DNA from: Muribaculaceae bacterium Isolate-036 (Harlan)
Lineage (GTDB): Bacteria; Bacteroidota; Bacteroidia; Bacteroidales; Muribaculaceae
Assembly (NCBI GenBank): GCA_003833075.1
Contig: RIAY01000011.1
Location: 1-64,000 of the forward strand
DNA length: 64,000 bases
Direction: 5' to 3'
In this document: positions 1-64,000 of the stretch, piece after piece
Layout of the letters: each line of letters opens with the position of its first letter
Position numbering within the stretch: position 1 is the first letter of the stretch
Program-made: the position numbers and the translations under genes
Notes under the pieces: model-generated
The model's input: only the letters and a program-made list of their open reading frames with translations
Told to the model about the DNA's origin: nothing
The model's database searches: none

Positions 1-2
1 AA

Positions 3-131
3 ATTAAGTCTCTGATGGTCAACGCTCATTTCATAAAAAGATTTTTTGACCTGAGCGGAATTGACCCGAACAAGACTTTAAATGCTAAACTTGTCAAAGA
101 ACTCTTTGGCTTGACGGTAGATGCCGCATAG
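3..131 (+). CDS. 3' end of an unidentified gene (cut by window edge)
   Basis: An open frame enters from the left edge and ends at TAG 129-131, giving the last 42 residues of a protein that ends LFGLTVDAA. The tail is mixed, with basic and hydrophobic residues (FIKRFFDLSG) and no recognisable domain. I cannot name the family. It is followed by AT-rich DNA. Confidence 0.4.
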   Translation: MKSLMVNAHFIKRFFDLSGIDPNKTLNAKLVKELFGLTVDAA

Positions 132-156
132 CCTATGAATATTTTTTAACGAACTA

Positions 157-459
157 TTGATTATAAGAAAGTGTGATTCAAAAAATATAAAGCCTCATAA
201 GCGGAATAATTGCTGTTATAAGAATAGATTAACGCAAATATTGATTAAAGTACTCATTATTATTATTTGTGTATGTATGATAGTACTTGATATAGTGACC
301 GGTTGCTATTTATTTATCCATTTAACACTATGGGGCGATTTTAATGTATTCGCAATCCATTGTTTTTGCATTACATTGATATACATCTACTCGATAATCA
401 TGGCAAGCATAATCATTATAAAAAAATTGCATCCGTATGTCGACAATAAACATAGTTGA
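157..459 (+). CDS. Small two-helix membrane protein, hypothetical
   Basis: The ORF encodes 100 residues from a TTG start. It has a basic N-terminus (about residues 1-28) and two strongly hydrophobic stretches at about 29-52 and 65-88, each rich in Ile and Cys, so it would be a small inner-membrane protein. The DNA is much more AT-rich than the RHS fragment that follows. Its end overlaps the first codons of the RHS-fragment frame by 23 bp. Small membrane proteins beside RHS tips are sometimes immunity proteins, but nothing here proves that. The weak start and AT-rich composition mean it may not be a real gene. Confidence 0.35.
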   Translation: MIIRKCDSKNIKPHKRNNCCYKNRLTQILIKVLIIIICVCMIVLDIVTGCYLFIHLTLWGDFNVFAIHCFCITLIYIYSIIMASIIIIKKLHPYVDNKHS

Positions 460-1003
460 TGTTTTATGGTCTCTTAAATTCAGAAAGGTGTCATATGACA
501 GAATCCATGGCATTAAGAAGAATAACATTAATCATCTTCTGAGCGTATCCTTCAGTTCCAGAGAGGTGATCAGCTACCGCTATGCCGCGACAGGCGAAAA
601 GCTGTCGGAGGTGTTCGTTGACACGGACGGGAGGATACTACGCAGACGCGACATCTACGGGAGCTATGAGTTCACCGACTACTATCCCTACGGCATCCCG
701 CACGCCACGGCTTACAGCCCGGAGGCGAACCGCCGCAAGTTCGGTGGAAAGGAATACACCTCCGAGTTCGGGTTCAGCTCCTGCGATTTCGGCGCACGCC
801 TGTACTCTCCGCTGCTCTGCGGATTCGACTCCCCGGACAGTAAAGCCTCCGAATACACACACATCTCCCCTTACGCGTACTGCGCAGCTGATCCCGTAAA
901 CCTGATCGATCCGACCGGAGAGGATATATTTGTGCTCAATTATGATTTCTTAATTCTCAATATAACACTCGTCCCGAAAATGGACAGAATGATAAAAGTG
1001 TAA
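437..1003 (+). pseudogene. RHS repeat-associated core fragment (orphan tip)
   Basis: From about residue 45 this frame carries the conserved RHS core that precedes polymorphic toxin tips: YYPYG, then RRKFGGKEYTSEFG, then RLYSPLLCGFDSPD, then SPYAYCAADPVNLIDPTGED. The many upstream YD repeats of a full RHS or wall-associated protein are missing. The first 40 or so residues are AT-rich and unrelated to the family. Only about 30 residues follow DPTG, ending in MDRMIKV, so no full toxin domain is left. GC content rises sharply at about 545 and falls again after about 920, which fits a piece of RHS DNA dropped into AT-rich surroundings. I read it as a displaced and truncated RHS C-terminus rather than a working protein. 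Confidence 0.7.
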
Positions 1004-1068
1004 ACAATTTTGTTTCATAGAATGGTATCTTATAAAATCAACAAGAAGACAAGATAATCTTATCAAAA

Positions 1069-2262
1069 ATGAAAAAACTATTATTCGTCTTGACATTGTC
1101 GGCTGCTTTATCGGCAAAAGCCAGCATATCCGGCACCGACACCATACCGGGAGCATTCTCCTCCCCGATGCAATGGCGTGTCGGCGTGGAACTGTCGCCT
1201 GCTTATGTCGCGCCCACAAACTCTTTCCTGACCGGTGACAACATATATGCCCATCCGGTGCATGCCGCCATGTCCGCGTCTCTCCGCACTGATTTCTGTT
1301 TCAACCCGAAGTCCGAGAAGGGTATGCTTTATCACGGCTTATATCAAGGGATAGGGGTGGATACAAGAACCTTTTTCTCCTCGCGTCTGCTCGGAACACC
1401 TGTATCGGCATATGTATATCAGGGCGCGCCATTCAAACATTTCGGCAACAGGCTCTGGCTCGGTTACGAATGGAGATTCGGCGCTGCTTTCGGTTGGCGC
1501 GACAGAAGCGGAGACAGAGATGCCGGTTTCCTTAACTCGGCAATCTCTACAAGAGTAACCGCACACATGGGGTTAGGCTTGAAACTTACCTATGCGCTCG
1601 CCCCACGCTGGCAACTCTCTTTAGGTTTTGAGGCAACTCATTTCTCCAACGGAAACACCTCATTCCCGAATTCCGGCATCAATACCATCGGTCTGTCATT
1701 CGGAGCCTCATATGTATTCAACAGGATACAGTATGCCGAAGCACCCGATTATATGAAACAGGATGCCGACAGACCCCGCTGGCTTCTCGACATCCTCGCA
1801 TACGGAGCCTGGCGCAAACGGCATGTTATTATTGAAGAGATAGAGACTCTGTTGCCGGGAACCTATGGTGTGGGCGGACTGCAGTTGTCTCCGATGCGAA
1901 AAATCAACCGCTGGCTGACCGCCGGACTCGCAATCGACATGCAATATGACAGAAGTGCAGGACTCGGACCTTACTGGCAGGGGGGATACTACGACGAAGC
2001 CACTTTTTCCCGTCCACCACTCGGGAAACAGCTGAGAATCGGCACTGCCGCCATAGCGGAACTTACAATGCCCATATTTGCAATAAGCGCAGGTCTGGGC
2101 TACGACCTGTTGAGTCCGCACGGTGAGATGAGATTCTACCAGATGTTGACTGTCAAGGCATTCGTTACCGACAACATCTTTCTTAACGCAGGCTACCGCC
2201 TCGGCAATTTCAAAGACCCACAGAACCTTATGCTTGGCATAGGTGCCAGAATATACAGATAA
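1069..2262 (+). CDS. PagL-like lipid A 3-O-deacylase / acyloxyacyl hydrolase
   Basis: The 397-residue protein has a signal peptide (MKKLLFVLTL...AKA), so it is exported, and its alternating strands fit an outer-membrane barrel. Residues 188-206 hold the PagL signature: EATHFSNGN, with His191, Ser193 and Asn194, followed by FPNSGIN. In the family, this His and Ser sit in the active site that removes an ester-linked acyl chain from lipid A. At nearly 400 residues it is about twice as long as classical PagL; the extra C-terminal half is also strand-like, as in other Bacteroidales members. It stands alone, with a terminator-like hairpin after it, facing a convergent porin gene. Confidence 0.72.
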   Translation: MKKLLFVLTLSAALSAKASISGTDTIPGAFSSPMQWRVGVELSPAYVAPTNSFLTGDNIYAHPVHAAMSASLRTDFCFNPKSEKGMLYHGLYQGIGVDTRTFFSSRLLGTPVSAYVYQGAPFKHFGNRLWLGYEWRFGAAFGWRDRSGDRDAGFLNSAISTRVTAHMGLGLKLTYALAPRWQLSLGFEATHFSNGNTSFPNSGINTIGLSFGASYVFNRIQYAEAPDYMKQDADRPRWLLDILAYGAWRKRHVIIEEIETLLPGTYGVGGLQLSPMRKINRWLTAGLAIDMQYDRSAGLGPYWQGGYYDEATFSRPPLGKQLRIGTAAIAELTMPIFAISAGLGYDLLSPHGEMRFYQMLTVKAFVTDNIFLNAGYRLGNFKDPQNLMLGIGARIYR

Positions 2263-2300
2263 ATGGTTATTTCAAGATGGGTTCCGCAGGAATGCGGCTA

Positions 2301-2350
2301 AAAAGCAATGGAGACGATGCGTTTGTCTGCGCACCATCTCCTTCGCTTTT
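2301..2350. terminator. Bidirectional terminator between pagL-like gene and porin
   Basis: The sequence forms a long stem. The outer arms AAAAGC/GCTTTT and the inner arms GGAGACGATGCG (2310-2321) and CGCACCATCTCC (2330-2341) pair across the loop TTTGTCTG, with only G:U-type mismatches in the inner arms. A-tracts and T-tracts at the two ends suit termination in both directions, as expected between two convergent genes. Confidence 0.7.
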
Positions 2351-2383
2351 ACAGAATTATTCGGCAGTTTTGAAAATTGCTTG

Positions 2384-3589
2384 TCAGAATACTGGCATAT
2401 GCCATATGAATCCTACGGAGAACTGGTTTGTGGAGTAGTCATCGGCACCATATACTTTCGCACGATCAGAATATTTGTAAGTGCGTCCGACATAGGCAGC
2501 GAAGAAATGCAGATTGCGGTCCTTGAGCGGATAATACTCTATACCGCCTACATAACCCCATGCGGTGCGGTAACGTCCTGCCTCCACAATGTGACCCGGG
2601 GCACCCTCCTGCTCATGAGTCTTGTAGACCCCCTCGTTCTCAGCCATGGCTTTCGCAAATATGTTCCATGCCGGATGGAAACGGTAGTTGAGATGGAGAA
2701 TAAAAGACATGATATCGGTCTTGGCTGTCTTGTAGCCGGTAGTGGATTCCCAGCCGTCAGGCTGCACGATACTTGTGATGATGCCCTTGCGGTCAACGCC
2801 CTCGCGTGTATACAGCCAGTCGAAATATGCCTGAACCTTGTCGGAGATATTGAAATCGTTACCCAACGCAAAATACCACATGTGCTCACCCTTTGTCTCG
2901 TTCATGAACGATGCTGACCAGCGTGTCTTGTAGACATCGTTGAAGTTACCGTTCCAGTTGACGGTATAGAGCAATGGTATCTTTGCCTTGGTGTAATTGC
3001 CATACATCTCGCGGGAACTGTCATTGTAGGCGTTGAGCACCTGGAACTGAAGCTGCTGCCTTGGAGTGAAATTATATGCGACATTGACACCACTCATGAA
3101 GTTGCTCATATAATCAACCATGTCGGAATACTGATAGATTTCGATCGGGTTCATGTCAAACTCTATACCGCCATATGCAGCACACTGCTTTCCAAGGAAG
3201 AATGACCATTTGTCGAGATTTATTCCGATTCCGGCGATATCGATGCTGTTGAGCACATTGTCCCGGTAGCCATTCTGGCTATCGCCTTTGTTGAGACGCT
3301 GGCGATAACGATAACTGAGCCAATCGTTGATATTACCCTTAGCTTCGATACGCAACTGGTTCATCTTGAACTTTGCCTCATTGAAATGCGAGCCGTTCCA
3401 GTCAAGATTGAACGAGCCATGCATGTCAAGAAACAGATTGAATTTGTCTGTTTTCTTTTCAATGTTGGCAATACTTTCTATGATTCCCTCTTCAGTTGTG
3501 GTTCTGTAATTGTTTGTTCTCTCCTGCTGAGCGATTCCGGGCAACGCGCATATTGCCGCGCTGGCAAACAATATGGATGTGTGTTTCAT
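2384..3589 (-). CDS. Porin_O_P-type outer-membrane porin
   Basis: The 401-residue exported barrel has a signal peptide (MKHTSILFASAAICALPGIAQ). A short helical segment rich in Glu, Ile and Lys (EEGIIESIANIEKKTDK) follows, then repeated amphipathic strands from about residue 45 to the C-terminal VGFIWHMPVF, which ends in Phe as outer-membrane barrels do. LSYRYRQRLNKGD and WSFFLGKQ are typical of the phosphate-selective porin O/P superfamily in Bacteroidales. It is the last gene of the minus-strand run dcuB-ansB-porin, so I infer it lets aspartate, asparagine or dicarboxylates cross the outer membrane. The substrate cannot be read from the sequence. Confidence 0.75.
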   Translation of the reverse strand: MKHTSILFASAAICALPGIAQQERTNNYRTTTEEGIIESIANIEKKTDKFNLFLDMHGSFNLDWNGSHFNEAKFKMNQLRIEAKGNINDWLSYRYRQRLNKGDSQNGYRDNVLNSIDIAGIGINLDKWSFFLGKQCAAYGGIEFDMNPIEIYQYSDMVDYMSNFMSGVNVAYNFTPRQQLQFQVLNAYNDSSREMYGNYTKAKIPLLYTVNWNGNFNDVYKTRWSASFMNETKGEHMWYFALGNDFNISDKVQAYFDWLYTREGVDRKGIITSIVQPDGWESTTGYKTAKTDIMSFILHLNYRFHPAWNIFAKAMAENEGVYKTHEQEGAPGHIVEAGRYRTAWGYVGGIEYYPLKDRNLHFFAAYVGRTYKYSDRAKVYGADDYSTNQFSVGFIWHMPVF

Positions 3590-3647
3590 CTTGTTTTAGA
3601 TTTATGGTAAATGTGATTGTTTCAGCCTATTGTTGTCAGTTCACGCT

Positions 3648-3681
3648 CCCTGTGCGTCCGCGGCAGTCCGGACGCACGGGG
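3648..3681 (-). terminator. Intercistronic hairpin between ansB and porin
   Basis: CCCTGTGCGTCCG (3648-3660) pairs with CGGACGCACGGGG (3669-3681) over an 8-nt loop, with one G:U-type mismatch. It lies in the gap between the ansB stop and the porin start on the minus strand and has no T-run after it. It may therefore be an attenuator or an mRNA-stabilising stem rather than a full terminator. Confidence 0.5.
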
Positions 3682-3697
3682 AGACGTCACTGAAACT

Positions 3698-4759
3698 TTA
3701 GTATTCTTCGAAATATTTCTGAATCTGCTGCCAGTCTTTGGTGCGTGTGAGAGCAAGCATAAGCAGCACGCGCGCCTTCTGAGGATTAAGTTCCCAGGAT
3801 GCCACAAACTGATATTTGGCGTCATCGACCTCGTCATAAAGAGTTGTCGGACCGGTAGGCACTCGGCTCGAACGAACAACGATTATGCCGAGCTTGCGGG
3901 CTTCGAGAAGTTTAGGGAATATGTTCTTGTGATAGTTGCCGTTGCCGAGACCTGCGTGGATCACTCCCTGATACCCGTTGGTAAGGAAAGGATTCATTAC
4001 ATCAGCCTCCACATTCGAATATGCATAAACAATTCCGACTTTGGGAAGGCTCGTAAGATTGGTGACATCGAACACTGATTCCGTTGTGTGCTTTTTCAGT
4101 GTCTGCATGTTGTAGTAAGGCTTGCTGTTATAGACATATCCGAGAGGACCGGCATCGGGAGCCTGGAATGTCTGCACATCGGTGGTATTCATTTTCTGTG
4201 TGGAATGCGCGCCGAGGATAAGACCGTTCATCACAATCATCACACCTCTCCCTTTTGACGACGGGTCTGCGGCAGTGACAACGGAGTTATACAGGTTGAG
4301 AGGTCCGTCGGCACTCATCGCCGTTGAGGGACGCATAGCGCCGGTGAGCACGACCGGCTTGTCACTCTTCACTGTAAGATTGAGGAAGTAAGCGGTCTCC
4401 TCCATGGTATCGGTTCCGTGAGTGATCACGATGCCGTCCACATTGCTCTGGGCGAGAAGCTCGTTGATTCGTTTGGCAAGAGTAAGCCACACCTGGTCGT
4501 TCATATCCTGCGAGCCTATGTTGACAACCTGCTCACCGGTGACATTTGCCACATCCTGCATCTGGGGCACAGCATCGATTAGCGACTGGATAGCCACCTG
4601 GCCTGCCGTATAACCGGATGCCGTGGCGGATTTGCCGGTTCCTGCGATAGTTCCGCCGGTAGCAAGAATATACACATTCGGTTTTTGCTGGGCGAACGCC
4701 GTGGCAACCGAGGTCAGCAACACTACAGCCAGCAGGCTCAATTTTTTCAGATTTTTCAT
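3698..4759 (-). CDS. ansB: Type II L-asparaginase, periplasmic
   Basis: The enzyme hydrolyses L-asparagine to L-aspartate and ammonia. It has 353 residues and a clear signal peptide ending at AFAQ, so it acts in the periplasm. Both catalytic threonine motifs are present: ATGGTIAGTG near residues 33-42, where Thr37 matches Thr12 of the E. coli enzyme, and HGTDTMEE near 114-121, where Thr116-Asp117 match Thr89-Asp90. It lies 55 bp from the end of dcuB on the same strand and upstream of the porin. This suits a unit that makes aspartate outside the inner membrane and trades it for fumarate or succinate. Confidence 0.95.
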   Translation of the reverse strand: MKNLKKLSLLAVVLLTSVATAFAQQKPNVYILATGGTIAGTGKSATASGYTAGQVAIQSLIDAVPQMQDVANVTGEQVVNIGSQDMNDQVWLTLAKRINELLAQSNVDGIVITHGTDTMEETAYFLNLTVKSDKPVVLTGAMRPSTAMSADGPLNLYNSVVTAADPSSKGRGVMIVMNGLILGAHSTQKMNTTDVQTFQAPDAGPLGYVYNSKPYYNMQTLKKHTTESVFDVTNLTSLPKVGIVYAYSNVEADVMNPFLTNGYQGVIHAGLGNGNYHKNIFPKLLEARKLGIIVVRSSRVPTGPTTLYDEVDDAKYQFVASWELNPQKARVLLMLALTRTKDWQQIQKYFEEY

Positions 4760-4814
4760 AACTTGATTATTTTAGTTGATTATTGGTTTTTATGGTTCAG
4801 ATAATGCAAGGTTC

Positions 4815-6116
4815 TCAATATATCTGTATCAGAAGCAGACCTGTAAGAATCGCAGCTATCGTGGCGACAAGTCCGGGCATCATGAAAGAATGGTTGAGCA
4901 CATATTTGCCGATGCGGGTGGTACCGGTGCGGTCAAAGTTTATAGCCGCCACCACTGTCGGATAATTGGGAATAAAGAAATAACCGTTTACAGCCGGAAA
5001 CAAGGCTATAAGCATCCACGGATTCATTCCCAGTGCTATGCCTAACGGCATTATTGCCCTGACGGTTGCCGCCTGACTGTAAAGAAGAATTGACATTACG
5101 AAAAGAGCGATTCCGAAGAGCCAGGGCCATTGTGTCACAAAACCCTTGACACCCTCTGTGATCACAGCTATATTGCCGTTGATGAACGTGTCGCCCATCC
5201 ATGCTATACCGAAAATCGCTATCACTGCCTGCATTCCCGCAATGAAGACACTTCCCTGAGTCGGGGCGATTCCGTTGATCTTGCCGGTGAGAAGAATGAT
5301 GGCACAGGTGCTGAGCATCAGAATCTCGATAATCGCCGGCATGTCTACAGGGGTTCCGTTGAATGAGGGACGCATTGCCGGTATTGAGCCGAAAAGCACG
5401 ATAAGCACAGTTGAGAGCAAAAACAGCAAAACAGAGAGCTTTGCTCTGCCAAGATTCTTTATTTCGTTGAACTTAAGACTGTTTTCCTTAATCATGCCCT
5501 GCTCTACACGGCGAAGATACTCAGGATCTTCCAGAAGCTCCTTACCTACTCTTTTTGAAAGTAACGCTCCTATTATAACTCCTATGAGCGTAGCGGGAAT
5601 AGACACCTTGAGAATATCGAAAAGAGTGATGTCGAAGCCGGTGAGCAAACCGAGCAACGCCACAGTAGCCGCAGAGATCGGGCTCGCGGTTATTGCCTGT
5701 TGCGAGGCTATGACGGCAATTCCCAAAGGACGCTCTGGACGTATCTTCGTTTCACGGGCAACCTCCGCGATCACCGGCAAAACCGAATAAGCCACATGAC
5801 CCGTACCGGCGACAAATGAAAACAGATAAGTCACCAACGGACTGATGATAGTGACTTGCGAGGGATTCTTTCTCAGAAGTTTCTCTGCAAGCTTTACCAG
5901 ATAATCCAGTCCCCCTGCCGCCTGCATGGCAGCGGCAGCGGAAATTACCGCCGCAATCATCAGCATGACATCGATCGGGGGTGAAGTAGGCTGAAGACCA
6001 AAGACGAACACCAGTATCGCCATTCCTACACCGCCCATGACACCAAGGCCGATGCCTCCAAGACGCGCTCCGACGATGATTGCAGCCAAAACAAATAAAA
6101 GTTGTAGTGTCAGCAT
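4815..6116 (-). CDS. dcuB: Anaerobic C4-dicarboxylate exchanger, DcuA/DcuB family
   Basis: This is an inner-membrane protein of about 433 residues with 10 or more hydrophobic segments. It aligns from its first residues with the Dcu family: GARLGGIGLGVMGG, FGLQPTSPPIDVML, then GTGHVAYSVLPVI and RPERPLGIAV. The family exchanges aspartate, fumarate or malate for succinate during anaerobic growth. The frame extends upstream to an ATG at 6185, adding 23 hydrophilic residues foreign to the family. I therefore prefer the ATG at 6116, where the family N-terminus (MLTLQLLFVLAAIIVGAR) begins. DcuA and DcuB cannot be told apart by eye. It is first in the minus-strand unit with ansB and the porin. Confidence 0.9.
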   Translation of the reverse strand: MLTLQLLFVLAAIIVGARLGGIGLGVMGGVGMAILVFVFGLQPTSPPIDVMLMIAAVISAAAAMQAAGGLDYLVKLAEKLLRKNPSQVTIISPLVTYLFSFVAGTGHVAYSVLPVIAEVARETKIRPERPLGIAVIASQQAITASPISAATVALLGLLTGFDITLFDILKVSIPATLIGVIIGALLSKRVGKELLEDPEYLRRVEQGMIKENSLKFNEIKNLGRAKLSVLLFLLSTVLIVLFGSIPAMRPSFNGTPVDMPAIIEILMLSTCAIILLTGKINGIAPTQGSVFIAGMQAVIAIFGIAWMGDTFINGNIAVITEGVKGFVTQWPWLFGIALFVMSILLYSQAATVRAIMPLGIALGMNPWMLIALFPAVNGYFFIPNYPTVVAAINFDRTGTTRIGKYVLNHSFMMPGLVATIAAILTGLLLIQIY

Positions 6117-6185
6117 AGCTTTTATATAAGGTTTCACAAAAAGCCATTTTAAGAAATCTTCGCAATTCTTATGTGACTTGTTCAT

Positions 6186-6463
6186 ATTATTAAACTATAA
6201 ATCTTAAAAATGGTTTTGCAACGTTTTAATGTTTCATAACATTTTTGCAGAAATTCGTAATTCTTTTCTCTACCGTGACTCGCCACAAAACCAATCCTCT
6301 TCCCCTTTTGTTAAAAAAATATCATTGCATCAGCCTTGCATCGGAACCTGAAGAATCAGGATGCACGTGATAAGAAACAGTTTCCAAGGCTGCCGCAGTG
6401 CTTCAGGAACCGTCAGTTTCAACTGTTTCTGAATAGCTTTGAAAAACACAAAAACATTAAGTT
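6186..6463. promoter_or_regulatory. Divergent control region between dcuB and aspT
   Basis: About 280 bp separate the divergent genes. At 6434-6441 there is a TAGCTTTG box that fits the Bacteroidetes -7 consensus, 30 bp from the aspT start, but no good -33 box lies at the right distance. At 6220-6234 there is AACGTTTTAATGTTT, and a near copy lies upstream of aspA (9983 on), so it may bind a shared regulator. Direct transcription-start data are lacking, so the assignments are tentative. Confidence 0.4.
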
Positions 6464-8167
6464 ATGGATTGGTTTATACAAACGCTGAGAGACAACCCGG
6501 CGATAGCGATTTTCCTGACGCTGGGAGTTGGATTTCTTGTAGGCAAACTGAAGTATAAGACATTCTCGCTGGGAAATGTCACTTCGGTTCTGCTTGTCGG
6601 TGTTCTTGTCGGACAACTCGACATCCCTGTTCCCGGGCCCGTGAAGTCGATATTCTTTCTCCTCTTCCTTTTTGCAATCGGATACAGTGTGGGTCCCGAA
6701 TTCTTCAGGGCATTGAAAGGCTCGGGCATAAAACAGGTGCTGTTTGCCGTGGTCATGTGTGTGATATGCTTTGCCGTGACATGGGGTGTCGCCCTGCTTT
6801 TCCACTATAATGTCGGAGAGGCATTGGGACTGTTTGCCGGCGCACAGACAATTTCCGCAGTGATAGGTGTCGGACAGGACGCCATAGGAAACATGAATGC
6901 CTCGGCTGCCGATAAAACGGCATGGAGCAACATAATACCGGTATGCTATGCCGTGACCTATATATTCGGCACAATAGGTTCCGCATGGATTCTCGGCTCG
7001 CTCGGTCCGGCAATGCTCGGCGGTCTGAAAAAGGTGAGAAAGGAAACGGCAGACCTTGAGAAATCGATGAACAGCAGCGGTGTCGATGACGACCCGGCAT
7101 ATATCAACGCATTGAGACCGGTGGTATATCGCGCTTACGAGGTCAAAGGAGATTTCTTCTCCTCGCCGCGTACTGTAGCTGAAATCGAGCAACACTTCAC
7201 CGATGAGCACATGCGTGCATATGTGGCACGTATAAGGACGGAAGACAAATTTATCGACAATCCCGACGGAGATGTCAAGGTCTCGCAAAATGATATTATC
7301 GTTGTCAGCGGACGCCGGGAGACTCTCGTCAGCGGCGAGGGATGGATAGGTCCCGAAGTCGCGGATGACGCTCTGCTCTCTTTCCCGATAGAGAAAGTTC
7401 CTGTGATGATTGCACGCAAGCAGCTTGACGGAAAGACAATAGAAGACCTGCGTCATATGCCGGAAATGAACGGTGTGCTGATATCCGCAATCACGACGGC
7501 AAACGGAGCCTCAATTCCTGTTCTCGCCAAGACGGAACTTCACCGCGGATATACCATGACCCTGCAAGGAAGAGATGCGGATATCAAAAAAGCATCTTCC
7601 ATAATCGGGTATGTAGACAAACCGACAAACCAGACCGACATGATTTTCGTAGGTCTCGGAATCTTCATCGGTACTATAATAGGAGCCATAACGATTCATC
7701 TCGGCGGTATACCGGTAAGTCTCTCCACAAGCGGAGGAGCGCTCATCGCCGGTCTTGTCCTTGGCTGGCTGCGCTCGAAACACCCGACTTTCGGAAAGAT
7801 TCCAACTTCTTCGCTATGGATTCTAAATAACATGGGACTCAATATGTTTATCGCTGTGATAGGTATAGAATCCGGACCTTCGTTCGTGCAAGGCATACAG
7901 CAGGTGGGATGGATGTTGTTTGTAGCCGGTGTGATCGCAACTACTCTTCCGCTGATTCTCGGCATATGGATCGGCGACAAGATATTTAAGTTTCCTGCCG
8001 CAATCAACCTCGGATGCAACGCCGGAGCGAGGGTCACAACGGCATCGCTTGGCGCGATACAGGATTCCTTAGGCTCGACTCTCCCGGCAATGGGTTACAC
8101 CGTGACATATGCGATTGGCAATACTCTGCTGATCCTTATGGGAGTGATAATGGGCATTATCATGTAA
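6464..8167 (+). CDS. aspT: Aspartate:alanine antiporter
   Basis: The 567-residue inner-membrane exchanger takes in L-aspartate and releases L-alanine. Coupled to cytoplasmic decarboxylation, which consumes a proton, this makes proton motive force. It has the duplicated membrane domain of the AAE transporter family: residues about 5-180 (GYSVGPEFF, GLFAGAQTISAVIGVGQDA) and about 390-565 (GIESGPSFVQG, NLGCNAGARVTTASLGAIQD). A central soluble stretch at about 200-375 resembles TrkA-C/RCK-C. The length is close to that of known AspT proteins. It lies 33 bp upstream of aspD on the same strand, the expected partner, which makes the call firm. Confidence 0.92.
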   Translation: MDWFIQTLRDNPAIAIFLTLGVGFLVGKLKYKTFSLGNVTSVLLVGVLVGQLDIPVPGPVKSIFFLLFLFAIGYSVGPEFFRALKGSGIKQVLFAVVMCVICFAVTWGVALLFHYNVGEALGLFAGAQTISAVIGVGQDAIGNMNASAADKTAWSNIIPVCYAVTYIFGTIGSAWILGSLGPAMLGGLKKVRKETADLEKSMNSSGVDDDPAYINALRPVVYRAYEVKGDFFSSPRTVAEIEQHFTDEHMRAYVARIRTEDKFIDNPDGDVKVSQNDIIVVSGRRETLVSGEGWIGPEVADDALLSFPIEKVPVMIARKQLDGKTIEDLRHMPEMNGVLISAITTANGASIPVLAKTELHRGYTMTLQGRDADIKKASSIIGYVDKPTNQTDMIFVGLGIFIGTIIGAITIHLGGIPVSLSTSGGALIAGLVLGWLRSKHPTFGKIPTSSLWILNNMGLNMFIAVIGIESGPSFVQGIQQVGWMLFVAGVIATTLPLILGIWIGDKIFKFPAAINLGCNAGARVTTASLGAIQDSLGSTLPAMGYTVTYAIGNTLLILMGVIMGIIM

Positions 8168-8200
8168 ATTCAGAATATAAAAACAGTTTTTTGAAGTATT

Positions 8201-9832
8201 ATGAAAACAAAAGATCAGATCAGAGAATATGAGAAAGCACTCGAAGAGATGAGTCCTTTCGAAATCAAGGATACGCTGATTAAGATGGCGAAAAAAGGGT
8301 CGGAGACCACTACCGACACATTCCTTAACGCCGGGCGTGGAAACCCCAACTGGATAGCCACGGCTCCACGCGAGGCGTTTTTTCTTCTCGGTGTATGGGC
8401 TGTGGAGACTTGCCGCAATGAAGCCTATTCGAAACCGGGCGTTGCCGGAATGCCTCCTGAAGAAGGTCTGGGCGACAGCCTGAAACTCTTTCTTAAAGAC
8501 AATGCGGCGAGACACGGCGCGCATCTTCTTCTGAATGCCATCGATTATGCGGAAACTGAACTCGGCATATCAGCCGATTCGCTGGCTTATGAATGGGCAG
8601 ACGGCATAATCGGCGACCACTATCCCACCCCGGTCAGGATGCTTGTCAATGCAGAAAAGATCGTACAGGCATATCTGGCGCAGGAAATGGGCGATAATGC
8701 ACCCGGTCTTGGAAAGGAATATGACCTTTTCGCAACAGAAGGCGGCACTGCTGCAATGTGTTATATTTTCGACTCCCTGCAGGCAAACCACCTTCTGAAG
8801 AAGGGTGATTCCATCGCGCTGATGGCTCCTATCTTCACGCCTTATATAGAAATCCCGCAACTTGACCGCTACAGTTTTGATGTAACCAATATTTACGCGG
8901 ACTCTACAGACAAAGACGGCTACCACACATGGCAATATCCCGTAGAGGAGATGGATAAACTGCGGGATCCTAAAATGAAACTTGTCTTCCTCGTGAATCC
9001 GTCCAACCCGCCGAGCTACAGGCTAAGTCAGGATTGTCTCGACTATCTTGTGGATGTCGTAAAGAAAGACAACCCTGACCTGATGATCGTAACGGATGAC
9101 GTATACGGCACTTTCGCCAAAGATTTCAAGAGCCTGATGTATGTGCTGCCACGGAACACACTCTGCGTCTATTCCTTCTCAAAATATTTCGGTGCCACAG
9201 GATGGCGTCTTGCGGTTATTGCCGCTGCCAAGGAAAACATATTCGACAGGCTCATATCTCAGGAATCCAAGGAATGCCTTGAGGATCTTGACAAAAGATA
9301 CGGATCCCTCTCGCTGCACCCTGAGAAAATCCGCTTTATAGACAGAATGGTTGCTGACAGCAGGTCTGTGGCACTGAACCACACCGCCGGACTGTCGACA
9401 CCCCAGCAGATTCAGATGTCGCTTTTCTCTCTGATGTGTCTGCTCGACAAACGAAACATATATAAGAAGAAGATGCAGGATATGGTGGAAGACCGTCTTG
9501 AAGCTCTTTGGAAAGGCACCGGTTTCAGGCTTATGGAAGATCCGTTGCGCGTAGGATACTACAGCGAGATCGACCTTATGCTGTGGGGAAGCAAGATATA
9601 TGGTGATGACTTCTGCAACTGGCTAAAAGCCAATTACGAACCGATAGACATAGTGCTGCGTCTCGCCCGCCAGACTTCTGTTGTTCTCCTCAACGGCAGT
9701 GGATTCGACGGTCCATGCTGGTCAGTCAGAGCTTCTCTCGCCAACCTCGACGAGATTGATTATCTGAAAATCGGATCGGCTTTACGCTCTATTCTCGACG
9801 GTTACTACGAAGAGTATAAAAAAGCAAAGTAA
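8201..9832 (+). CDS. aspD: Aspartate 4-decarboxylase (PLP enzyme)
   Basis: The 543-residue fold-type I PLP enzyme turns L-aspartate into L-alanine and CO2. The size fits the large aspartate 4-decarboxylases rather than ordinary 400-residue aminotransferases. Recognisable parts are VNPSNPPSYRLS (about 265-276), the TDDVYGTFA loop, and SFSKYFGATGWRLAV, whose Lys (about residue 328) binds PLP. The family's N-terminal extra region is present (MSPFEIKDTLIKMA). It sits 33 bp after aspT, so both are probably cotranscribed as a proton-motive aspartate decarboxylation pair. A hairpin at 9894-9930 follows. Confidence 0.93.
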   Translation: MKTKDQIREYEKALEEMSPFEIKDTLIKMAKKGSETTTDTFLNAGRGNPNWIATAPREAFFLLGVWAVETCRNEAYSKPGVAGMPPEEGLGDSLKLFLKDNAARHGAHLLLNAIDYAETELGISADSLAYEWADGIIGDHYPTPVRMLVNAEKIVQAYLAQEMGDNAPGLGKEYDLFATEGGTAAMCYIFDSLQANHLLKKGDSIALMAPIFTPYIEIPQLDRYSFDVTNIYADSTDKDGYHTWQYPVEEMDKLRDPKMKLVFLVNPSNPPSYRLSQDCLDYLVDVVKKDNPDLMIVTDDVYGTFAKDFKSLMYVLPRNTLCVYSFSKYFGATGWRLAVIAAAKENIFDRLISQESKECLEDLDKRYGSLSLHPEKIRFIDRMVADSRSVALNHTAGLSTPQQIQMSLFSLMCLLDKRNIYKKKMQDMVEDRLEALWKGTGFRLMEDPLRVGYYSEIDLMLWGSKIYGDDFCNWLKANYEPIDIVLRLARQTSVVLLNGSGFDGPCWSVRASLANLDEIDYLKIGSALRSILDGYYEEYKKAK

Positions 9833-9893
9833 AAACTGTCTGACAAGTAAGCGTTGAAAATCCGCTTATATGCAATTTCCCGGAAATATTTAC

Positions 9894-9930
9894 GACTCCG
9901 GACTCGACTGCCAATGACGAGTCCGGAGTC
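9894..9930 (+). terminator. Hairpin after aspD
   Basis: GACTCCGGACTCG (9894-9906) and CGAGTCCGGAGTC (9918-9930) form a perfect 13-bp stem with an 11-nt loop, 62 bp after the aspD stop. No strong T-run follows, so termination efficiency is uncertain, but the position suits the end of the aspT-aspD unit. Confidence 0.65.
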
Positions 9931-9982
9931 TCCATGTCTGACCGGACAAGAGCCGATATAAAACAAAATAAATGATATTTGG

Positions 9983-10034
9983 AACGTTTTATGTTTTTAA
10001 ACGTTTTACAATTAGAAATCTTTAATTATATTTG
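9983..10034 (+). promoter_or_regulatory. aspA promoter with AACGTTTTA motif pair
   Basis: TATATTTG at 10027-10034 fits the Bacteroidetes -7 box, 94 bp upstream of the aspA start. Upstream lie two copies of AACGTTTTA (9983-9991 and 10000-10008) in the same orientation, 17 bp apart. The first is followed by TGTTT exactly as in the dcuB-aspT gap. A TTTG-type -33 box is not obvious, which would fit a promoter needing an activator. Confidence 0.5.
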
Positions 10035-10127
10035 TGGATTCATTCCTCGCCTCGCAAACTTTGTTTCAAAAGACACGGAATGACAATAGAGATTATACCT
10101 TAAATATAAACCATAAACATTTTTACA

Positions 10128-11567
10128 ATGGAGACCACATCTAAAAAAGGATTTCGCGAAGAATCCGACCTTCTCGGCACACGCGAGATTCCTGATTCAG
10201 TTCTTTATGGTGTTCAGACACTTCGAGGAATAGAAAATTTTGAAATCAGCAAGTTTCACCTGAAAGATTACCCCTTGTTCATCAAGGGACTCGCAATCAC
10301 CAAATGGGGTGCTGCCGTTGCAAACCACGAGCTTGGTCTTATCAGCGATGAGCAATTTAACGCAATCGTTCAGGCTTGCAAGGAGCTTATCGAAGGTCAG
10401 CACCATGAACAGTTCCCCGTAGACATGATCCAGGGAGGTGCGGGCACTACCACCAACATGAATATCAACGAGGTAATCACAAACCGTGCCCTCGAAATCA
10501 TGGGACACAAAAGAGGTGAATACCAATATTGCTCACCAAACGATATCGTGAATTGTGCCCAGTCAACCAACGATGCCTATCCTACGGCGATACATATCGG
10601 CATGTATTACACTCACCTGAAGTTTGTGGAACACTACAAGGTGCTGATAGAGTCTCTGCGCAAGAAGAGCGAGGAGTTCAAACACATCGTAAAGATCGGA
10701 AGAACTCAGTGGGAGGATGCGGTGCCTATGACTTTAGGACAGACTTTCAGCGGTTTCGCTTCAATTCTTGAAGACGAACTCCTGCATCTCGACGAGGCTG
10801 CCGCCGACTTCCTTACTGTGAACATGGGTGCCACGGCAATCGGAACAGGCATCACCGCCGAACCCGGCTATGCCGAAAAATGCGTCGCCGCCCTCGGAAA
10901 GATTACAGGATGGAATATCAAGCTCGCCAAAGACCTTGTAGGAGCAACTTCCGACACATCCTGCCTTGTAGGATATGCCGCAGCTCTGAAACGTGTAGCT
11001 GTTAAAGTCAACAAGATATGCAACGACCTGCGTATCCTTGCCAGCGGACCGCGCTGCGGTTTCGGCGAGATCAACCTTCCTGCAATGCAGCCCGGTTCAT
11101 CTATCATGCCGGGTAAGGTAAATCCTGTCATTCCGGAGGTCATGAACCAGATATGCTATAAAGTGATGGGCAACGAACTTTGCGTCACCATGGCAGGAGA
11201 CGCAGCACAGATGGAGCTGAACGCGATGGAGCCGGTAATGGCTCAATGCGACTTCGAGTCTGTGGACCTTATGATCAACGGATTCGAGACCCTGCGAATC
11301 AGATGCATCGAAGGAATCACGGCAAACGAAGAGCATTGCCGCACCCAGACCCGCAACAGCATCAGTATCGTGACTGCGCTCAACCCGGTAATCGGCTACA
11401 AGAACTCCACCAAGATTGCCAAAGAGGCTCTCGCCACCGGAAAGAGCGTATACGACCTTGTGCTTGAACACGACATCCTGAGCAAGGAAGACCTTGACAC
11501 GATTCTCGCTCCCGAGAACATGATCAAGCCCGTGAAACTCGACATAAAGCCCAAACGCCACCTTTGA
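10128..11567 (+). CDS. aspA: Aspartate ammonia-lyase (aspartase)
   Basis: The enzyme deaminates L-aspartate to fumarate and ammonia, feeding fumarate reductase respiration. The 479 residues match the usual size. The family signature GSSIMPGKVNPVIPE is at about residues 322-336, and the substrate-binding blocks GGAGTTTNMNINEV (about 104-117) and SPNDIVNCAQSTND (about 136-149) are intact. It is preceded by its own promoter-like region and followed by a strong terminator hairpin, so it is probably monocistronic. Context with ansB, dcuB and aspT-aspD makes aspartate the shared intermediate. Confidence 0.97.
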   Translation: METTSKKGFREESDLLGTREIPDSVLYGVQTLRGIENFEISKFHLKDYPLFIKGLAITKWGAAVANHELGLISDEQFNAIVQACKELIEGQHHEQFPVDMIQGGAGTTTNMNINEVITNRALEIMGHKRGEYQYCSPNDIVNCAQSTNDAYPTAIHIGMYYTHLKFVEHYKVLIESLRKKSEEFKHIVKIGRTQWEDAVPMTLGQTFSGFASILEDELLHLDEAAADFLTVNMGATAIGTGITAEPGYAEKCVAALGKITGWNIKLAKDLVGATSDTSCLVGYAAALKRVAVKVNKICNDLRILASGPRCGFGEINLPAMQPGSSIMPGKVNPVIPEVMNQICYKVMGNELCVTMAGDAAQMELNAMEPVMAQCDFESVDLMINGFETLRIRCIEGITANEEHCRTQTRNSISIVTALNPVIGYKNSTKIAKEALATGKSVYDLVLEHDILSKEDLDTILAPENMIKPVKLDIKPKRHL

Positions 11568-11619
11568 TATGACCTGAAACCCGCATGAACGGTTCATCCG
11601 TTCCATACGATAAAACCAC

Positions 11620-11651
11620 AAGGGGGATGTGCCTGACGGTACATCCCCCTT
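11620..11651 (+). terminator. aspA terminator
   Basis: AAGGGGGATGT (11620-11630) and ACATCCCCCTT (11641-11651) make a perfect 11-bp stem with a 10-nt loop, 53 bp after the aspA stop. The right arm ends in CCCCCTTCT, a short pyrimidine tail. Confidence 0.8.
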
Positions 11652-11709
11652 CTAAAATGTCATGCCGCAGTAATCGCTTTATGAAGCAATAAGACAAATT
11701 CTCCAACTT

Positions 11710-11841
11710 TATGAAGTCTTCCTCTTGCGATATAACAGGTATCAGACTACCGGAAGAATAATTCTTCTTTTCTATTTTACACTTAGGTGTAATTGTAGAG
11801 AAGCATTCGTTTGAAGTGATATATTTCCAGTTATGATTCAT
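11710..11841 (-). pseudogene. Remnant of a type I restriction specificity (HsdS) N-terminus
   Basis: An ATG at 11841, overlapping the stop of the RAYT gene, starts 44 residues resembling the first target-recognition segment of HsdS. CFSTITPKCKIEKKNY is followed by IPVISQEEDFI, like the common pattern in which a basic KxxxxNY stretch leads into P(I/V)I(S/D)Q(E/G)(E/Q)xFI. After that the reading continues into sequence with no match and then the aspA terminator, so the rest of the gene is gone. It lies on the same strand as an HsdM-like remnant on the other side of the RAYT gene, in the usual M-then-S order. The identification rests on pattern recognition alone. Confidence 0.5.
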
Positions 11842-12451
11842 AATCGTTGCAGTTTGTAGGGACGCGCCATGGCGCGTCCGCGTTGTCAATGTGGTTTGGA
11901 TTAAACCGGTCGTAACACCAATTTTCAACATTCGCATCGATATAATGCATAATATTCGCGTATGCATGCTGACTGCGAATAATATGCTCATGAAATCTCT
12001 CTTGCCAGCCGAATTCTATGTTTTGCTTTCTCGCAGCTCTGGTAACTGTGCTCTTTATTTGTCCTACTATTACTGCCAATCTGCTGTTGTGGTGAAAATT
12101 TTTGGCTTCTGATGGTTCATGTCGCTTTGGCTTCAGACATCCGTAATTGTTTTGTGACTGGGATGTTGACAAAATGGGGGACGATGCGGACGCGCCATGG
12201 CGCGTCCCTACGGAGATTACCAAATGGATGTGGTTGGGCATCACGACGCTATTCCAGACTTCAGCCTCTGGAAAATGATCTGTCACTTCGTCTATTGTTG
12301 ACTTCATGATATGTCCTATATCTGTAGGAATCATTTTCCCACCTCGTATCTCTCCGAAATAATGTATCTTTTGGTCGCAACGGACCGTAATGAAGAATAT
12401 TCCTTCATTATAGTCATGCCAATCGGCACGGAACTGGTGTCGGTCAGCCAT
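11831..12451 (-). CDS. REP-associated tyrosine transposase (RAYT, Y1/HUH family)
   Basis: This is a single-strand DNA transposase-like protein. The start at 12451 gives about 206 residues; an in-frame ATG at 12511 would add 20. Visible parts are a family-like N-terminus (DYNEGIFFITVRC), the HUH metal motif in VMPNHIHLVIS (about residues 70-80) and the helix carrying the likely catalytic Tyr in YANIMHYIDANVENW (about 164-178). Two copies of a perfect palindrome lie inside the coding region (11860-11879 and 12188-12207) and are translated in two different frames as TRHGAS and DAPWRV without breaking the gene. It is flanked by hsdS-like and hsdM-like remnants. RAYTs are thought to mobilise REP hairpins; activity here is unknown. 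Confidence 0.85.
   Translation of the reverse strand: MADRHQFRADWHDYNEGIFFITVRCDQKIHYFGEIRGGKMIPTDIGHIMKSTIDEVTDHFPEAEVWNSVVMPNHIHLVISVGTRHGASASSPILSTSQSQNNYGCLKPKRHEPSEAKNFHHNSRLAVIVGQIKSTVTRAARKQNIEFGWQERFHEHIIRSQHAYANIMHYIDANVENWCYDRFNPNHIDNADAPWRVPTNCNDYES
11860..11879 (+). repeat. REP-like palindrome, copy 1
   Basis: GGACGCGCCATGGCGCGTCC is a perfect 20-bp palindrome preceded by GTAG and followed by GCG. It lies inside the last codons of the RAYT gene. The flanks show that it is inverted with respect to copy 2, as in a REP pair. Confidence 0.8.
12188..12207 (-). repeat. REP-like palindrome, copy 2
   Basis: This is the same 20-bp palindrome as copy 1, with mirrored flanks: GC before and CTAC after. 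It falls in the RAYT coding region just after the HUH motif, in what should be a surface loop. The two copies lie 309 bp apart (end to start). Confidence 0.8.
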
Positions 12452-12539
12452 GTGCGAGCATCTTTTGGAGTTCGACCATGCCACGGAGGAAGGTTTCCCA
12501 TATCTGGTCAATATGCGATTTTATCTGTCCTGTAATCAT
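12444..12539 (-). pseudogene. Remnant of a type I restriction methylase (HsdM) N-terminus
   Basis: An ATG at 12539 opens 31 residues beginning MITGQIKSHIDQIWETF. This closely resembles the start of HsdM proteins of the MxTGxIKSxIDxIWxxFWxGG type. The match ends at about residue 20, where the frame runs into the 5' end of the RAYT gene and stops at 12444. The frame overlaps the first codons of the longer RAYT reading, which is another reason to prefer the later RAYT start. With the HsdS-like piece at 11710-11841 it suggests a type I restriction locus reduced to its edges. Confidence 0.5.
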
Positions 12540-12549
12540 TCTGCAAAAA

Positions 12550-12732
12550 TAAGTAAGTGTTGGAAATTAGCTTATATTAAATTTTAGGAGATTTTGAGAT
12601 GATTTCATGATTCCGAAGAAGGAGCATAGCGGGCTATGCGACTGATGAGAAATCATGAAAGCATCCAAAAGATTCAAAATTTAAATAAGCACGGCATTTA
12701 CTTATTATAAACTAATTTTCAATACTTACTTA
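12550..12732. repeat. Long imperfect hairpin H0 with CATAGCGGGCTATG apex
   Basis: About 183 bp fold on themselves. The outer arms TAAGTAAGT (12550-12558) and ACTTACTTA (12724-12732) pair, and the match continues inward (TTGGAAATTAG with CTAATTTTCAA; TTTCATGATT with AATCATGAAA). The apex at 12621-12645 begins GGAGCATAGCGGGCTATG and ends CGACTGA. The right arm carries some extra unpaired bases. It fills most of the 384-bp gap (12540-12923) between the RAYT/hsdM remnant and the efflux operon. Confidence 0.7.
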
Positions 12733-12868
12733 ATACTAAATACAGACTTTCATAAGTGTATCCGGAATATTTTGCGAAAGTTTTTTGATAATCAATGTAC
12801 GAAATTCATCTATGTGTCCGAAAACGGACGCCCTTTGTTTTGTCAGATCGTTAATATCCAACACTTTA

Positions 12869-12876
12869 TATTTTTG
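12869..12876 (+). promoter_or_regulatory. Possible -7 box of the efflux operon promoter
   Basis: TATTTTTG fits TAnnTTTG and would place transcription start about 40 bp before the adaptor gene. The nearest TTTTG lies 26 bp upstream, longer than the usual 19-22 bp, so the assignment is weak. Confidence 0.35.
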
Positions 12877-12923
12877 GCACGCATAATGTCTGACTTTCTG
12901 CGTAAACTATCCGAAGTTAAAAA

Positions 12924-14171
12924 ATGGACAGAGAGATTTCACTCAAAGAACAAAAGAAACTAAGACGCAGGAAAATTCTGAAGACATGCGTTCCGATTGC
13001 CGTTGTTTCAGCCGGCGCCATATTCGCTTTATCCTCAATTGCCCCGTCGATGGACCGCAGCGGACTCGATTTCATCACCGCAGACACAGGCACTGTGGAG
13101 ATGTCGGCTGACGCCTCGGGCAAAGTCGTTCCGGCTTATGAAATGACTATCACATCGCCGGTGTCCACAAAAATCCTTGAGATATATTGTCACGAGGGTG
13201 ATGCAGTGGAGCGGGGACAGTCTCTGATGAAACTTGACCTTGCCGGAGAAGAGACTGAGCTGCAGAATCTCGCCAATCAGAAAATGATGAGGAACTACGA
13301 CACCCGCCAGACAATACTTGCAAGCCGCACTTTTCTCACCAATCTTGAGATGAAGATAAAAGCGAAGGAGATGTCGGTGGAACGGCTTAAAACCGAGACC
13401 GACAACGAACGGAGACTCGACAGCATAGGTAGCGGTACGGGCGACCGCGTCAGAGAGGCGGAACTTGCCTACAAAACAGCCGTTCTCGAACTCGACCAGC
13501 TTCGCAAACAGCTCCACAACGAAGAGCTGAGTCATGCCGCGGCACGCAAAAGCAAGGAACTCGAAGAGGGCATAACGGCAAAGAACCTTGAGGAAAAACA
13601 GCGAATGCTTGATGACGCACGCATCAAGGCTCCGGCAAACGCCACCGTGACGTATCTCAATTCGGCTTTGGGAACAAGCATCTCGGCAGGCGAGAGACTC
13701 GCCGTGCTTTCTGACCTCAACCATTTCAAGATCGCTGCGCAGATTCCGGAATCAAATGCCGACAAGATGGCTCTGGGTTCGGAAGTGAACGTAAAGGTGG
13801 GCAAGGAGACTTTCAGAGGAAGAATAGGAACAATCACTCCGCAGTCTAACAACGGCGTGATATCTTTCACCGTCCTGCTCGACGATGACAGCGACAAGCG
13901 TCTCCGTTCAGGAGTCAGGGCAGAGATAAACGTGCTTTACGACATAAAGGAGGAGGTATTGAGGATTCCGAACGGAACATATTATCACGGTCCGGGACAA
14001 TACATATTTTTCATAGACAACGGCGAGGGGCATCTGCTTAGACGCGAAGTCCGGCTCGGCGAGGGCAACTTCGACTATGTAGAGGTGCTTTCCGGACTCA
14101 GCGACGGCGACAGAATCGTGAAGAATGACCTCGCGGAATACAACAGCCGCAAGAAAATAAGACTCAGATAA
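12924..14171 (+). CDS. Periplasmic adaptor (HlyD/MacA-type membrane fusion protein)
   Basis: The 415-residue adaptor links an inner-membrane ABC exporter to an outer-membrane TolC channel. It has a basic N-terminus and one membrane anchor (about residues 20-42), then a barrel-sandwich/lipoyl half (SGKVVPAYEMTITSPV, then IYCHEGDAVERGQSLMKLD). A long charged alpha-helical hairpin follows at about 105-230, then the second lipoyl half (DARIKAPANATVTYLN) and a beta-barrel domain ending in NDLAEYNSRKKIRLR. It is the first gene of the plus-strand efflux set. A 421-bp gap holding two hairpin elements separates it from the ATPase gene. Confidence 0.9.
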   Translation: MDREISLKEQKKLRRRKILKTCVPIAVVSAGAIFALSSIAPSMDRSGLDFITADTGTVEMSADASGKVVPAYEMTITSPVSTKILEIYCHEGDAVERGQSLMKLDLAGEETELQNLANQKMMRNYDTRQTILASRTFLTNLEMKIKAKEMSVERLKTETDNERRLDSIGSGTGDRVREAELAYKTAVLELDQLRKQLHNEELSHAAARKSKELEEGITAKNLEEKQRMLDDARIKAPANATVTYLNSALGTSISAGERLAVLSDLNHFKIAAQIPESNADKMALGSEVNVKVGKETFRGRIGTITPQSNNGVISFTVLLDDDSDKRLRSGVRAEINVLYDIKEEVLRIPNGTYYHGPGQYIFFIDNGEGHLLRREVRLGEGNFDYVEVLSGLSDGDRIVKNDLAEYNSRKKIRLR

Positions 14172-14241
14172 TCAGGCAACGCAGAAGTCGATTCGACATT
14201 CGTACGAAACACAGTCGCGATTCATGTGAAAACAATTAGAA

Positions 14242-14386
14242 GCTGTTTAAAAATAAAAGTTAATTTGGGGTCGCAGGCTTGGTGCAGATTTCTTCTTGAG
14301 GAGAAGGAGCATAGCGGGCTATGTGACTGAGCCGAAAGGAGAAAGATGCCCAAGCTTGCGAGACTTAAAGTAACTTGAAAAACAGC
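14242..14386. repeat. Long imperfect hairpin H1 with CATAGCGGGCTATG apex
   Basis: The left arm starts GCTGTTT (14242-14248) and the right arm ends AACAGC (14381-14386). Inner pairs include CGCAGGCTTGG with CCAAGCTTGCG and AGATTTC with GAAAGAT. The apex at 14306-14333 begins GGAGCATAGCGGGCTATG and continues TGACTGAGCC. The outer left arm, 14238-14270, is an almost exact inverted copy of 14533-14566 in H2, so H1 and H2 together form a 330-bp unit with about 33-bp terminal inverted repeats. It lies between the adaptor and ATPase genes. Confidence 0.8.
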
Positions 14387-14410
14387 ACTGATTAAATTTT
14401 TAACATATGA

Positions 14411-14566
14411 AGCCTGTCGATAAATAAAAATTACCTTTGTCCGGCTCTCTCCGGTTAAAATTCATTCTCGGCTCAGTCACATAGCCCGCTATGCTCCTTT
14501 GCCTTAAATGAATTTTAACTCGAAGATAGCCGCCCCAAATTTAACTTTTATTTTTAAACAGCTTCT
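14411..14566. repeat. Long imperfect hairpin H2, inverted partner of H1
   Basis: GTTAAAATTCATT and AATGAATTTTAAC form a perfect 13-bp inner stem. Outer pairing continues through CGGCT/AGCCG and AAATAAAA/TTTTATTT to CTGT/ACAG. The apex 14470-14497 is an exact 28-nt reverse complement of the H1 apex, while the inner arms of H1 and H2 are unrelated. The arms thus vary while the apex is conserved. Confidence 0.8.
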
Positions 14567-14592
14567 TAAACAACAACTAAAAAACAAACCAT

Positions 14593-15267
14593 ATGTCAAT
14601 CATTAATCTTGAAGGTGTGGAAAAGGTTTATCGCACCAGTGAAATAGAGACAATAGCTCTTGAGAATGTTAACCTCAGGATTGAAAAAGGGGAGTTTGTA
14701 AGCATCATGGGACCCTCGGGATGCGGAAAATCAACCCTCCTCAACATCATCGGACTTCTTGACAAGGCAACCAAGGGGAAGGTGGAGATAATCGGCACCG
14801 ATACCGAATCGCTCGGTGACACCGGACTTTCCCATTTCCGCAACGCCAACATAGGATTCGTGTTCCAGAGCTTTCATCTGATTCCCTCGCTGAACGTCGC
14901 CGACAATGTGGCTCTCCCCCTGCTCTATCGCAAGGACACAGGAGCCAAGGCACGGAAGGAGAAGATCGACAATGTGCTCGAACGCCTCGGCATCTCTCAC
15001 CGAAAACGCCATTTCCCCTCCCAGCTCTCCGGAGGGCAGTGCCAGCGTGTGGCGATAGCCCGCGCAATCGTGGGAGACCCTGAAATTATCCTCGCCGACG
15101 AGCCTACCGGCAATCTTGACTCCAGAATGGGTGCGGAAGTGATGGAACTCCTGCATCAGCTCAACAAGGAAGACGGCCGCACAATCGTGATGGTAACACA
15201 CAATGAGGAACAGGCGCGCATGACCGACCGCATTATCCATTTCCTCGACGGGCGCAGAATCGAATGA
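14593..15267 (+). CDS. ABC transporter ATP-binding protein (MacB/LolD type)
   Basis: The 224-residue cytoplasmic ATPase drives the two permeases that follow. It has Walker [10 protein letters not shown] (about residues 40-48), a Q-loop in [11 protein letters not shown], the signature [14 protein letters not shown] (about 144-157), Walker B IILADEP and the His switch MVTHNEEQA. Length and sequence fit the LolD/MacB subgroup, which moves lipoproteins, peptides or drugs out of the periplasm. The first permease starts 55 bp downstream. Confidence 0.95.
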
Positions 15268-15322
15268 GAACGCTACTGCCGCCGGAAAGTTATTTTATCC
15301 ACTTCACTTCCAACAGACAATT

Positions 15323-16609
15323 ATGAACAATTACTTAAAACAGATATGGTATGAACTGCGCCACCAGCCGATGGTGACAATCACATCGGTAATGGGCACC
15401 GCATTCGCCATCTTCCTTATGATGGCGGTATTCATGACCTCCTCTCTCGACACGGTGCCCGTCGCGCCGGAAACAAACCGCCCCCGTCTTATGTTCGGAC
15501 AAAACATACACATTAAATACGAAAAGGGCGAATCATCGGGTGGAATGTCATATAACACCGCAAGACGACTCTACGGAAATCTTGACGGCATAGAGAAGAT
15601 TTCCTTTGCCAACAGCTGGGCTGTCAATCTTGACGTGTCGGTAAAAGACGGCGACTGCGTGTCGCTGTTCGAAAAGAAGGTTGACGATGCATTCTGGGAA
15701 ATATTCGATTTCACATTCGTTTCCGGCAAACCGTTCGACAAGGCATCTGTCGATGCCCGTCTTAAAAAAGCTATAATCACAGAATCCGCGGCTGTAAGAA
15801 TGTTCGGCAACGCGGATGTGGCAGGCAAAGAGATAAAAATCAACCATGTGCCACACATAGTCCAGGGTGTGGTGAAGGATACGAGTCCGCTGTTAGTGCA
15901 AAGCTTCGCCAACATATACACCGTCTACGCTCCTGAGGAGCAGGATAATCTCTGGATCGACGGTTACGGAGGCGACACACAGGTGATTCTTCTCAAGGCG
16001 CCGGGGGTGAGCGACGAACACATCCGCAATCAGGTGAAAAGCCGATACGCCACATTCGCATCGGTTCTGAAGAAGGAAGGGAAGCAGGTGGATTACCATC
16101 AGGCGCCCTATACGGCGGAGACTGTCAATCTCGAATTCGGCTCAAACACCGATCCCGATCCCGACACACCCCGGAAACTGAGATACGCGGTCTATCTTAT
16201 CCTTCTGATTCTCCCTGCAATAAATCTCAGCAGCATGACACGCAGCCGGCTGCGCCGACGCGTGTCGGAAATCGGAGTCCGCAGGGCTTTCGGAGCGACA
16301 AAAGCCGGCATCATGAGCCGGTTCCTCGGAGAGAATCTCATTCTTACTCTCGCCGGAGGCATCATCGGTCTTGTACTCTGCCTCATATTCGTGGTCTTCT
16401 TTTCCAATCTCTTCATTTCCTATGGAGGGAAATTCGGCAACAATGACATAGCCGCCTCGACTCCTACAATCAACATGCTTCTGAATTTCAAAACTTTCGG
16501 AATCGCGCTGCTGTTCTGCCTTCTACTTAATGTCATAAGCACCGGAATGCCCGCATGGCGTGCGTCAAAGATCAACCCGGCTGAAGCTATTTCCGGTAAA
16601 AACGATTGA
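15323..16609 (+). CDS. MacB/FtsX-type ABC permease 1
   Basis: The 428-residue inner-membrane protein has the FtsX layout: one N-terminal membrane helix (about residues 17-38), a large periplasmic domain (about 39-290) and three C-terminal helices (about 292-310, 345-375, 393-415). The cytoplasmic coupling stretch RRRVSEIGVRRAFGATKAGI between the first two C-terminal helices is typical of MacB_PCD/FtsX permeases. It ends NPAEAISGKND, also typical. The next permease starts 3 bp after its stop, so translation is probably coupled. Confidence 0.93.
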   Translation: MNNYLKQIWYELRHQPMVTITSVMGTAFAIFLMMAVFMTSSLDTVPVAPETNRPRLMFGQNIHIKYEKGESSGGMSYNTARRLYGNLDGIEKISFANSWAVNLDVSVKDGDCVSLFEKKVDDAFWEIFDFTFVSGKPFDKASVDARLKKAIITESAAVRMFGNADVAGKEIKINHVPHIVQGVVKDTSPLLVQSFANIYTVYAPEEQDNLWIDGYGGDTQVILLKAPGVSDEHIRNQVKSRYATFASVLKKEGKQVDYHQAPYTAETVNLEFGSNTDPDPDTPRKLRYAVYLILLILPAINLSSMTRSRLRRRVSEIGVRRAFGATKAGIMSRFLGENLILTLAGGIIGLVLCLIFVVFFSNLFISYGGKFGNNDIAASTPTINMLLNFKTFGIALLFCLLLNVISTGMPAWRASKINPAEAISGKND

Positions 16610-16612
16610 ATC

Positions 16613-17872
16613 ATGAAAAGAAATCTTTTGACTCAGATAAAAAACGAATGGCGCGACAACCTCTGGCTCGTGATCGAGCTGGCTATCGTGGCTGTCGCGA
16701 TATGGGCGCTTTCGTTCACTCTTTACGACACTTTGCGCCCTAAGTTCGATGACAAGGGATATGACATCGACAACGTATATAAAATCACGCTGAAAAGTCT
16801 CGGAAAAGACAGTCCGGAATATGTGGATATGGGTGATCGGACGGAAACCGCCAACCTCGATGACGGAAAAACCCTGATGGCACGCATTCGCAAGTCTCCC
16901 TACGTCGAGATTGCGGCGTTCTCGAGCAACGCCCTCCCCTATCAGTTCAGCTACGCCGGGAATCAGCTTGATGTGCAGGACAAGGGTGACTCGGTGTTTT
17001 ATATGGGCAATCTGCGCATGGCAAGTCCGGAGATCGCAGGTGTGCTCAGAATCAGAAGCACACAGAACCTGTCGCTGAAAGATCTTGAGGAAATCCTGCG
17101 CCGCGGAGACCTGCTTGTCTCTACTGCTCCGGATTACAGTTATGGCGGCGTCAAGGATCTGAAGGATCTCGTCGGCGGACGCGTCATGCCTTACGACACA
17201 CTTCACACACGCCGCATCGGAGGTGTCGTCAAGTCCATAAAACGCAACGAATATGAGCAGAAGACCGGCACCATCATTTTCCCGATTGACGAGTCCGACT
17301 ACAGGCGTCTTGCATATTGCTCGGAGATCGCAGTGAGGGTGAAGCCGGGAACGGGCAAAAAATTCGAAGAGGAGTTCTATTCCGACAAGAGCATGAGACA
17401 GCTAAGAAACAGATATCTCACAGACCTGAGCCGCATGGAAGATGTCAGAGCCGCCAACCAGCACTACAGCGATTCCATGGTGCGTCTGTGGAGCGCGGGA
17501 ATAGTTTTCCTTCTGGTCATAATATTCCTCGGACTGCTCGGCACGTTCTGGTTCCGCATCCGCCAGCGTTCCGGGGAAATCGCCCTGCGCAAGACATGCG
17601 GCGCGACTTCCGCCGACATTTTCCGCAGAATAATAGGCGAGGGAATGATCCTTCTCTCCATCGCGCTCATACCTGCCTTAATAGCAGGCGCGGCAATATA
17701 CCGGTTCATAATCATCGAAAAAGGATTCCCCTTCGATGAATACAAATATGTGATAGCTCTGTCTTTCCTGATCATGGCGGTCATCATGGCGGCTATGATT
17801 GTGGCTGGAACAGTATTCCCCGCCCGCAAAGCGATGAAGACAGAACCGGCGATAGCCCTCAAGGAGGAATAG
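16613..17872 (+). CDS. MacB/FtsX-type ABC permease 2
   Basis: The 419-residue partner permease has the same layout: a membrane helix at about residues 18-38, a periplasmic domain, then three helices from about residue 290. The coupling segment RQRSGEIALRKTCGATSADI and the end FPARKAMKTEPAIALKEE are family marks. Sequence identity with permease 1 looks low, so the pair probably forms a heterodimer with one ATPase. TolC follows 32 bp later. Confidence 0.93.
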   Translation: MKRNLLTQIKNEWRDNLWLVIELAIVAVAIWALSFTLYDTLRPKFDDKGYDIDNVYKITLKSLGKDSPEYVDMGDRTETANLDDGKTLMARIRKSPYVEIAAFSSNALPYQFSYAGNQLDVQDKGDSVFYMGNLRMASPEIAGVLRIRSTQNLSLKDLEEILRRGDLLVSTAPDYSYGGVKDLKDLVGGRVMPYDTLHTRRIGGVVKSIKRNEYEQKTGTIIFPIDESDYRRLAYCSEIAVRVKPGTGKKFEEEFYSDKSMRQLRNRYLTDLSRMEDVRAANQHYSDSMVRLWSAGIVFLLVIIFLGLLGTFWFRIRQRSGEIALRKTCGATSADIFRRIIGEGMILLSIALIPALIAGAAIYRFIIIEKGFPFDEYKYVIALSFLIMAVIMAAMIVAGTVFPARKAMKTEPAIALKEE

Positions 17873-17904
17873 CCGGAGTGTGTAAAAAACATATCCAGAA
17901 ATAA

Positions 17905-19389
17905 ATGAGATTCCGACAATTTTTCTTATACGCAGCTCTTCTGGTTTCCGCGCCCATGTCAGGCGCGGAAACGGAGGAGTTATATCTTTCGCTCGACGAG
18001 ACAATCTCTCGCGCACGGACAAGCAGCGTGGATGCCGCAGTGGCACTCGATGAACTCAAGACCTCATATTGGGAATACCGTTCCTACCGCGCGGAACTTC
18101 TGCCTGAGGTCAATTTCTCCGCCACTGTTCCCGCCTATCACAGACAGTATTCACCTTACATGAACGAATCGGGCAGCTACAGTTTCGTGCGCAACAATTA
18201 CCTCCAGATGAACGGCGAAGTGTCGCTGAGCCAGAACATATGGCTCACGGGGGGAAAAATAGCGCTGAACACTTCGCTCGATTTTTTCCGCCAGCTCGAA
18301 GGAGACAAATACAACCGTTTCATGTCAATACCTGTAGCTCTCACTCTGACACAACCCGTGTTCGGGGTAAACAGCATAAAATGGGACAGACGCATAGAAC
18401 CGGTCAGATACACCGAAGCAAAGGCTGCATACCTCAGCGCATCGGAAGATGTGGCGATCAAAGCGATTGCATATTATTTCCAGCTCCTTATGGCTGACGA
18501 GAACATGACAATAGCCTCGCAGAACCTTGAAAACGCCCGGAAACTTTACGAAGTGGCGAAAGAAAAACGGGAAATGGGACGCATCAGCGGCAATGACCTC
18601 CTGCAGATGGAACTCAACCTGCTCAACGCCGAATCAGAACTTACCGACTGCGAGAGCAGCCGGAAAAGCTGCATGTTTCAGCTGCGCACGCTCCTCGACC
18701 TCGGTGAGAACACGAACATAATACCCCTGACTCCATCTGCCCTCCCTGCGGCAGACATCAGCTATGAGGACGCTTTGCAGAAAGCACTCGAACGCAACAA
18801 ACTCGCGGCAAGCATCAGACGGCGTCAGCTGGAGGCGGATTATGAAGTGGCGAAGGCGAAGGGCAACCTGCGCCAGATATCGCTTTTCGCCCAGATCGGT
18901 TATACTGGCACTGACAGACGCTTCGGAGGCGCATATTCATCTCTCAAAGACAACCAGGTGGTGGAAATAGGTTTCGAGATACCGATTCTTGACTGGGGAC
19001 GCCGACGGGGAAAAGTGAAAGTGGCGGAAAGCAACCGCAAGGTCATGGAAAGCAGGCTGCGACAGGAGAGGGCGGATTTCTCCCAGAATCTTTTCATTCT
19101 CGTGGAGCGCTACCGCAATCAGATGCGCCAGCTTGAAATCAGCCGACGCGCGGATGAAATCGCGGCACGCCGATACGCCGCGAATGTCGAGACTTTCATG
19201 ATCGGCAAAATATCCACCCTCGACCTCAATGACTCCCGCGTAAGCAAAGACGAGGCGCGGCGGGAATATATCAACGAACTGTACCTGTTCTGGAACTATT
19301 ACTATCAGATACGCAGTCTGACCCTTTGGGATTTCTCTGCGGGATCGGGCATCGACGCGGATTTCGAACGCGACATCCGCAACCGGTGA
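17905..19389 (+). CDS. TolC-family outer-membrane efflux protein
   Basis: The 494-residue exported protein has a signal peptide (to about SGAE). It has two long helix-strand-helix repeats with typical pieces: LYLSLDETISRARTSS near the start, QNLENARKLYEVAKEKREMGRISGNDLLQME in the first helical hairpin and FEIPILDWGRRRGKVKVAESN in the second. It would form the trimeric outer-membrane duct for the adaptor and permeases upstream. The operon order adaptor-ATPase-permease-permease-TolC is common in Bacteroidales. Confidence 0.94.
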   Translation: MRFRQFFLYAALLVSAPMSGAETEELYLSLDETISRARTSSVDAAVALDELKTSYWEYRSYRAELLPEVNFSATVPAYHRQYSPYMNESGSYSFVRNNYLQMNGEVSLSQNIWLTGGKIALNTSLDFFRQLEGDKYNRFMSIPVALTLTQPVFGVNSIKWDRRIEPVRYTEAKAAYLSASEDVAIKAIAYYFQLLMADENMTIASQNLENARKLYEVAKEKREMGRISGNDLLQMELNLLNAESELTDCESSRKSCMFQLRTLLDLGENTNIIPLTPSALPAADISYEDALQKALERNKLAASIRRRQLEADYEVAKAKGNLRQISLFAQIGYTGTDRRFGGAYSSLKDNQVVEIGFEIPILDWGRRRGKVKVAESNRKVMESRLRQERADFSQNLFILVERYRNQMRQLEISRRADEIAARRYAANVETFMIGKISTLDLNDSRVSKDEARREYINELYLFWNYYYQIRSLTLWDFSAGSGIDADFERDIRNR

Positions 19390-19403
19390 CCACAGGAATT
19401 CTG

Positions 19404-19434
19404 TTGTGTTATCCCGAAAAAAATAGTAACTTCG
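19404..19434 (+). promoter_or_regulatory. Promoter of the two-component pair, start-proximal
   Basis: TTG at 19404-19406 and TAACTTCG at 19427-19434 are 20 bp apart, close to the Bacteroidetes consensus (C replaces T in the -7 box). Transcription would begin at about 19438-19441, on top of the ATG at 19439, so the message may be leaderless or nearly so. Confidence 0.5.
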
Positions 19435-19438
19435 CATT

Positions 19439-20788
19439 ATGATCCTAATTGTTGACGATGACAAGGCAATAAGGCAGTCCCTTGCCCTTGTGCTGAAGCG
19501 GAAGGGTTACGAAACCGCGCTCGCCGGTAATCCGGACGAGGCTCTCGGCATGCTGCGCAAACATAAGTTCCGCCTGGTGATCATGGATATGAACTATTCC
19601 CTTTCAACCACCGGCGAAGAGGGAATACATCTTCTGCGCCAGACAAAAATATTCCAGCCTGACACACCTGTGATTCTTATAACCGCCTGGGGCAGCATCG
19701 AGCTTGCTGTGGAAGGGATGAGATTCGGTGCTTTCGACTTCATAACCAAACCCTGGAACAACCACCTTCTTCTGCAGAGAATAGAGACGGCACTGAGCCT
19801 GTCTTCCCCGGCTACGGATTCTGACCGGAATCCGGCGGATTTCGACAGGTGCGGTTTAATCGGTGAGAACCCCAGGGTAAAGGAGCTGCTGAAGACTGTG
19901 GAAAGAATAGCCCCGACCGATGCGCCGGTGCTCGTGCTCGGCGAGAACGGCACCGGGAAAGAGCTTATCGCCAACGCCATCCACAAAAACAGCCGCCGTA
20001 AAAACGCTCCTTTCGTTATGGTGAACCTCGGAGGAATCTCCACCTCCCTTTTCGAAAGCGAGATGTTCGGTCATTCAAAGGGGGCATACACAGGCGCTGT
20101 CTCCGAACGCAAGGGCAGATTCGAACTTGCCGACAAGGGAACGATCTTCCTTGACGAAATAGGAGACCTCACTCAGGACTGTCAGGTGAAACTGCTGCGC
20201 GTGCTGCAGCAGCACACATTCGAACGCCTTGGCGAAAGCCGCACGCGAAAAACCGACATCCGCGCCATATGCGCCACTAACGCCGACCTGCCGGCAATGG
20301 TCAGGGAACACACCTTCCGCGAAGACCTCTTTTACCGTATAAACCTTATCACGCTGCGCATACCCCCACTCCGTGAGCGTCGCGACGACATTCCTCTCCT
20401 CACAAGGAGTTTCATGGAGTCGGCATCAAGGTCTCACGGCATCCGTTGCCCGGAGATTTCTCATGAGGCGCTCGGTTACCTTTCGCGTCTCCCCTATCCG
20501 GGCAATGTGAGACAACTCAGGAACATGGTCGAGAGAGCCGTGCTGATGTGCGCCGGCGGCATACTGGAAAAATGCGATTTCGAGGCAGACGGAAACATTC
20601 AGGATGTTTCCGCAACCGACTTGAAGGGAAGTCTTGAGGGCGCCACTCTCGAAGACCTTGAGGCGGCAGCTATCGCCGAGGCTGTCAGAAAGTATGACGG
20701 CAACCTGTCGAGAGTGGCGGCGGCGCTCGGCATAACACGCCAGTCGCTTTATCGCAAAATTGAAAAACATGGCATCGACATTTCGTGA
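19439..20788 (+). CDS. NtrC-family sigma-54-type response regulator
   Basis: The 449-residue regulator has a receiver domain (about residues 1-120: DDDKAIRQS, the phospho-acceptor Asp in LVIMDMNYS, TAWGS, and KPWNN). An AAA+ domain follows (about 140-370), with Walker A GENGTGKE, the sigma-54 contact loop in HSKGAYTGAV, and Walker B FLDEIGDL. A C-terminal Fis-type helix-turn-helix (about 405-447, VAAALGITRQSLYRKI) ends the protein. GAYTGA in place of GAFTGA is a common functional variant. It lies 49 bp after tolC and next to a histidine kinase, and probably controls the efflux operon or envelope stress genes. Confidence 0.95.
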   Translation: MILIVDDDKAIRQSLALVLKRKGYETALAGNPDEALGMLRKHKFRLVIMDMNYSLSTTGEEGIHLLRQTKIFQPDTPVILITAWGSIELAVEGMRFGAFDFITKPWNNHLLLQRIETALSLSSPATDSDRNPADFDRCGLIGENPRVKELLKTVERIAPTDAPVLVLGENGTGKELIANAIHKNSRRKNAPFVMVNLGGISTSLFESEMFGHSKGAYTGAVSERKGRFELADKGTIFLDEIGDLTQDCQVKLLRVLQQHTFERLGESRTRKTDIRAICATNADLPAMVREHTFREDLFYRINLITLRIPPLRERRDDIPLLTRSFMESASRSHGIRCPEISHEALGYLSRLPYPGNVRQLRNMVERAVLMCAGGILEKCDFEADGNIQDVSATDLKGSLEGATLEDLEAAAIAEAVRKYDGNLSRVAAALGITRQSLYRKIEKHGIDIS

Positions 20789-20797
20789 TTCCGGCAT

Positions 20798-22189
20798 ATG
20801 AGACCATCCGCCATACACAATATCCTTCTCCTGCTTTCCGCAGCCTGTGCCCCGGCAGCGTGCATTATGCTTCCTTCTCCTGCAAGATGGTGGTGCGCAG
20901 GAATTGCCGCGATGTCGTTCTTTCTTCTTCTGCTGCTTCGCAGGAGCATCGTAAAGCCGTTGTCGGCGGCACAGCGCGGTCTTGAACTCCTTCGCGCCCA
21001 GGATTTAAACAACCGACTGATAAAAGTGGGCGAACCGGGTGCCGACCGTATCGTGTCTCTCTTCAATGACCTTATGACACGTCTGAAAAACGAGCGGCTG
21101 CGGCTTAAGGAACAGGATACATTCCTCAGGCTTCTTATCGAGGCGTCGCCGATGGGCATTATTCTGCTTAACCTCGACGGCAGAGTGTCGATGACCAACG
21201 GGGCATTCATCAGAATCGCGGAGATCCGGAACGAGGATGGCATAGTCGGCAAAAGACCCGACGAACAGGACTCCCCAATTGTCAGAACACTGCTCGCCAT
21301 TCCACGGGGAGAAAGCCGTGTCATCAGGCAGGACGGTTCCCGTCTGTACAGGGGATATCACCTGCAGTTTCTGCAAGAGGGGTTTCACCGTCATTTTTAT
21401 CTTGTGGAGACTCTTACCGATGAACTGAGAACAGCTGAGAAAGAGGCATACGAAAAGGTGATACGCATGATTTCCCATGAGGTCAACAACACCATGGGGA
21501 GCGTGCTGACGGTCCTTGAGACCCTTGCCGAAGACACAGCCGGAGACCCGGACCTGAACGAGACAATTGAAAGTTGCAGGGAAAGGTGCGCGGGGATGTG
21601 CGGTTTCATAGATTCTTTCGCGGAGCTTGCCAGAATACCGGATCCTGTTCTCAGACAAGTAGACATGAATGCGGAAATCACCGGAATGCTGCCATTTCTG
21701 CGCCTTATGGCAACCGACAGTTGCGTGATTACCTTCAACAACGAAAACCGCCCTCTCCCGGAAATCGAGAAAGAGCGGATGTATGTCAATGCCGATATGC
21801 CCCTTTTGCAGCAGGCTATTGTCAATATCGTGAAAAACGCAGTGGAGAGCATCTCCGGAAATGGAAACCGCGACGGTGTGATTCATATCGCCACGGAAAA
21901 TGAAAACGGCTCTGTCACATTGACAATATGCAATAACGGCGCGGAAATCTCCGAAGAGACGGCTTCACGTCTTTTCAGCCCGTTCTTCTCGACAAAGCAT
22001 TCCGGACGCGGGCTGGGGCTCACGGTAGTGTCGGAGGTGTTGCGCAGGCACGGTTGCTCGTTCTCGCTGCGCACCGGGCAGGATTCACTGACCCGCTTCA
22101 CAATCCGCTTCCCGGGGCAACGTGAGGTGAAGCGCCGCCCAGCCGAGAATGCCGGCAAGAAGCGAGCCTGCAAGAATACCGAGCTTTGA
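20798..22189 (+). CDS. Membrane sensor histidine kinase
   Basis: The 463-residue protein has two N-terminal membrane helices (about residues 8-24 and 30-47) with almost no loop between them, so it probably does not sense a periplasmic ligand directly. A HAMP-like segment follows (about 48-100), then a PAS domain (about 105-190), the phospho-acceptor His in MISHEVNNTMGS (about 227) and a HATPase domain with IVKNAVES and GRGLGLTVVSEV. The normal kinase end is near RFTIRFPGQ. The last 28 or so residues are read antisense to the 3' end of nhaA, a 105-bp convergent overlap. It starts 9 bp after the regulator gene. Confidence 0.93.
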   Translation: MRPSAIHNILLLLSAACAPAACIMLPSPARWWCAGIAAMSFFLLLLLRRSIVKPLSAAQRGLELLRAQDLNNRLIKVGEPGADRIVSLFNDLMTRLKNERLRLKEQDTFLRLLIEASPMGIILLNLDGRVSMTNGAFIRIAEIRNEDGIVGKRPDEQDSPIVRTLLAIPRGESRVIRQDGSRLYRGYHLQFLQEGFHRHFYLVETLTDELRTAEKEAYEKVIRMISHEVNNTMGSVLTVLETLAEDTAGDPDLNETIESCRERCAGMCGFIDSFAELARIPDPVLRQVDMNAEITGMLPFLRLMATDSCVITFNNENRPLPEIEKERMYVNADMPLLQQAIVNIVKNAVESISGNGNRDGVIHIATENENGSVTLTICNNGAEISEETASRLFSPFFSTKHSGRGLGLTVVSEVLRRHGCSFSLRTGQDSLTRFTIRFPGQREVKRRPAENAGKKRACKNTEL

Positions 22190-23446
22190 GTCGTTGAGAA
22201 GCTGGGAAGTGACGGGGTCTCCGGTGCCGAACGACAGTGTGGCGATAAAGAGCGACACCGTGAAACCGATACCGCCGAGCAATGAGACTGCGGCAAGACT
22301 TCCCCATGTGGAGCCTTCCGGCATAGGTGCCCATTTCAACAATATGCATAATGCCGCAAAAAGGAAAATCCCGAGGAATTTACCACCTATCAGACTCACG
22401 ATTATAGCCGGGGCGATGCCATGGAACAGCTGGCTGATTTCCATGTTGCCGAAAAAGATACCGGCATTGGCGAAAGCGAAAAGCGGCACTATGATGTAGT
22501 TGACCAGCGGATGCAGTGTGTCTTCCATATCCTGGAGCGGAGAGATTACTTTGTCGGATGAAGACTCTATCTCTTTGAGCCAGTTCATCTGCTCTTTGCT
22601 CAGAATGGTGCGCGAATTGAGATGTTCGTCATCCTCGTGGGCGAAAAACGATATGTTCTGCCTGATGGTCTTGATATATTTCATAGGGGCGTAGACAGGT
22701 TTAGCCGGAACGCAGAATGCCACAAGCACACCGGCGATTGTGGGATGTATGCCGGCGTTGAGGAAACAGAACCATACGACCGCTCCCAGAAACACATAGA
22801 ACATCTTGGACTGTATGCCCAACTTGCCTCCCGCAAACAGCACGAGCATACAGGCGGCGGCATAAAGCAGCAGCATGTAGTCGATATGTGTGCTGTAGAA
22901 CGCGGCTATGACGATGATGCCTCCTATGTCATCGACTACAGCCAAGGTGGTCAGAAACACTTTCAGACCTATGGGCACTCGATTGCCGAGCATGGCGAGG
23001 ACTCCCAGGGAGAAAGCAATGTCGGTTGCCATAGGAATTGCTGCGCCGCTGGCATATGCAGTGCCTTTCGACATGAACCAATAGATAATGACAGGCACTC
23101 CCATGCCGCCTATCGCCGCGATGATGGGCAGCAATGCGTTGCGGAACGACGAAAGCTCGCCAACAAGCACCTCGCGCTTGATTTCCAGACCTACGGAGAA
23201 AAAGAAAAGCGCCATCAGCGCGTCGTTGATAAACGCCATGATCGACATCGGTGCGCCATGATGGCTGAAAAGATTGAAATCTCCTACGCGAAGCTCGACC
23301 TCGTTAAGCCATATCGATTCATATATCTCTCGTGTGAACGGCAGATTGACCACCAGCAGTGCCAGCGCGGTCGCAAATATAAGCACATTGCCGCCGCTGG
23401 CATAATTCTTTATTGTCTTTTGTGCAGTATAAAATACAGAAGCCAT
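22085..23446 (-). CDS. nhaA: Na+/H+ antiporter NhaA
   Basis: The 453-residue inner-membrane antiporter exports Na+ in exchange for protons. Key parts are the two adjacent Asp residues in VVDDIGGIIVIAAFY (about 170), the GMGVPVIIYW stretch and ATDIAFSLGVL. An insertion of about 40 hydrophilic residues near 275-315 (FAHEDDEHLNSRTILSKEQ...) is often seen in Bacteroidales NhaA. The last residues overlap the kinase gene on the opposite strand. Confidence 0.95.
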   Translation of the reverse strand: MASVFYTAQKTIKNYASGGNVLIFATALALLVVNLPFTREIYESIWLNEVELRVGDFNLFSHHGAPMSIMAFINDALMALFFFSVGLEIKREVLVGELSSFRNALLPIIAAIGGMGVPVIIYWFMSKGTAYASGAAIPMATDIAFSLGVLAMLGNRVPIGLKVFLTTLAVVDDIGGIIVIAAFYSTHIDYMLLLYAAACMLVLFAGGKLGIQSKMFYVFLGAVVWFCFLNAGIHPTIAGVLVAFCVPAKPVYAPMKYIKTIRQNISFFAHEDDEHLNSRTILSKEQMNWLKEIESSSDKVISPLQDMEDTLHPLVNYIIVPLFAFANAGIFFGNMEISQLFHGIAPAIIVSLIGGKFLGIFLFAALCILLKWAPMPEGSTWGSLAAVSLLGGIGFTVSLFIATLSFGTGDPVTSQLLNDSKLGILAGSLLAGILGWAALHLTLPREADCEAGQ

Positions 23447-23532
23447 TTTGGGTAATGATTGGTTTGTACATAATGGGCTGAATCCCGGACCTGAGGTTCA
23501 GGATTCAACTCGAAACGGGTTATTTCCCCCTA

Positions 23533-24009
23533 TTATGCGGGATTGGGATTAAAACGGTTGTCAAGTATGGCGAAAAGCTGCTCTGACGCCTCTTTGGTCT
23601 TGACTTTCTCTATGACATCGGTCACAACTCCATTCTCATCTGTCACGAATGTAGTGCGAACGATACCCATATATTCCCTTCCTGCCATCTTTTTCTTTTG
23701 CCATACTCCCGCCGATTCACAGAGCGCATGCTCCGTGTCTGCCACAAGAGGAAAACTCAATGCGAACTTGGCTGCAAATCTATTATGACTCTCGGGAGAA
23801 TCTTTGCTCACTCCGATGACCTGATATCCCATCTTCTCGAAAATGGAATAATTATCACGGAAGTTACAAGCCTCGGCAGTGCATCCGGGTGTGTTGTCTT
23901 TAGGGTAGAAATAGATTATAAAACGTCTGCCGGGATAATCAGACAGTTTAACTTCTTTACCTTCGGCGTCAACGCCTAATACATCAGGGAATTTGTCACC
24001 TATATTCAT
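23533..24009 (-). CDS. bcp: Thioredoxin-dependent peroxiredoxin (BCP/PrxQ)
   Basis: The 158-residue cytoplasmic peroxidase reduces hydroperoxides with thioredoxin. NTPGCTAEACNFRDNY (about residues 40-55) contains the peroxidatic Cys and, five residues later, the resolving Cys of the BCP subgroup. FYPKDNTPGC and GVSKDSPESHNRFA are family marks. It is on the same strand as, and just downstream of, lepA. Confidence 0.93.
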   Translation of the reverse strand: MNIGDKFPDVLGVDAEGKEVKLSDYPGRRFIIYFYPKDNTPGCTAEACNFRDNYSIFEKMGYQVIGVSKDSPESHNRFAAKFALSFPLVADTEHALCESAGVWQKKKMAGREYMGIVRTTFVTDENGVVTDVIEKVKTKEASEQLFAILDNRFNPNPA

Positions 24010-24027
24010 AATAGTGTTTACATTAAA

Positions 24028-24066
24028 TTATAGCTATAAAGACCACAGGAGCCTCTATAGCTATAA
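24028..24066 (-). terminator. Hairpin between lepA and bcp
   Basis: TTATAGCTATA (24028-24038) and TATAGCTATAA (24056-24066) form an 11-bp AT-rich stem with a 17-nt loop. Each arm is itself palindromic. It lies between the lepA stop and the bcp start, so it may act as a weak terminator or processing site. Confidence 0.4.
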
Positions 24067-24086
24067 CAATTATTTAACTGTTTTTC

Positions 24087-25874
24087 TTAATCGAGTTTCA
24101 AGACTGCAAGGAATGCTTTCTGAGGCACCTCTACAGAACCGATCTGTTTCATGCGCTTCTTACCGGCTTTCTGTTTTTCCAACAGCTTGCGTTTACGCGA
24201 TATGTCGCCACCATAACACTTGGCGGTCACATCCTTACGCACTGCCTTGATCGTTTCACGGGCTATGATTTTAGCTCCGATTGCAGCCTGAATGGCGATG
24301 TCGAACTGCTGGCGAGGAATCAGTTCCTTCAGTTTCTCACACATGCGGCGACCGAATCTCACGGCATTCGCCTCATGCGTCAGTGTGGAAAGCGCATCCA
24401 CGCTCTCTCCGTTGAGCAGAATGTCAAGCTTCACAAGCTTGGACTCCCTGTAATCGTGGATATGATAATCGAAAGAAGCATAACCTTTGGATATAGATTT
24501 CAGCTTATCATAGAAATCTATCACGATCTCGCCCAGAGGCATGTCAAACGTAAGCTCCATCCTGTTACCGGATATATATTCCTGCTTCACCAGCTCACCC
24601 CTCTTTCCGAGACAGAGCGTCATGATTGGTCCGATGAAATCCGCTTGCGTTATGATTGTGGCGCGTATATACGGCTCCTCGATATGGTCGATAAGCGTTG
24701 CCTCAGGGAGTCCGGACGGATTATGCACCTCCGTTTTGTTGCCCTTCTTGTCATATACAAGATAGGAAACGTTTGGCACGGTTGTGATGACATCCATGTC
24801 GAACTCTCTTCCGAGACGTTCCTGTACAATCTCCATATGCAAGAGTCCCAAGAAACCGCAACGGAAACCGAAACCCAGGGCAGCCGACGATTCTGGCTGA
24901 AATGTCAGCGAGGCATCATTGAGCTGAAGTTTCTCAAGGGAGGCGCGAAGATTCTCGAAATCTTCCGTCTCAATCGGGTAGACTCCGGCAAACACCATCG
25001 GCTTCACCTCTTCGAAACCGGCTATGGCGTTCGCGCACGGACGGTTGACATGAGTGATCGTATCGCCCACCTTGACCTCTTTCGAACTCTTGATACCGGA
25101 GATTATATATCCCACGTTGCCTGCCGAGAGTTCCTTGCGCGGCGCCATGTCAAGTTTGAGCACGCCGATCTCGTCGGCGTGATATTCCTTCCCTGTAGAC
25201 ACGAATTTCACGAAATCGCCGGTCCTTACAGTTCCGTTTACTATCTTGTAATAGGCTATGATTCCCCTGAACGGATTGAAGACTGAATCGAAAATCAGAG
25301 CCTGCAGCGGCGCCTCGGGATCTCCCTGCGGCGCGGGCACCCTTTCCACGATGGCACGCAGAATGTCATCGACACCCATGCCGGTCTTTCCGCTGGCACG
25401 TATGATCTCGTCATGTCCGCAACCGAGCAGATCAACTATCTGGTCTTCAACCTCCTCCGGTTTCGCGCTGTCAAGGTCGCACTTGTTGATAACCGGAATT
25501 ATCTCAAGGTCGTTGTCGATAGCCATATATAGATTGGATATCGTCTGCGCCTGAATACCCTGCGATGCATCGACTATAAGCAACGCACCTTCGCATGCGG
25601 CGATCGAACGCGAAACCTCATACGAGAAGTCCACGTGTCCGGGAGTGTCTATCAGGTTGAGAGTATATCTTTCACCGTCAAGCTCATAATCCATCTGAAT
25701 CGCATGGCTCTTGATAGTTATGCCGCGTTCGCGCTCAAGGTCCATATCATCGAGCACCTGCGCCTCCATATCTTTTCCTACCACTGTATTCGTGCGTTCA
25801 AGCAGACGGTCGGCAAGCGTCGACTTTCCGTGATCGATATGAGCTATAATGCAGAAATTCCTTATATTCTTCAT
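24087..25874 (-). CDS. lepA: Elongation factor 4 (LepA), ribosomal back-translocase GTPase
   Basis: The 595-residue translational GTPase has [15 protein letters not shown] (G1, about residues 9-23), DTPGHVDF (G3, about 78-85) and NKCDL (G4, about 132-136). The EF-G-like domains III and V follow, and then the LepA-specific C-terminal domain ([26 protein letters not shown]). The length is typical. It acts on stalled or mistranslocated ribosomes. Confidence 0.98.
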
Positions 25875-25945
25875 CTTTAAACAAATTCGACTGCAAAATT
25901 AGTCATAAATTATGGAATTTACAACCGCACGATGCTGAAGTCTCC

Positions 25946-26806
25946 TCAGAGCGATGAATACGAGGGTGTGAAGGTATCGCCGCGTGATATGTCGCCCGTG
26001 CGGGCACCGAGCTCAAGCCAGCGCACGCGCTGATCAGAACGCCCGTGGTTGAAAGTCTCGGGCACAGCATATCCCTGCGCCTGCTTCTGAAGATAGTCAT
26101 CCCCTATCTTGGACGCGGCATTCAATCCTTCTTCAATGTCTCCGGGTTCAAGACTGTTGAAAAGCCGGTTGTCGTGATATGCCCATACACCGGCATAATA
26201 ATCAGCTTGCAATTCTGTCCGCACGCTCAGCTTATTTGACTCCACTTCTGGAAGCCGAGCCATCTCTTGATGCGCCTGGTCGAGAGTGCCGAGCAAATTC
26301 TGGACATGATGACCGACCTCATGCGCTATGACATAAGCAAAAGCGAAATCCCCGCCTGCTCCCATCTGTTTCTCCATCTGCTCAAAAAAAGATAAGTCAA
26401 TATACAGTGTCTTGTCTGCAGAACAGTAGAAGGGACCGACTGCCGACGTGGCATTGCCACAACCGGAATTTACAGAACCGGTGAACAGCACCATTTTCGG
26501 AGGCTCATAAGTTCGTCCTATCTTACGAAATTCCTCTGTCCACACATCTTCCGTGCCCGCAAGAATAACTTTAGCGAACTCGGCATAACGTTCCTCCTGC
26601 TCCGTAGGCACATAATTCTGCGCCATCTGATTACCGGTAATCGAACCTGCATTATTCAGCACAGACAATGGATTTCCACCGGAAATCCAAATAATCAAAG
26701 CGGTGATAATCAATCCGCCGATGCCTCCGGCACCGGCAACAAGCCCTGTGCGCCGCCCGCGCCGGTCATCCACATTCGAGCTGCTTCTTCTCCCGTCAAG
26801 TCTCAT
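25946..26806 (-). CDS. Neutral zinc metallopeptidase (YpfJ family)
   Basis: The 286-residue protein has one membrane helix near the N-terminus (about residues 22-44, GAGGIGGLIITALIIW) after a charged head, and a large domain beyond. The zinc motif is AHEVGHHVQNLLG (HExxH, about residues 165-175), with a downstream ELQADYYAGVW that would supply the third ligand. GSVNSGCGNATSAVGPFYCSADKTLYID is characteristic of the YpfJ/KPN_02809 family. The physiological substrate is not known. Its upstream region contains a 194-bp hairpin. Confidence 0.9.
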   Translation of the reverse strand: MRLDGRRSSSNVDDRRGRRTGLVAGAGGIGGLIITALIIWISGGNPLSVLNNAGSITGNQMAQNYVPTEQEERYAEFAKVILAGTEDVWTEEFRKIGRTYEPPKMVLFTGSVNSGCGNATSAVGPFYCSADKTLYIDLSFFEQMEKQMGAGGDFAFAYVIAHEVGHHVQNLLGTLDQAHQEMARLPEVESNKLSVRTELQADYYAGVWAYHDNRLFNSLEPGDIEEGLNAASKIGDDYLQKQAQGYAVPETFNHGRSDQRVRWLELGARTGDISRGDTFTPSYSSL

Positions 26807-26827
26807 TAGCCTATAGTTTTAAGTAAG

Positions 26828-27021
26828 TGAACTCGTCTTGACTTATTTTTTCTTAACATCAGCGAGATATTTCCGAGGTGTTTTCGACACTCGAAGAGCC
26901 GGCAACCTTTCGGTTGGCGGTGATGAGAGGGGTGAAAACAACCGGAAAGATCCGCTGAGGTTGAGAAAAGAATTAACAATATCATTATTTTAACTTTCGT
27001 AAATAAGTCAAGACGAGTTCA
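26828..27021. repeat. Long hairpin H3, perfect 21-bp ends
   Basis: The end arms 26828-26848 and 27001-27021 are perfect inverted repeats of 21 bp. Pairing continues inward with short mismatches (CAGCGAGATATTTCCG against CGGAAAGATCCGCTG; GGTGTTTTC against GAAAACAAC). The apex holds GCCGGCAACC/GGTTGGC. It resembles H0-H2 in size and shape but lacks the CATAGC apex. It occupies the region upstream of the metallopeptidase gene; a TAAATTTG box on the minus strand at 27027-27034 would put transcription start right at the outer end of the hairpin. Confidence 0.7.
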
Positions 27022-27236
27022 GTATTCAAATTTAAACGACAGTAAGTGTTTTGAGGAATCTTTTATACTTACATAGCAGATTAAACTATCGTTCTTTTTA
27101 ATAGAAACCATTTCCAATCCTCTTAAGTTCAACGCAGACTCTCCGTTCTTTTTCCGAATTTTATGGAAGCCGCTCTAAGAGGTTCATTGAGTTGATTTTA
27201 TGAGGTGTTCTTTACGAGTTTAAGAGGGAGCATAGC

Positions 27237-27252
27237 GGGCTACTTAACATGA
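27237..27252 (+). repeat. CATAGC apex motif, copy H4 (partial)
   Basis: GGAGCATAGCGGGCTA matches the apex of H0-H2 over 16 bases. The next bases (CTTAAC) depart from it. CTTAA pairs with TTAAG just before the apex, but longer arms are not convincing, so this copy looks decayed or cut. It lies 127 bp upstream of the CNNM-type gene, in a gap (26807-27378) that holds no gene. Confidence 0.6.
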
Positions 27253-27378
27253 ATTCATACGCAGCTTTTAAACAAATGCATGCCAGCCAATGTTATAACA
27301 ATATATTACATCATTATAAGCTATATAATGGCTTCTGTCGGTTCCAGCACCCGGGGCCCATTGGCTAAACCATTGTTT

Positions 27379-28665
27379 ATGAACGACATAATCGTCATCA
27401 TTCTTCTTATATTGCTAAACGGCGTGTTTTCGATGTCGGAAATCGCGCTTCTCTCTGCTCGAAAATCGCGTCTCAATTCCGATGCCCGGAAAGGAAGCAA
27501 GGGAGCCAGAGACGCTATAGCCTTGGCTGAAAATCCTGATAATTTTCTTTCCACCATACAGATTGGAATTACCCTCATCGGCATACTTACAGGTCTCTTC
27601 TCGGGAGCCGCGATAGCTGACGATGTCGGACGCATGCTCCAGGGAATCGGTCTTGAAGCAAAAACCGCCCGTACCGTGGGGCAGGTTGCCGTTGTGGCTG
27701 CCGTCACCTATCTCTCCATTGTCGTGGGGGAACTCGTGCCTAAGCGTATAGGACTTGCAGCCGCAAATTCAGTGGCTAAATTCATCTCGCGTCCTATGCG
27801 TGTATTGTCGGTGGTCGCCATGCCGGCAGTCTGGCTGCTTTCGAAATCAACATCTCTTGTCACCCGTATCATAGGTCTTGACAATAAAAAGAACAATGTG
27901 ACTGAAGACGAGATAAAGTCTCTGATTCAGGACGGAACGGATGCCGGAGAACTCCGTAAGATTGAGCAGGATATTATGGAACGCGCCCTTGTGCTGGGAG
28001 ACTTGAGAATATCTTCGATAATGACCCCGAAGGTGGATGTTTTGGCGTTGAGACTCGACATGAATGCCGATGATGTCAGAAAACGCCTGTCGGAGGAGCT
28101 GCACTCCTATTATCCCGTGTTTTGCGACAAATCGCAGAATACCGTATGCGGAGCTGTCTCGCTCAAGCAGCTTGTGCTGTCGCTTGACCGGAATGATTTT
28201 TCTCTTGAGAAGGTCATGGGCGAACCCCGATATTTCCCCGAGACAATGCGCGTTTATGACGCTCTCGATGTCATGAAGGGAAACCGTGTGCGCTTCGCGC
28301 TTGTATGCGACGAGTTCGGGGACCTGAGCGGAGTGATAACCCCAGGCGACATTCTTGACGGACTCGTGGGGGCGATGCCGGAACAGGCGATGCCTTCGGA
28401 TATAGACAGAAACGAAAAGGATGGTTCCTGGACTGTCAACGCAAGAATACAGATATATGACTTCATCAACTTCTTTGAACTTGAAGACCTGTATCATCCC
28501 GCGTCATATTCGACACTCGGAGGACTCATCCTTGAAGAACTGAAATATATTCCCCGTCCGGGCGACAGGCTCGACTGGAATAATATCCGGTTCGAGATTC
28601 TGTCGATGAACGGTGCCAAAATAGAAAAGGTATTGGTAACAATCACGCCACATCAGGAGGCGTGA
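27379..28665 (+). CDS. CNNM/CorC-type transporter with CBS domains (hemolysin family)
   Basis: This is an inner-membrane protein of about 428 residues. The N-terminal DUF21/CNNM domain begins MNDIIVIILLILLNGVFSMSE and carries SARKSRL and FLSTIQIGITLIGIL. A pair of CBS domains follows (about residues 205-325; IMTPKVDV, DVMKGNRVRFALVCDEFGDLSGVITPGDILDGLVG), then a CorC_HlyC domain (about 345-425). The family is linked to Mg2+/Co2+ handling; the hemolysin label is historical. The frame is open from 27280, but the family N-terminus begins at the ATG at 27379. The 3' end overlaps the convergent acyl-CoA synthetase gene by 13 bp. Confidence 0.88.
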   Translation: MNDIIVIILLILLNGVFSMSEIALLSARKSRLNSDARKGSKGARDAIALAENPDNFLSTIQIGITLIGILTGLFSGAAIADDVGRMLQGIGLEAKTARTVGQVAVVAAVTYLSIVVGELVPKRIGLAAANSVAKFISRPMRVLSVVAMPAVWLLSKSTSLVTRIIGLDNKKNNVTEDEIKSLIQDGTDAGELRKIEQDIMERALVLGDLRISSIMTPKVDVLALRLDMNADDVRKRLSEELHSYYPVFCDKSQNTVCGAVSLKQLVLSLDRNDFSLEKVMGEPRYFPETMRVYDALDVMKGNRVRFALVCDEFGDLSGVITPGDILDGLVGAMPEQAMPSDIDRNEKDGSWTVNARIQIYDFINFFELEDLYHPASYSTLGGLILEELKYIPRPGDRLDWNNIRFEILSMNGAKIEKVLVTITPHQEA

Positions 28666-30326
28666 GCACGGGGATTGCGGCGGGAGGAGCGTATCTCCAC
28701 ACGACGGATCTTGCCGCTGATGGTCTTGGGAAGCTCGTCTACAAACTCTATCTGACGCGGATATTTGTATGGAGCCGTGGTTTCTTTCACATGATTCTGA
28801 AGTTCCTTGACAAGGTCATCCCCTATTCTGTCTTTCCACTCCTCTGCAAGCACGATGGTGGCTTTGACAATCTGACCGCGTATAGGATCCGGAACTCCCG
28901 TTATAGCACACTCCACTACCGCCGGATGACTCATAAGCGAGCTTTCCACTTCGAACGGACCGATACGGTAGCCTGATGACTTGATGACATCGTCAGCACG
29001 ACCGACGAACCAGAAATATCCGTCTTCATCGCGGGTGGCGACATCTCCCGTATGGTACACACCGTTGCTGTAAGCCTTGCGCGTAAGCTCTTCATCATAC
29101 AGATATTCCCGGAACAATCCGAGGGGGCGGCGTCTGTCTGTATAGATCACAATCTCCCCCTGCTCTCCCGGTTTGCAGCTTTCACCGTTGGCGTTGATGA
29201 GGTCAATGTCATACTCGGGATTCGGAACACCCATAGACCCCGGTTTTGCCTCCATCCACGGGAATGTGCCTATGGTCAGTGTTGTCTCTGTCTGACCGAA
29301 CGCCTCTTTTATATCAAGTCCTGTCAGTTCTTTCCACCGTTCGAACACACTCGGGTTCATTGCCTCTCCGGCTGTGGTGCAGTAACGTAGCGATGAGAGA
29401 TCATACTTTGACACATCCTCCAGTATCAGGAAACGGTAGACCGTAGGAGGGGCGCAGAAAGAGGTGATATTGTATTTTTCGAAGATGGCAAGCAGGTCGG
29501 ACGGATGGAATTTGTCGAAGTCATAGACAAAGACGTTGGCGCCGGAGAACCACTGCCCGTAGAGTTTGCCCCACACAGCCTTCCCCCACCCGGTATCGGC
29601 AAGGGTAAGATGAAGCGAGGTCTCATCAAGGTTATGCCAGTATTTTCCGGTGACGATATGTCCTAACGGATACAGGAAATCATGAGCCACCATCTTGGGT
29701 TCGCCGGTTGTGCCGGAAGTGAAATAGAGTAAAGAAAGGTCTTCGTTGCGGTTAGGGCGCAACGGTCTGGCGAACGGAAGGGCTGAAGCGATTCCCGAAT
29801 CGAAATCATGCCACCCTTCGGGCACATCCGGACCCGTAGACACACAGCACTCCACTGTAGGACACTCCGGCAGCGCCTTGACAATGTGGTTCACGACCAC
29901 ATCCTCGCCCACAGCCACAATTGCCTTGATTTTCGCTGCATTGCACCTGTATATTATATCCTTTGCCGTCAGCAGATGGGTTGCCGGAATACACACCGCT
30001 CCCAACTTGTGGAGGGCAAGAATGGAAAACCAGAACTGATAGCGACGCTTGAGGATAAGCATCACCTTGTCTCCTTTACCGATGCCGAGACTCTGAAAAA
30101 AGGAAGCCGTGCGGTCGGAATATTCTTTCATGTCGGCAAAGCTGAACTGACGTTCATTCCCGTTTTCATTTGTCCATAGCAACGCAGGCTTGTCGGGAGC
30201 TTCCTCAGCCCATTTGTCGACAACATCATAAGCGAAATTGAAATTCTCCGGAACCTTGACACTGTAATTCGCTTTGAAATCCTCAAGCGAATCAAATTCA
30301 CACTTCTTTAAAAAACGTTCAATCAT
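28653..30326 (-). CDS. AMP-forming acyl-CoA synthetase (medium-chain/ACSM-like)
   Basis: The 557-residue ligase activates a carboxylic acid with ATP and CoA. The P-loop-like motif is YFTSGTTGEPKMVAH (about residues 198-212). AFGQTETTLTIG (about 335-346), YHTGDVATRDEDGYFWFVGRADDVIKSSGYRIGPFEVE and the C-terminal Lys in LPKTISGKIRRVEIR are all present. The overall shape is that of the acetyl/medium-chain acyl-CoA synthetase group. It is monocistronic and convergent with the CNNM gene. The preferred acid cannot be told. Confidence 0.88.
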   Translation of the reverse strand: MIERFLKKCEFDSLEDFKANYSVKVPENFNFAYDVVDKWAEEAPDKPALLWTNENGNERQFSFADMKEYSDRTASFFQSLGIGKGDKVMLILKRRYQFWFSILALHKLGAVCIPATHLLTAKDIIYRCNAAKIKAIVAVGEDVVVNHIVKALPECPTVECCVSTGPDVPEGWHDFDSGIASALPFARPLRPNRNEDLSLLYFTSGTTGEPKMVAHDFLYPLGHIVTGKYWHNLDETSLHLTLADTGWGKAVWGKLYGQWFSGANVFVYDFDKFHPSDLLAIFEKYNITSFCAPPTVYRFLILEDVSKYDLSSLRYCTTAGEAMNPSVFERWKELTGLDIKEAFGQTETTLTIGTFPWMEAKPGSMGVPNPEYDIDLINANGESCKPGEQGEIVIYTDRRRPLGLFREYLYDEELTRKAYSNGVYHTGDVATRDEDGYFWFVGRADDVIKSSGYRIGPFEVESSLMSHPAVVECAITGVPDPIRGQIVKATIVLAEEWKDRIGDDLVKELQNHVKETTAPYKYPRQIEFVDELPKTISGKIRRVEIRSSRRNPRAHAS

Positions 30327-30537
30327 AATTTTTTCCTTAATCTTCAGTACGCCCCGATACCTTGCGGCATACGCTGACGCACCTCAACCTGATAACTGAT
30401 ATAGGAAACCCGTTTTATTCACGACCTGAAACAGTGGAATCCTAAAACTTTTCTAATGCAAACATGGGTTTTGCGGTCGCGGTTCACAAAATTCCAAAAT
30501 ATTTTTCAATTATCCAAACAATTGATAATAAATTAAT

Positions 30538-30576
30538 AAAACACTGCGCACCTTGTCAAAAAGTGCGCAGTGTTTT
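30538..30576 (-). terminator. Terminator of the glycine cleavage operon
   Basis: AAAACACTGCGCAC (30538-30551) and GTGCGCAGTGTTTT (30563-30576) make a perfect 14-bp stem with an 11-nt loop, 34 bp beyond the lpd stop on the minus strand. It is followed on that strand by TTTATTAATTT, giving a good intrinsic terminator. Confidence 0.85.
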
Positions 30577-30609
30577 ATTCACATTGCTATTAAAAGTGTG
30601 CAATTATTT

Positions 30610-31959
30610 TCAGATCGCAGCCGCGGCAAGAAGAATCTCGCTTAATGTAGGATGTCCGAACACAATCTCGCGTATAGACTCTGCGGTAGCGTCTGCGTTC
30701 ATCAGATCAACCGCCTCCTGGGCGAGCAACGCCGCATCGGCTCCCATGATATGCGCGCCAAGGAGCTTGTGCGTACCCTTGTCGAAGACAAGCTTGCACA
30801 ACCCTTCACTCTCGCCCATGGCAAGGGCTTTGCCGTTGGCACGGTAGAAACTCTTGCCACACACAGTCTCGATTCCTTTCGCCTTGCACTCGTCTTCCGT
30901 CATGCCTGCCATGCCGCACTCCGGAACAGTGAACACCGCCGAAGGTATCAGACCGAACCGTATGCCGTCGGTTTTTCCCTCAATCGCATTGAGTGCGCGT
31001 TGCCCCTGGAATGTAGCCACATGCGCGAGCATCATCCGTGCGTTGACATCGCCTATGGCGTAGATATGCCTCACATTGGTGCGCATATTGTCATCGACAG
31101 GTATGCCCTTTGCCGAGTATTCCACGCCGGCGGCTTCGAGATTGAGTCCGTCTACCCGGGGAGCACGTCCGACTGCCATAAGAAGATCGGTACTGACAAC
31201 CGTCTGTTCCTTCCCTTTCGCCTCATATGTGACCACAATCTCATAGTCTTCGTTCTGCTCTATCTTCTTCGCCGCCGCACCGGTGATTATCTCCACACCC
31301 CGCTTCGACAAAGTCTGTTTGAGGCGTTTCGCTATATCGGAATCAAACGGCGGGAGAATCTGCTTCATGAACTCTATGACCGTGACTTTAGAGCCGAGAC
31401 CGGCGAATATCGATGCAAATTCCATGCCGATGACACCGCCACCGATAATGGTCAGAGATGCCGGAATATACTCGATATTGAGAATATCCGTGGAATCCAT
31501 CACACATTCGAGGTCATGTCCCGGAATAGGCAAAGACTTCGAGACGCTGCCTGTGGCAATAATGATATTGTCGGCGGTATATTCCTCACCGCCGGCAACC
31601 ACAGTGCGGTCGTCACTGAAACTCGCCACGGCATCCACCACATTGACCTTAGCCTGACGGAGCATCGCTGCGATGCCGTCGCGAAGCTGGTCGGTGACAC
31701 TCCGTTTTCTCTCGATGATACGGTTGAAATCAACCGAAAAAGTGAAGTCCTCTATACCGAACCGGTCGGCTTCCTTGAACTGCATCACCATCTCGGAATC
31801 GCGGCAGAGACACTTGGTCGGGATGCATCCTTCGTTAAGACACGTGCCGCCGAGCGCACCGCCGTTGAAGAGTGTGACACTCTTGCCACGGTGCGCGGCG
31901 CCCAGAGCGGTCTCATACCCTCCGGGGCCGGCTCCTATTATTATAATGTCACTATGCAT
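30610..31959 (-). CDS. lpdA: Dihydrolipoyl dehydrogenase (L-protein)
   Basis: The 449-residue flavoprotein reoxidises the lipoyl arm of GcvH with NAD+. It has the N-terminal FAD-binding fold (IIGAGPGGYETA), the redox disulfide in GGTCLNEGCIPTK (about residues 37-49), an NAD-binding GGGVIGMEFA (about 172-181) and the C-terminal His in FGHPTLSEI. Its ATG overlaps the gcvPB stop by one base (TAATG), so it is translationally coupled and probably serves this glycine cleavage system. Confidence 0.96.
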   Translation of the reverse strand: MHSDIIIIGAGPGGYETALGAAHRGKSVTLFNGGALGGTCLNEGCIPTKCLCRDSEMVMQFKEADRFGIEDFTFSVDFNRIIERKRSVTDQLRDGIAAMLRQAKVNVVDAVASFSDDRTVVAGGEEYTADNIIIATGSVSKSLPIPGHDLECVMDSTDILNIEYIPASLTIIGGGVIGMEFASIFAGLGSKVTVIEFMKQILPPFDSDIAKRLKQTLSKRGVEIITGAAAKKIEQNEDYEIVVTYEAKGKEQTVVSTDLLMAVGRAPRVDGLNLEAAGVEYSAKGIPVDDNMRTNVRHIYAIGDVNARMMLAHVATFQGQRALNAIEGKTDGIRFGLIPSAVFTVPECGMAGMTEDECKAKGIETVCGKSFYRANGKALAMGESEGLCKLVFDKGTHKLLGAHIMGADAALLAQEAVDLMNADATAESIREIVFGHPTLSEILLAAAAI

Positions 31960-33428
31960 TATTGTTCTGCCTTGAGCTGACGGTATGAAAGAATCGGTTT
32001 CTTTGCCGCTGTCGTCTCGTCGGGATGCGATATCGGCGTGGTCAGAGGCGCGTTCTTCACCATATCCGGATTCTCGCGAGCCTCTTTCGCCACCTTGTGC
32101 ATAACCTCGATAAACTCATCAAGAGTCTCCAGACTTTCGGTCTCGGTAGGCTCGATCATCATCGATTCGTGGAAAAGCAGCGGGAAATATATTGTCGGCG
32201 CATGGAAACCATAGTCAAGAAGACGCTTGGCTACGTTAAGCGTTGTAACGCCCGTAGACTTGTCTTTGAGACCGTCAAATACGAACTCGTGCTTGCAGGC
32301 GCCCTCTATCGGAAGGAGATAGTCGTCTTTAAGCGATTCCTTGATATAGTTGGCGTTGAGAGTTGCCATCGGACCCACATTCTTCAGATTCTCCTTGCCG
32401 AGACTGAGGATATAGGCATACGCTTTCATCATCACCCCGAAGTTGCCGAGGAACGAGCTTACACTGCCCAGGCTCTTGTCATTCTTCCCTTCTATATGGA
32501 ATCGTCCTTCCTCATCTTTGGTAACACGCGGCGCAGGAAGGAGTTCCACCAGATGTGCGGCGACACCGACCGGACCGGAACCGGGGCCTCCGCCTCCGTG
32601 AGGCGTGGAGAAAGTCTTGTGAAGGTTGATATGCATTATGTCGAATCCCATATCGCCGGGACGAACCTTGCCGAGCATCGGGTTCAGGTTGGCTCCGTCA
32701 TAATAGAGAAGACCTCCCGCATCATGAACAAGCTTTGCAATCTCCACAATCTCAGTCTCGAACATTCCGAGAGTATTGGGATTGGTCATCATTATACCGG
32801 CTACGGTATCATCGAGAAGGGGCTTGAGATCTTCCACATCGATTGAACCGTTGGGCTTGGATTTCACCTCTACCACCTCAAGACCGGCTACCATGGCAGA
32901 CGCAGGGTTGGTGCCATGGGCGGAATCGGGCACAATCACTTTCGTACGCTTCGTGTCACCGCGCAATATGTGATACTGACGCATCACCATCAGACCGGTA
33001 AGCTCGCCGTGTGCTCCTGCATAAGGATTGAGCGTGAATTCGGCAAGACCCGCGATATTGGCAAGCGCGCGCTGCAGATTGTAGTAAAGTTCGAGTGCTC
33101 CCTGCGCCGTATCCTCACCCTGCAGCGGATGCAGCGCGGAAAATTCCGGCATAGTAGCCACCTCCTCGTTGATCTTAGGATTGTATTTCATTGTGCAACT
33201 GCCCAATGGATAGAATCCGGTGTCTACACCGAAGTTTTTGTTTGACAGATTGGTGTAATGTCTCACCACATCAAGCTCGCTCACCTCCGGCAGTTCAGGA
33301 GCCTCCTCGCGCAGCAGGTTTCCGGGCAGAGAGGCGAGGGCATCGGTGCCGTAATTGCCGGCGGGCAATTCATAACCCCTTCTGCCGGGACGAGACAATT
33401 CAAATATCAGCTTATCGTAATATTTCAT
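31959..33428 (-). CDS. gcvPB: Glycine dehydrogenase (decarboxylating) subunit 2
   Basis: The 489-residue PLP-bearing half of the split P-protein carries the PLP Lys in [17 protein letters not shown] (about residue 270) with [10 protein letters not shown] upstream (about 168). Together with gcvPA it decarboxylates glycine and passes the aminomethyl group to lipoyl-GcvH. The split form is the rule in Bacteroidales and Firmicutes. It starts 11 bp after gcvPA on the minus strand. Confidence 0.96.
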
Positions 33429-33439
33429 TTTTCTTCCTC

Positions 33440-34762
33440 TCAGGCCTCCAGAATTATGTTTACAAATTCGTCAATTTCCTCACGCTTGCGGTTTTCCGTA
33501 ACGGCAAACTCAACCATGCCTTCTCCAAGGTCCAACGGTCCCATGAAGCCCTTTTCGAGAAGACGGGCGTTCATTTCCTTCACGTCAAGACCGGTCTTCA
33601 ATGTGAATTCCTTAAGGAAAGGTTTGTCGAATGCCGGTGTGAACTTACCGCTTGCCACGAGCTTGTCGTGAAGATAATGCGCGCCGTCAGCAGAAAGTCT
33701 GTTTACCTCCACAAGACCTTTATGACCCATAAGTGAGAGATATATGGTGGCATACAATGCCATCAGGCTCTGGTTGGAGCAGATATTGCTTGTAGCTTTC
33801 TCGCGGCGGATGTGCTGCTCGCGTGCCTGAAGAGTAAGTACATAGCAACGCTTACCCGACCCATCCGTGGTCGCGCCCACGACACGTCCGGGCATTTTGC
33901 GCAACATATGGCTCTTGCAGGAGATAAAGCCGAGGTAGGGACCGCCGAACTGCATCGGCATTCCGAGTGTCTGACCATCGCCGCAGGCTACATCTGCACC
34001 CCACTCGGCAGGTGTCCTGAGAACCGCCAGCGCCGAAGGATCGGCATAGACTGCCATCATGCCCTTGACATCATGCACGGCATCGGCAAAACCGGTGAAG
34101 TCTTCTACTATCCCGTAACGGTTGGGACATGGAAGAAGCACTCCGGCAACGTCTCCGGAACGCAGTTCGACTTTCATTGCCTCGAGATCGGTAACACCCT
34201 CCTTCTCGGGAACAAGCGTGAGATCCACGCCATGGAAGCCGGCATATGTACGTACCACTTCAAGAACATTCTCCGGAAGCGTGGCTGAAAGAAGCACTCT
34301 GTTCTTCTTGCGGACAGACGCCACCATCATGAACATCACCTCGGCGGCGGCAGTCGCGCCGTCATACATGGAGGCGTTAGTGGACTCCATGCCTGTAAGT
34401 TCGCTGATCATGCTCTGGTATTCGAAAATATACTGGAGCGTGCCCTGCGAGATTTCCGGCTGATAGGGAGTGTATGCCGTATAAAATTCGCTGCGTGAGA
34501 GCAGATGGGAGATCACTGAGGGTGAATAATGGTCATAGACACCGCCTCCGGCAAACACCTTGAGAGTGCGGTTCTTTGCGCCGAGTTCACTGAAATGGCG
34601 ACGAAGCTCCATCTCCGACATTGCCGAAGGAATATCATAATCCTCCTTGAAGATCACTTCGGCAGGTATGTCGTCATAGAGATCATCGACGCTCTGCACA
34701 CCGATACGGTCAAGCATCACGCGGATGTCTTCCTCGGTGTGGGGGATGAATCTGTTACTCAT
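33440..34762 (-). CDS. gcvPA: Glycine dehydrogenase (decarboxylating) subunit 1
   Basis: This is the N-terminal half of the split P-protein, about 440 residues. It begins [21 protein letters not shown], the usual family start, with IPHTEEDI as marker. Further family pieces are [25 protein letters not shown] and [17 protein letters not shown] longer in-frame reading to 34795 would add 11 residues, but the ATG at 34762 overlaps the last codons of gcvH (8 bp), as usual for coupled genes, and matches the family. Confidence 0.95.
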
Positions 34763-35138
34763 TTTCACAAAGTTTTGCGTAAGCGGCTGCATCAAGAAGA
34801 TTCTCTGCCTCCGAAGAATCGGAAATCTTCACTTTGATAATCCAGTTTGCGAAAGCGTCGGCATTGATAGCCTCGGGAGCGTCTTCGAGTTCCTCGTTAA
34901 TCTCCACAACCTCGCCCGACACCGGACTGATAAGGTCGCTGGCTGCCTTTACAGACTCTACGGCACCGAAATCCTCACCTGCCGTCACTTCGTCTCCGAC
35001 CTCAGGCATGTCTACATATACGATGTTGCCGAGCGCATGCTGCGCATAGTCGCTGATACCGATTGTAGCGATGTCGCCTTCGATCTTTACCCACTCGTGT
35101 GATTCTGCATAAAGCAGACCTTCAATTACTTTGCTCAT
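34755..35138 (-). CDS. gcvH: Glycine cleavage system H protein
   Basis: The 127-residue lipoyl carrier shuttles the aminomethyl group between P, T and L proteins. The lipoylated Lys is in DFGAVESVKAASDLISP (about residue 64), followed by the sandwich strands of the domain. The start MSKVIEGLLYAESHEWVKIEGD is typical. It is followed directly by gcvPA with overlapping codons. Confidence 0.97.
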   Translation of the reverse strand: MSKVIEGLLYAESHEWVKIEGDIATIGISDYAQHALGNIVYVDMPEVGDEVTAGEDFGAVESVKAASDLISPVSGEVVEINEELEDAPEAINADAFANWIIKVKISDSSEAENLLDAAAYAKLCENE

Positions 35139-35171
35139 ATCTTTAGCTATCGTTTAAATTTGAATACTTGC

Positions 35172-36266
35172 TTATTTCTTATAGTTTTTATCGTAAAAGC
35201 GCTTCTTGACCACTTTCGCGGGGAAGGTCTTTTTGCGGATTCTGACCTCCACTTCGGTTCCCAGCTTGTCATAGGGTTTGTTGATCATAGCCATTGCCAC
35301 GCTTTTGCCGGTGGAGATGGAGCGGTAGCCGGTGGTGATCTCTCCTACCTGCTCGCCGTTTACCTCCACAGGATATCCGTGACGCGGAATCGCATTCCCC
35401 TCAAGCTCAAGACCCACGATGCGACGTTTCACACCCTCGGCTTTCTGAGCAGCAAGCGCCTCCTTGCCGATAAATTCAGGTTTGTCAAGCTTCACGAACA
35501 TACTGAGGCTTGCCTCGATCGGAGTTATGTCAGCACTCAGTTCGTCGCCATAAAGTGGAAGACCCACCTCGAAACGGAGGGTGTCGCGACATCCCAGTCC
35601 GCAAGGCTGCACTCCCCCCTTCATGAGCTTATCCCAGACTTTGCGAGTGAAATCATGACTGCCGTAGACCTCGAAACCATCCTCTCCGGTATATCCTGTG
35701 CGGCTCACTATGATCTCTTCGCCGTCCACATTCATTGTCTTGAAATTGTAGAATGCGATATCCTTTACAGTAATGCCGAGAATATTCTCCATGGCTGCCT
35801 CTGCCTCGGGACCCTGTATCGCCACTTCTCCGTAATAAGGACTCTGATCCTCGATTCTGACATCGAATCCCTCTGCGTTCTGAAGAATCCACGCAACGTC
35901 CTTGTCTATATTGGAGGCGTTGATCACAAGGAAATATTCCTCGTCGTTAACCTTGTACACAAGAAGGTCATCGACTGTGCCGCCGTTCTCATAGCACATC
36001 ATGCCGTAGAAAATCTGACCGTCGGGAGCACCGGTCACGTCGTTTACAAAAATATGGCTGACGAATTTATATGCGTCGGGACCGCTTACGCGCACCTCCC
36101 CCATATGGCTCACGTCAAACACTCCCACGTGCTGGCGCACTGCGTTATGCTCTTCGGTGATGCCCGCATACTGGATAGGCATATCGAACCCGGCGAAGGG
36201 CGACATCAATGCCCCCAAGGCAACGTGACGGTCATGCAGACACGTCTTCTGACACTCTTGTTCCAT
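35172..36266 (-). CDS. gcvT: Aminomethyltransferase (glycine cleavage T protein)
   Basis: The 364-residue enzyme takes the aminomethyl group from GcvH and makes 5,10-methylene-THF and ammonia. It has MSPFAGFDMPIQYAGI near the start, GVFDVSHMGEV (about residues 49-59), SRTGYTGEDGFEVYG and CRDTLRFEVGLPLYGDEL. It is the first gene of the operon gcvT-gcvH-gcvPA-gcvPB-lpd, with a good promoter about 100 bp upstream. Confidence 0.97.
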   Translation of the reverse strand: MEQECQKTCLHDRHVALGALMSPFAGFDMPIQYAGITEEHNAVRQHVGVFDVSHMGEVRVSGPDAYKFVSHIFVNDVTGAPDGQIFYGMMCYENGGTVDDLLVYKVNDEEYFLVINASNIDKDVAWILQNAEGFDVRIEDQSPYYGEVAIQGPEAEAAMENILGITVKDIAFYNFKTMNVDGEEIIVSRTGYTGEDGFEVYGSHDFTRKVWDKLMKGGVQPCGLGCRDTLRFEVGLPLYGDELSADITPIEASLSMFVKLDKPEFIGKEALAAQKAEGVKRRIVGLELEGNAIPRHGYPVEVNGEQVGEITTGYRSISTGKSVAMAMINKPYDKLGTEVEVRIRKKTFPAKVVKKRFYDKNYKK

Positions 36267-36360
36267 GTGTATTTAGCTTTAAGTTAGTATTCCTTGTTTC
36301 CACTTCAACCGGACCATACCGTTTTGTTAAGAAAATGATAAGTTTGGAGAAGTTCAACTG

Positions 36361-36392
36361 CAAATTTACTATTTGTTGAATTTTCCTCCAAA
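36361..36392 (-). promoter_or_regulatory. gcv operon promoter (minus strand)
   Basis: Read on the minus strand, TTTG (complement of 36389-36392) and TAAATTTG (complement of 36361-36368) are exactly 20 bp apart, matching the Bacteroidetes sigma-ABfr consensus. The leader is about 90 nt. No glycine riboswitch was recognised in it. Confidence 0.8.
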
Positions 36393-36408
36393 TTTTTTCT
36401 TAACTTTG
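36376..36408 (+). promoter_or_regulatory. Promoter of the 36.5-kb porin (overlaps gcv promoter)
   Basis: TTG 36376-36378 and TAACTTTG 36401-36408 are 22 bp apart. The element physically overlaps the divergent gcv promoter, so the two could not be occupied by polymerase at the same time. Confidence 0.7.
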
Positions 36409-36484
36409 TCGCAATTTATAAAACTGTTTAAAAACACCTATTTCGCGTCTGCAAAATGCAGATGCATCAATAAGTAATTAAGCA

Positions 36485-37657
36485 ATGAAAAAATCACACA
36501 AATTAGCATGCTTGTTGTTGCTCGCTTCCTTTTCTACTCTATTCTCCGTCTCGGCACAGGATAAGATTACCGTAACACCTATAGGGCGCATACACGTTGA
36601 CGGCGCATTTTACCTCCCCTCGAAAGATGGTTTCAGCGATGGCGCGGCTCTGCCTGAAATAAGGGCGGGAGTAAGGGCGCAATACCAGAAATGGATGGCT
36701 CGCGTGGAAATCGGCTATTCCTATGGAAAAATAGGAATGAAGGATGTCTATATACAGCGTGGTCTTGGCGATAAGGATTACCTGCGCCTCGGATATTTCA
36801 TTCCTCAGTTCGGCATACGCGGCGGTGGCTCGGCATCATACAAGCCGGGCATGCTTCCGCAGATCTCGGAATCGTTCTTCCGCACGATGACACGTAAGAT
36901 CGGTTTCGGGTACACCCGCTACAATCCTTCTTATTTCCTGAGCGCTACAGCTTTTGTCGGCGGTCGTTCGCTGACTCTCAACGCCACGGAGCAGGGGAAG
37001 GTAAGTGTCGGCGGCTCGGTGCGCGGCGTGTGGCATCCCTTCACCGAGCCCGGTTCCATACTACATGTCGGGGGATCGGTGTCTTATGAGACAGCATCAC
37101 ACACCCGTCTGATCAACGATGCGGGCGACGAGGAGGCTTCCGCCGGATTCCGCACATTCTCGGTGTCTTTCCCCACTACGGTCAGCAAGGTGCCTATGCT
37201 GGAGGCGGATGTGACAGATGCGGTGGGAGACTGGAAACTCTCCCCTGAACTGACCCTTTCCAAAGACCGGTTCGCGCTCGAATCGCAATTCTATTACATG
37301 AAAGTGCCCAGACACAATGGCATCCCCTCATATCACGCCGTCGGCACTTTTGGAATGGTGAGATGTCTCCTTTTCGGCGACAACAAATACAGATACTCCG
37401 AAGCGGAAGGCGCCCTTGCCCTCCCATCGCCGAAGACATTGGAGCTTGTTGCCGGATATGACTATACGAATGCAGACAGTCATGCCGCTGGAATCGATGG
37501 CGGAATATCCAACGACTGGAACCTTACCCTGAACTATTACATCAATAAATATATGATAGCCCGCCTGCGTTATTCCTACACTGATGTGCGCAATTCTTCG
37601 GTATGCGAGCGACGTGGTGTCAATATAATCCAGGCGCGCCTGCAGTTTGTGTTCTGA
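36485..37657 (+). CDS. Porin_O_P-like outer-membrane porin
   Basis: The 390-residue exported barrel has a signal peptide (to VSAQ) and regular amphipathic strands throughout. YLRLGYFIPQFGIRGG and LNLTLNYYINKYMIARLRYSYTDV are typical of the phosphate-selective porin O/P group, and the last residue is Phe (LQFVF), as expected for outer-membrane barrels. The LolC/E-like gene begins 5 bp after its stop, so the two are cotranscribed. The solute is unknown. Confidence 0.75.
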   Translation: MKKSHKLACLLLLASFSTLFSVSAQDKITVTPIGRIHVDGAFYLPSKDGFSDGAALPEIRAGVRAQYQKWMARVEIGYSYGKIGMKDVYIQRGLGDKDYLRLGYFIPQFGIRGGGSASYKPGMLPQISESFFRTMTRKIGFGYTRYNPSYFLSATAFVGGRSLTLNATEQGKVSVGGSVRGVWHPFTEPGSILHVGGSVSYETASHTRLINDAGDEEASAGFRTFSVSFPTTVSKVPMLEADVTDAVGDWKLSPELTLSKDRFALESQFYYMKVPRHNGIPSYHAVGTFGMVRCLLFGDNKYRYSEAEGALALPSPKTLELVAGYDYTNADSHAAGIDGGISNDWNLTLNYYINKYMIARLRYSYTDVRNSSVCERRGVNIIQARLQFVF

Positions 37658-37662
37658 AAGCC

Positions 37663-38904
37663 ATGAGTTATCCCCTCTATCTTGCTAAAAGACTCTCTCT
37701 TGCATCGGGAGGAAGACACAGTTCTCCCGCAATACGTGTGGCAGTCGCCGCCGTGGCGCTTTCTGTGGCGGTGATGCTCGCCGCCATTGCCATTGTATTG
37801 GGATTCAAGCGGGAAATCCGCGACAAGGTAATAGGGTTTAACTCACACATCACCCTGTATGCCGTGCCCGCAGGTCCGGAAGACTCCAATCTTATAACAC
37901 TCACCCCCACATTGCGAGCACTCCTCGATTCGCAGGATTTTATCACAAGCTATTCTCTGGAGGCATCGATTCCGGCAATCCTCAAGACAGCGGATGATTT
38001 CAAGGGTATATACCTCAAAAGCATGGAGGGAGAGGCTCTCCGGAAATTCCTTTCATCAAACATCGAGGAGGGAAGTCTGCCGGACTTCTCCAAAGAGGGA
38101 AACGACATGAAGATAGTGATTTCACGCAAAGCTGCCGATCAGCTGCGCCTTAAGGCGGGAGACAAGATCGACACATACTTCATGTCAGGCTCGATCAGGG
38201 TCCGCCGACTCGAAATCGCAGCCATATACAATTCTCACTTCGACACATACGATAATGTTTTTGTATACGGCAGCCTCCCTCTGATTCAGAATCTCGGCGA
38301 AGTATCCGGAACCCAGGGCACTTCGGTTTCGATAACTACCGATGATTTCGACAATCTACAGCAAAACGCCGAGCATCTCGCTGCAGTATTGAACGAAGCC
38401 CTCGCTTCAGGACTTGTTTATAAATACTACCGCGTTGACAACGCACTCAATCAGGGTGCCGGATATTTAAGATGGCTCTCGTTGCTTGACACGAATGTTA
38501 TAGTGATTCTGGTGTTGATGACAATCGTCGCATGCGCCACACTCATATCAGGAATGCTCATCATCATTCTCGACAAGAAGAGTTTCATCGGACTGATACG
38601 CACACTCGGGGCTACTGTAAAAAAAGTAAGAAGCATATTCATATACATGGCGATACGAATAGCCCTGACCGGAATTGTAATTGGCAACGCCCTTATGCTG
38701 GCGTTGCTTTGGGCTCAAGACAGATGGCATTTCCTTCCTCTCGATCCTGATTCATACTACATTGATTTCGTACCTGTTGAAATCAGCTGGCAGGCAATCC
38801 TCATCCTGAACGCAGCCACAGTCTTTGTCATCTACCTCTGCCTAATCCTCCCCTCCTGCTTCGCAGCAAAAATTTCCCCCGCCGAAACAATGCGCTATGA
38901 ATAA
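37663..38904 (+). CDS. LolC/E-like ABC permease (lipoprotein release family)
   Basis: The 413-residue inner-membrane protein has the LolC/E layout: an N-terminal helix (about residues 25-48) ending in GFKREIRDKVIGFNSHI, a periplasmic domain (about 50-270), and three helices (about 285-310, 325-355, 375-405) with EKKSF-like coupling (LDKKSFIGLIRTLGATVKKVRSIF). It ends FAAKISPAETMRYE, typical of the family. An upstream in-frame ATG lies inside the porin gene, but the family start (MSYPLYLAKRL) is at 37663. No ATPase gene is adjacent, so it would use one from elsewhere. Confidence 0.88.
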   Translation: MSYPLYLAKRLSLASGGRHSSPAIRVAVAAVALSVAVMLAAIAIVLGFKREIRDKVIGFNSHITLYAVPAGPEDSNLITLTPTLRALLDSQDFITSYSLEASIPAILKTADDFKGIYLKSMEGEALRKFLSSNIEEGSLPDFSKEGNDMKIVISRKAADQLRLKAGDKIDTYFMSGSIRVRRLEIAAIYNSHFDTYDNVFVYGSLPLIQNLGEVSGTQGTSVSITTDDFDNLQQNAEHLAAVLNEALASGLVYKYYRVDNALNQGAGYLRWLSLLDTNVIVILVLMTIVACATLISGMLIIILDKKSFIGLIRTLGATVKKVRSIFIYMAIRIALTGIVIGNALMLALLWAQDRWHFLPLDPDSYYIDFVPVEISWQAILILNAATVFVIYLCLILPSCFAAKISPAETMRYE

Positions 38905-38915
38905 TTTGCTGCTGT

Positions 38916-41003
38916 TCATCTTCCTCCTGCTGTCGAGCGGTCAGCGTTGGCATCAACTTCCATGAGTTTCTGCGCTCCACGTTTCTGACGACCCCATTGC
39001 AGGTTGTATGATACGCTGATGTATGGCATACGCATATCAAGGCGCATGTGTTGCTCGTTTCGATTCCACTTGCTTAGCGACTTACTGCCTTGGTCGTATT
39101 TGCCAAAAGGCATGATGACACCTGCCGAGAACTGCCATGATTTCCAGTTGTAACTGAGGTCAATAATGTTCAGGTTTTCGCCCCAACTGATTTTCTCACC
39201 CCATAGGTCGCGCTGTGCCCTCACGTACTGACCGCTGAGCACGAAGCCCCAGTGCATAAGTTGTATATTGGCGTTGCCGCTCCATGCGTTGCTGCGATGT
39301 GTGTAGCCGGTGCCACGCATGTGCTCCATGCGGAACTGAACGTATCCGCTTAACATGAGCCATTTCGGGATTATTTCAATTTGGGGTGCAAGAAAGAACG
39401 AGAGGTTCTGCAGTCCGCGGCTGTTCTCGTATGTGGTGATTAGTTTGTCACCCTCCCACTGCAGAAGCGGAGTGATGGCGTTGGGCGAGGTGAAGGCGCG
39501 GACGCCGAACGAACCGCTGACACGAGGCACGTTGAAGCCGTAGCGGAAAGTGAGCATATAGGAATTGGCGGTTTTCAGATTCTGATTGCCCACGCGCCAC
39601 TGAAAGCCGTCGAGCTGCTGCGGCACGATGTTGGTTTCTGCTAGCGACGGTGTGGACTGCCACGATGTAAAGTTCAGCCGGAAATTGTGATTCTGATTCA
39701 GCGAATATGTGATCGTGGCCTGCGGACGCGGACTCCATGTGTGAGTGCCTTGATCGGTTTCCTTGAAAAGAAAATCGGTATACTGGACACCCATTCCGGC
39801 AGTTGCAGTCCATTTGCCGAAACGATGAAAATATTCGGCAAAGAGATAGACCTTGTCCTGACGCTGATGGAATATCCTTCCGTCAAGATTGTCATAGCGT
39901 GAACGGTTTCTATTGGCAGTGTAGGATGCTCCGGCGGTGAAGCGTCCGTTTGTCCAATTCTTAACGTAATCAGCTTCTATTGCGTAGGCTTGATTGTGGT
40001 CTTTGATTTCAGTGTTGATAGAAGTAACATAGTCCCAAGGATTCCGGGCGTCCGGCAATTGTTCAAGATAGTTGGAGTACGATCGCCCGAAATAGAATGA
40101 GCTGTTGAAGTTGACGATAAGCATCTGCTTACGAGCGAAATTCTGCTGCCAGTATAACGATAAAGAGGGGGTTCCTCCTTTATCGCCATGGGAGTCGGTC
40201 AGGAGTATATCGTCTGAGCCGTCGCTCAGCGATAAAAGTCCATTATATAGAAATTTGTCTGTGAGCTTTTGGAACAGGCCGAACTCCGCCATAAACACAG
40301 TTGTGTCTGGCTTGATGTAGCTATATGAGGCCCAGGCATTGGCAAATGAATTATCCATCGTTCCGCCGCGCGAGGTCTCATCTCGGGTCAAGGTCGAGCC
40401 GTCGGGATATGTGAAAGTCTCCGTGTAATCGCGATGAGTCTTCACCTTGTTGGTAAGCTTGAAGTTGCCGCCAACTTCCCACTGCGATCGCCCGGTATTG
40501 AATTTTGCATCCGCCATATAGAAGCCCCAAGCCTGGTTGAGAGCCGGGCGAGCCTGTGCCATCAGCGAGCCACCGACCGTCGGATTGGAGACGATGAAAT
40601 TTAACACATAGTTTGCTCCGCCGTAGCGAAGGCCGGGGTTGTCTATCCATTCCACACGTTTGATGGTTTCGGGCAGAAGGGTACGCACCTGTTCGATTGA
40701 TGATTCGCGACCGTTGATGCGTACTTGTACCGACTGGCCGACAGCTTGAATAGTGCCGAGCGCGTCACTGACGGTAAGGGTCGGAATCATAAGATTGTTT
40801 AGCAACTGCAAGCCATTCTGAGAATGTTCAACGGCACTTTTAGAGGGATGATAAACATCCATATCTGCCTTGCGGATTACCTTTGGAGCCTGTATTACAA
40901 CTTCTTGCAGTTTCTGAGCCGGGATTGAATCCGCAGTTTCTGTCTGCGCCATAGCTGATAGAGCGCAAGACAAAGCCGATATTGTGATAATTATTGATTT
41001 CAT
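38916..41003 (-). CDS. TonB-dependent receptor-like outer-membrane beta-barrel protein
   Basis: This is a protein of about 695 residues with a signal peptide (MKSIIITISALSCALSAMAQ). A plug-like domain follows (about residues 28-150: LQEVVIQAPKVIRKADMDVY, then VQVRINGRESSIEQVRTLLPETIKRVEWIDNPGLRYGG), then a long strand-rich barrel (OMP_b-brl_3 type). No carboxypeptidase-like N-terminal domain and no SusD partner were found, so it is probably not a classical SusC. An upstream ATG at 41042 would add residues before the signal peptide; I chose 41003. It is convergent with the permease gene, 11 bp away. Confidence 0.82.
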   Translation of the reverse strand: MKSIIITISALSCALSAMAQTETADSIPAQKLQEVVIQAPKVIRKADMDVYHPSKSAVEHSQNGLQLLNNLMIPTLTVSDALGTIQAVGQSVQVRINGRESSIEQVRTLLPETIKRVEWIDNPGLRYGGANYVLNFIVSNPTVGGSLMAQARPALNQAWGFYMADAKFNTGRSQWEVGGNFKLTNKVKTHRDYTETFTYPDGSTLTRDETSRGGTMDNSFANAWASYSYIKPDTTVFMAEFGLFQKLTDKFLYNGLLSLSDGSDDILLTDSHGDKGGTPSLSLYWQQNFARKQMLIVNFNSSFYFGRSYSNYLEQLPDARNPWDYVTSINTEIKDHNQAYAIEADYVKNWTNGRFTAGASYTANRNRSRYDNLDGRIFHQRQDKVYLFAEYFHRFGKWTATAGMGVQYTDFLFKETDQGTHTWSPRPQATITYSLNQNHNFRLNFTSWQSTPSLAETNIVPQQLDGFQWRVGNQNLKTANSYMLTFRYGFNVPRVSGSFGVRAFTSPNAITPLLQWEGDKLITTYENSRGLQNLSFFLAPQIEIIPKWLMLSGYVQFRMEHMRGTGYTHRSNAWSGNANIQLMHWGFVLSGQYVRAQRDLWGEKISWGENLNIIDLSYNWKSWQFSAGVIMPFGKYDQGSKSLSKWNRNEQHMRLDMRMPYISVSYNLQWGRQKRGAQKLMEVDANADRSTAGGR

Positions 41004-41090
41004 AGAGTTGATGCTTACGATTTCACGATGCAAAGTTAACAAGTTGCCGTATTATAGACTTCAACATTTGTTGAAAAGTGACAATAGCGT

Positions 41091-41339
41091 CTAAGTATTT
41101 TTTCGCAGACGGCTCAGATATGTCTGAGTTATATTCAGAAACGAGGCTATGTCTTTGAGCGGAAATAGTGAAAACAGGTCGGGATGTTTGGAAATAAGGT
41201 CATTATAACGCTGCTGTGCCGTCTTGCAGTGCAAATCTACATATCTGTCATAGTGGCGTAATACGCCCTCGCGCAAGCATAGATTACGCAGATAGTCCAC
41301 CGCCGGGCTTTCAATATATGTATTGAAGTTCTTCGTCAT
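41091..41339 (-). pseudogene. Truncated Crp/Fnr-family regulator (C-terminal part only)
   Basis: The 82 codons hold what looks like the dimer helix and winged helix-turn-helix of a Crp/Fnr protein: CKTAQQRYNDLISKHPDLF followed by FPLKDIASFLNITQTYLSRLRK. The cyclic-nucleotide-binding domain (about 130 residues) that should precede it is absent; in the same frame a stop lies 27 bases upstream of the ATG. I read it as a 5'-deleted remnant, although a short DNA-binding protein could still be made. Confidence 0.65.
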
Positions 41340-41424
41340 ATACAGTTGAGCCGTGGCTCTCGGCTACCTATTGTAAAAAGAATCGCCGAAAAATTAGTAA
41401 CGTTGCAGTCCAATACGCGCAAAA

Positions 41425-41821
41425 ATGACAAAAGAAGAACTGCTCGCAAGGCTCAACGATATAGAATGGAATGATTTCGAGGTCAAAGAGGCTTCGGGCG
41501 GTCTTCCCAGAAAGATTGACCGGGAAAACTGTCACCTTTGAGAGTGATATGCTAATCTCAACAGTCACTTATCCATTGGCATTGACTAAGGATTCTCGCA
41601 ACGCTGGCGAGAATAAAGGCGAGAATGGCGAGAATAATGACGAGAATAAAGTTCTTGAGATAATCCGCAAGACCCCAAGCATTACACAGCCATTGATTGC
41701 CATAGAGACAGGTTTCTCAACAAGAAAAGTCAACAGGATTATAGCATCTCTCAGAAAGAAAGAAATAATAAAACGCATTGGGAAAACCAAAGGAGGGCAT
41801 TGGGAAACCCTATCAAATTAA
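41425..41821 (+). pseudogene. Internally deleted AlbA_2/Schlafen-type ATP-binding regulator
   Basis: The first 30 codons (41425 on: MTKEELLARLNDIEWNDFEV then KEASGGLPRK) are the usual start of AlbA_2-domain proteins. A deletion then joins this to the last part in another frame: that frame holds the Asn/Gly/Glu-rich linker (AGENKGENGENNDENK) and a helix-turn-helix ending RKKEIIKRIGKTKGGHWE, again typical of the family's C-terminus. The original frame stops at 41539-41541. About 350-400 residues of the middle are missing, so the gene is dead or leaves only a small DNA-binding fragment. Confidence 0.65.
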
Positions 41822-41861
41822 GTCAGATAATAGGTCAAGTACAGGTCAGAATGTAGGTCAG

Positions 41862-42577
41862 TTAACCGATTCCGGCATAGTTGCTTTCTCCTCGTTGCAT
41901 CAGCCACAGTGCCTTTTGAAATTTCACGATGCGGGCATATTCCTTAGGATTCATCCCGACCGTTTCGCGGAACACTCTTTCATATTGCCGCTTGCGAGAC
42001 AGGCACTGGCGGCAAGAGCATTCACAGATGTTGAAGGAACGCGAAGCAATGTACTGACAGACATTCCTATCCGACTGATATTCAACGATGATCTAATCTT
42101 TGATGACAGAAAGTTCTCTAGAATATCAATACATTCCTTGTCATTCTCACAATCAAAAATCCTCTGAGCAACATCATTCACTTGCCGATTCTCAATGTCA
42201 TAACCGGATATTTCAAGATTGTAGAATGCCGATGGCGGAGTGTCGATAAACATCCCGATGGTATGCGGGTAGAAAACCGCCACTATCATTTCCAAACCGC
42301 CGTCAGACTGGATATGCGCAGGAAAATTCACTTGACCGCTAATCGTAAATTGCGACTGGCTCTTGTCGAGTTCCGGTATATAAAGCGGTGTTTTCTTGTG
42401 AAAGATTATCTGCGGACAACCGATAGGAAAGGTCAGGACGCTGAAAGGCTCATCGCTTTCCAGCGCCCAATAGTAGCGCACATAGGACATTATGGTATCG
42501 AAGTTGTCGCGTCCCCAGGAAGCTCGTTGGAGGCGGCAATAAGCACTTTCATTGGCGTGCGCATCATCTGCCCTCAA
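41862..42577 (-). pseudogene. Frameshifted AraC-family regulator
   Basis: The N-terminal part reads well as the ligand domain found before AraC helices in Bacteroidales (YVRYYWALESDEPFSVLTFP, then YNLEISGYDIEN). The DNA-binding part is split. The first frame breaks at ALAASACLASGNM, and a neighbouring frame continues as SRKRQYERVFRETVGMNPKE and YARIVKFQKALWLMQRGE, then stops at 41862-41864 before the last helix of the second helix-turn-helix. So it has both a frameshift and a lost 3' end. The first 30 codons before the conserved YVRYYW also look foreign. Confidence 0.75.
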
Positions 42578-42683
42578 ATAGTTTTACGCAGTACGGTTCA
42601 ATCGGGGAATGGTGGCCGCGGGGCGTTTAAAGGACAGAGAACTGATATTGAATATTCGGTTTTCCTTCATTGCATCAAGCGTT

Positions 42684-44255
42684 TCAAAGGGAAAGTGCTT
42701 CATTTGCGCCGATGCAGAAAGTATTAAAGGAGTGAGGCGAAAGAGTTGCGTTAAGATATCGGCTGCCTATCTCTAATGAAAGTTTTCTCTCGTTGTCGCC
42801 GGGATTGGAGGTGACAACCAGCAGCATGCCGTCAGGATTTCGGACTGCAAGAACCGGAACTCGGTCGGCTTTGTCATAATAATACCCTTCGATGCGTGCT
42901 CCCTGCCGGATGAGATTAGAGAAATGTTTCACGGCATAATACTCCGGTGTATAACGGCATGTGCGCGTTTCAGGATCAAGTTCAATAAGGGCGTTCTGCT
43001 TCCATCCCCAGCGGCTCATACCCTGTTTAGGCAAAAGAAAATTCCAGTTATACCATTCGTCACATCCGTTTCCGAGATTGTCGGCAATAAGAAAGAATGT
43101 ATGTTCTCCCGCCTTCCAGTCCATGTCACCGTTTCCGCATTCACTCTCGGAGCATATATAGCTGAAGTCCGGATACCGCTTCCTTATTTCCGGGAGTATC
43201 TCTCTCCCCTCCCATTGGAAGGCTACCCCTTCTATCGACTCACGAAGGAGCGAATCTGAAAGAACCTTCTCCACATGATCCAGACGGTTGGTGTTGAATG
43301 TGCCGAGATAGAGTTTGACATCAGGATGCCGCTTTTCAAGCGTAGGGGCAAGGTAATCGCGGTTGAATCTCACAGTCCCTTCGGCAGTCCACGCGCAACC
43401 GGGATAAGGGGTATAGCTGTATGCCTCGTTCTGATATATCACCATATCCACAGGAACTCCCTGTTCGGCGTAAGCCTCTATGAATTTGCAGAAATAATTT
43501 GCATAAGCCTGCAGATAACGCGGATCCTGAATGAAATAGTCCTGACTTGCCAGTTTGCGGGGGAACTGGCTGTTACGCTCGCCGAGAAATTTCATCTCAT
43601 CCTCGTCGATGCCATCAACCGCACCGAAAAGCAGATAATCAATGCGAGGGTCAGCATTGTTATGCCGGCTGCTCACCACAGGATAGTCATGATTTATTTT
43701 CATCCAGCTTGGCGGCGACCAGGGGGAAATCCAGAACGTAAGCTCCGGATTGAATTTCTGGGCGGCGCGTATCAGCGGGATAATGCCGCGCTTGTCGCGT
43801 TCTATATTGAAATACCGCAGTTCAAGGTCCCCGGGCACCTCGTCGCAGCTATACCACGAACTGCCATAGTCATTGCAGTTCATAGACACACGTCCTCGCG
43901 TGAAACGAAGATCACCGTCAGGCGAAAACAGATCATCCATTATCTTATCCTGAACATCTCTGTCCAGGGCGATGAAAGCCTCCCAGTCAAGTTCATTGAA
44001 CGTAGTGCCCCAATGTTTGAAAACATGCCCCGGCGTCTCTCCCCTACTCTCTTTGTCTCCTTTACCGTCTCCAGCCTGAATTGTCAGCACTGGTGTCATT
44101 TCAGAGTGTCTTGACAAACTTGTCTTTGTCTCTCTCCAGAAGTCATTATCCCGGCTCACAATCCACTTGACACTCTGGCTCCATCCGGTTGCCGCCACGC
44201 AAGCCAAAGCCAGGACAACACACATTCTTATTCTTATATTTGAAATCACCTTCAT
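42684..44255 (-). CDS. Glycoside hydrolase family 30 (glucosylceramidase-like)
   Basis: This is a secreted beta-glycosidase of about 523 residues. The signal peptide begins MKVISNIRIRMCVVLALACV; the frame is open further upstream to 44453, but the added residues look non-coding. Family pieces are HWGTTFNELDW, RVSMNCNDYGSSWYSCDE, FWISPWSPPSWMK, the acid/base Glu in VIYQNEAYSYTPYPGC (about residue 275) and the nucleophile Glu in ICSESECGNGDMD (about 367). GH30 enzymes cut beta-linked glucose, xylose or fucose; the substrate here is unknown. It lies divergent from the beta-helix gene. Confidence 0.87.
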   Translation of the reverse strand: MKVISNIRIRMCVVLALACVAATGWSQSVKWIVSRDNDFWRETKTSLSRHSEMTPVLTIQAGDGKGDKESRGETPGHVFKHWGTTFNELDWEAFIALDRDVQDKIMDDLFSPDGDLRFTRGRVSMNCNDYGSSWYSCDEVPGDLELRYFNIERDKRGIIPLIRAAQKFNPELTFWISPWSPPSWMKINHDYPVVSSRHNNADPRIDYLLFGAVDGIDEDEMKFLGERNSQFPRKLASQDYFIQDPRYLQAYANYFCKFIEAYAEQGVPVDMVIYQNEAYSYTPYPGCAWTAEGTVRFNRDYLAPTLEKRHPDVKLYLGTFNTNRLDHVEKVLSDSLLRESIEGVAFQWEGREILPEIRKRYPDFSYICSESECGNGDMDWKAGEHTFFLIADNLGNGCDEWYNWNFLLPKQGMSRWGWKQNALIELDPETRTCRYTPEYYAVKHFSNLIRQGARIEGYYYDKADRVPVLAVRNPDGMLLVVTSNPGDNERKLSLEIGSRYLNATLSPHSFNTFCIGANEALSL

Positions 44256-44474
44256 CTGATATAGGTTTATATTACGAAAAATAACGGGAAACACTATCCC
44301 TTTACTCATAAATACGATATTCCGGCTCTCTCCACCCAATAACCCGGCAATAATCTTCACAAAATTAGCATTTCCACACTCTTTTCCAAAATATTTCAGA
44401 AATAGTCCGATAAAATTGAGTGTCAACGATTCCACATCCGTATTATCAGACAAACAACATTAAAATTTTTTCAC

Positions 44475-45386
44475 ATGAAAAAAACATTACTTTCCTTGGC
44501 TATCGCCATCTTTTCCATGAGCGCATTCGCGCAGTCTGAAAAACCTGTTTATAATGAGACGACCAATACCGGTTACGAAACATTTGCGGATGCATTTGCG
44601 GCAATAAACTCTGGTGATGAATGCACTCTGATAATTACAGGTCAGGTCGACATCACAAGCCGCATGACGTTTGACGGCAGCAAGAAAGCCACAGTTACCA
44701 TCAAGGGTAAAGACGCAGATGCTTCCTTGGTCTATAAAATTGGCGATGCGATCATGTTCATCATGAAGCAGCAGGCTCAACTTACTTTTGAGAACATTAC
44801 TATTGACGGAAACAACTGCAAAAAGAACCGTTCTCTTATAGAAGCGGAGAACAAGGGGCTTACTCTCCGCAATGTCACAATCAAAAACTACAACAGCACA
44901 AATACAAACGGTATCATCAACATTAAGAATTCAGGATGGGGAGTATTTGAGAATGTAATCGTGGAGAATTGTGAAGAAAACAACTTCTTCCATCTTCAAA
45001 GAAATTCATCTACTGTCAAAGGTGTGAATAAATTCAATTGCAAGCTTGCAGAGGGCATATTCCTGAAGAATGAAGGTGTCACCGCCGGCAATGACATTAC
45101 CATAACACTTGCGGCTGCATCTCCCGCAGTTGACACTAAAGTTGTAGAGGGTTGTGACAATCCTGCATACTTCACCCTTGCCAACGAAGGTCTGAAACTT
45201 ACTGCCAAAGATGGAAACCTCGTGGTAGCCGATGACACGGAATCCGGCATAAACGACATCGTTGAGGCTGACAACAGCGACGCTCCCGTTGAATATTACA
45301 ATCTCCAGGGTGTGAAAGTCAACAATCCCGACAAAGGAATCTACATCATGCGTCAGGGCACAAAGGTTCGCAAGGTAATACTCTAA
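44475..45386 (+). CDS. Secreted right-handed beta-helix protein with C-terminal sorting-type tail
   Basis: The 303-residue protein has a signal peptide (to AFAQ) and a series of short repeats such as LTFENITIDGNN, LTLRNVTIKNYN and GVFENVIVENCE, which form a pectate-lyase-like parallel beta-helix (about residues 40-215). The last 35 residues (PVEYYNLQGVKV...GIYIMRQGTKVRKVIL) look like the C-terminal domain that sends proteins through type IX secretion or to the cell surface in Bacteroidales. No catalytic residues can be named, so it may bind rather than cut a glycan. Confidence 0.7.
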   Translation: MKKTLLSLAIAIFSMSAFAQSEKPVYNETTNTGYETFADAFAAINSGDECTLIITGQVDITSRMTFDGSKKATVTIKGKDADASLVYKIGDAIMFIMKQQAQLTFENITIDGNNCKKNRSLIEAENKGLTLRNVTIKNYNSTNTNGIINIKNSGWGVFENVIVENCEENNFFHLQRNSSTVKGVNKFNCKLAEGIFLKNEGVTAGNDITITLAAASPAVDTKVVEGCDNPAYFTLANEGLKLTAKDGNLVVADDTESGINDIVEADNSDAPVEYYNLQGVKVNNPDKGIYIMRQGTKVRKVIL

Positions 45387-45407
45387 AACACATATGACCC
45401 AACATTC

Positions 45408-45439
45408 AAAGGGACGCCGGCTCGCGCTGTCGTCCCTTT
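45408..45439 (+). terminator. Hairpin after the beta-helix gene
   Basis: AAAGGGACG (45408-45416) and CGTCCCTTT (45431-45439) pair perfectly over a 14-nt GC-rich loop, 22 bp after the stop. Confidence 0.7.
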
Positions 45440-45484
45440 AGTTTGGAAACAATAGCATTCGCCACATAAACCATACCGACAACA

Positions 45485-46624
45485 ATGAAAAATATATCAA
45501 TCGCAATAGCGACGCTATTCCTTTTGTGCTCGTGCTCTCAGAGAAGACAGGAAATCGTTGTCAACAACCCTGCCACTTTCGACCGCACCGATGAAATCAC
45601 AGAGATATGCGCAGACTCGATAACCATAGCCAAAGCAGGAGAATTCATAATCACCGATGCCGAAGGCAGGGAAATTCCCTATCAGCTTACTTACGACAAC
45701 CGTATTATATTCCCCGCATCCGTCAAAGCCTCGGATAAGACAATATACACTGTCATGCCGGGCACACCGGCACCTGTCGACACCATCGCGTGGGGCAGAC
45801 AGTTTCCGGAACGCAAGGATGACATGGCGTGGGAGAACGACCGCAGCGCATACAGGGCATACGGACCCGCGCTGCAACAGTCGGGAGAACGAGCTTTCGG
45901 TTATGACATATGGACAAAATCCGTGCCCCACCGCGTGCTTGAAAAACGTTTCGACCTCGACATAAACAAAAAAATATCTTTCCATGTGGATCACGGCGAA
46001 GGCATGGACGTATATGCGGTCGGTCCTACTCTTGGCGGGGGAACTGCGGCATTGCTTGACTCTGCCGGAAATATCGTATATCCTTATTGTTACGAAAGCT
46101 ATGAGATTCTCGACAACGGTCCGCTGCGGTTCACAGTCAGTCTCCGTTACGCACCGCTGAGTGTCGACGGAGACTCGGCAGTGATCGAGGAAAGAATGAT
46201 TTCTCTTGACAAAGGGTCATGGCTTAACCGCACCTCCGTAACTTACACCGGACTCCGTCACGACGTATGCGTGGCTCCGGGAATCGTGATACACCGCCAG
46301 AATCCCGAAGGCTACACTCTTGCCGACGGATATATGTCGTATGCTGATTCCACGGAAAACTCCTCAAACGGCAACGGCGTGATTTTTGTGGGTGTGGTGA
46401 GTCCCGAAAGTAGGAATACGGAATACAGGCGGCTCACCGAACCTACGGGAGACGCCGCCGGTCACATTCTTGCTCCCGCACCATATACAGACAGCCATAA
46501 TTTCACCTATTACTGGGGTTCCGGCTGGAGCAAAGGGGGAATGCCCGACAAAGAAACCTGGGACTCATATCTCGGCAATTACCTCGAACGCCTGAAGAAT
46601 CCTCTTCGCGTCTATGTAAAATAG
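45485..46624 (+). CDS. DUF4861-domain lipoprotein
   Basis: The 379-residue protein has a lipoprotein signal (ATLFLLCSCSQ, lipidated Cys at about 16 or 18) and one long domain of the DUF4861 type (WENDRSAYRAYGPALQQSGERAFGYDIWTKS, FHVDHGEGMDVYAVGPTLGGG, TYYWGSGWSKGGMP). DUF4861 proteins are found in loci for degrading pectin-like and other complex glycans, but their biochemical role is unclear to me. Its neighbours (GH30 and a beta-helix protein) support a role in glycan use at the cell surface. Confidence 0.75.
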   Translation: MKNISIAIATLFLLCSCSQRRQEIVVNNPATFDRTDEITEICADSITIAKAGEFIITDAEGREIPYQLTYDNRIIFPASVKASDKTIYTVMPGTPAPVDTIAWGRQFPERKDDMAWENDRSAYRAYGPALQQSGERAFGYDIWTKSVPHRVLEKRFDLDINKKISFHVDHGEGMDVYAVGPTLGGGTAALLDSAGNIVYPYCYESYEILDNGPLRFTVSLRYAPLSVDGDSAVIEERMISLDKGSWLNRTSVTYTGLRHDVCVAPGIVIHRQNPEGYTLADGYMSYADSTENSSNGNGVIFVGVVSPESRNTEYRRLTEPTGDAAGHILAPAPYTDSHNFTYYWGSGWSKGGMPDKETWDSYLGNYLERLKNPLRVYVK

Positions 46625-46641
46625 AAAACAAGTCCATGCGG

Positions 46642-46695
46642 ACATAAACACAAAAGAGGCGGGATTCATGAATCCCGCCTCTTTTGTGTTTATGT
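46642..46695. terminator. 54-bp perfect palindrome, bidirectional terminator
   Basis: From 46642 to 46695 the sequence is identical to its own reverse complement over 54 bases. The centre is GATTCATGAATC and the outer parts are CACAAAAGAGGCGGG and its complement. It lies between convergent genes, 17 bp after the DUF4861 stop and 23 bp from the fumarase stop. It has A-runs and T-runs on both flanks and so would end transcription from both sides. Confidence 0.9.
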
Positions 46696-46718
46696 AATTT
46701 AGAAGATATTTTCAGTAA

Positions 46719-48365
46719 TCACTTGCAGTCGCTCATCGGGCAACGCGGCTTGATTTGCTTAAAGAAGTCATTTCCTTTGTTGTCAACAAGTATGAATGCA
46801 GGGAAATCCTCAACCTCGATCTTCCAGATAGCCTCCATGCCAAGTTCCGGATATTCAAGACACTCTACGCTCTTGATGGAATTTTTGGCAAGTATAGCCG
46901 CCGGACCTCCTATTGAGCCGAGATAGAAGCCGCCGTGCTTGTGGCAGGCGTCTGTAACCTGCTGGCTGCGGTTGCCTTTCGCAATCATCACCATGGAGCC
47001 GCCTGCAGCCTGGAACTGATCCACATAAGAGTCCATACGGCCGGCAGTAGTCGGACCGAACGAACCGGAAGCCATTCCTTCCGGTTTCTTGGCGGGACCG
47101 GCGTAATAAATGGGATGATCCTTGAGATACTGTGGCATCGGCTCGCCGGCGTCAAGACGCTCTTTGATCTTCGCATGCGCGATGTCGCGACCTACGATTA
47201 TCGTGCCCTTAAGAGAAAGACGTGTAGACACCGGATATTTGTCAAGTTCCGCGAGAATCTCCGGCATCGGACGATTAAGGTCTATCTTCACGACCTCGCC
47301 TTCACCGGCGTTTCTCATCTCCTCCGGAATAAGTTCGCCCGGGAATTCATCAAGTTTCTCGATCCAGAGACCGTCCTTGTTGATTTTTGCCTTCACATTG
47401 CGGTCGGCGGAGCAGCTTACACCCATGCCTACAGGGCAGGAAGCACCGTGACGCGGCATACGGATAACGCGTATGTCGTGTGCGAAATATTTGCCGCCGA
47501 ACTGTGCACCGAGACCGAGACAGTGTGCCGCTTCGAGAAGTTCCTTCTCAAGCTCGACATCGCGGAAGGCATGACCGTATTCGTTACCCTCGGTGGGAAG
47601 ATTGTCATAATATTTTACAGAAGCTTTCTTGACCGCGGCAAGGTTAGCTTCGGCAGATGTGCCGCCGATCACGAAAGCGATATGATATGGAGGGCACGCG
47701 GCTGTGCCGAGAGTCTTCATCTTCTCGATAAGGAAAGGCACAAGTGTTTTCTTGTTGAGGATAGCCTTTGTCTCCTGATAGAGATAGGTCTTGTTGGCTG
47801 AACCGCCACCCTTAGCCACGAAAAGGAAATTGTATTCCATACCTTCGCAGGCATGGATCTCGATCTGGGCGGGAAGGTTGCATCCGGTGTTCACCTCGTC
47901 ATACATATTGAGAGGGGCGTTCTGCGAATAACGCAGATTATTCTCGGTATATGTCTTGTAGACACCCTCGGAAATCTTCTCCTCATCATCGCAGCCTGTC
48001 CACACCTGCTGACCCTTGTAACCGGAGCAGATGGATGTGCCGGTATCCTGACAGAAAGGAAGAACGCCCTTGGCTGCCACTTCAGCGTTGCGCAGCATGG
48101 TCAATGCCACATATTTGTCGTTTTCAGACGCCTCGGGATCATGAAGGATCTTCGCCACCATCTCGTTGTGTTCACGGCGAAGCATGAACGAGCAGTTGTG
48201 TGAAGCCACATTTGCCAGAATTGTCAGAGCCTCGGGATCCACCACAAGCATATCGTGGCCTTTCCAGTTCTCCACTTTAACATGATCTTTGGTTACGAGC
48301 TGATACTCGGTTGTGTCCGGACCAAGCGGGAACATTTCCTGATAATGAAAAGGTTTTGTTGCCAT
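46719..48365 (-). CDS. Class I (iron-sulfur) fumarate hydratase
   Basis: The 548-residue cytoplasmic enzyme interconverts fumarate and malate, with a 4Fe-4S cluster. It fuses the alpha and beta halves, as in FumA/FumB. The cluster Cys residues are probably those in [11 protein letters not shown] (about 106), [12 protein letters not shown] and [11 protein letters not shown]; the beta half has [16 protein letters not shown] and [25 protein letters not shown]. It connects with the aspA/dcuB pathway in the reductive branch to succinate. It has its own promoter. Confidence 0.95.
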
Positions 48366-48425
48366 TATTTTAGTTTTTGGTTAAATCGTAAGTAACTGGG
48401 GTGCCCACCCCGGATAATCCACATG

Positions 48426-48457
48426 CGAAGTTAACACATTAATTGCGATTTGACAAA
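48426..48457 (-). promoter_or_regulatory. Fumarase promoter
   Basis: On the minus strand TTTG (complement of 48454-48457) and TAACTTCG (complement of 48426-48433) are 20 bp apart, about 60 bp upstream of the fumarase start. Confidence 0.7.
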
Positions 48458-48536
48458 AAAATCGCACGCAATAATCCTGACCGCGCAATCTGAACGCCGT
48501 CATGTGTGCAAAAAAAGTTAACAATGGCGCGTGATG

Positions 48537-48567
48537 TTGTTTCTAAGCCGTTTTTTCATTAATTTTG
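48537..48567 (+). promoter_or_regulatory. Promoter of the amidase-like giant gene
   Basis: TTG at 48537-48539 and TAATTTTG at 48560-48567 are 20 bp apart. The predicted start near 48574 gives a leader of about 190 nt that contains the degenerate hairpin at 48613-48706. Confidence 0.7.
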
Positions 48568-48612
48568 TAGTCAGGAACCGTTTGTTTTTATAACGATTCC
48601 CGTGCTTCCCAG

Positions 48613-48706
48613 AGGTCTTTAATGGTTGTTTTTTCGGTTTTAATCGGTCACACAGTCCGCTATGCTGCCTCCCCCGACTCGTAAAAAACACCACTAAAAA
48701 TCACCT
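48613..48706. repeat. Degenerate CATAGC-apex hairpin, copy H5
   Basis: The left arm AGGTCTTTAATGGTTG and the right arm CACCACTAAAAATCACCT pair imperfectly, as do the inner runs TTTTTT and AAAAAA. The apex CACACAGTCCGCTATGCTGCC is a changed form of the reverse complement of the H1 apex. It lies in the 5' leader of the next gene. Confidence 0.5.
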
Positions 48707-48767
48707 CAACGAATCTCTCAATAAAATTTAAACGGTTTATCAGACTTCTAAATTTTCTGTACCCAAA

Positions 48768-51700
48768 ATGAAATTTCGCAGATATATATATATACTGATG
48801 GCGGTTATTATCGCTATTGCGGGTTTTGACACAATCGAATCTCAGGCAGCTAAGAAACGGACAAAAGCCGGAACGACCCAGACCTCTTCCAGGAAAAGCA
48901 AAAAAAAACGCACAACCAAAAGGAAAAAGCGCAAATCAAGAAAGAAAAGATACACCCGAAGAGTGACAAAGCCCACGGCGCCAAAGCCTGAACAACCCTC
49001 CAACGACTCTCTGACACTTGCCGTCAACGAGCGTCTGCTCCAATGGATTCCCGAGAAACTGAACCCCGGAGGACTGAGGGTGAACAGTGTGAAACCTGAC
49101 CGCATGTCGAAAATCGCGAGACTGAGTCTAAACGAGAATTTCACATACCTTCCGGTTACACGTGAACTCATAGACTCCCTTGCTTTTCACGCCAAGGCGG
49201 CTCTTCCTGATTCCATTTCGGATTATAACGTCACACTCAACGTAGGCACTAAATCTCTTGCCTATTTCATAACCAAGGTCGATAAACTCCCAGAAAAATT
49301 CAGAAAGAATCCCCCATTTGTAGTAGAAGCGAATCCTTTTGTCCACGCCGACAAGGGACTGGAGAACGACATAATAGCCCTGTGGCATTCTCACGGACGA
49401 TATTTCAAACCAGGATCCGGAGCCTGGACCTGGCAGCGTCCCTTCCTTTTCCAGTCAGTAGAAGACACCTATACGATGAGCTATGTACTCCCATATTTAG
49501 TGCCGATGCTTGAAAACGCCGGAGCATACGTCATGCTTCCCCGTGAACGCGATGTAAACAGACACGAGGTGATTGTTGACAATGACACCAACGATGAAGG
49601 GCAGATATTCTCCCAGCCATATTATAAAGAGATGACCGGCACGAAGCCTTGGGTGACTGGCGACCTTGACGGATTCATATATGACCTGCCCGATTTCCGT
49701 GACACCGAGAATCCTTTCGAAAACGGGACATACCGTCAGACCACCACTGTGACCGGAGGCAAACAGTCTGTTGCCGCCTGGTATGCAGACATACCTGAAG
49801 ATGGCGAATATGCAGTCTACGTGAGCTACAAATCCTTCCCCAACTCGACGGAAGACGCCCACTATACGGTCAACTACTCCGGAGGCACCAAGGAGTTTCG
49901 CGTAAACCAGACCATGGGCGGAGGCACATGGATCTATCTCGGCACGTTCCCCCTCACAAAAGGCTATAGCGACACTGAGCCGATAGTCACCCTGACCAAC
50001 CTCTCCGAAAAAGGGGAAGGGATGGTTATCACAGCCGATGCCGTAAAAATCGGTGGCGGCATGGGCAACATAGCCCGCTCCGACCGCCGCTCCGATATCT
50101 ACTATGACCCCTCCACCCCCGAAGTCTCCTCAGACACAGCCTCGACTCCGACTGCCACATCCGATGCTGATTCCAAAACCGGATCAGGAACAAATTCTCT
50201 TTCAGGTCAGAACCGTGCCGAGCCGGAAGGAGAAGAAGAGAGTGATACTGACCCAACTGAAGAAGAGGAAGATGAAGTTGACGAAACTGACGAAGTCAAT
50301 GACGAAACAGAGGAATCAGAGGAAACTCCCGATGCAAGACCGGCAGACACATCAGTGCCTGCAGAACCGATGACCCCCTCCGCCCCAAAAACAGTGCCGA
50401 CATTCCGCACCTCAGGAATGCCTCGCTTTCTTGAAGGCGCGCGCTACTGGCTCCAGTGGGCTGGCTTCCCCGAACCGGTATATGCGCCATATCACGGCTC
50501 CGATGACTACAAAGACGACTATACATCTCGCGGAAACTGGGTGAACTACCTCGCCGGAGGCTCGCGTGTTCTTCCGAATCGAGAAGGTCTCAACATACCT
50601 GTAGACATGGCTTTCGCCCTCCACAGCGATGCCGGCAAAAGAGCCGACGACTCTTTCGTGGGCACACTCGGCATATACTTCACGCAGAACGGCGACTCAT
50701 ACCGCGACGGGACTCCGCGCATAAACTCCCGTATGCTAACCGACCTGATAATGCGTCAGATAACCAACGACATACGCCGCCAGTACGAACCTTCGTGGAC
50801 ACGCAGGTCAATGTGGGACAAATCATATGTAGAGGCGAGAGTGCCGGAGGTTCCGACTACACTTATAGAGCTTATGAGCCATCAGAATTTCGCTGATATG
50901 ATGTATGGACTCGACCCCTCTTTCAAATTCACGGTAGGGCGCGCCATTTACAAAGGTATCGCGAGATTCCTCTCGGAGCGTAAAGACAGAGAGCTGGTAA
51001 TACAGCCGCTTCCCGTAAAAGATTTCGCTATAACCCGCGAGAAGAAAAACCATTACAGACTAAGCTGGCAACCCACGCCGGATCCGCTCGAAGAGACAGC
51101 AATGCCTGACAAATACGTGATTCTCGCACGCAATCAGGGTGAACTGGGCTTCCACAAGATCGGAGAGACATCCAAGACTCATTACGACCTCAAGGTAGCC
51201 GACAACGAGATTCACAGTTTCCGCATAGTTGCCCTCAATAAGGGTGGTCTCGCATTCCCGTCGGAGACTCTCTCCCTGCGCGAGGCACCCGGAGATAAGA
51301 CTCCCGTCCTGATAATCAACGGATTCACCCGCATCAGCGCTCCGGCAAACTTCAAAGACGGCAACAACGCCGGATTCAGTGCCGACAAAGATTTCGGAGT
51401 GCCCTATATAAAAGATATTTCTTTCACAGGTTATCAGACCGAGTTCAACCGAAACACCGGAAACGCATTCGGCCACAGCGGATCCAACTTCACCACCAAG
51501 ATCATCGCCGGCAACACATTCGATTATCCGGCGGTACACGGCGAAGCGATAGCGAACGCAGGTCATGGATTCGTTTCCTCAAGCGTGGGAGCTGTGGAAT
51601 CAGGAGCCGTAAAGCTATCCGGCTACAAGAACATAGACCTTATACTCGGCAAACAGAAAGCCGGTATCGTCGGCAATGGCAAGAGTGGCGTGCGATTCAA

Positions 51701-52160
51701 GACATTCACCCCGGAACTTGAGCGACAGCTGAACGTATTCACCAATGAAGGGGGCAACCTATTTATCAGCGGTGAGAATGTGGTGTCAGACATCTTCTCC
51801 TTCCGATATGGTCCGGAAGACAGACATTTTGCGGAAGTCGTGCTTGGAGTCGTACCGGCGGAAGCTCCCGAAGGCGGTCTGACAGAGACCCGCTCCGGCA
51901 AGCTTCTGTCATCCGACGGAAAGACGGTAAAATACTCCAGCACCCTCAACGAAGACTGCTACATCGTGCAGAGTCCTGACATTCTTGCCCCAGCGCCCGG
52001 TGTTAACGCCAGAGAAATCTTCTCTTTCAGCGACACTGCGCGCCCGGCAGGTTATGTCATTGACCGGGGACGAAGCCGTAACATGATTCTCTCAATTCCT
52101 CTCGAGGCAATTACCGAGAGCTACGCCCGCGACAGGATAATGGCAGATTTCCTCAGATAA
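48768..52160 (+). CDS. Large exported amidase-like protein with golvesin-type insert
   Basis: The protein has 1130 residues. The N-terminal signal/anchor is followed by a very basic stretch (about residues 28-68, Lys/Arg-rich). A split N-acetylmuramoyl-L-alanine amidase-like fold seems to follow: [11 protein letters not shown] near 205 and a [14 protein letters not shown] segment near 255, then [15 protein letters not shown] near 617 and a [16 protein letters not shown] segment near 695. The insert between them holds a golvesin-like beta domain (about 320-430; [18 protein letters not shown]) and a very acidic linker (about 485-530). Fibronectin-like and other beta segments follow from about 760. 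It may bind or cut cell-wall glycan or peptide. It heads an envelope gene run; the next gene starts 56 bp later. Confidence 0.7.
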
Positions 52161-52216
52161 CCGACCGCTTCCGAGTCGGAGGTAAAAAACATTTCAGTCA
52201 ACTTAGAGAAAAAGAC

Positions 52217-53683
52217 ATGAACATCATACGATTCACCACTGTAAACGACCTGCGCGAAGAGATTTTCCGCGCTCCGCTCGAGCAATACGTACTAGTACAG
52301 CTTGACGACAGAGAGATCGAACTGGATCCATTGTGCATCCACCGTTATACCGAAATCGCTTCGGAGATAGACTCGACACTGACATATTCCTACTACCGGG
52401 AACGCAACGAAGACGGGACACTGCTTCTTCACCCGGTAAATGACTATCAGCCGGGATCGGTGCGCGATGATTTCGACTTCGGTCCGCTCGTGCTTCTCAA
52501 CGCCGCGGATGTTCTCTCGGCGACAGAGGATTTCACCCGCGAGGAATCCGACATGCTCGATGGCGGATGGTATGCCTTGCGTCTTAGAATCACCATTGGC
52601 AAGATGATGGCAATGATTCCGGAATATCTCTACACCGCCACACGCACCGACTACCGCAAAAGCGGCGAGAAACAGCATGACTATGTAGACCCGAAAAACC
52701 GCGCCTACCAGTTGCAGATGGAGAAAACTCTGACCGACCATCTCCGCCAGATCGACGGGCTTGTGACTCCTGGAAACACCAAAGTTGATTACGACGCGGA
52801 AGAGTTTCCTGTCGAGGCTTCTGTTGTCATACCTGTCAGAAACCGTGTGTCCACGGTTATGGACGCTGTAAACTCGGCGTTGTCGCAGAAATGCGATTTT
52901 AAATTCAACGTTATAGTCGTTGACAACGAATCGACCGACGGGACACTCGAGCTGCTTGAAGCCGTCGAAGATCCCCGCCTGAAGCTCATAAAGGTATCGG
53001 CAGATGAGAACCTCGGCATAGGAGGCTGCTGGAACCGCGCCCTCCTTTCCGAACATTGCGGACGATTTGCAGTGCAACTTGACTCCGATGACCTCTACAA
53101 CTCGCATGATGTGCTCAAGACGATAGTAAGCAGGTTTCGCAGCGGCAACTTCGGCATGGTAGTGGGAAGCTACATGATGGTGGATTTCAACGGCAACCCG
53201 ATACCGCCGGGACTCATAAGCCATGAAGAATGGACAGACTCGAACGGACCGAACAACGCATTGCGGATAAACGGATTCGGTGCACCGCGCGCTTTCTTCA
53301 CTCCGGTGGCAAGAGGCATACTCTTTCCCAACGTCAGCTATGGAGAGGACTATGCCATGGCATTGAGAATAAGCCGGGAATACGGCATAGGAAGGATCTA
53401 CGAGCCGCTGTATCTCTGCCGTCGGTGGGAGGGAAACTCCGATGCCTCACTATCAATAGAAAAAACGAACGCCAACAACAATTACAAGGATTGTCTGCGG
53501 TCCATAGAACTTATGGCACGCGTACGGCAGAACATGCAGAGCCGCCCTATGCCAGGTCTGCCTCTTCCCGATCTCGGCGCACTTATGAATCCCGAAAACG
53601 ATCCCGATGCATCCTGGGACGATGACGATGATTTTGACGAATTCGACGAATTCGACGGAGACGATTCCGATCTGCCGTTTTAA
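52217..53683 (+). CDS. Family 2 glycosyltransferase with N-terminal extension and acidic tail
   Basis: The 488-residue protein has an N-terminal region of about 190 residues with no obvious family. A GT-A domain follows at about 195-400 ([23 protein letters not shown], then [14 protein letters not shown], then GGCWNRAL, with the metal-binding DSDDLYN at about 292-298). It ends in an unusual tail of about 25 residues made almost wholly of Asp, Glu and Phe. It has no membrane helix, so it is cytoplasmic. The sugar and acceptor are unknown; the neighbours suggest envelope polysaccharide or glycoprotein work. Confidence 0.85.
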
Positions 53684-53719
53684 GAAAACTTTTATTGTCA
53701 AGCACTAACCTGACGACAT

Positions 53720-54676
53720 ATGCAGCCATTGTCTATCGAACATATCAACAGTCTTATTGAGTCGCAACTCATGTCCTGGCACGAAGCCAAGCGTAATTTC
53801 GACAGACTCATGGAGATTGAGAGGAAACCGCTTCAATTAGGCGATTTCCACATAGCAGCACAACTTAACCCTGCCCGCATACGCTCCACAGGAGCTGCAG
53901 TCGACAAGGCGTCTGTGGCAGCACGGTCCTGTTTCCTCTGCAAAGAAAACAGACCCGCCATGCAGATGTCGGGCGAATGGCCGACTCCCGAATGGGAACT
54001 GCTCGTCAATCCATATCCCATACTGCCGGTGCATTTCACGATAGCGGCAAAAAAACATATACCACAGGAACGCATACCACTTGAAATGGCGATGATGGCA
54101 GAATATGCGCCCCCGCTGGTCTTCTTCTTCAACGGAGCAAAAGCCGGAGCTTCAGCTCCGGATCACCTGCACTGTCAGGCGATGCTCAGATCCGAATTGC
54201 CGATAACGGCACTTGCCGAGAGGTATCATCCCGTTGAAAGGGCAGGATGGATGAGCAGCGAAGAATACGGACTGCACCTCCCGTTCAACTTCATGAGTGC
54301 CGTGATAAAAGGGGACATGGCAGGTCTGGAACATCTTGCCCTGACCGAATCTGCTTTCGGCATAGACTCTGAAACCGGAGAAAAGGACAACGAGCTTGTG
54401 AATGCTTTCTTCTGGATATCAGACAGCGGTTATCTGAGAATAGTCGTCGTGCCCAGACGCGCTCACCGCCCTTCACTGTATTTCCTGCCTGAAGGGGAAC
54501 GCTTCGTCATAAGCCCCGGAGCCGTTGACATTGCCGGATTGCTGATAGTGCCACGCAAAGAGGATTTCGACAGGCTGACTCCCGAAACTGCCGCCCGCAT
54601 ATATTCGGAAACTGCATTCTCAGGATCATTGCCTAAAGAGATCATAAACCATTTCCTCCCCGGCTCACACTCGTAA
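53720..54676 (+). CDS. DUF4922 / HIT-like nucleotidyltransferase-type protein
   Basis: The 318-residue protein looks like a member of the DUF4922 family, which is related to HIT/GalT phosphorylases. FLCKENRP (about residues 72-79) could hold a metal-binding or structural Cys pair. ELLVNPYPILPVHFTIAAKKH and APDHLHCQAMLR (HxHxQ, the active-site pattern of HIT-type enzymes, about 148-160) follow. The reaction is unknown; related enzymes break or transfer nucleotide-sugar phosphates. It sits between a glycosyltransferase and an MFS gene, 36 bp and 19 bp away. Confidence 0.75.
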   Translation: MQPLSIEHINSLIESQLMSWHEAKRNFDRLMEIERKPLQLGDFHIAAQLNPARIRSTGAAVDKASVAARSCFLCKENRPAMQMSGEWPTPEWELLVNPYPILPVHFTIAAKKHIPQERIPLEMAMMAEYAPPLVFFFNGAKAGASAPDHLHCQAMLRSELPITALAERYHPVERAGWMSSEEYGLHLPFNFMSAVIKGDMAGLEHLALTESAFGIDSETGEKDNELVNAFFWISDSGYLRIVVVPRRAHRPSLYFLPEGERFVISPGAVDIAGLLIVPRKEDFDRLTPETAARIYSETAFSGSLPKEIINHFLPGSHS

Positions 54677-54695
54677 CAACATAGAACAACCGGTC

Positions 54696-56045
54696 ATGAA
54701 CACCACCGACAGAACTCCCCCCACACACCCGGAAGGGAAAAGATCTCCCTGGCTATGGATTCCGACAACCTATATGGCAGAGGGACTCCCCTATTTTGCC
54801 GTCAACACACTGACCGTGCTGATGTATCACAACATGGGGATAGGACTTGCGGAGATGGCTTTCTTCACAGGCTGGCTTTATCTGCCATGGGTTATAAAAC
54901 CGTTCTGGAGTCCATTTGTGGATCTGATAAAAACGAAACGGGGATGGACCATAGCCATGCAGTTTCTTATGGCATTCTCGCTTGGTGCAGTCGGTCTGTT
55001 TCTCCCCTCGTCTTTCTTTTTCACCGCTACCCTCATACTTTTCTGGCTGACCGCCTTCTTCTCCGCCACACACGACATCGCAGCCGACGGCTACTACATG
55101 ATCGAGCTTTCCGCCCATGACCAGGCTGCATTCGTAGGTGTGCGCTCCACTTTCTTCCGCATTGCATCAGTCATCGGACAGGGAGGTCTGGTGATGCTCG
55201 CCGGCTATCTTGAACAGACTCGAGGAAGCGTTTCCGAGGCTTGGTCGCTGGTGTTTATGCTGTTAGGGGTGATTTTTCTGCTGACTGCGTTGTATCATAC
55301 CCGCTTCATGCCCCGCTCAGGTGAAGACCGCCCTATGCCGGGGGTGACACCCTCCACAATAATGCGCGATTTCGCACGCACATTCGTCACGTTCTTCCGC
55401 AAACCTGACATAGTGCCGGCTCTTCTGTTCATGCTTTTCTACAGATTGCCCGAAGCGATGTGTCTCAAGCTCGTGCAGCCCTTCCTTGTTTCTCCACGTG
55501 AAGAGGGAGGTCTGGCACTTTCTACTTCAGAAGTAGGATTTGTAAACGGAACCGTAGGTGTGGTCGCGCTTCTTGCCGGAGGCATACTCGGCGGTATCGC
55601 CATATCGCGCGGCGGATTGAAAAAATGGCTATGGCCAATGGCTCTCTCTCTTACACTTCCCTGCGTGTTCTATTGCGGTCTGGCTATGTGGCAGCCGGAG
55701 AATTTCTCGCTCATCTGCGCCGCCATATTCACCGAACAGTTCGGATACGGATTCGGATTTACGGCATTCATGCTCTACCTCATATATTTCAGCCGGGGTG
55801 AAAGCAAAACATCCCACTATGCATTCTGCACTGCATTCATGGCATTGGGGATGATGCTGCCGGGAATGGCGGCAGGCTGGCTGCACGATATCTTCTCCGG
55901 AATTGACATATACGGAGACGGCACACCGCAGGGATACGTGAATTTTTTCTGGCTGGTGATGCTCTGCTGCACAGCTACATTCGCTGTCTGTCTCGGAGTG
56001 AGAATAGAACCCGGTTTCGGTAAAAAACAGGAAAAAGTATCGTGA
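54696..56045 (+). CDS. AmpG-like MFS transporter
   Basis: The 449-residue inner-membrane transporter has about 12 helices. PWLWIPTTYMAEGLPYFAVN, LPWVIKPFWSPFVDLIKTKRG and ATHDIAADGYYMI are marks of the AmpG/SLC33-type MFS group, whose best-known member imports anhydro-muropeptides. With the amidase-like protein nearby this suggests cell-wall recycling, but the substrate is inferred only. Its last codons overlap the start of the next gene by 4 bp (GTGA). Confidence 0.85.
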   Translation: MNTTDRTPPTHPEGKRSPWLWIPTTYMAEGLPYFAVNTLTVLMYHNMGIGLAEMAFFTGWLYLPWVIKPFWSPFVDLIKTKRGWTIAMQFLMAFSLGAVGLFLPSSFFFTATLILFWLTAFFSATHDIAADGYYMIELSAHDQAAFVGVRSTFFRIASVIGQGGLVMLAGYLEQTRGSVSEAWSLVFMLLGVIFLLTALYHTRFMPRSGEDRPMPGVTPSTIMRDFARTFVTFFRKPDIVPALLFMLFYRLPEAMCLKLVQPFLVSPREEGGLALSTSEVGFVNGTVGVVALLAGGILGGIAISRGGLKKWLWPMALSLTLPCVFYCGLAMWQPENFSLICAAIFTEQFGYGFGFTAFMLYLIYFSRGESKTSHYAFCTAFMALGMMLPGMAAGWLHDIFSGIDIYGDGTPQGYVNFFWLVMLCCTATFAVCLGVRIEPGFGKKQEKVS

Positions 56046-58396
56046 AAAGAATATCGCGCATATCGTCAATGCTGCTTCTGCCCGCAATACTGCTGGCGGC
56101 ATGGCTTCTGTCTGGGTGTTCCCCGGCTCGCCACGTGCCGGAGGGTAAATATCTGCTTGACGATGTAAAAATAAACCTAAACGACTCCACAGGAAGGCTC
56201 GACCAGCAGCAGCTGATGACCTATGTGCGAATGCAGCCCAACCACAAGATGCTGTGGGCTACCAAATTCCGTCTCGGCATCTACAACATGAGCGGCAACG
56301 ATTCCACGAAATGGTGGAACAGATGGGTACGCAAACTCGGAGAGGCGCCTGTGATATTCGATTCAACAGCCACCATGACCGATGCCGGACAGCTCCGTAA
56401 GGCGATGGTTAACGCCGGATTCCTTGATGCGACTGTGTCGGTAGACACTTTCGCCGACCGCAATAAGCGCAAGATGAAAGTGGAATACAACCTGCATGCC
56501 GGTATGCCTCACATCATACGATCGGTAAACTATGAGTTTCCCAACGACACCCTCCGCTCACTGATAATGAAGGATTCCGCCCGTTTCACCGTCAGACCCG
56601 GCGATCCGCTCGACATATCACTGCTCGAGACCCAGCGTGAACTGCTGACAACGAGACTGCGCAGCAATGGTTATTACGCATTCGGGAAAGAATTCATAAC
56701 CTTCAACGCCGACACAACCGAAGGGTCACACGATGTGGACCTCACGATGACAGTAAAACCCGCTTACCCATCCGACTCTCCAAACCATCTGATAGACACT
56801 CACAAAGAATACATCGTAAGAAATGTCTATTACATCATGGACTATGATCCCGGGGTCACAGAGGATTTCCGTCATTATCAGGCAGCAGACACCGTGAACT
56901 ATAAAGATATAACCATTCTCTACGGTGACAAACGATATCTGCGTCCAAGCTTACTTTACGACAACTGTTTCATCCGTAGCGGAGAGGCATACAACCTGCA
57001 TGATGTCAACAACACTTACACGGCACTCGGCAGGCTTACGATACTCAAATTCATCAATATCCGTTTCATTCCCGCGGGGAATTTCAATAATTTCGGACTT
57101 CTTGACGCGTATATTCTCCTCACCCGTGGTAAAAGTCAGAGTTTCTCGGCTGAACTTGAAGGCACAAACTCCGAAGGTGACCTCGGTGTAGCAGCAGGTG
57201 TCAGCTATTCCCACAGAAACATCGGCAAGGGTTCGGAAACTCTCACGGCAAAACTTCGCGGAGCTTACGAATCACTCAGCGGGAACCTCAGCGGACTCAT
57301 ACATGACCGCTATCTTGAACTCGGCGCGGAAGCAGGTGTTAACTTTCCTAAATTCAAGGCTCCATTCCTCCGTGAGAGTTTCAAACGCCGCATCAAGGCG
57401 ACAACCGAACTGAACGTGTCGATGAATTATCAGGAGAGACCGGAATACACCCGCATCATCTCCACTGCGGGATGGAGCTACAAATGGTCAGAACGCTTCA
57501 ACCGCAACCGACACACATTCACCCCGATAGACATCAACTACGTGTATCTGCCGGAAAGCACGAATGATTTCCTCGACGAGATTGCCCCCGACAACCCCCT
57601 TCTCCGCTACAGCTACGAAGACCACTTCATAATGAGAATGGGCTATAGCTTCTACCACAGCAATAAACGCCACGAGACTCCATGGAGCCGTTCATTCCAG
57701 AAAAACATATACACTGTAAGGGTCAACGCCGAAGTTGCAGGCAACCTCCTTTTCGCGCTCAGCAGCATACTAAGTCACCGCTCCGATTTCCACAGCCAAC
57801 CCTACAAAATGTTCGGCATCCATTATTCACAATATGCCAAAATCGACGGGGACTTCTCTTTCCTGCACCTCTTTGACACCCGTAACTCCCTTGCTTGCAG
57901 ATTCGGAGCGGGTATAGGCGTGCCATACGGCAACTCGGCGGTGCTTCCGTTTGAGAAACGCTTCTACGGAGGTGGAGCCAACGGTGTGCGCGGCTGGGAT
58001 GTCAGAACTCTCGGACCCGGACGCTACCCGGGCACAAACTCGGTGAGCGACTTCATCAACCAGTGCGGCGATATCCGCCTTGACCTGAGTGTGGAATACC
58101 GTGCCAAACTATTCTGGATTCTGGAAGGCGCGCTTTTCGTAGATGCCGGGAATATATGGACAATCCGCAATTATCCCAACCAGCCCGGAGGAATGTTCAG
58201 GTTTAATTCGTTTTATAAGGAGATAGCAGCCGCATATGGTGTCGGTCTGCGCCTTGACTTCAACTATTTCTTACTCCGCTTCGATATGGGAATGAAAGCT
58301 CACAACCCTGCTCTGGGACAGGAACCATGGCCTCTGATTCATCCGGTCTGGCACCGCGACCGCTCCTTCCATTTTTCCATAGGCTATCCTTTCTGA
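56042..58396 (+). CDS. BamA/TamA-family outer-membrane lipoprotein
   Basis: The 784-residue protein starts at GTG (56042), overlapping the MFS stop. It has a lipoprotein signal (LLAAWLLSGCSPARHVPEGKYLLDDV), POTRA-like repeats (about residues 120-370) and a C-terminal 16-strand barrel of the surface-antigen D15 type. GGANGVRGWDVRTLGPG (about 640-656) is the conserved barrel-closing RGW loop, and the protein ends FHFSIGYPF with a terminal Phe. The Bacteroidales lipoprotein forms of BamA/TamA are known, but their clients are not. It is in one run with the amidase, GT and MFS genes. Confidence 0.88.
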   Translation: MKRISRISSMLLLPAILLAAWLLSGCSPARHVPEGKYLLDDVKINLNDSTGRLDQQQLMTYVRMQPNHKMLWATKFRLGIYNMSGNDSTKWWNRWVRKLGEAPVIFDSTATMTDAGQLRKAMVNAGFLDATVSVDTFADRNKRKMKVEYNLHAGMPHIIRSVNYEFPNDTLRSLIMKDSARFTVRPGDPLDISLLETQRELLTTRLRSNGYYAFGKEFITFNADTTEGSHDVDLTMTVKPAYPSDSPNHLIDTHKEYIVRNVYYIMDYDPGVTEDFRHYQAADTVNYKDITILYGDKRYLRPSLLYDNCFIRSGEAYNLHDVNNTYTALGRLTILKFINIRFIPAGNFNNFGLLDAYILLTRGKSQSFSAELEGTNSEGDLGVAAGVSYSHRNIGKGSETLTAKLRGAYESLSGNLSGLIHDRYLELGAEAGVNFPKFKAPFLRESFKRRIKATTELNVSMNYQERPEYTRIISTAGWSYKWSERFNRNRHTFTPIDINYVYLPESTNDFLDEIAPDNPLLRYSYEDHFIMRMGYSFYHSNKRHETPWSRSFQKNIYTVRVNAEVAGNLLFALSSILSHRSDFHSQPYKMFGIHYSQYAKIDGDFSFLHLFDTRNSLACRFGAGIGVPYGNSAVLPFEKRFYGGGANGVRGWDVRTLGPGRYPGTNSVSDFINQCGDIRLDLSVEYRAKLFWILEGALFVDAGNIWTIRNYPNQPGGMFRFNSFYKEIAAAYGVGLRLDFNYFLLRFDMGMKAHNPALGQEPWPLIHPVWHRDRSFHFSIGYPF

Positions 58397-58432
58397 GCCG
58401 GCTTACCCCAATCGACATAAAAACAGACCCAA

Positions 58433-59086
58433 ATGAAAAAATTAGTGATTTTCGACCTTGACGGCACTCTTCTAAACACCATCGCAGACCTCGGCAATGC
58501 CTGCAACTACGCTTTGCGCACTCTCGGTTTCCCGGAGCATGCGCTGCCGACATATCGCTATATGGTAGGCAACGGCGTCAGGAAACTCATAGAACGCGCC
58601 GTGCCGGATGCCGACGAGGAAACCGTGGAACGTCTTCTGTCGCTCTTCCGCGAATACTACGGAGAACACGCAACTGACCACACATCTCCCTATGAAGGAA
58701 TTCGCGATATGCTTGTAAAACTGCATGAAAACGGTGTGGCATTGGCTGTGGCAACCAATAAATACCAGGCGGCTGTAGACAGGATAATTCCACACTTCTT
58801 CCCCGATATACCGTTTGTGGCTGTGATGGGACAAGTGGAAGACCGCCCTGTGAAGCCGGATCCGTCGATTGTGTTCGCAATCCTCAACAAATACCCCACA
58901 CCCAAAGCGGATGTGCTATATGTAGGCGATTCGGCTGTGGATATGGAAACGGCACGGAGGGCATGTATCGAATCAGTCGGTGTCACCTGGGGATTCCGCC
59001 CCGTTTCCGAACTTCGCGGTGCATACGCGGACCATATAGTGTCGGCAACCACGGAAATACTCTCAATAGCAGGTATGCCGCAATAA
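58433..59086 (+). CDS. HAD-family hydrolase, phosphoglycolate phosphatase-like
   Basis: The 217-residue cytoplasmic phosphatase has motif I FDLDGTLLNT (residues 7-16), a helical cap (about 17-80), motif II VATNKY (about 106), motif III Lys in RPVKPDPSIV (about 140) and motif IV YVGDSAVDMETARRA (about 162-176). The overall shape fits Gph/PGP proteins. Similar proteins act on other small phosphates, so the substrate is open. Confidence 0.88.
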   Translation: MKKLVIFDLDGTLLNTIADLGNACNYALRTLGFPEHALPTYRYMVGNGVRKLIERAVPDADEETVERLLSLFREYYGEHATDHTSPYEGIRDMLVKLHENGVALAVATNKYQAAVDRIIPHFFPDIPFVAVMGQVEDRPVKPDPSIVFAILNKYPTPKADVLYVGDSAVDMETARRACIESVGVTWGFRPVSELRGAYADHIVSATTEILSIAGMPQ

Positions 59087-59117
59087 CATATAACGTATCT
59101 GAAAAGAATCAAAAGCC

Positions 59118-59897
59118 ATGACTTACTCACAAAAATTCTTCAATTCGGCAAATGAGTCAAACCCGGAGGGTGAACTCGCCGTCAATATCCTGGTGGGCAA
59201 TATTATCGAGATAGCCACAGCTCACGCCAACATGCTCGGAATCGGAAATCCGGCAATGGCACATCTTGGCGCGGGTTGGGTGCTTTCGCGCCTGACCATC
59301 GAGATGACACGTTATCCGAAGTGCAACACCTCATATGTTCTGAAGACATGGGTCGAAAACTGGAACAGACATTTCTCCACACGCGATTTCTCAGTAGAGG
59401 ATGAAGCGGGAAACATTCTGGGATACGCACGGTCGGTATGGATGGTGCTTGACATGACCACCCACGATAATTTCGGTCTTGCACACCTCTCTCTGCCGGA
59501 TGAATCGGTATGCGGAGAACCCTGCCCCATAGCTCCTCAGGCAAAACATACGGAAATTCTCCCTTATCTTACTTCGGAAAGCAATGCTAACCCCAAGGCA
59601 TTGAAAGCAAACGTTCCTGATGCTGAATATACGTTCAAATACAACGACATCGATTTCTACCGCCATGTCAATACCGTGAGATACATAACGATACTGCTCA
59701 ACCGCTACTCTCTCGAAGAGTTCGACAGAAATTTCGTGAACCGGCTTGAGTTGTCGTTTCTGCATGAGGGAAGCTTCGGTGACACCGTAAGCATATTGCG
59801 ACATAACTCCTCCCCTCTCGACTCGGCGTTCTCACTTGTATCGCACAAGACAGGCAGACCTGTGATATTCGCCAGACTTACACTGGCTCCACGCTGA
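59118..59897 (+). CDS. Acyl-ACP thioesterase (FatA/FatB-like double hotdog)
   Basis: The 259-residue cytoplasmic enzyme releases fatty acids from acyl carrier protein. The first hotdog has MAHLGAGWVLSRLTIEMTRYPK and SVEDEAGNILGYARSVWMVLD. The second has TFKYNDIDFYRHVNTVRYIT, with the Asn-His-type active-site pattern of the family. It begins 31 bp after the HAD gene, probably in the same transcript, and is followed by a small dyad. Confidence 0.87.
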   Translation: MTYSQKFFNSANESNPEGELAVNILVGNIIEIATAHANMLGIGNPAMAHLGAGWVLSRLTIEMTRYPKCNTSYVLKTWVENWNRHFSTRDFSVEDEAGNILGYARSVWMVLDMTTHDNFGLAHLSLPDESVCGEPCPIAPQAKHTEILPYLTSESNANPKALKANVPDAEYTFKYNDIDFYRHVNTVRYITILLNRYSLEEFDRNFVNRLELSFLHEGSFGDTVSILRHNSSPLDSAFSLVSHKTGRPVIFARLTLAPR

Positions 59898-59923
59898 CAG
59901 ATGTCACCTGTCAGTGAAAAGTC

Positions 59924-59958
59924 TGCACTTGATGTGCACGTCGGATAGCGTAAATTTG
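59924..59958 (+). promoter_or_regulatory. Promoter and possible operator of the metal ATPase-fur pair
   Basis: TTG 59929-59931 and TAAATTTG 59951-59958 are 19 bp apart, a good Bacteroidetes promoter. The dyad TGCAC/GTGCA (59924-59928 and 59934-59938, spacer TTGAT) is centred on the -33 box. A second dyad CTGACAG/CTGTCAG lies just upstream (59894-59914). The downstream gene pair includes a Fur-family regulator, so the dyad may be its binding site. Confidence 0.55.
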
Positions 59959-59986
59959 CATCATATAGTAATATTATCATTTGCTT

Positions 59987-61948
59987 ATGTGCAGCCATTC
60001 TCATGAACACCACTGCTGCGAACATACTCACGCGCAGAATCATACCCCTCATGGAAAGAACGACATTCTTTCCATCTACAAAGCCGAAATATTCTCCGCT
60101 CTGCTGCTTGTTGTGACACTGATTATCGAACACTGCGGTGTGCTTCGGCGAATTTCCGAAGCCGCCGGATGCGCTGTGTCGATTCCGGAGATAATCCTCT
60201 ACGCCATCGCACTCATTCCTGTGGGTCTGCCTATACTACGAGAATCTTGGGAGATGTGGAGGAAAGGACGTTTCATGAATGAATTCACGCTGATGGTCGC
60301 GGCGGCTATCGGTGCGTTCATAATCGGAGAATATCCCGAGGGGGTGGCGGTGCTGCTCTTCTATTCATTCGGTGAAAAGATGGAAGATACAGCCTCCGAC
60401 GATGTCAGACAACGCATCAGGGCTCTTTTGGGGCGACTGCCGGAGGAAGCCACAGTCAGACTTGACGGCAAACTGAAGAAAGCCAGTCCTAAGAATCTCC
60501 AGCCCGGGTCAGTGCTCTTCGTGCGCCCCGGCGAAAGAGTGGCTATAGACTCCATTCTCCTCGGCGAGAAGGATGTAGAATTCGACACCTCCGCCATAAC
60601 CGGAGAATCCGTTCCACGCTCATTCCGCCCGGGAGAGGAGATTTCATCCGGCATGATACCGGTGGATCAGGCTGTGGATATCAGAACCCTGCGGTCATTC
60701 TCAGATTCCTCAATGAGCCGGATAATGAAAATGATAGAAGAGGCGCATGCTTCCAAGTCACCGACTGAAAACCTGCTCCGCAGAATCACAAGGTGGTACA
60801 CTCCGGTGGTCTTCACTCTCGCTTTGCTTCTCTTCTTCACGCCATGGCTCATAGATGCGGTATTGGGCAACCCGTTCGAATGGATGAAATGGCTGCGCCG
60901 CTCGCTCGTGTTTCTGGTATGTTCCTGCCCTTGCGCGTTAGTTGTGAGCATACCGCTCAGCTACTTCGCCTCATTGGGGAATGCCTCTCGACGCGGCATC
61001 CTCTTCAAGGGTTCGAAATATGTTGACAGCATGAGAAACATAGACACGGTTGTCTTCGACAAGACCGGCACGCTTACCACCGGCAAGTTTCACGTTTCGT
61101 CAATAAGCGCGGCTGACGGAACTGAGCCGTCCATGCTGCTTTCTGTGGCTGCGTCACTTGATGCAGAATCCGGTCATCCTCTTGCGGAAGCCATACTGTC
61201 GAAAGCTCGCGCCGAAAGAATCGTGACAGCCGAGGCGGAGAATATAAGGACAGTATCACACGGCATTACCGGAATCATCGGTGGAAAGATGGCTGCGGCG
61301 GGATCCCGCACGCTCATGAGACGACTCGGCATAGCTGTGCCGGAATCTCATACAGACGCATCGGAAATATGTGTATCACTTGACAACAGTTACATAGGCT
61401 CCATATATCTGCTCGACACAATCAAGCCGGAAGCAGCAGAAGCCATACGCCGGCTTCACTCTCTCGGTGTGAAATCAGTGGAGATTCTCTCCGGTGACAG
61501 AGAAGAGGCTGTAAAGCGTGTTGCCCGTGAGACAGGCGCTGATTCATATCATGCGGCTCTTCTTCCCGAAGATAAAAAGGATATTATAACGGAGATGACG
61601 CGTAAAGGTAACAAAGTGGCGTTTTCCGGAGACGGAATAAACGATGCCCCGGCAATAGCAGCAGCTGATGTCGGCATTGCCATGGGCACACTTGGAACAG
61701 ACATGGCAATGGAAAGCAGCGACATAGTCATTGCCGGTGACAACCTGGAGAAAATTCCGGAAGCGATCTCACTCGCACGCAAAGTAAGGCGTGTAATTTT
61801 GGAAAACGTCACATTCGCCATAGGTGTGAAAGCGCTTGTCATGCTCCTCGGAGCTTTCGGCATAGCCTCCCTTTGGGCGGCTGTTTTTGCCGATACCGGT
61901 GTAACTCTGCTTACCATCATCTGGACCCTGCTCCGCCTTCGCAAATAA
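59987..61948 (+). CDS. Heavy-metal P1B-type ATPase with His-rich N-terminus
   Basis: This is a metal exporter of about 653 residues in the inner membrane. The start ATG at 59987 gives MCSHSHEHHCCEHTHAQNHT, a His/Cys-rich tail in place of the usual HMA domain. Then come membrane helices, the actuator motif ITGESVP (about 205), the metal site in VCSCPCALVVSIP (CPC, about 313), the phosphorylated Asp in FDKTGTLTTG (about 358) and the hinge GDGINDAPAIA (about 547). The CPC and the His-rich tail favour zinc, cadmium or related divalent ions. A Fur-family gene follows 28 bp later and probably controls it. Confidence 0.94.
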   Translation: MCSHSHEHHCCEHTHAQNHTPHGKNDILSIYKAEIFSALLLVVTLIIEHCGVLRRISEAAGCAVSIPEIILYAIALIPVGLPILRESWEMWRKGRFMNEFTLMVAAAIGAFIIGEYPEGVAVLLFYSFGEKMEDTASDDVRQRIRALLGRLPEEATVRLDGKLKKASPKNLQPGSVLFVRPGERVAIDSILLGEKDVEFDTSAITGESVPRSFRPGEEISSGMIPVDQAVDIRTLRSFSDSSMSRIMKMIEEAHASKSPTENLLRRITRWYTPVVFTLALLLFFTPWLIDAVLGNPFEWMKWLRRSLVFLVCSCPCALVVSIPLSYFASLGNASRRGILFKGSKYVDSMRNIDTVVFDKTGTLTTGKFHVSSISAADGTEPSMLLSVAASLDAESGHPLAEAILSKARAERIVTAEAENIRTVSHGITGIIGGKMAAAGSRTLMRRLGIAVPESHTDASEICVSLDNSYIGSIYLLDTIKPEAAEAIRRLHSLGVKSVEILSGDREEAVKRVARETGADSYHAALLPEDKKDIITEMTRKGNKVAFSGDGINDAPAIAAADVGIAMGTLGTDMAMESSDIVIAGDNLEKIPEAISLARKVRRVILENVTFAIGVKALVMLLGAFGIASLWAAVFADTGVTLLTIIWTLLRLRK

Positions 61949-61976
61949 ATCCGGATTATTTACGTTTACAATACAT

Positions 61977-62414
61977 ATGGATATGTCTATTGACAATAGA
62001 ATGCAATCCCACGGTGTACGCCCTACGGCTGTACGCAACCTGATATTGTCTGTTCTCGACAATGCCACTCATCCGATATCCGCACTCGACATAGAGACAA
62101 GTCTCGATACAGTAGACAGATCCTCAATCACCCGCGCCCTGTCACTTTTCGTTGAGAAAGGGCTGATACACATCATCGACGACGGCAGTAGTTCCGCAAA
62201 ATACGAAGTCTGCCGTGCCACGCATACACACACAGGAAACGATGCAGGTTTTCCTTCCCATGAAGACCTGCACGTTCATTTCCGTTGCACAGGCTGCGGC
62301 AAGACCTACTGCCTCCCCTCGCCCATTCCCGCAATCACGCTCCCTTCCGGTTTTATCCCCGCAACAGCAAACTACATCATCACAGGCACCTGCCCCGACT
62401 GCCGCCCACGCTAA
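61977..62414 (+). CDS. Fur-family metal-dependent repressor (Zur/Fur type)
   Basis: The 145-residue regulator has an N-terminal winged helix (RMQSHGVRPTAVRNLILSVL, then DRSSITRALSLFVEKGLI) and a C-terminal metal-binding domain with THTHTGNDAGFPSHEDLHVHFRCTGCGKTYCL and a second pair in TGTCPDCRPR. The two CxxC pairs would hold the structural zinc. Its place behind the metal ATPase suggests it senses the same metal, most likely zinc. The C-terminus is followed by a terminator. Confidence 0.9.
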   Translation: MDMSIDNRMQSHGVRPTAVRNLILSVLDNATHPISALDIETSLDTVDRSSITRALSLFVEKGLIHIIDDGSSSAKYEVCRATHTHTGNDAGFPSHEDLHVHFRCTGCGKTYCLPSPIPAITLPSGFIPATANYIITGTCPDCRPR

Positions 62415-62449
62415 AACCATCTTAGAACGCTTCATGCAAAAAATCAGAA

Positions 62450-62481
62450 CGGATCCGGGGAGTAGATTCTTCCCGGATCCG
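62450..62481. terminator. Terminator between fur-like gene and gdhA
   Basis: CGGATCCGGG (62450-62459) and CCCGGATCCG (62472-62481) form a perfect 10-bp GC-rich stem with a 12-nt loop between the convergent genes. Confidence 0.75.
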
Positions 62482-62510
62482 CACATATTGTTTAGTTGTC
62501 TGCTATATTA

Positions 62511-63848
62511 TCAGATGATTCCCTGAGCCATCATTGCGTCCGCAACCTTGAGGAAGCCGGCGATGTTGGCACCCTTCATATAGTTGATGTAACCGTCGGG
62601 CTGCTTGCCATGCTCCACGCAAGCCTCGTGGATATCGTGCATGATCTGGTGAAGTTTCTCGTCAACCTGCTCCTCGGTCCACTGGATGTGTTCTGCATCC
62701 TGAGTCATCTCAAGACCTGAAACTGCTACGCCGCCGGCGTTGACAGCCTTGCCGGGACCGTAAGGAATCTTGTTCTCGATGAATGTGTCGATAGCCTCGG
62801 GGGTGCAACCCATGTTCGAAACCTCAGCCACGAGAAGAACGTTGTTTGCCACAAGTTTCTTCGCATCCTCGCCATTAAGCTCGTTCTGGGTGGCGCAGGG
62901 AAGAGCGATGTCTACTTTCTGCTCCCATGGTTTCTTGCCTGCGAAGAATGTTGAACCGGGGAATTTGTCGGCATAAGGTGCCACGATGTCATTGCCGGAA
63001 GCGCGGAGTTCAAGCATATACTCGATTTTCTCTGCGTCAAGACCTGCGGGGTCATAGATATATCCGTCAGGACCGGAGATAGTCACGACCTTGCCGCCGA
63101 GCTGTGTTGCCTTTGTGGCAGCACCCCACGCCACGTTGCCGAAACCGGAGATGGCGATAGTCTTGCCCTTGATGTCTGTGCCGAGGTCAGCAAGCATCTG
63201 AACTGTATAATAGAGAGCGCCGAAACCTGTTGCCTCGGGACGGATGCGGCTGCCGCCGAATGAAAGTCCCTTGCCGGTGAATGTACCTGTGTTCTCGCGT
63301 GCGAGTTTCTTATACATGCCATACATATAGCCGACTTCGCGACCGCCAACACCTATGTCGCCTGCGGGAACATCACGGTCAGGACCGAGGTTGCGCCAGA
63401 GCTCGAGGATAAACGCCTGGCAGAAACGCATGATCTCGGCATCGCTCTTGCCACGGGGGCTGAAGTCTGAACCGCCCTTGCCGCCACCCATCGGAAGTGT
63501 GGTGAGCGCATTCTTGAAAGTCTGCTCGAAACCGAGGAACTTAAGGATTGAAAGGTTCACGGAAGCGTGGAAACGGATACCACCCTTGTAGGGACCTATG
63601 GCGTTGTTGAACTGTACGCGATAGCCGATATTGTTCTGAACCTCACCCTTGTCGTCAACCCAGGACACACGGAAAGTGAAGATACGGTCGGGTTCAACCA
63701 TTCTTTCGATAATCTTCGCTTTCTCGAACTCCGGATGCTGGTTGTAAACTTCTTCTACTGAAAGGAGAACCTCCTTCACTGCCTGAAGATACTCTTTCTC
63801 ACCGGGGTGCTTGGCCTCAAGGTTGGCCATGATTTCATTAATGTTCAT
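62511..63848 (-). CDS. gdhA: Glutamate dehydrogenase (NADP-type)
   Basis: This is an enzyme of about 445 residues that assimilates ammonia by reductive amination of 2-oxoglutarate. The catalytic region is in NALTTLPMGGGKGGSDFSP (about residues 105-123), with CQAFILELWRNLGPDRDVPAGDIGVGGREVGYM next; the cofactor fold has ISGFGNVAWGAA. The start at 63848 (MNINEIMANLEAKHPGEKEY) is the family one; an in-frame ATG 14 codons upstream is less likely. Its promoter lies about 100 bp upstream. Confidence 0.96.
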   Translation of the reverse strand: MNINEIMANLEAKHPGEKEYLQAVKEVLLSVEEVYNQHPEFEKAKIIERMVEPDRIFTFRVSWVDDKGEVQNNIGYRVQFNNAIGPYKGGIRFHASVNLSILKFLGFEQTFKNALTTLPMGGGKGGSDFSPRGKSDAEIMRFCQAFILELWRNLGPDRDVPAGDIGVGGREVGYMYGMYKKLARENTGTFTGKGLSFGGSRIRPEATGFGALYYTVQMLADLGTDIKGKTIAISGFGNVAWGAATKATQLGGKVVTISGPDGYIYDPAGLDAEKIEYMLELRASGNDIVAPYADKFPGSTFFAGKKPWEQKVDIALPCATQNELNGEDAKKLVANNVLLVAEVSNMGCTPEAIDTFIENKIPYGPGKAVNAGGVAVSGLEMTQDAEHIQWTEEQVDEKLHQIMHDIHEACVEHGKQPDGYINYMKGANIAGFLKVADAMMAQGII

Positions 63849-63945
63849 GATAAACTTTTTAGACTTATGGTTAGATTTAATATGTTTCAATTGTCATTTA
63901 TCCTGCCCACGTCAGAATTATTTTCACTGACATGGTTAGGTGTTG

Positions 63946-63976
63946 CAAACTTACAAACTTTATTCAATACCACAAA
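63946..63976 (-). promoter_or_regulatory. gdhA promoter
   Basis: On the minus strand TTTG (complement of 63973-63976) and TAAGTTTG (complement of 63946-63953) are 19 bp apart, a textbook Bacteroidetes promoter with a leader of about 90 nt. Confidence 0.75.
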
Positions 63977-64000
63977 ATAAATCACAACTAATTTTTTATG

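What the first reader, a model, noticed from the sequence alone, without database searches (positions are those of the whole stretch)
14238..14566. Two hairpins form a 330-bp unit with near-perfect terminal inverted repeats inside an efflux operon
14238-14270 and 14533-14566 are inverted copies differing by one inserted base, and the two inner apices are exact reverse complements over 28 nt. The unit separates the adaptor gene from the ATPase gene of a five-gene efflux set, so it could be a non-autonomous mobile element, or a switch that lowers expression of the downstream genes relative to the adaptor.
Basis: seen in the sequence. Interest (0 to 1): 0.62.

Follow-up and report, generated by a model that had tools for sequence, protein, structure and literature searches.

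The report
Hairpin-ended transposon remnant in efflux operon
A 327-base stretch between two genes of an efflux operon in a gut bacterium is a recently inserted, gene-less jumping element, and its two hairpins belong to a conserved folded module found at both ends of a group of bacterial transposons that seems not to have been described.

Summary
The unit is 14239-14565 (327 bp), flanked by a TTA duplication. It is a mobile element: a 97%-identical relative (G053) has the empty site with a single TTA, and carries the letter-for-letter identical unit at another locus, where the window's genome has none. Three other orthologous operons checked lack it. A second two-hairpin copy (83%) and about 50 apex copies lie elsewhere in the genome.

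The two hairpins match the left and right subterminal hairpins of IS5-family (DUF4096) insertion sequences from the same bacterial family; the unit looks like such an element without its transposase gene.

The unexpected part is the hairpin. Its apex stays conserved while stems and terminal repeats diverge; the apical stem covaries strongly (57 double-changed cells against 13.8 in shuffles). In 53 of 53 hairpins the inward-reading strand folds more stably than its complement, so the single-stranded form (RNA or ssDNA) is probably what matters. Rfam has no match.

What the hairpin does is not shown: I favour a cis-acting RNA-level role, with transposase recognition as the main rival.

The parts
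14239..14565 (+). 327-bp non-autonomous element (two-hairpin unit), no ORF of 80 aa or more inside
   Evidence: empty site in G053 and identical copy elsewhere in G053; second copy in the own genome at 83%; ORF list
14236..14238 (.). left copy of the TTA target-site duplication
   Evidence: single TTA at the empty site of G053
14566..14568 (.). right copy of the TTA target-site duplication
14239..14270 (+). left terminal inverted repeat GAAGCTGTTTAAAAATAAAAGTTAATTTGGGG
14533..14565 (-). right terminal inverted repeat (one extra A)
14239..14386 (+). hairpin 1 (type 1, the kind found upstream of the transposase in complete elements); folds -66.7 kcal/mol on the inward (+) strand, -41.6 on the other
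14299..14334 (+). conserved apical motif of hairpin 1 (GGAG-stem-loop-stem-TGACTGA)
   Evidence: model R1, 52.6 bits
14387..14429 (.). spacer between the hairpins, where complete elements carry the transposase gene
   Evidence: comparison with L167/L170, L171, L173, L174, L177
14430..14565 (-). hairpin 2 (type 2, the kind found downstream of the transposase); folds -54.0 kcal/mol on the inward (-) strand, -36.7 on the other
14469..14504 (-). conserved apical motif of hairpin 2
   Evidence: model R1, 48.3 bits
12550..12732 (+). related one-hairpin element (family A) 1.5 kb upstream, same apical motif at 12614-12649
12924..14171 (+). efflux adaptor gene (HlyD family), upstream neighbour
14593..15267 (+). 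ABC transporter ATPase gene, downstream neighbour

Best explanation
The unit is a miniature transposable element: the two ends of an IS5-family (DUF4096, TNA-target) insertion sequence without the transposase gene, moved in trans by a related transposase and inserted recently at a TTA between the adaptor and ATPase genes (shown: insertion, target duplication, empty site, identical copy elsewhere, match of architecture to complete elements; inferred: the donor transposase, which was not found in this genome). Its two hairpins are not a by-product of the terminal repeats: they are a module that complete elements of this group carry at both ends, pointing inward, with a conserved apex that works as a folded single strand (supported by covariation and by strand asymmetry). 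Most likely (inferred) it acts in RNA: any transcript that enters the element from a neighbouring gene, from either side, begins with this hairpin, which would shield the element and its transposase gene from outside transcription or set how the transcript is cut. In this operon the consequence would be a strong structure in the mRNA between adaptor and ATPase, with processing or polarity there.
For: Mobility: empty site with one TTA in G053; the identical 327-bp unit in G053:C143 between TTA repeats, with the orthologous site of the own genome empty; second copy D' 83%, also flanked by TAA/TTA duplicates. Origin: complete or decayed DUF4096 elements of 1.1-1.28 kb with inward hairpins at both ends, type 1 always upstream and type 2 always downstream of the transposase, in five genera; TSDs TTA, TAA and TGA. 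Hairpin function: covariation 97.0% paired cells, 57 double-changed cells against 13.8 +/- 3.0 in shuffles and 2-7 when slid; inward strand more stable in 53 of 53 hairpins; G.T exceeds A.C mismatches 93 to 37 and G.A exceeds C.T 165 to 22 in the arms; between the two unit copies the apices are 48/48 identical and the rest 224/283, p 3.5e-5.
Against: No complete element with this exact terminal repeat was found in the own genome or in G053. The closest terminal repeat with an intact-looking transposase nearby (L146, GAGCTTGTTTAAAAAC...) belongs to an element without detected hairpins. No orientation bias to neighbouring genes was seen for single-hairpin copies, which gives no support to an RNA-level role. 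Retention of the hairpin in elements without a transposase gene is as well explained by a role in transposition itself.
Confidence: 0.85

Rival explanations
1. Same mobile element, but the hairpins are recognised by the transposase (or a host factor) as folded DNA during transposition; the apex is a cis-acting transposition site.
For: Gene-less elements keep the apex although nothing but mobility is selected in them: one-hairpin families A, B, C and two-hairpin families in other species share only the apex; sites at both ends point inward as transposase sites do.
Against: Terminal repeats change freely while the apex does not, the reverse of what transposase-specific sites do; one-hairpin families spread to about 25 copies with a hairpin at one end only; excess of G.T over A.C fits RNA better, though single-stranded DNA of one strand would show it too.
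Confidence: 0.35
2. A conserved regulatory leader or attenuator of the efflux operon.
For: Position between adaptor and ATPase; stable hairpins.
Against: Absent from the orthologous operons of G053, G060, G026 and G035; present at unrelated loci; precise TTA duplication; no Rfam match.
Confidence: 0.02
3. REP/REPIN-type repeats moved by the nearby RAYT-like Y1 transposase gene (11831-12511).
For: A RAYT-like ORF lies 1.7 kb away and the genome has short dispersed palindromes.
Against: The unit has terminal inverted repeats and a 3-bp target duplication, typical of DDE and not of Y1 transposition; complete elements with the same hairpins encode a DDE transposase; the RAYT-like gene is flanked by a different palindrome, GACGCGCCATGGCGCGTC.
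Confidence: 0.03
4. The hairpins are ordinary fold-back of the terminal repeats, and the conserved apex is only recent common ancestry.
For: Copies within families A and B are nearly identical, hence young.
Against: Across families and genera stems and ends have diverged beyond alignment while the apex and its pairing persist with compensatory changes; unit copies 17% apart have identical apices.
Confidence: 0.05

Closest known systems
IS5-family elements of the TNA-target kind (IS1031-like; DUF4096 + DDE transposase)
   Same: transposase profile, terminal repeats starting GAG/GAA, 3-bp TNA target duplication
   Different: the complete relatives carry about 100-nt covarying hairpins inside both ends; DUF4096 elements with less than about 45% identical transposases lack them
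Porphyromonas gingivalis MITEs (MITEPgRS/MITE464, BrickBuilt), PMC4596501
   Same: gene-less IS5-type elements of Bacteroidales; a genome of another family (G663) has a 175-bp element with the terminal repeat GAGACTGTTGCA, which that paper lists for ISPg4 and MITEPgRS, and with the same apical motif
   Different: that paper describes long stem loops in BrickBuilt from 23-nt tandem repeats, and I found no description there of this apical motif or of its conservation
Correia elements (CREE) of Neisseria
   Same: IS-derived miniature element with inverted repeats and a conserved core; one lies in the mtrCDE efflux transcript and is cut by RNase III (PMC10969869, PMC2649163)
   Different: different terminal repeats and host; no paired inward hairpins with a covarying apex (from memory, not tested)
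IS10/IS50 fold-back protection against outside transcription
   Same: proposed effect: transcripts entering from outside fold so that transposase is not made (from memory)
   Different: there the fold hides the ribosome site of the transposase; here hairpins sit at both ends and persist without the gene
IS110 bridge RNA (PMC11208160)
   Same: a structured RNA encoded in the end region of an insertion sequence
   Different: other transposase class; the loops here are 2-4 nt and too short for target guiding

Membership tests
[quoted passage not shown]
   327 bp, no ORF of 80 aa or more
[quoted passage not shown]
   36 nt, 92%
[quoted passage not shown]
   TTA, G053
[quoted passage not shown]
   17 ends of this family, one further full-length copy; copies at other places in G053
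[quoted passage not shown]
   no partner in the own genome or G053; related ends on DUF4096 elements of the genus
IS5 family (derivative of) | DDE transposase of the DUF4096 type in complete elements of the same architecture | tested here: met
   L170, L171, L173, L174, L175, L177
IS5 family (derivative of) | TNA target duplication (IS1031-like group, from memory) | tested here: met
   TTA for the unit; TTA, TAA, TGA for complete elements
REP/REPIN with RAYT | Y1 transposase and GTAG-type palindrome without target duplication | tested here: not met
   TTA duplication and terminal repeats present
Correia element | Neisseria-type terminal repeats | not tested
   no Correia sequence was compared
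Rfam RNA family | match to a curated covariance model | tested here: not met
   no match for the window or ten element loci at gathering scores

The most novel reading that the evidence does not exclude
A group of IS5-family transposons in Bacteroidales carries a structured RNA (or single-stranded DNA) module at each end, with an invariant GGAG/GAC internal loop and a covarying apical stem, that is a working part of transposition or of its control and is kept by gene-less derivatives; an RNA-assisted DDE transposition system would be a new kind.
Probability: 0.2. Interest if true: 0.88.

Novelty: new variant of a known kind. Interest (0 to 1): 0.58.

Why it matters
Miniature elements are common and this insertion by itself is ordinary. 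What is not ordinary is that the hairpins turn out to be a conserved, covarying, strand-asymmetric module at both ends of a whole group of IS5-family transposons, better conserved than the terminal repeats that the transposase reads. DDE transposons of this family are not known, as far as I could find, to need folded nucleic acid. If the module acts in transposition it would extend RNA- or structure-guided mobility to a large common family; if it acts on transcripts it is a portable processing or insulation element placed between genes about fifty times in one genome. The identical unit at different places in two close relatives gives a ready natural experiment on an efflux operon.

Tried and rejected
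Rfam search of the window and of ten element loci: nothing. RAYT/REP origin: rejected, see rivals. Donor transposase in the own genome: PF01609 hits have no matching ends, DUF4096 hits are remnants. Terminator or promoter in the unit: none by E. coli-type consensus, which is weak evidence for Bacteroidales. Orientation bias of one-hairpin copies relative to neighbouring genes as a sign of transcript-level function: none seen (B family: 6 with both neighbours co-oriented, 5 with both opposed). Start-codon or Shine-Dalgarno reading of AAGGAG...ATG in the apex: rejected because the ATG is not kept in variant apices. Hammerhead reading of CTGATGA: rejected, not conserved and no Rfam match. Literature: searches for subterminal hairpins in IS5, for Muribaculaceae insertion sequences and for MITEs with RNA structure in Bacteroides gave nothing on this module; only open-access papers were searched.

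Full report
Observation. The two inverted-repeat pairs are present as described. The exact unit is 14239-14565, 327 bp, between TTA at 14236-14238 and TTA at 14566-14568. Terminal repeats: GAAGCTGTTTAAAAATAAAAGTTAATTTGGGG and the same with one more A on the right. The + strand folds at -144.1 kcal/mol, z -14.6. The surrounding genes are an HlyD-type adaptor, an ABC ATPase, two FtsX permeases and an outer-membrane efflux protein.

It is a mobile element. A search of 61 genomes of the genus with the junction found G053, about 97% identical, whose contig C179 runs from the adaptor to the ATPase with a 3-base overlap of the two matches. The DNA reads GTGAAAACAATTAAACAAC where the window reads GTGAAAACAATTA-[327 bp]-TTAAACAAC. 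G053 carries a copy of the unit identical in all 327 bases at C143, also between TTA repeats; the orthologous place in the window's genome has no unit. Orthologous operons in G060, G026 and G035 have adaptor and ATPase about 5-45 bases apart without the unit. So the unit moved recently, and each genome holds it at a place where the other does not. The G053 assembly is an incomplete draft, but the empty site is inside a contig.

Copies. In the own genome there is one more two-hairpin copy at C55 (83%) and 17 ends of this family. The apex GGAGCATAGCGGGCTATG occurs 33 times exactly and about 50 times with up to 3 mismatches, against 3 for the reversed control. Most of these belong to other elements with different stems and ends: family B (GAAACTGTTTAAATTTAA, about 20 copies, TTA or TAA duplicated at every complete copy looked at), family C (GAGTATGTTTGGATTTAAC), and family A (TAAGTAAGTGTTGG, about 12 copies, no matching duplication seen). 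One family-A copy lies in the window at 12550-12732. Exact apices occur in 19 of 198 genomes of the family, in 7 of 30 genera, very unevenly. Ends of the window's own family were found in only 2 of 111 genomes of the genus.

Where it comes from. A search for DUF4096 (PF13340) transposases in the genus brought in elements that carry the same kind of hairpin at both ends, pointing inward. The best complete examples are L170 (G259, 263-aa ORF, 1283 bp), L171 (G319, 1261 bp), L173 (G222, 1126 bp), L174 (G072, 1112 bp) and L177 (G313, 1149 bp). In L145, L150, L159 and L167/L170 the type-1 hairpin (GGGGTCG...GAGAC...GTAACTT) lies upstream of the transposase and the type-2 hairpin (GGGGCGG...GCCGGAC...GTAATTT) downstream. 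The unit has type 1 on the left and type 2 on the right with a 43-base spacer in place of the gene. The terminal repeats of complete elements, for example GAGCCTGTCCCATAATAAATGTTAACGCTGAGG (L173), resemble the unit's in layout. Target duplications are TTA (L171, L174), TAA (L173, L177) and TGA (L170). Hairpins go with a subset of transposases: those at least 47% identical to the query have them where the ends are intact, those below about 45% mostly do not. On a tree the label needs 4 changes against 10.4 in shuffles, but a single origin is not supported. In 80 relatives from named genomes the motif was seen almost only in Muribaculaceae and similar Bacteroidales draft genomes, not in Chryseobacterium, Mucilaginibacter or most Bacteroides elements.

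The hairpin module. Hits to GGAG-N14-YGACYGA, chosen without regard to pairing, give 44 distinct sequences. The apical stem appears as CATAGC/GCTATG, CGATGC/GCATCG, TGAAGC/GCTTCA, CATACC/GGTATG, CTTAGC/GCTAAG, TGTAGC/GCTACA and others; with N16, CAATGC/GCATTG and more. Pair counts: 97.0% of cells paired, 57 double-changed cells against 13.8 +/- 3.0 in shuffles and 2-7 when slid; covariation score 0.503 against 0.196. The selection of hits fixed GGAG, GAC and GA, so those columns are invariant by construction, but the base before GGAG was free and the base after GAC was limited only to C or T: they pair as A-T in 24 and G-C in 14 of 44. GGA opposite GAC allows two neighbouring G.A pairs, an inference from sequence.

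Strand asymmetry. If the fold mattered only as symmetric cruciform DNA, mismatches in the arms should be alike on both strands. They are not: on the inward strand G.T exceeds A.C 93 to 37 and G.A exceeds C.T 165 to 22 (the counts hold under other clustering and gap settings, where G.T to A.C is 73-77 to 27-36). In 53 of 53 hairpins the inward strand folds better than its complement, by 14.3 kcal/mol on average with RNA parameters; 52 of 53 with DNA parameters. For the unit: hairpin 1 -66.7 against -41.6, hairpin 2 -54.0 against -36.7. Related elements are not fully independent, so the p-values are upper-end estimates of strength; the direction is uniform. Between the unit and its 83% copy, the two 24-base apices are identical (48/48) while the rest is 224/283, so the apex is held even in gene-less elements.

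Wider occurrence. A model of the motif (R1) finds it in scattered genomes of other families of the order. One, G663, has a 175-bp element with ends GAGACTGTTGCA and a TACAT duplication; PMC4596501 gives this end sequence for ISPg4 and MITEPgRS of Porphyromonas gingivalis. I did not compare ISPg4 itself.

How it works. Shown: insertion, duplication, recent movement, architecture, covariation, strand asymmetry. Inferred: movement by a DUF4096-type transposase in trans; function as a folded single strand; and, least certain, an RNA-level role. A hairpin at each end that folds only when read inward is what a transcript entering from outside would contain, which fits a guard against outside transcription or a processing site. 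That gene-less, and even one-hairpin, elements keep it fits either a benefit to the element in transposition or a lower cost to the host. The lack of orientation bias does not help the RNA reading. For this operon the expected, untested, effect is cleavage or polarity between adaptor and ATPase; RNase III cutting of a Correia element in the gonococcal mtrCDE efflux transcript is a precedent (PMC10969869).

Verdict. The finding itself is a well-documented new insertion of a gene-less element (ordinary). The hairpin module it belongs to is the part worth following.

Noticed in passing
window 11831-12511 (-), with 11861-11878 and 12189-12206: RAYT-like Y1 transposase ORF whose reading frame contains two exact copies of GACGCGCCATGGCGCGTC, a different palindrome, at least one preceded by GTAGG as in classical REP sequences.
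   Followed up: partly
window 12550-12732: Family-A one-hairpin element: about 12 near-identical copies in the genome, always TAAG..CTTA at the ends with no matching target duplication, unlike families B, C and D.
   Followed up: partly
window 48640-48675 (-): Degenerate family-B-like hairpin, 26.3 bits with the motif model.
   Followed up: no
L057 (G000:C11) and L075 (G000:C1): Chimeric elements joined at or near the apex (D left arm with B right arm; D half nested in A), as if elements recombine at the conserved core.
   Followed up: partly
L279/L280 (G000:C2 about 29877): The unoccupied counterpart of the G053:C143 insertion reads CATAAT-AAGCTG-TTAAAACG; AAGCTG equals bases of the element's end and could be an excision footprint or plain divergence.
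   Followed up: no
L043, L046 (family A) and L044 (family C): Some copies end exactly at a start codon, with the element's last A forming the ATG of the next gene.
   Followed up: no
L315/L316 (G663:C1 about 546600): A 175-bp element in another Bacteroidales family has the ISPg4/MITEPgRS terminal repeat GAGACTGTTGCA and the same apical motif.
   Followed up: partly
L307, L308, L309, L313: Elements with ends like GTTCTATAAATTCACCGTTTTAAA in another family of the order carry the motif in one or two copies per genome.
   Followed up: no
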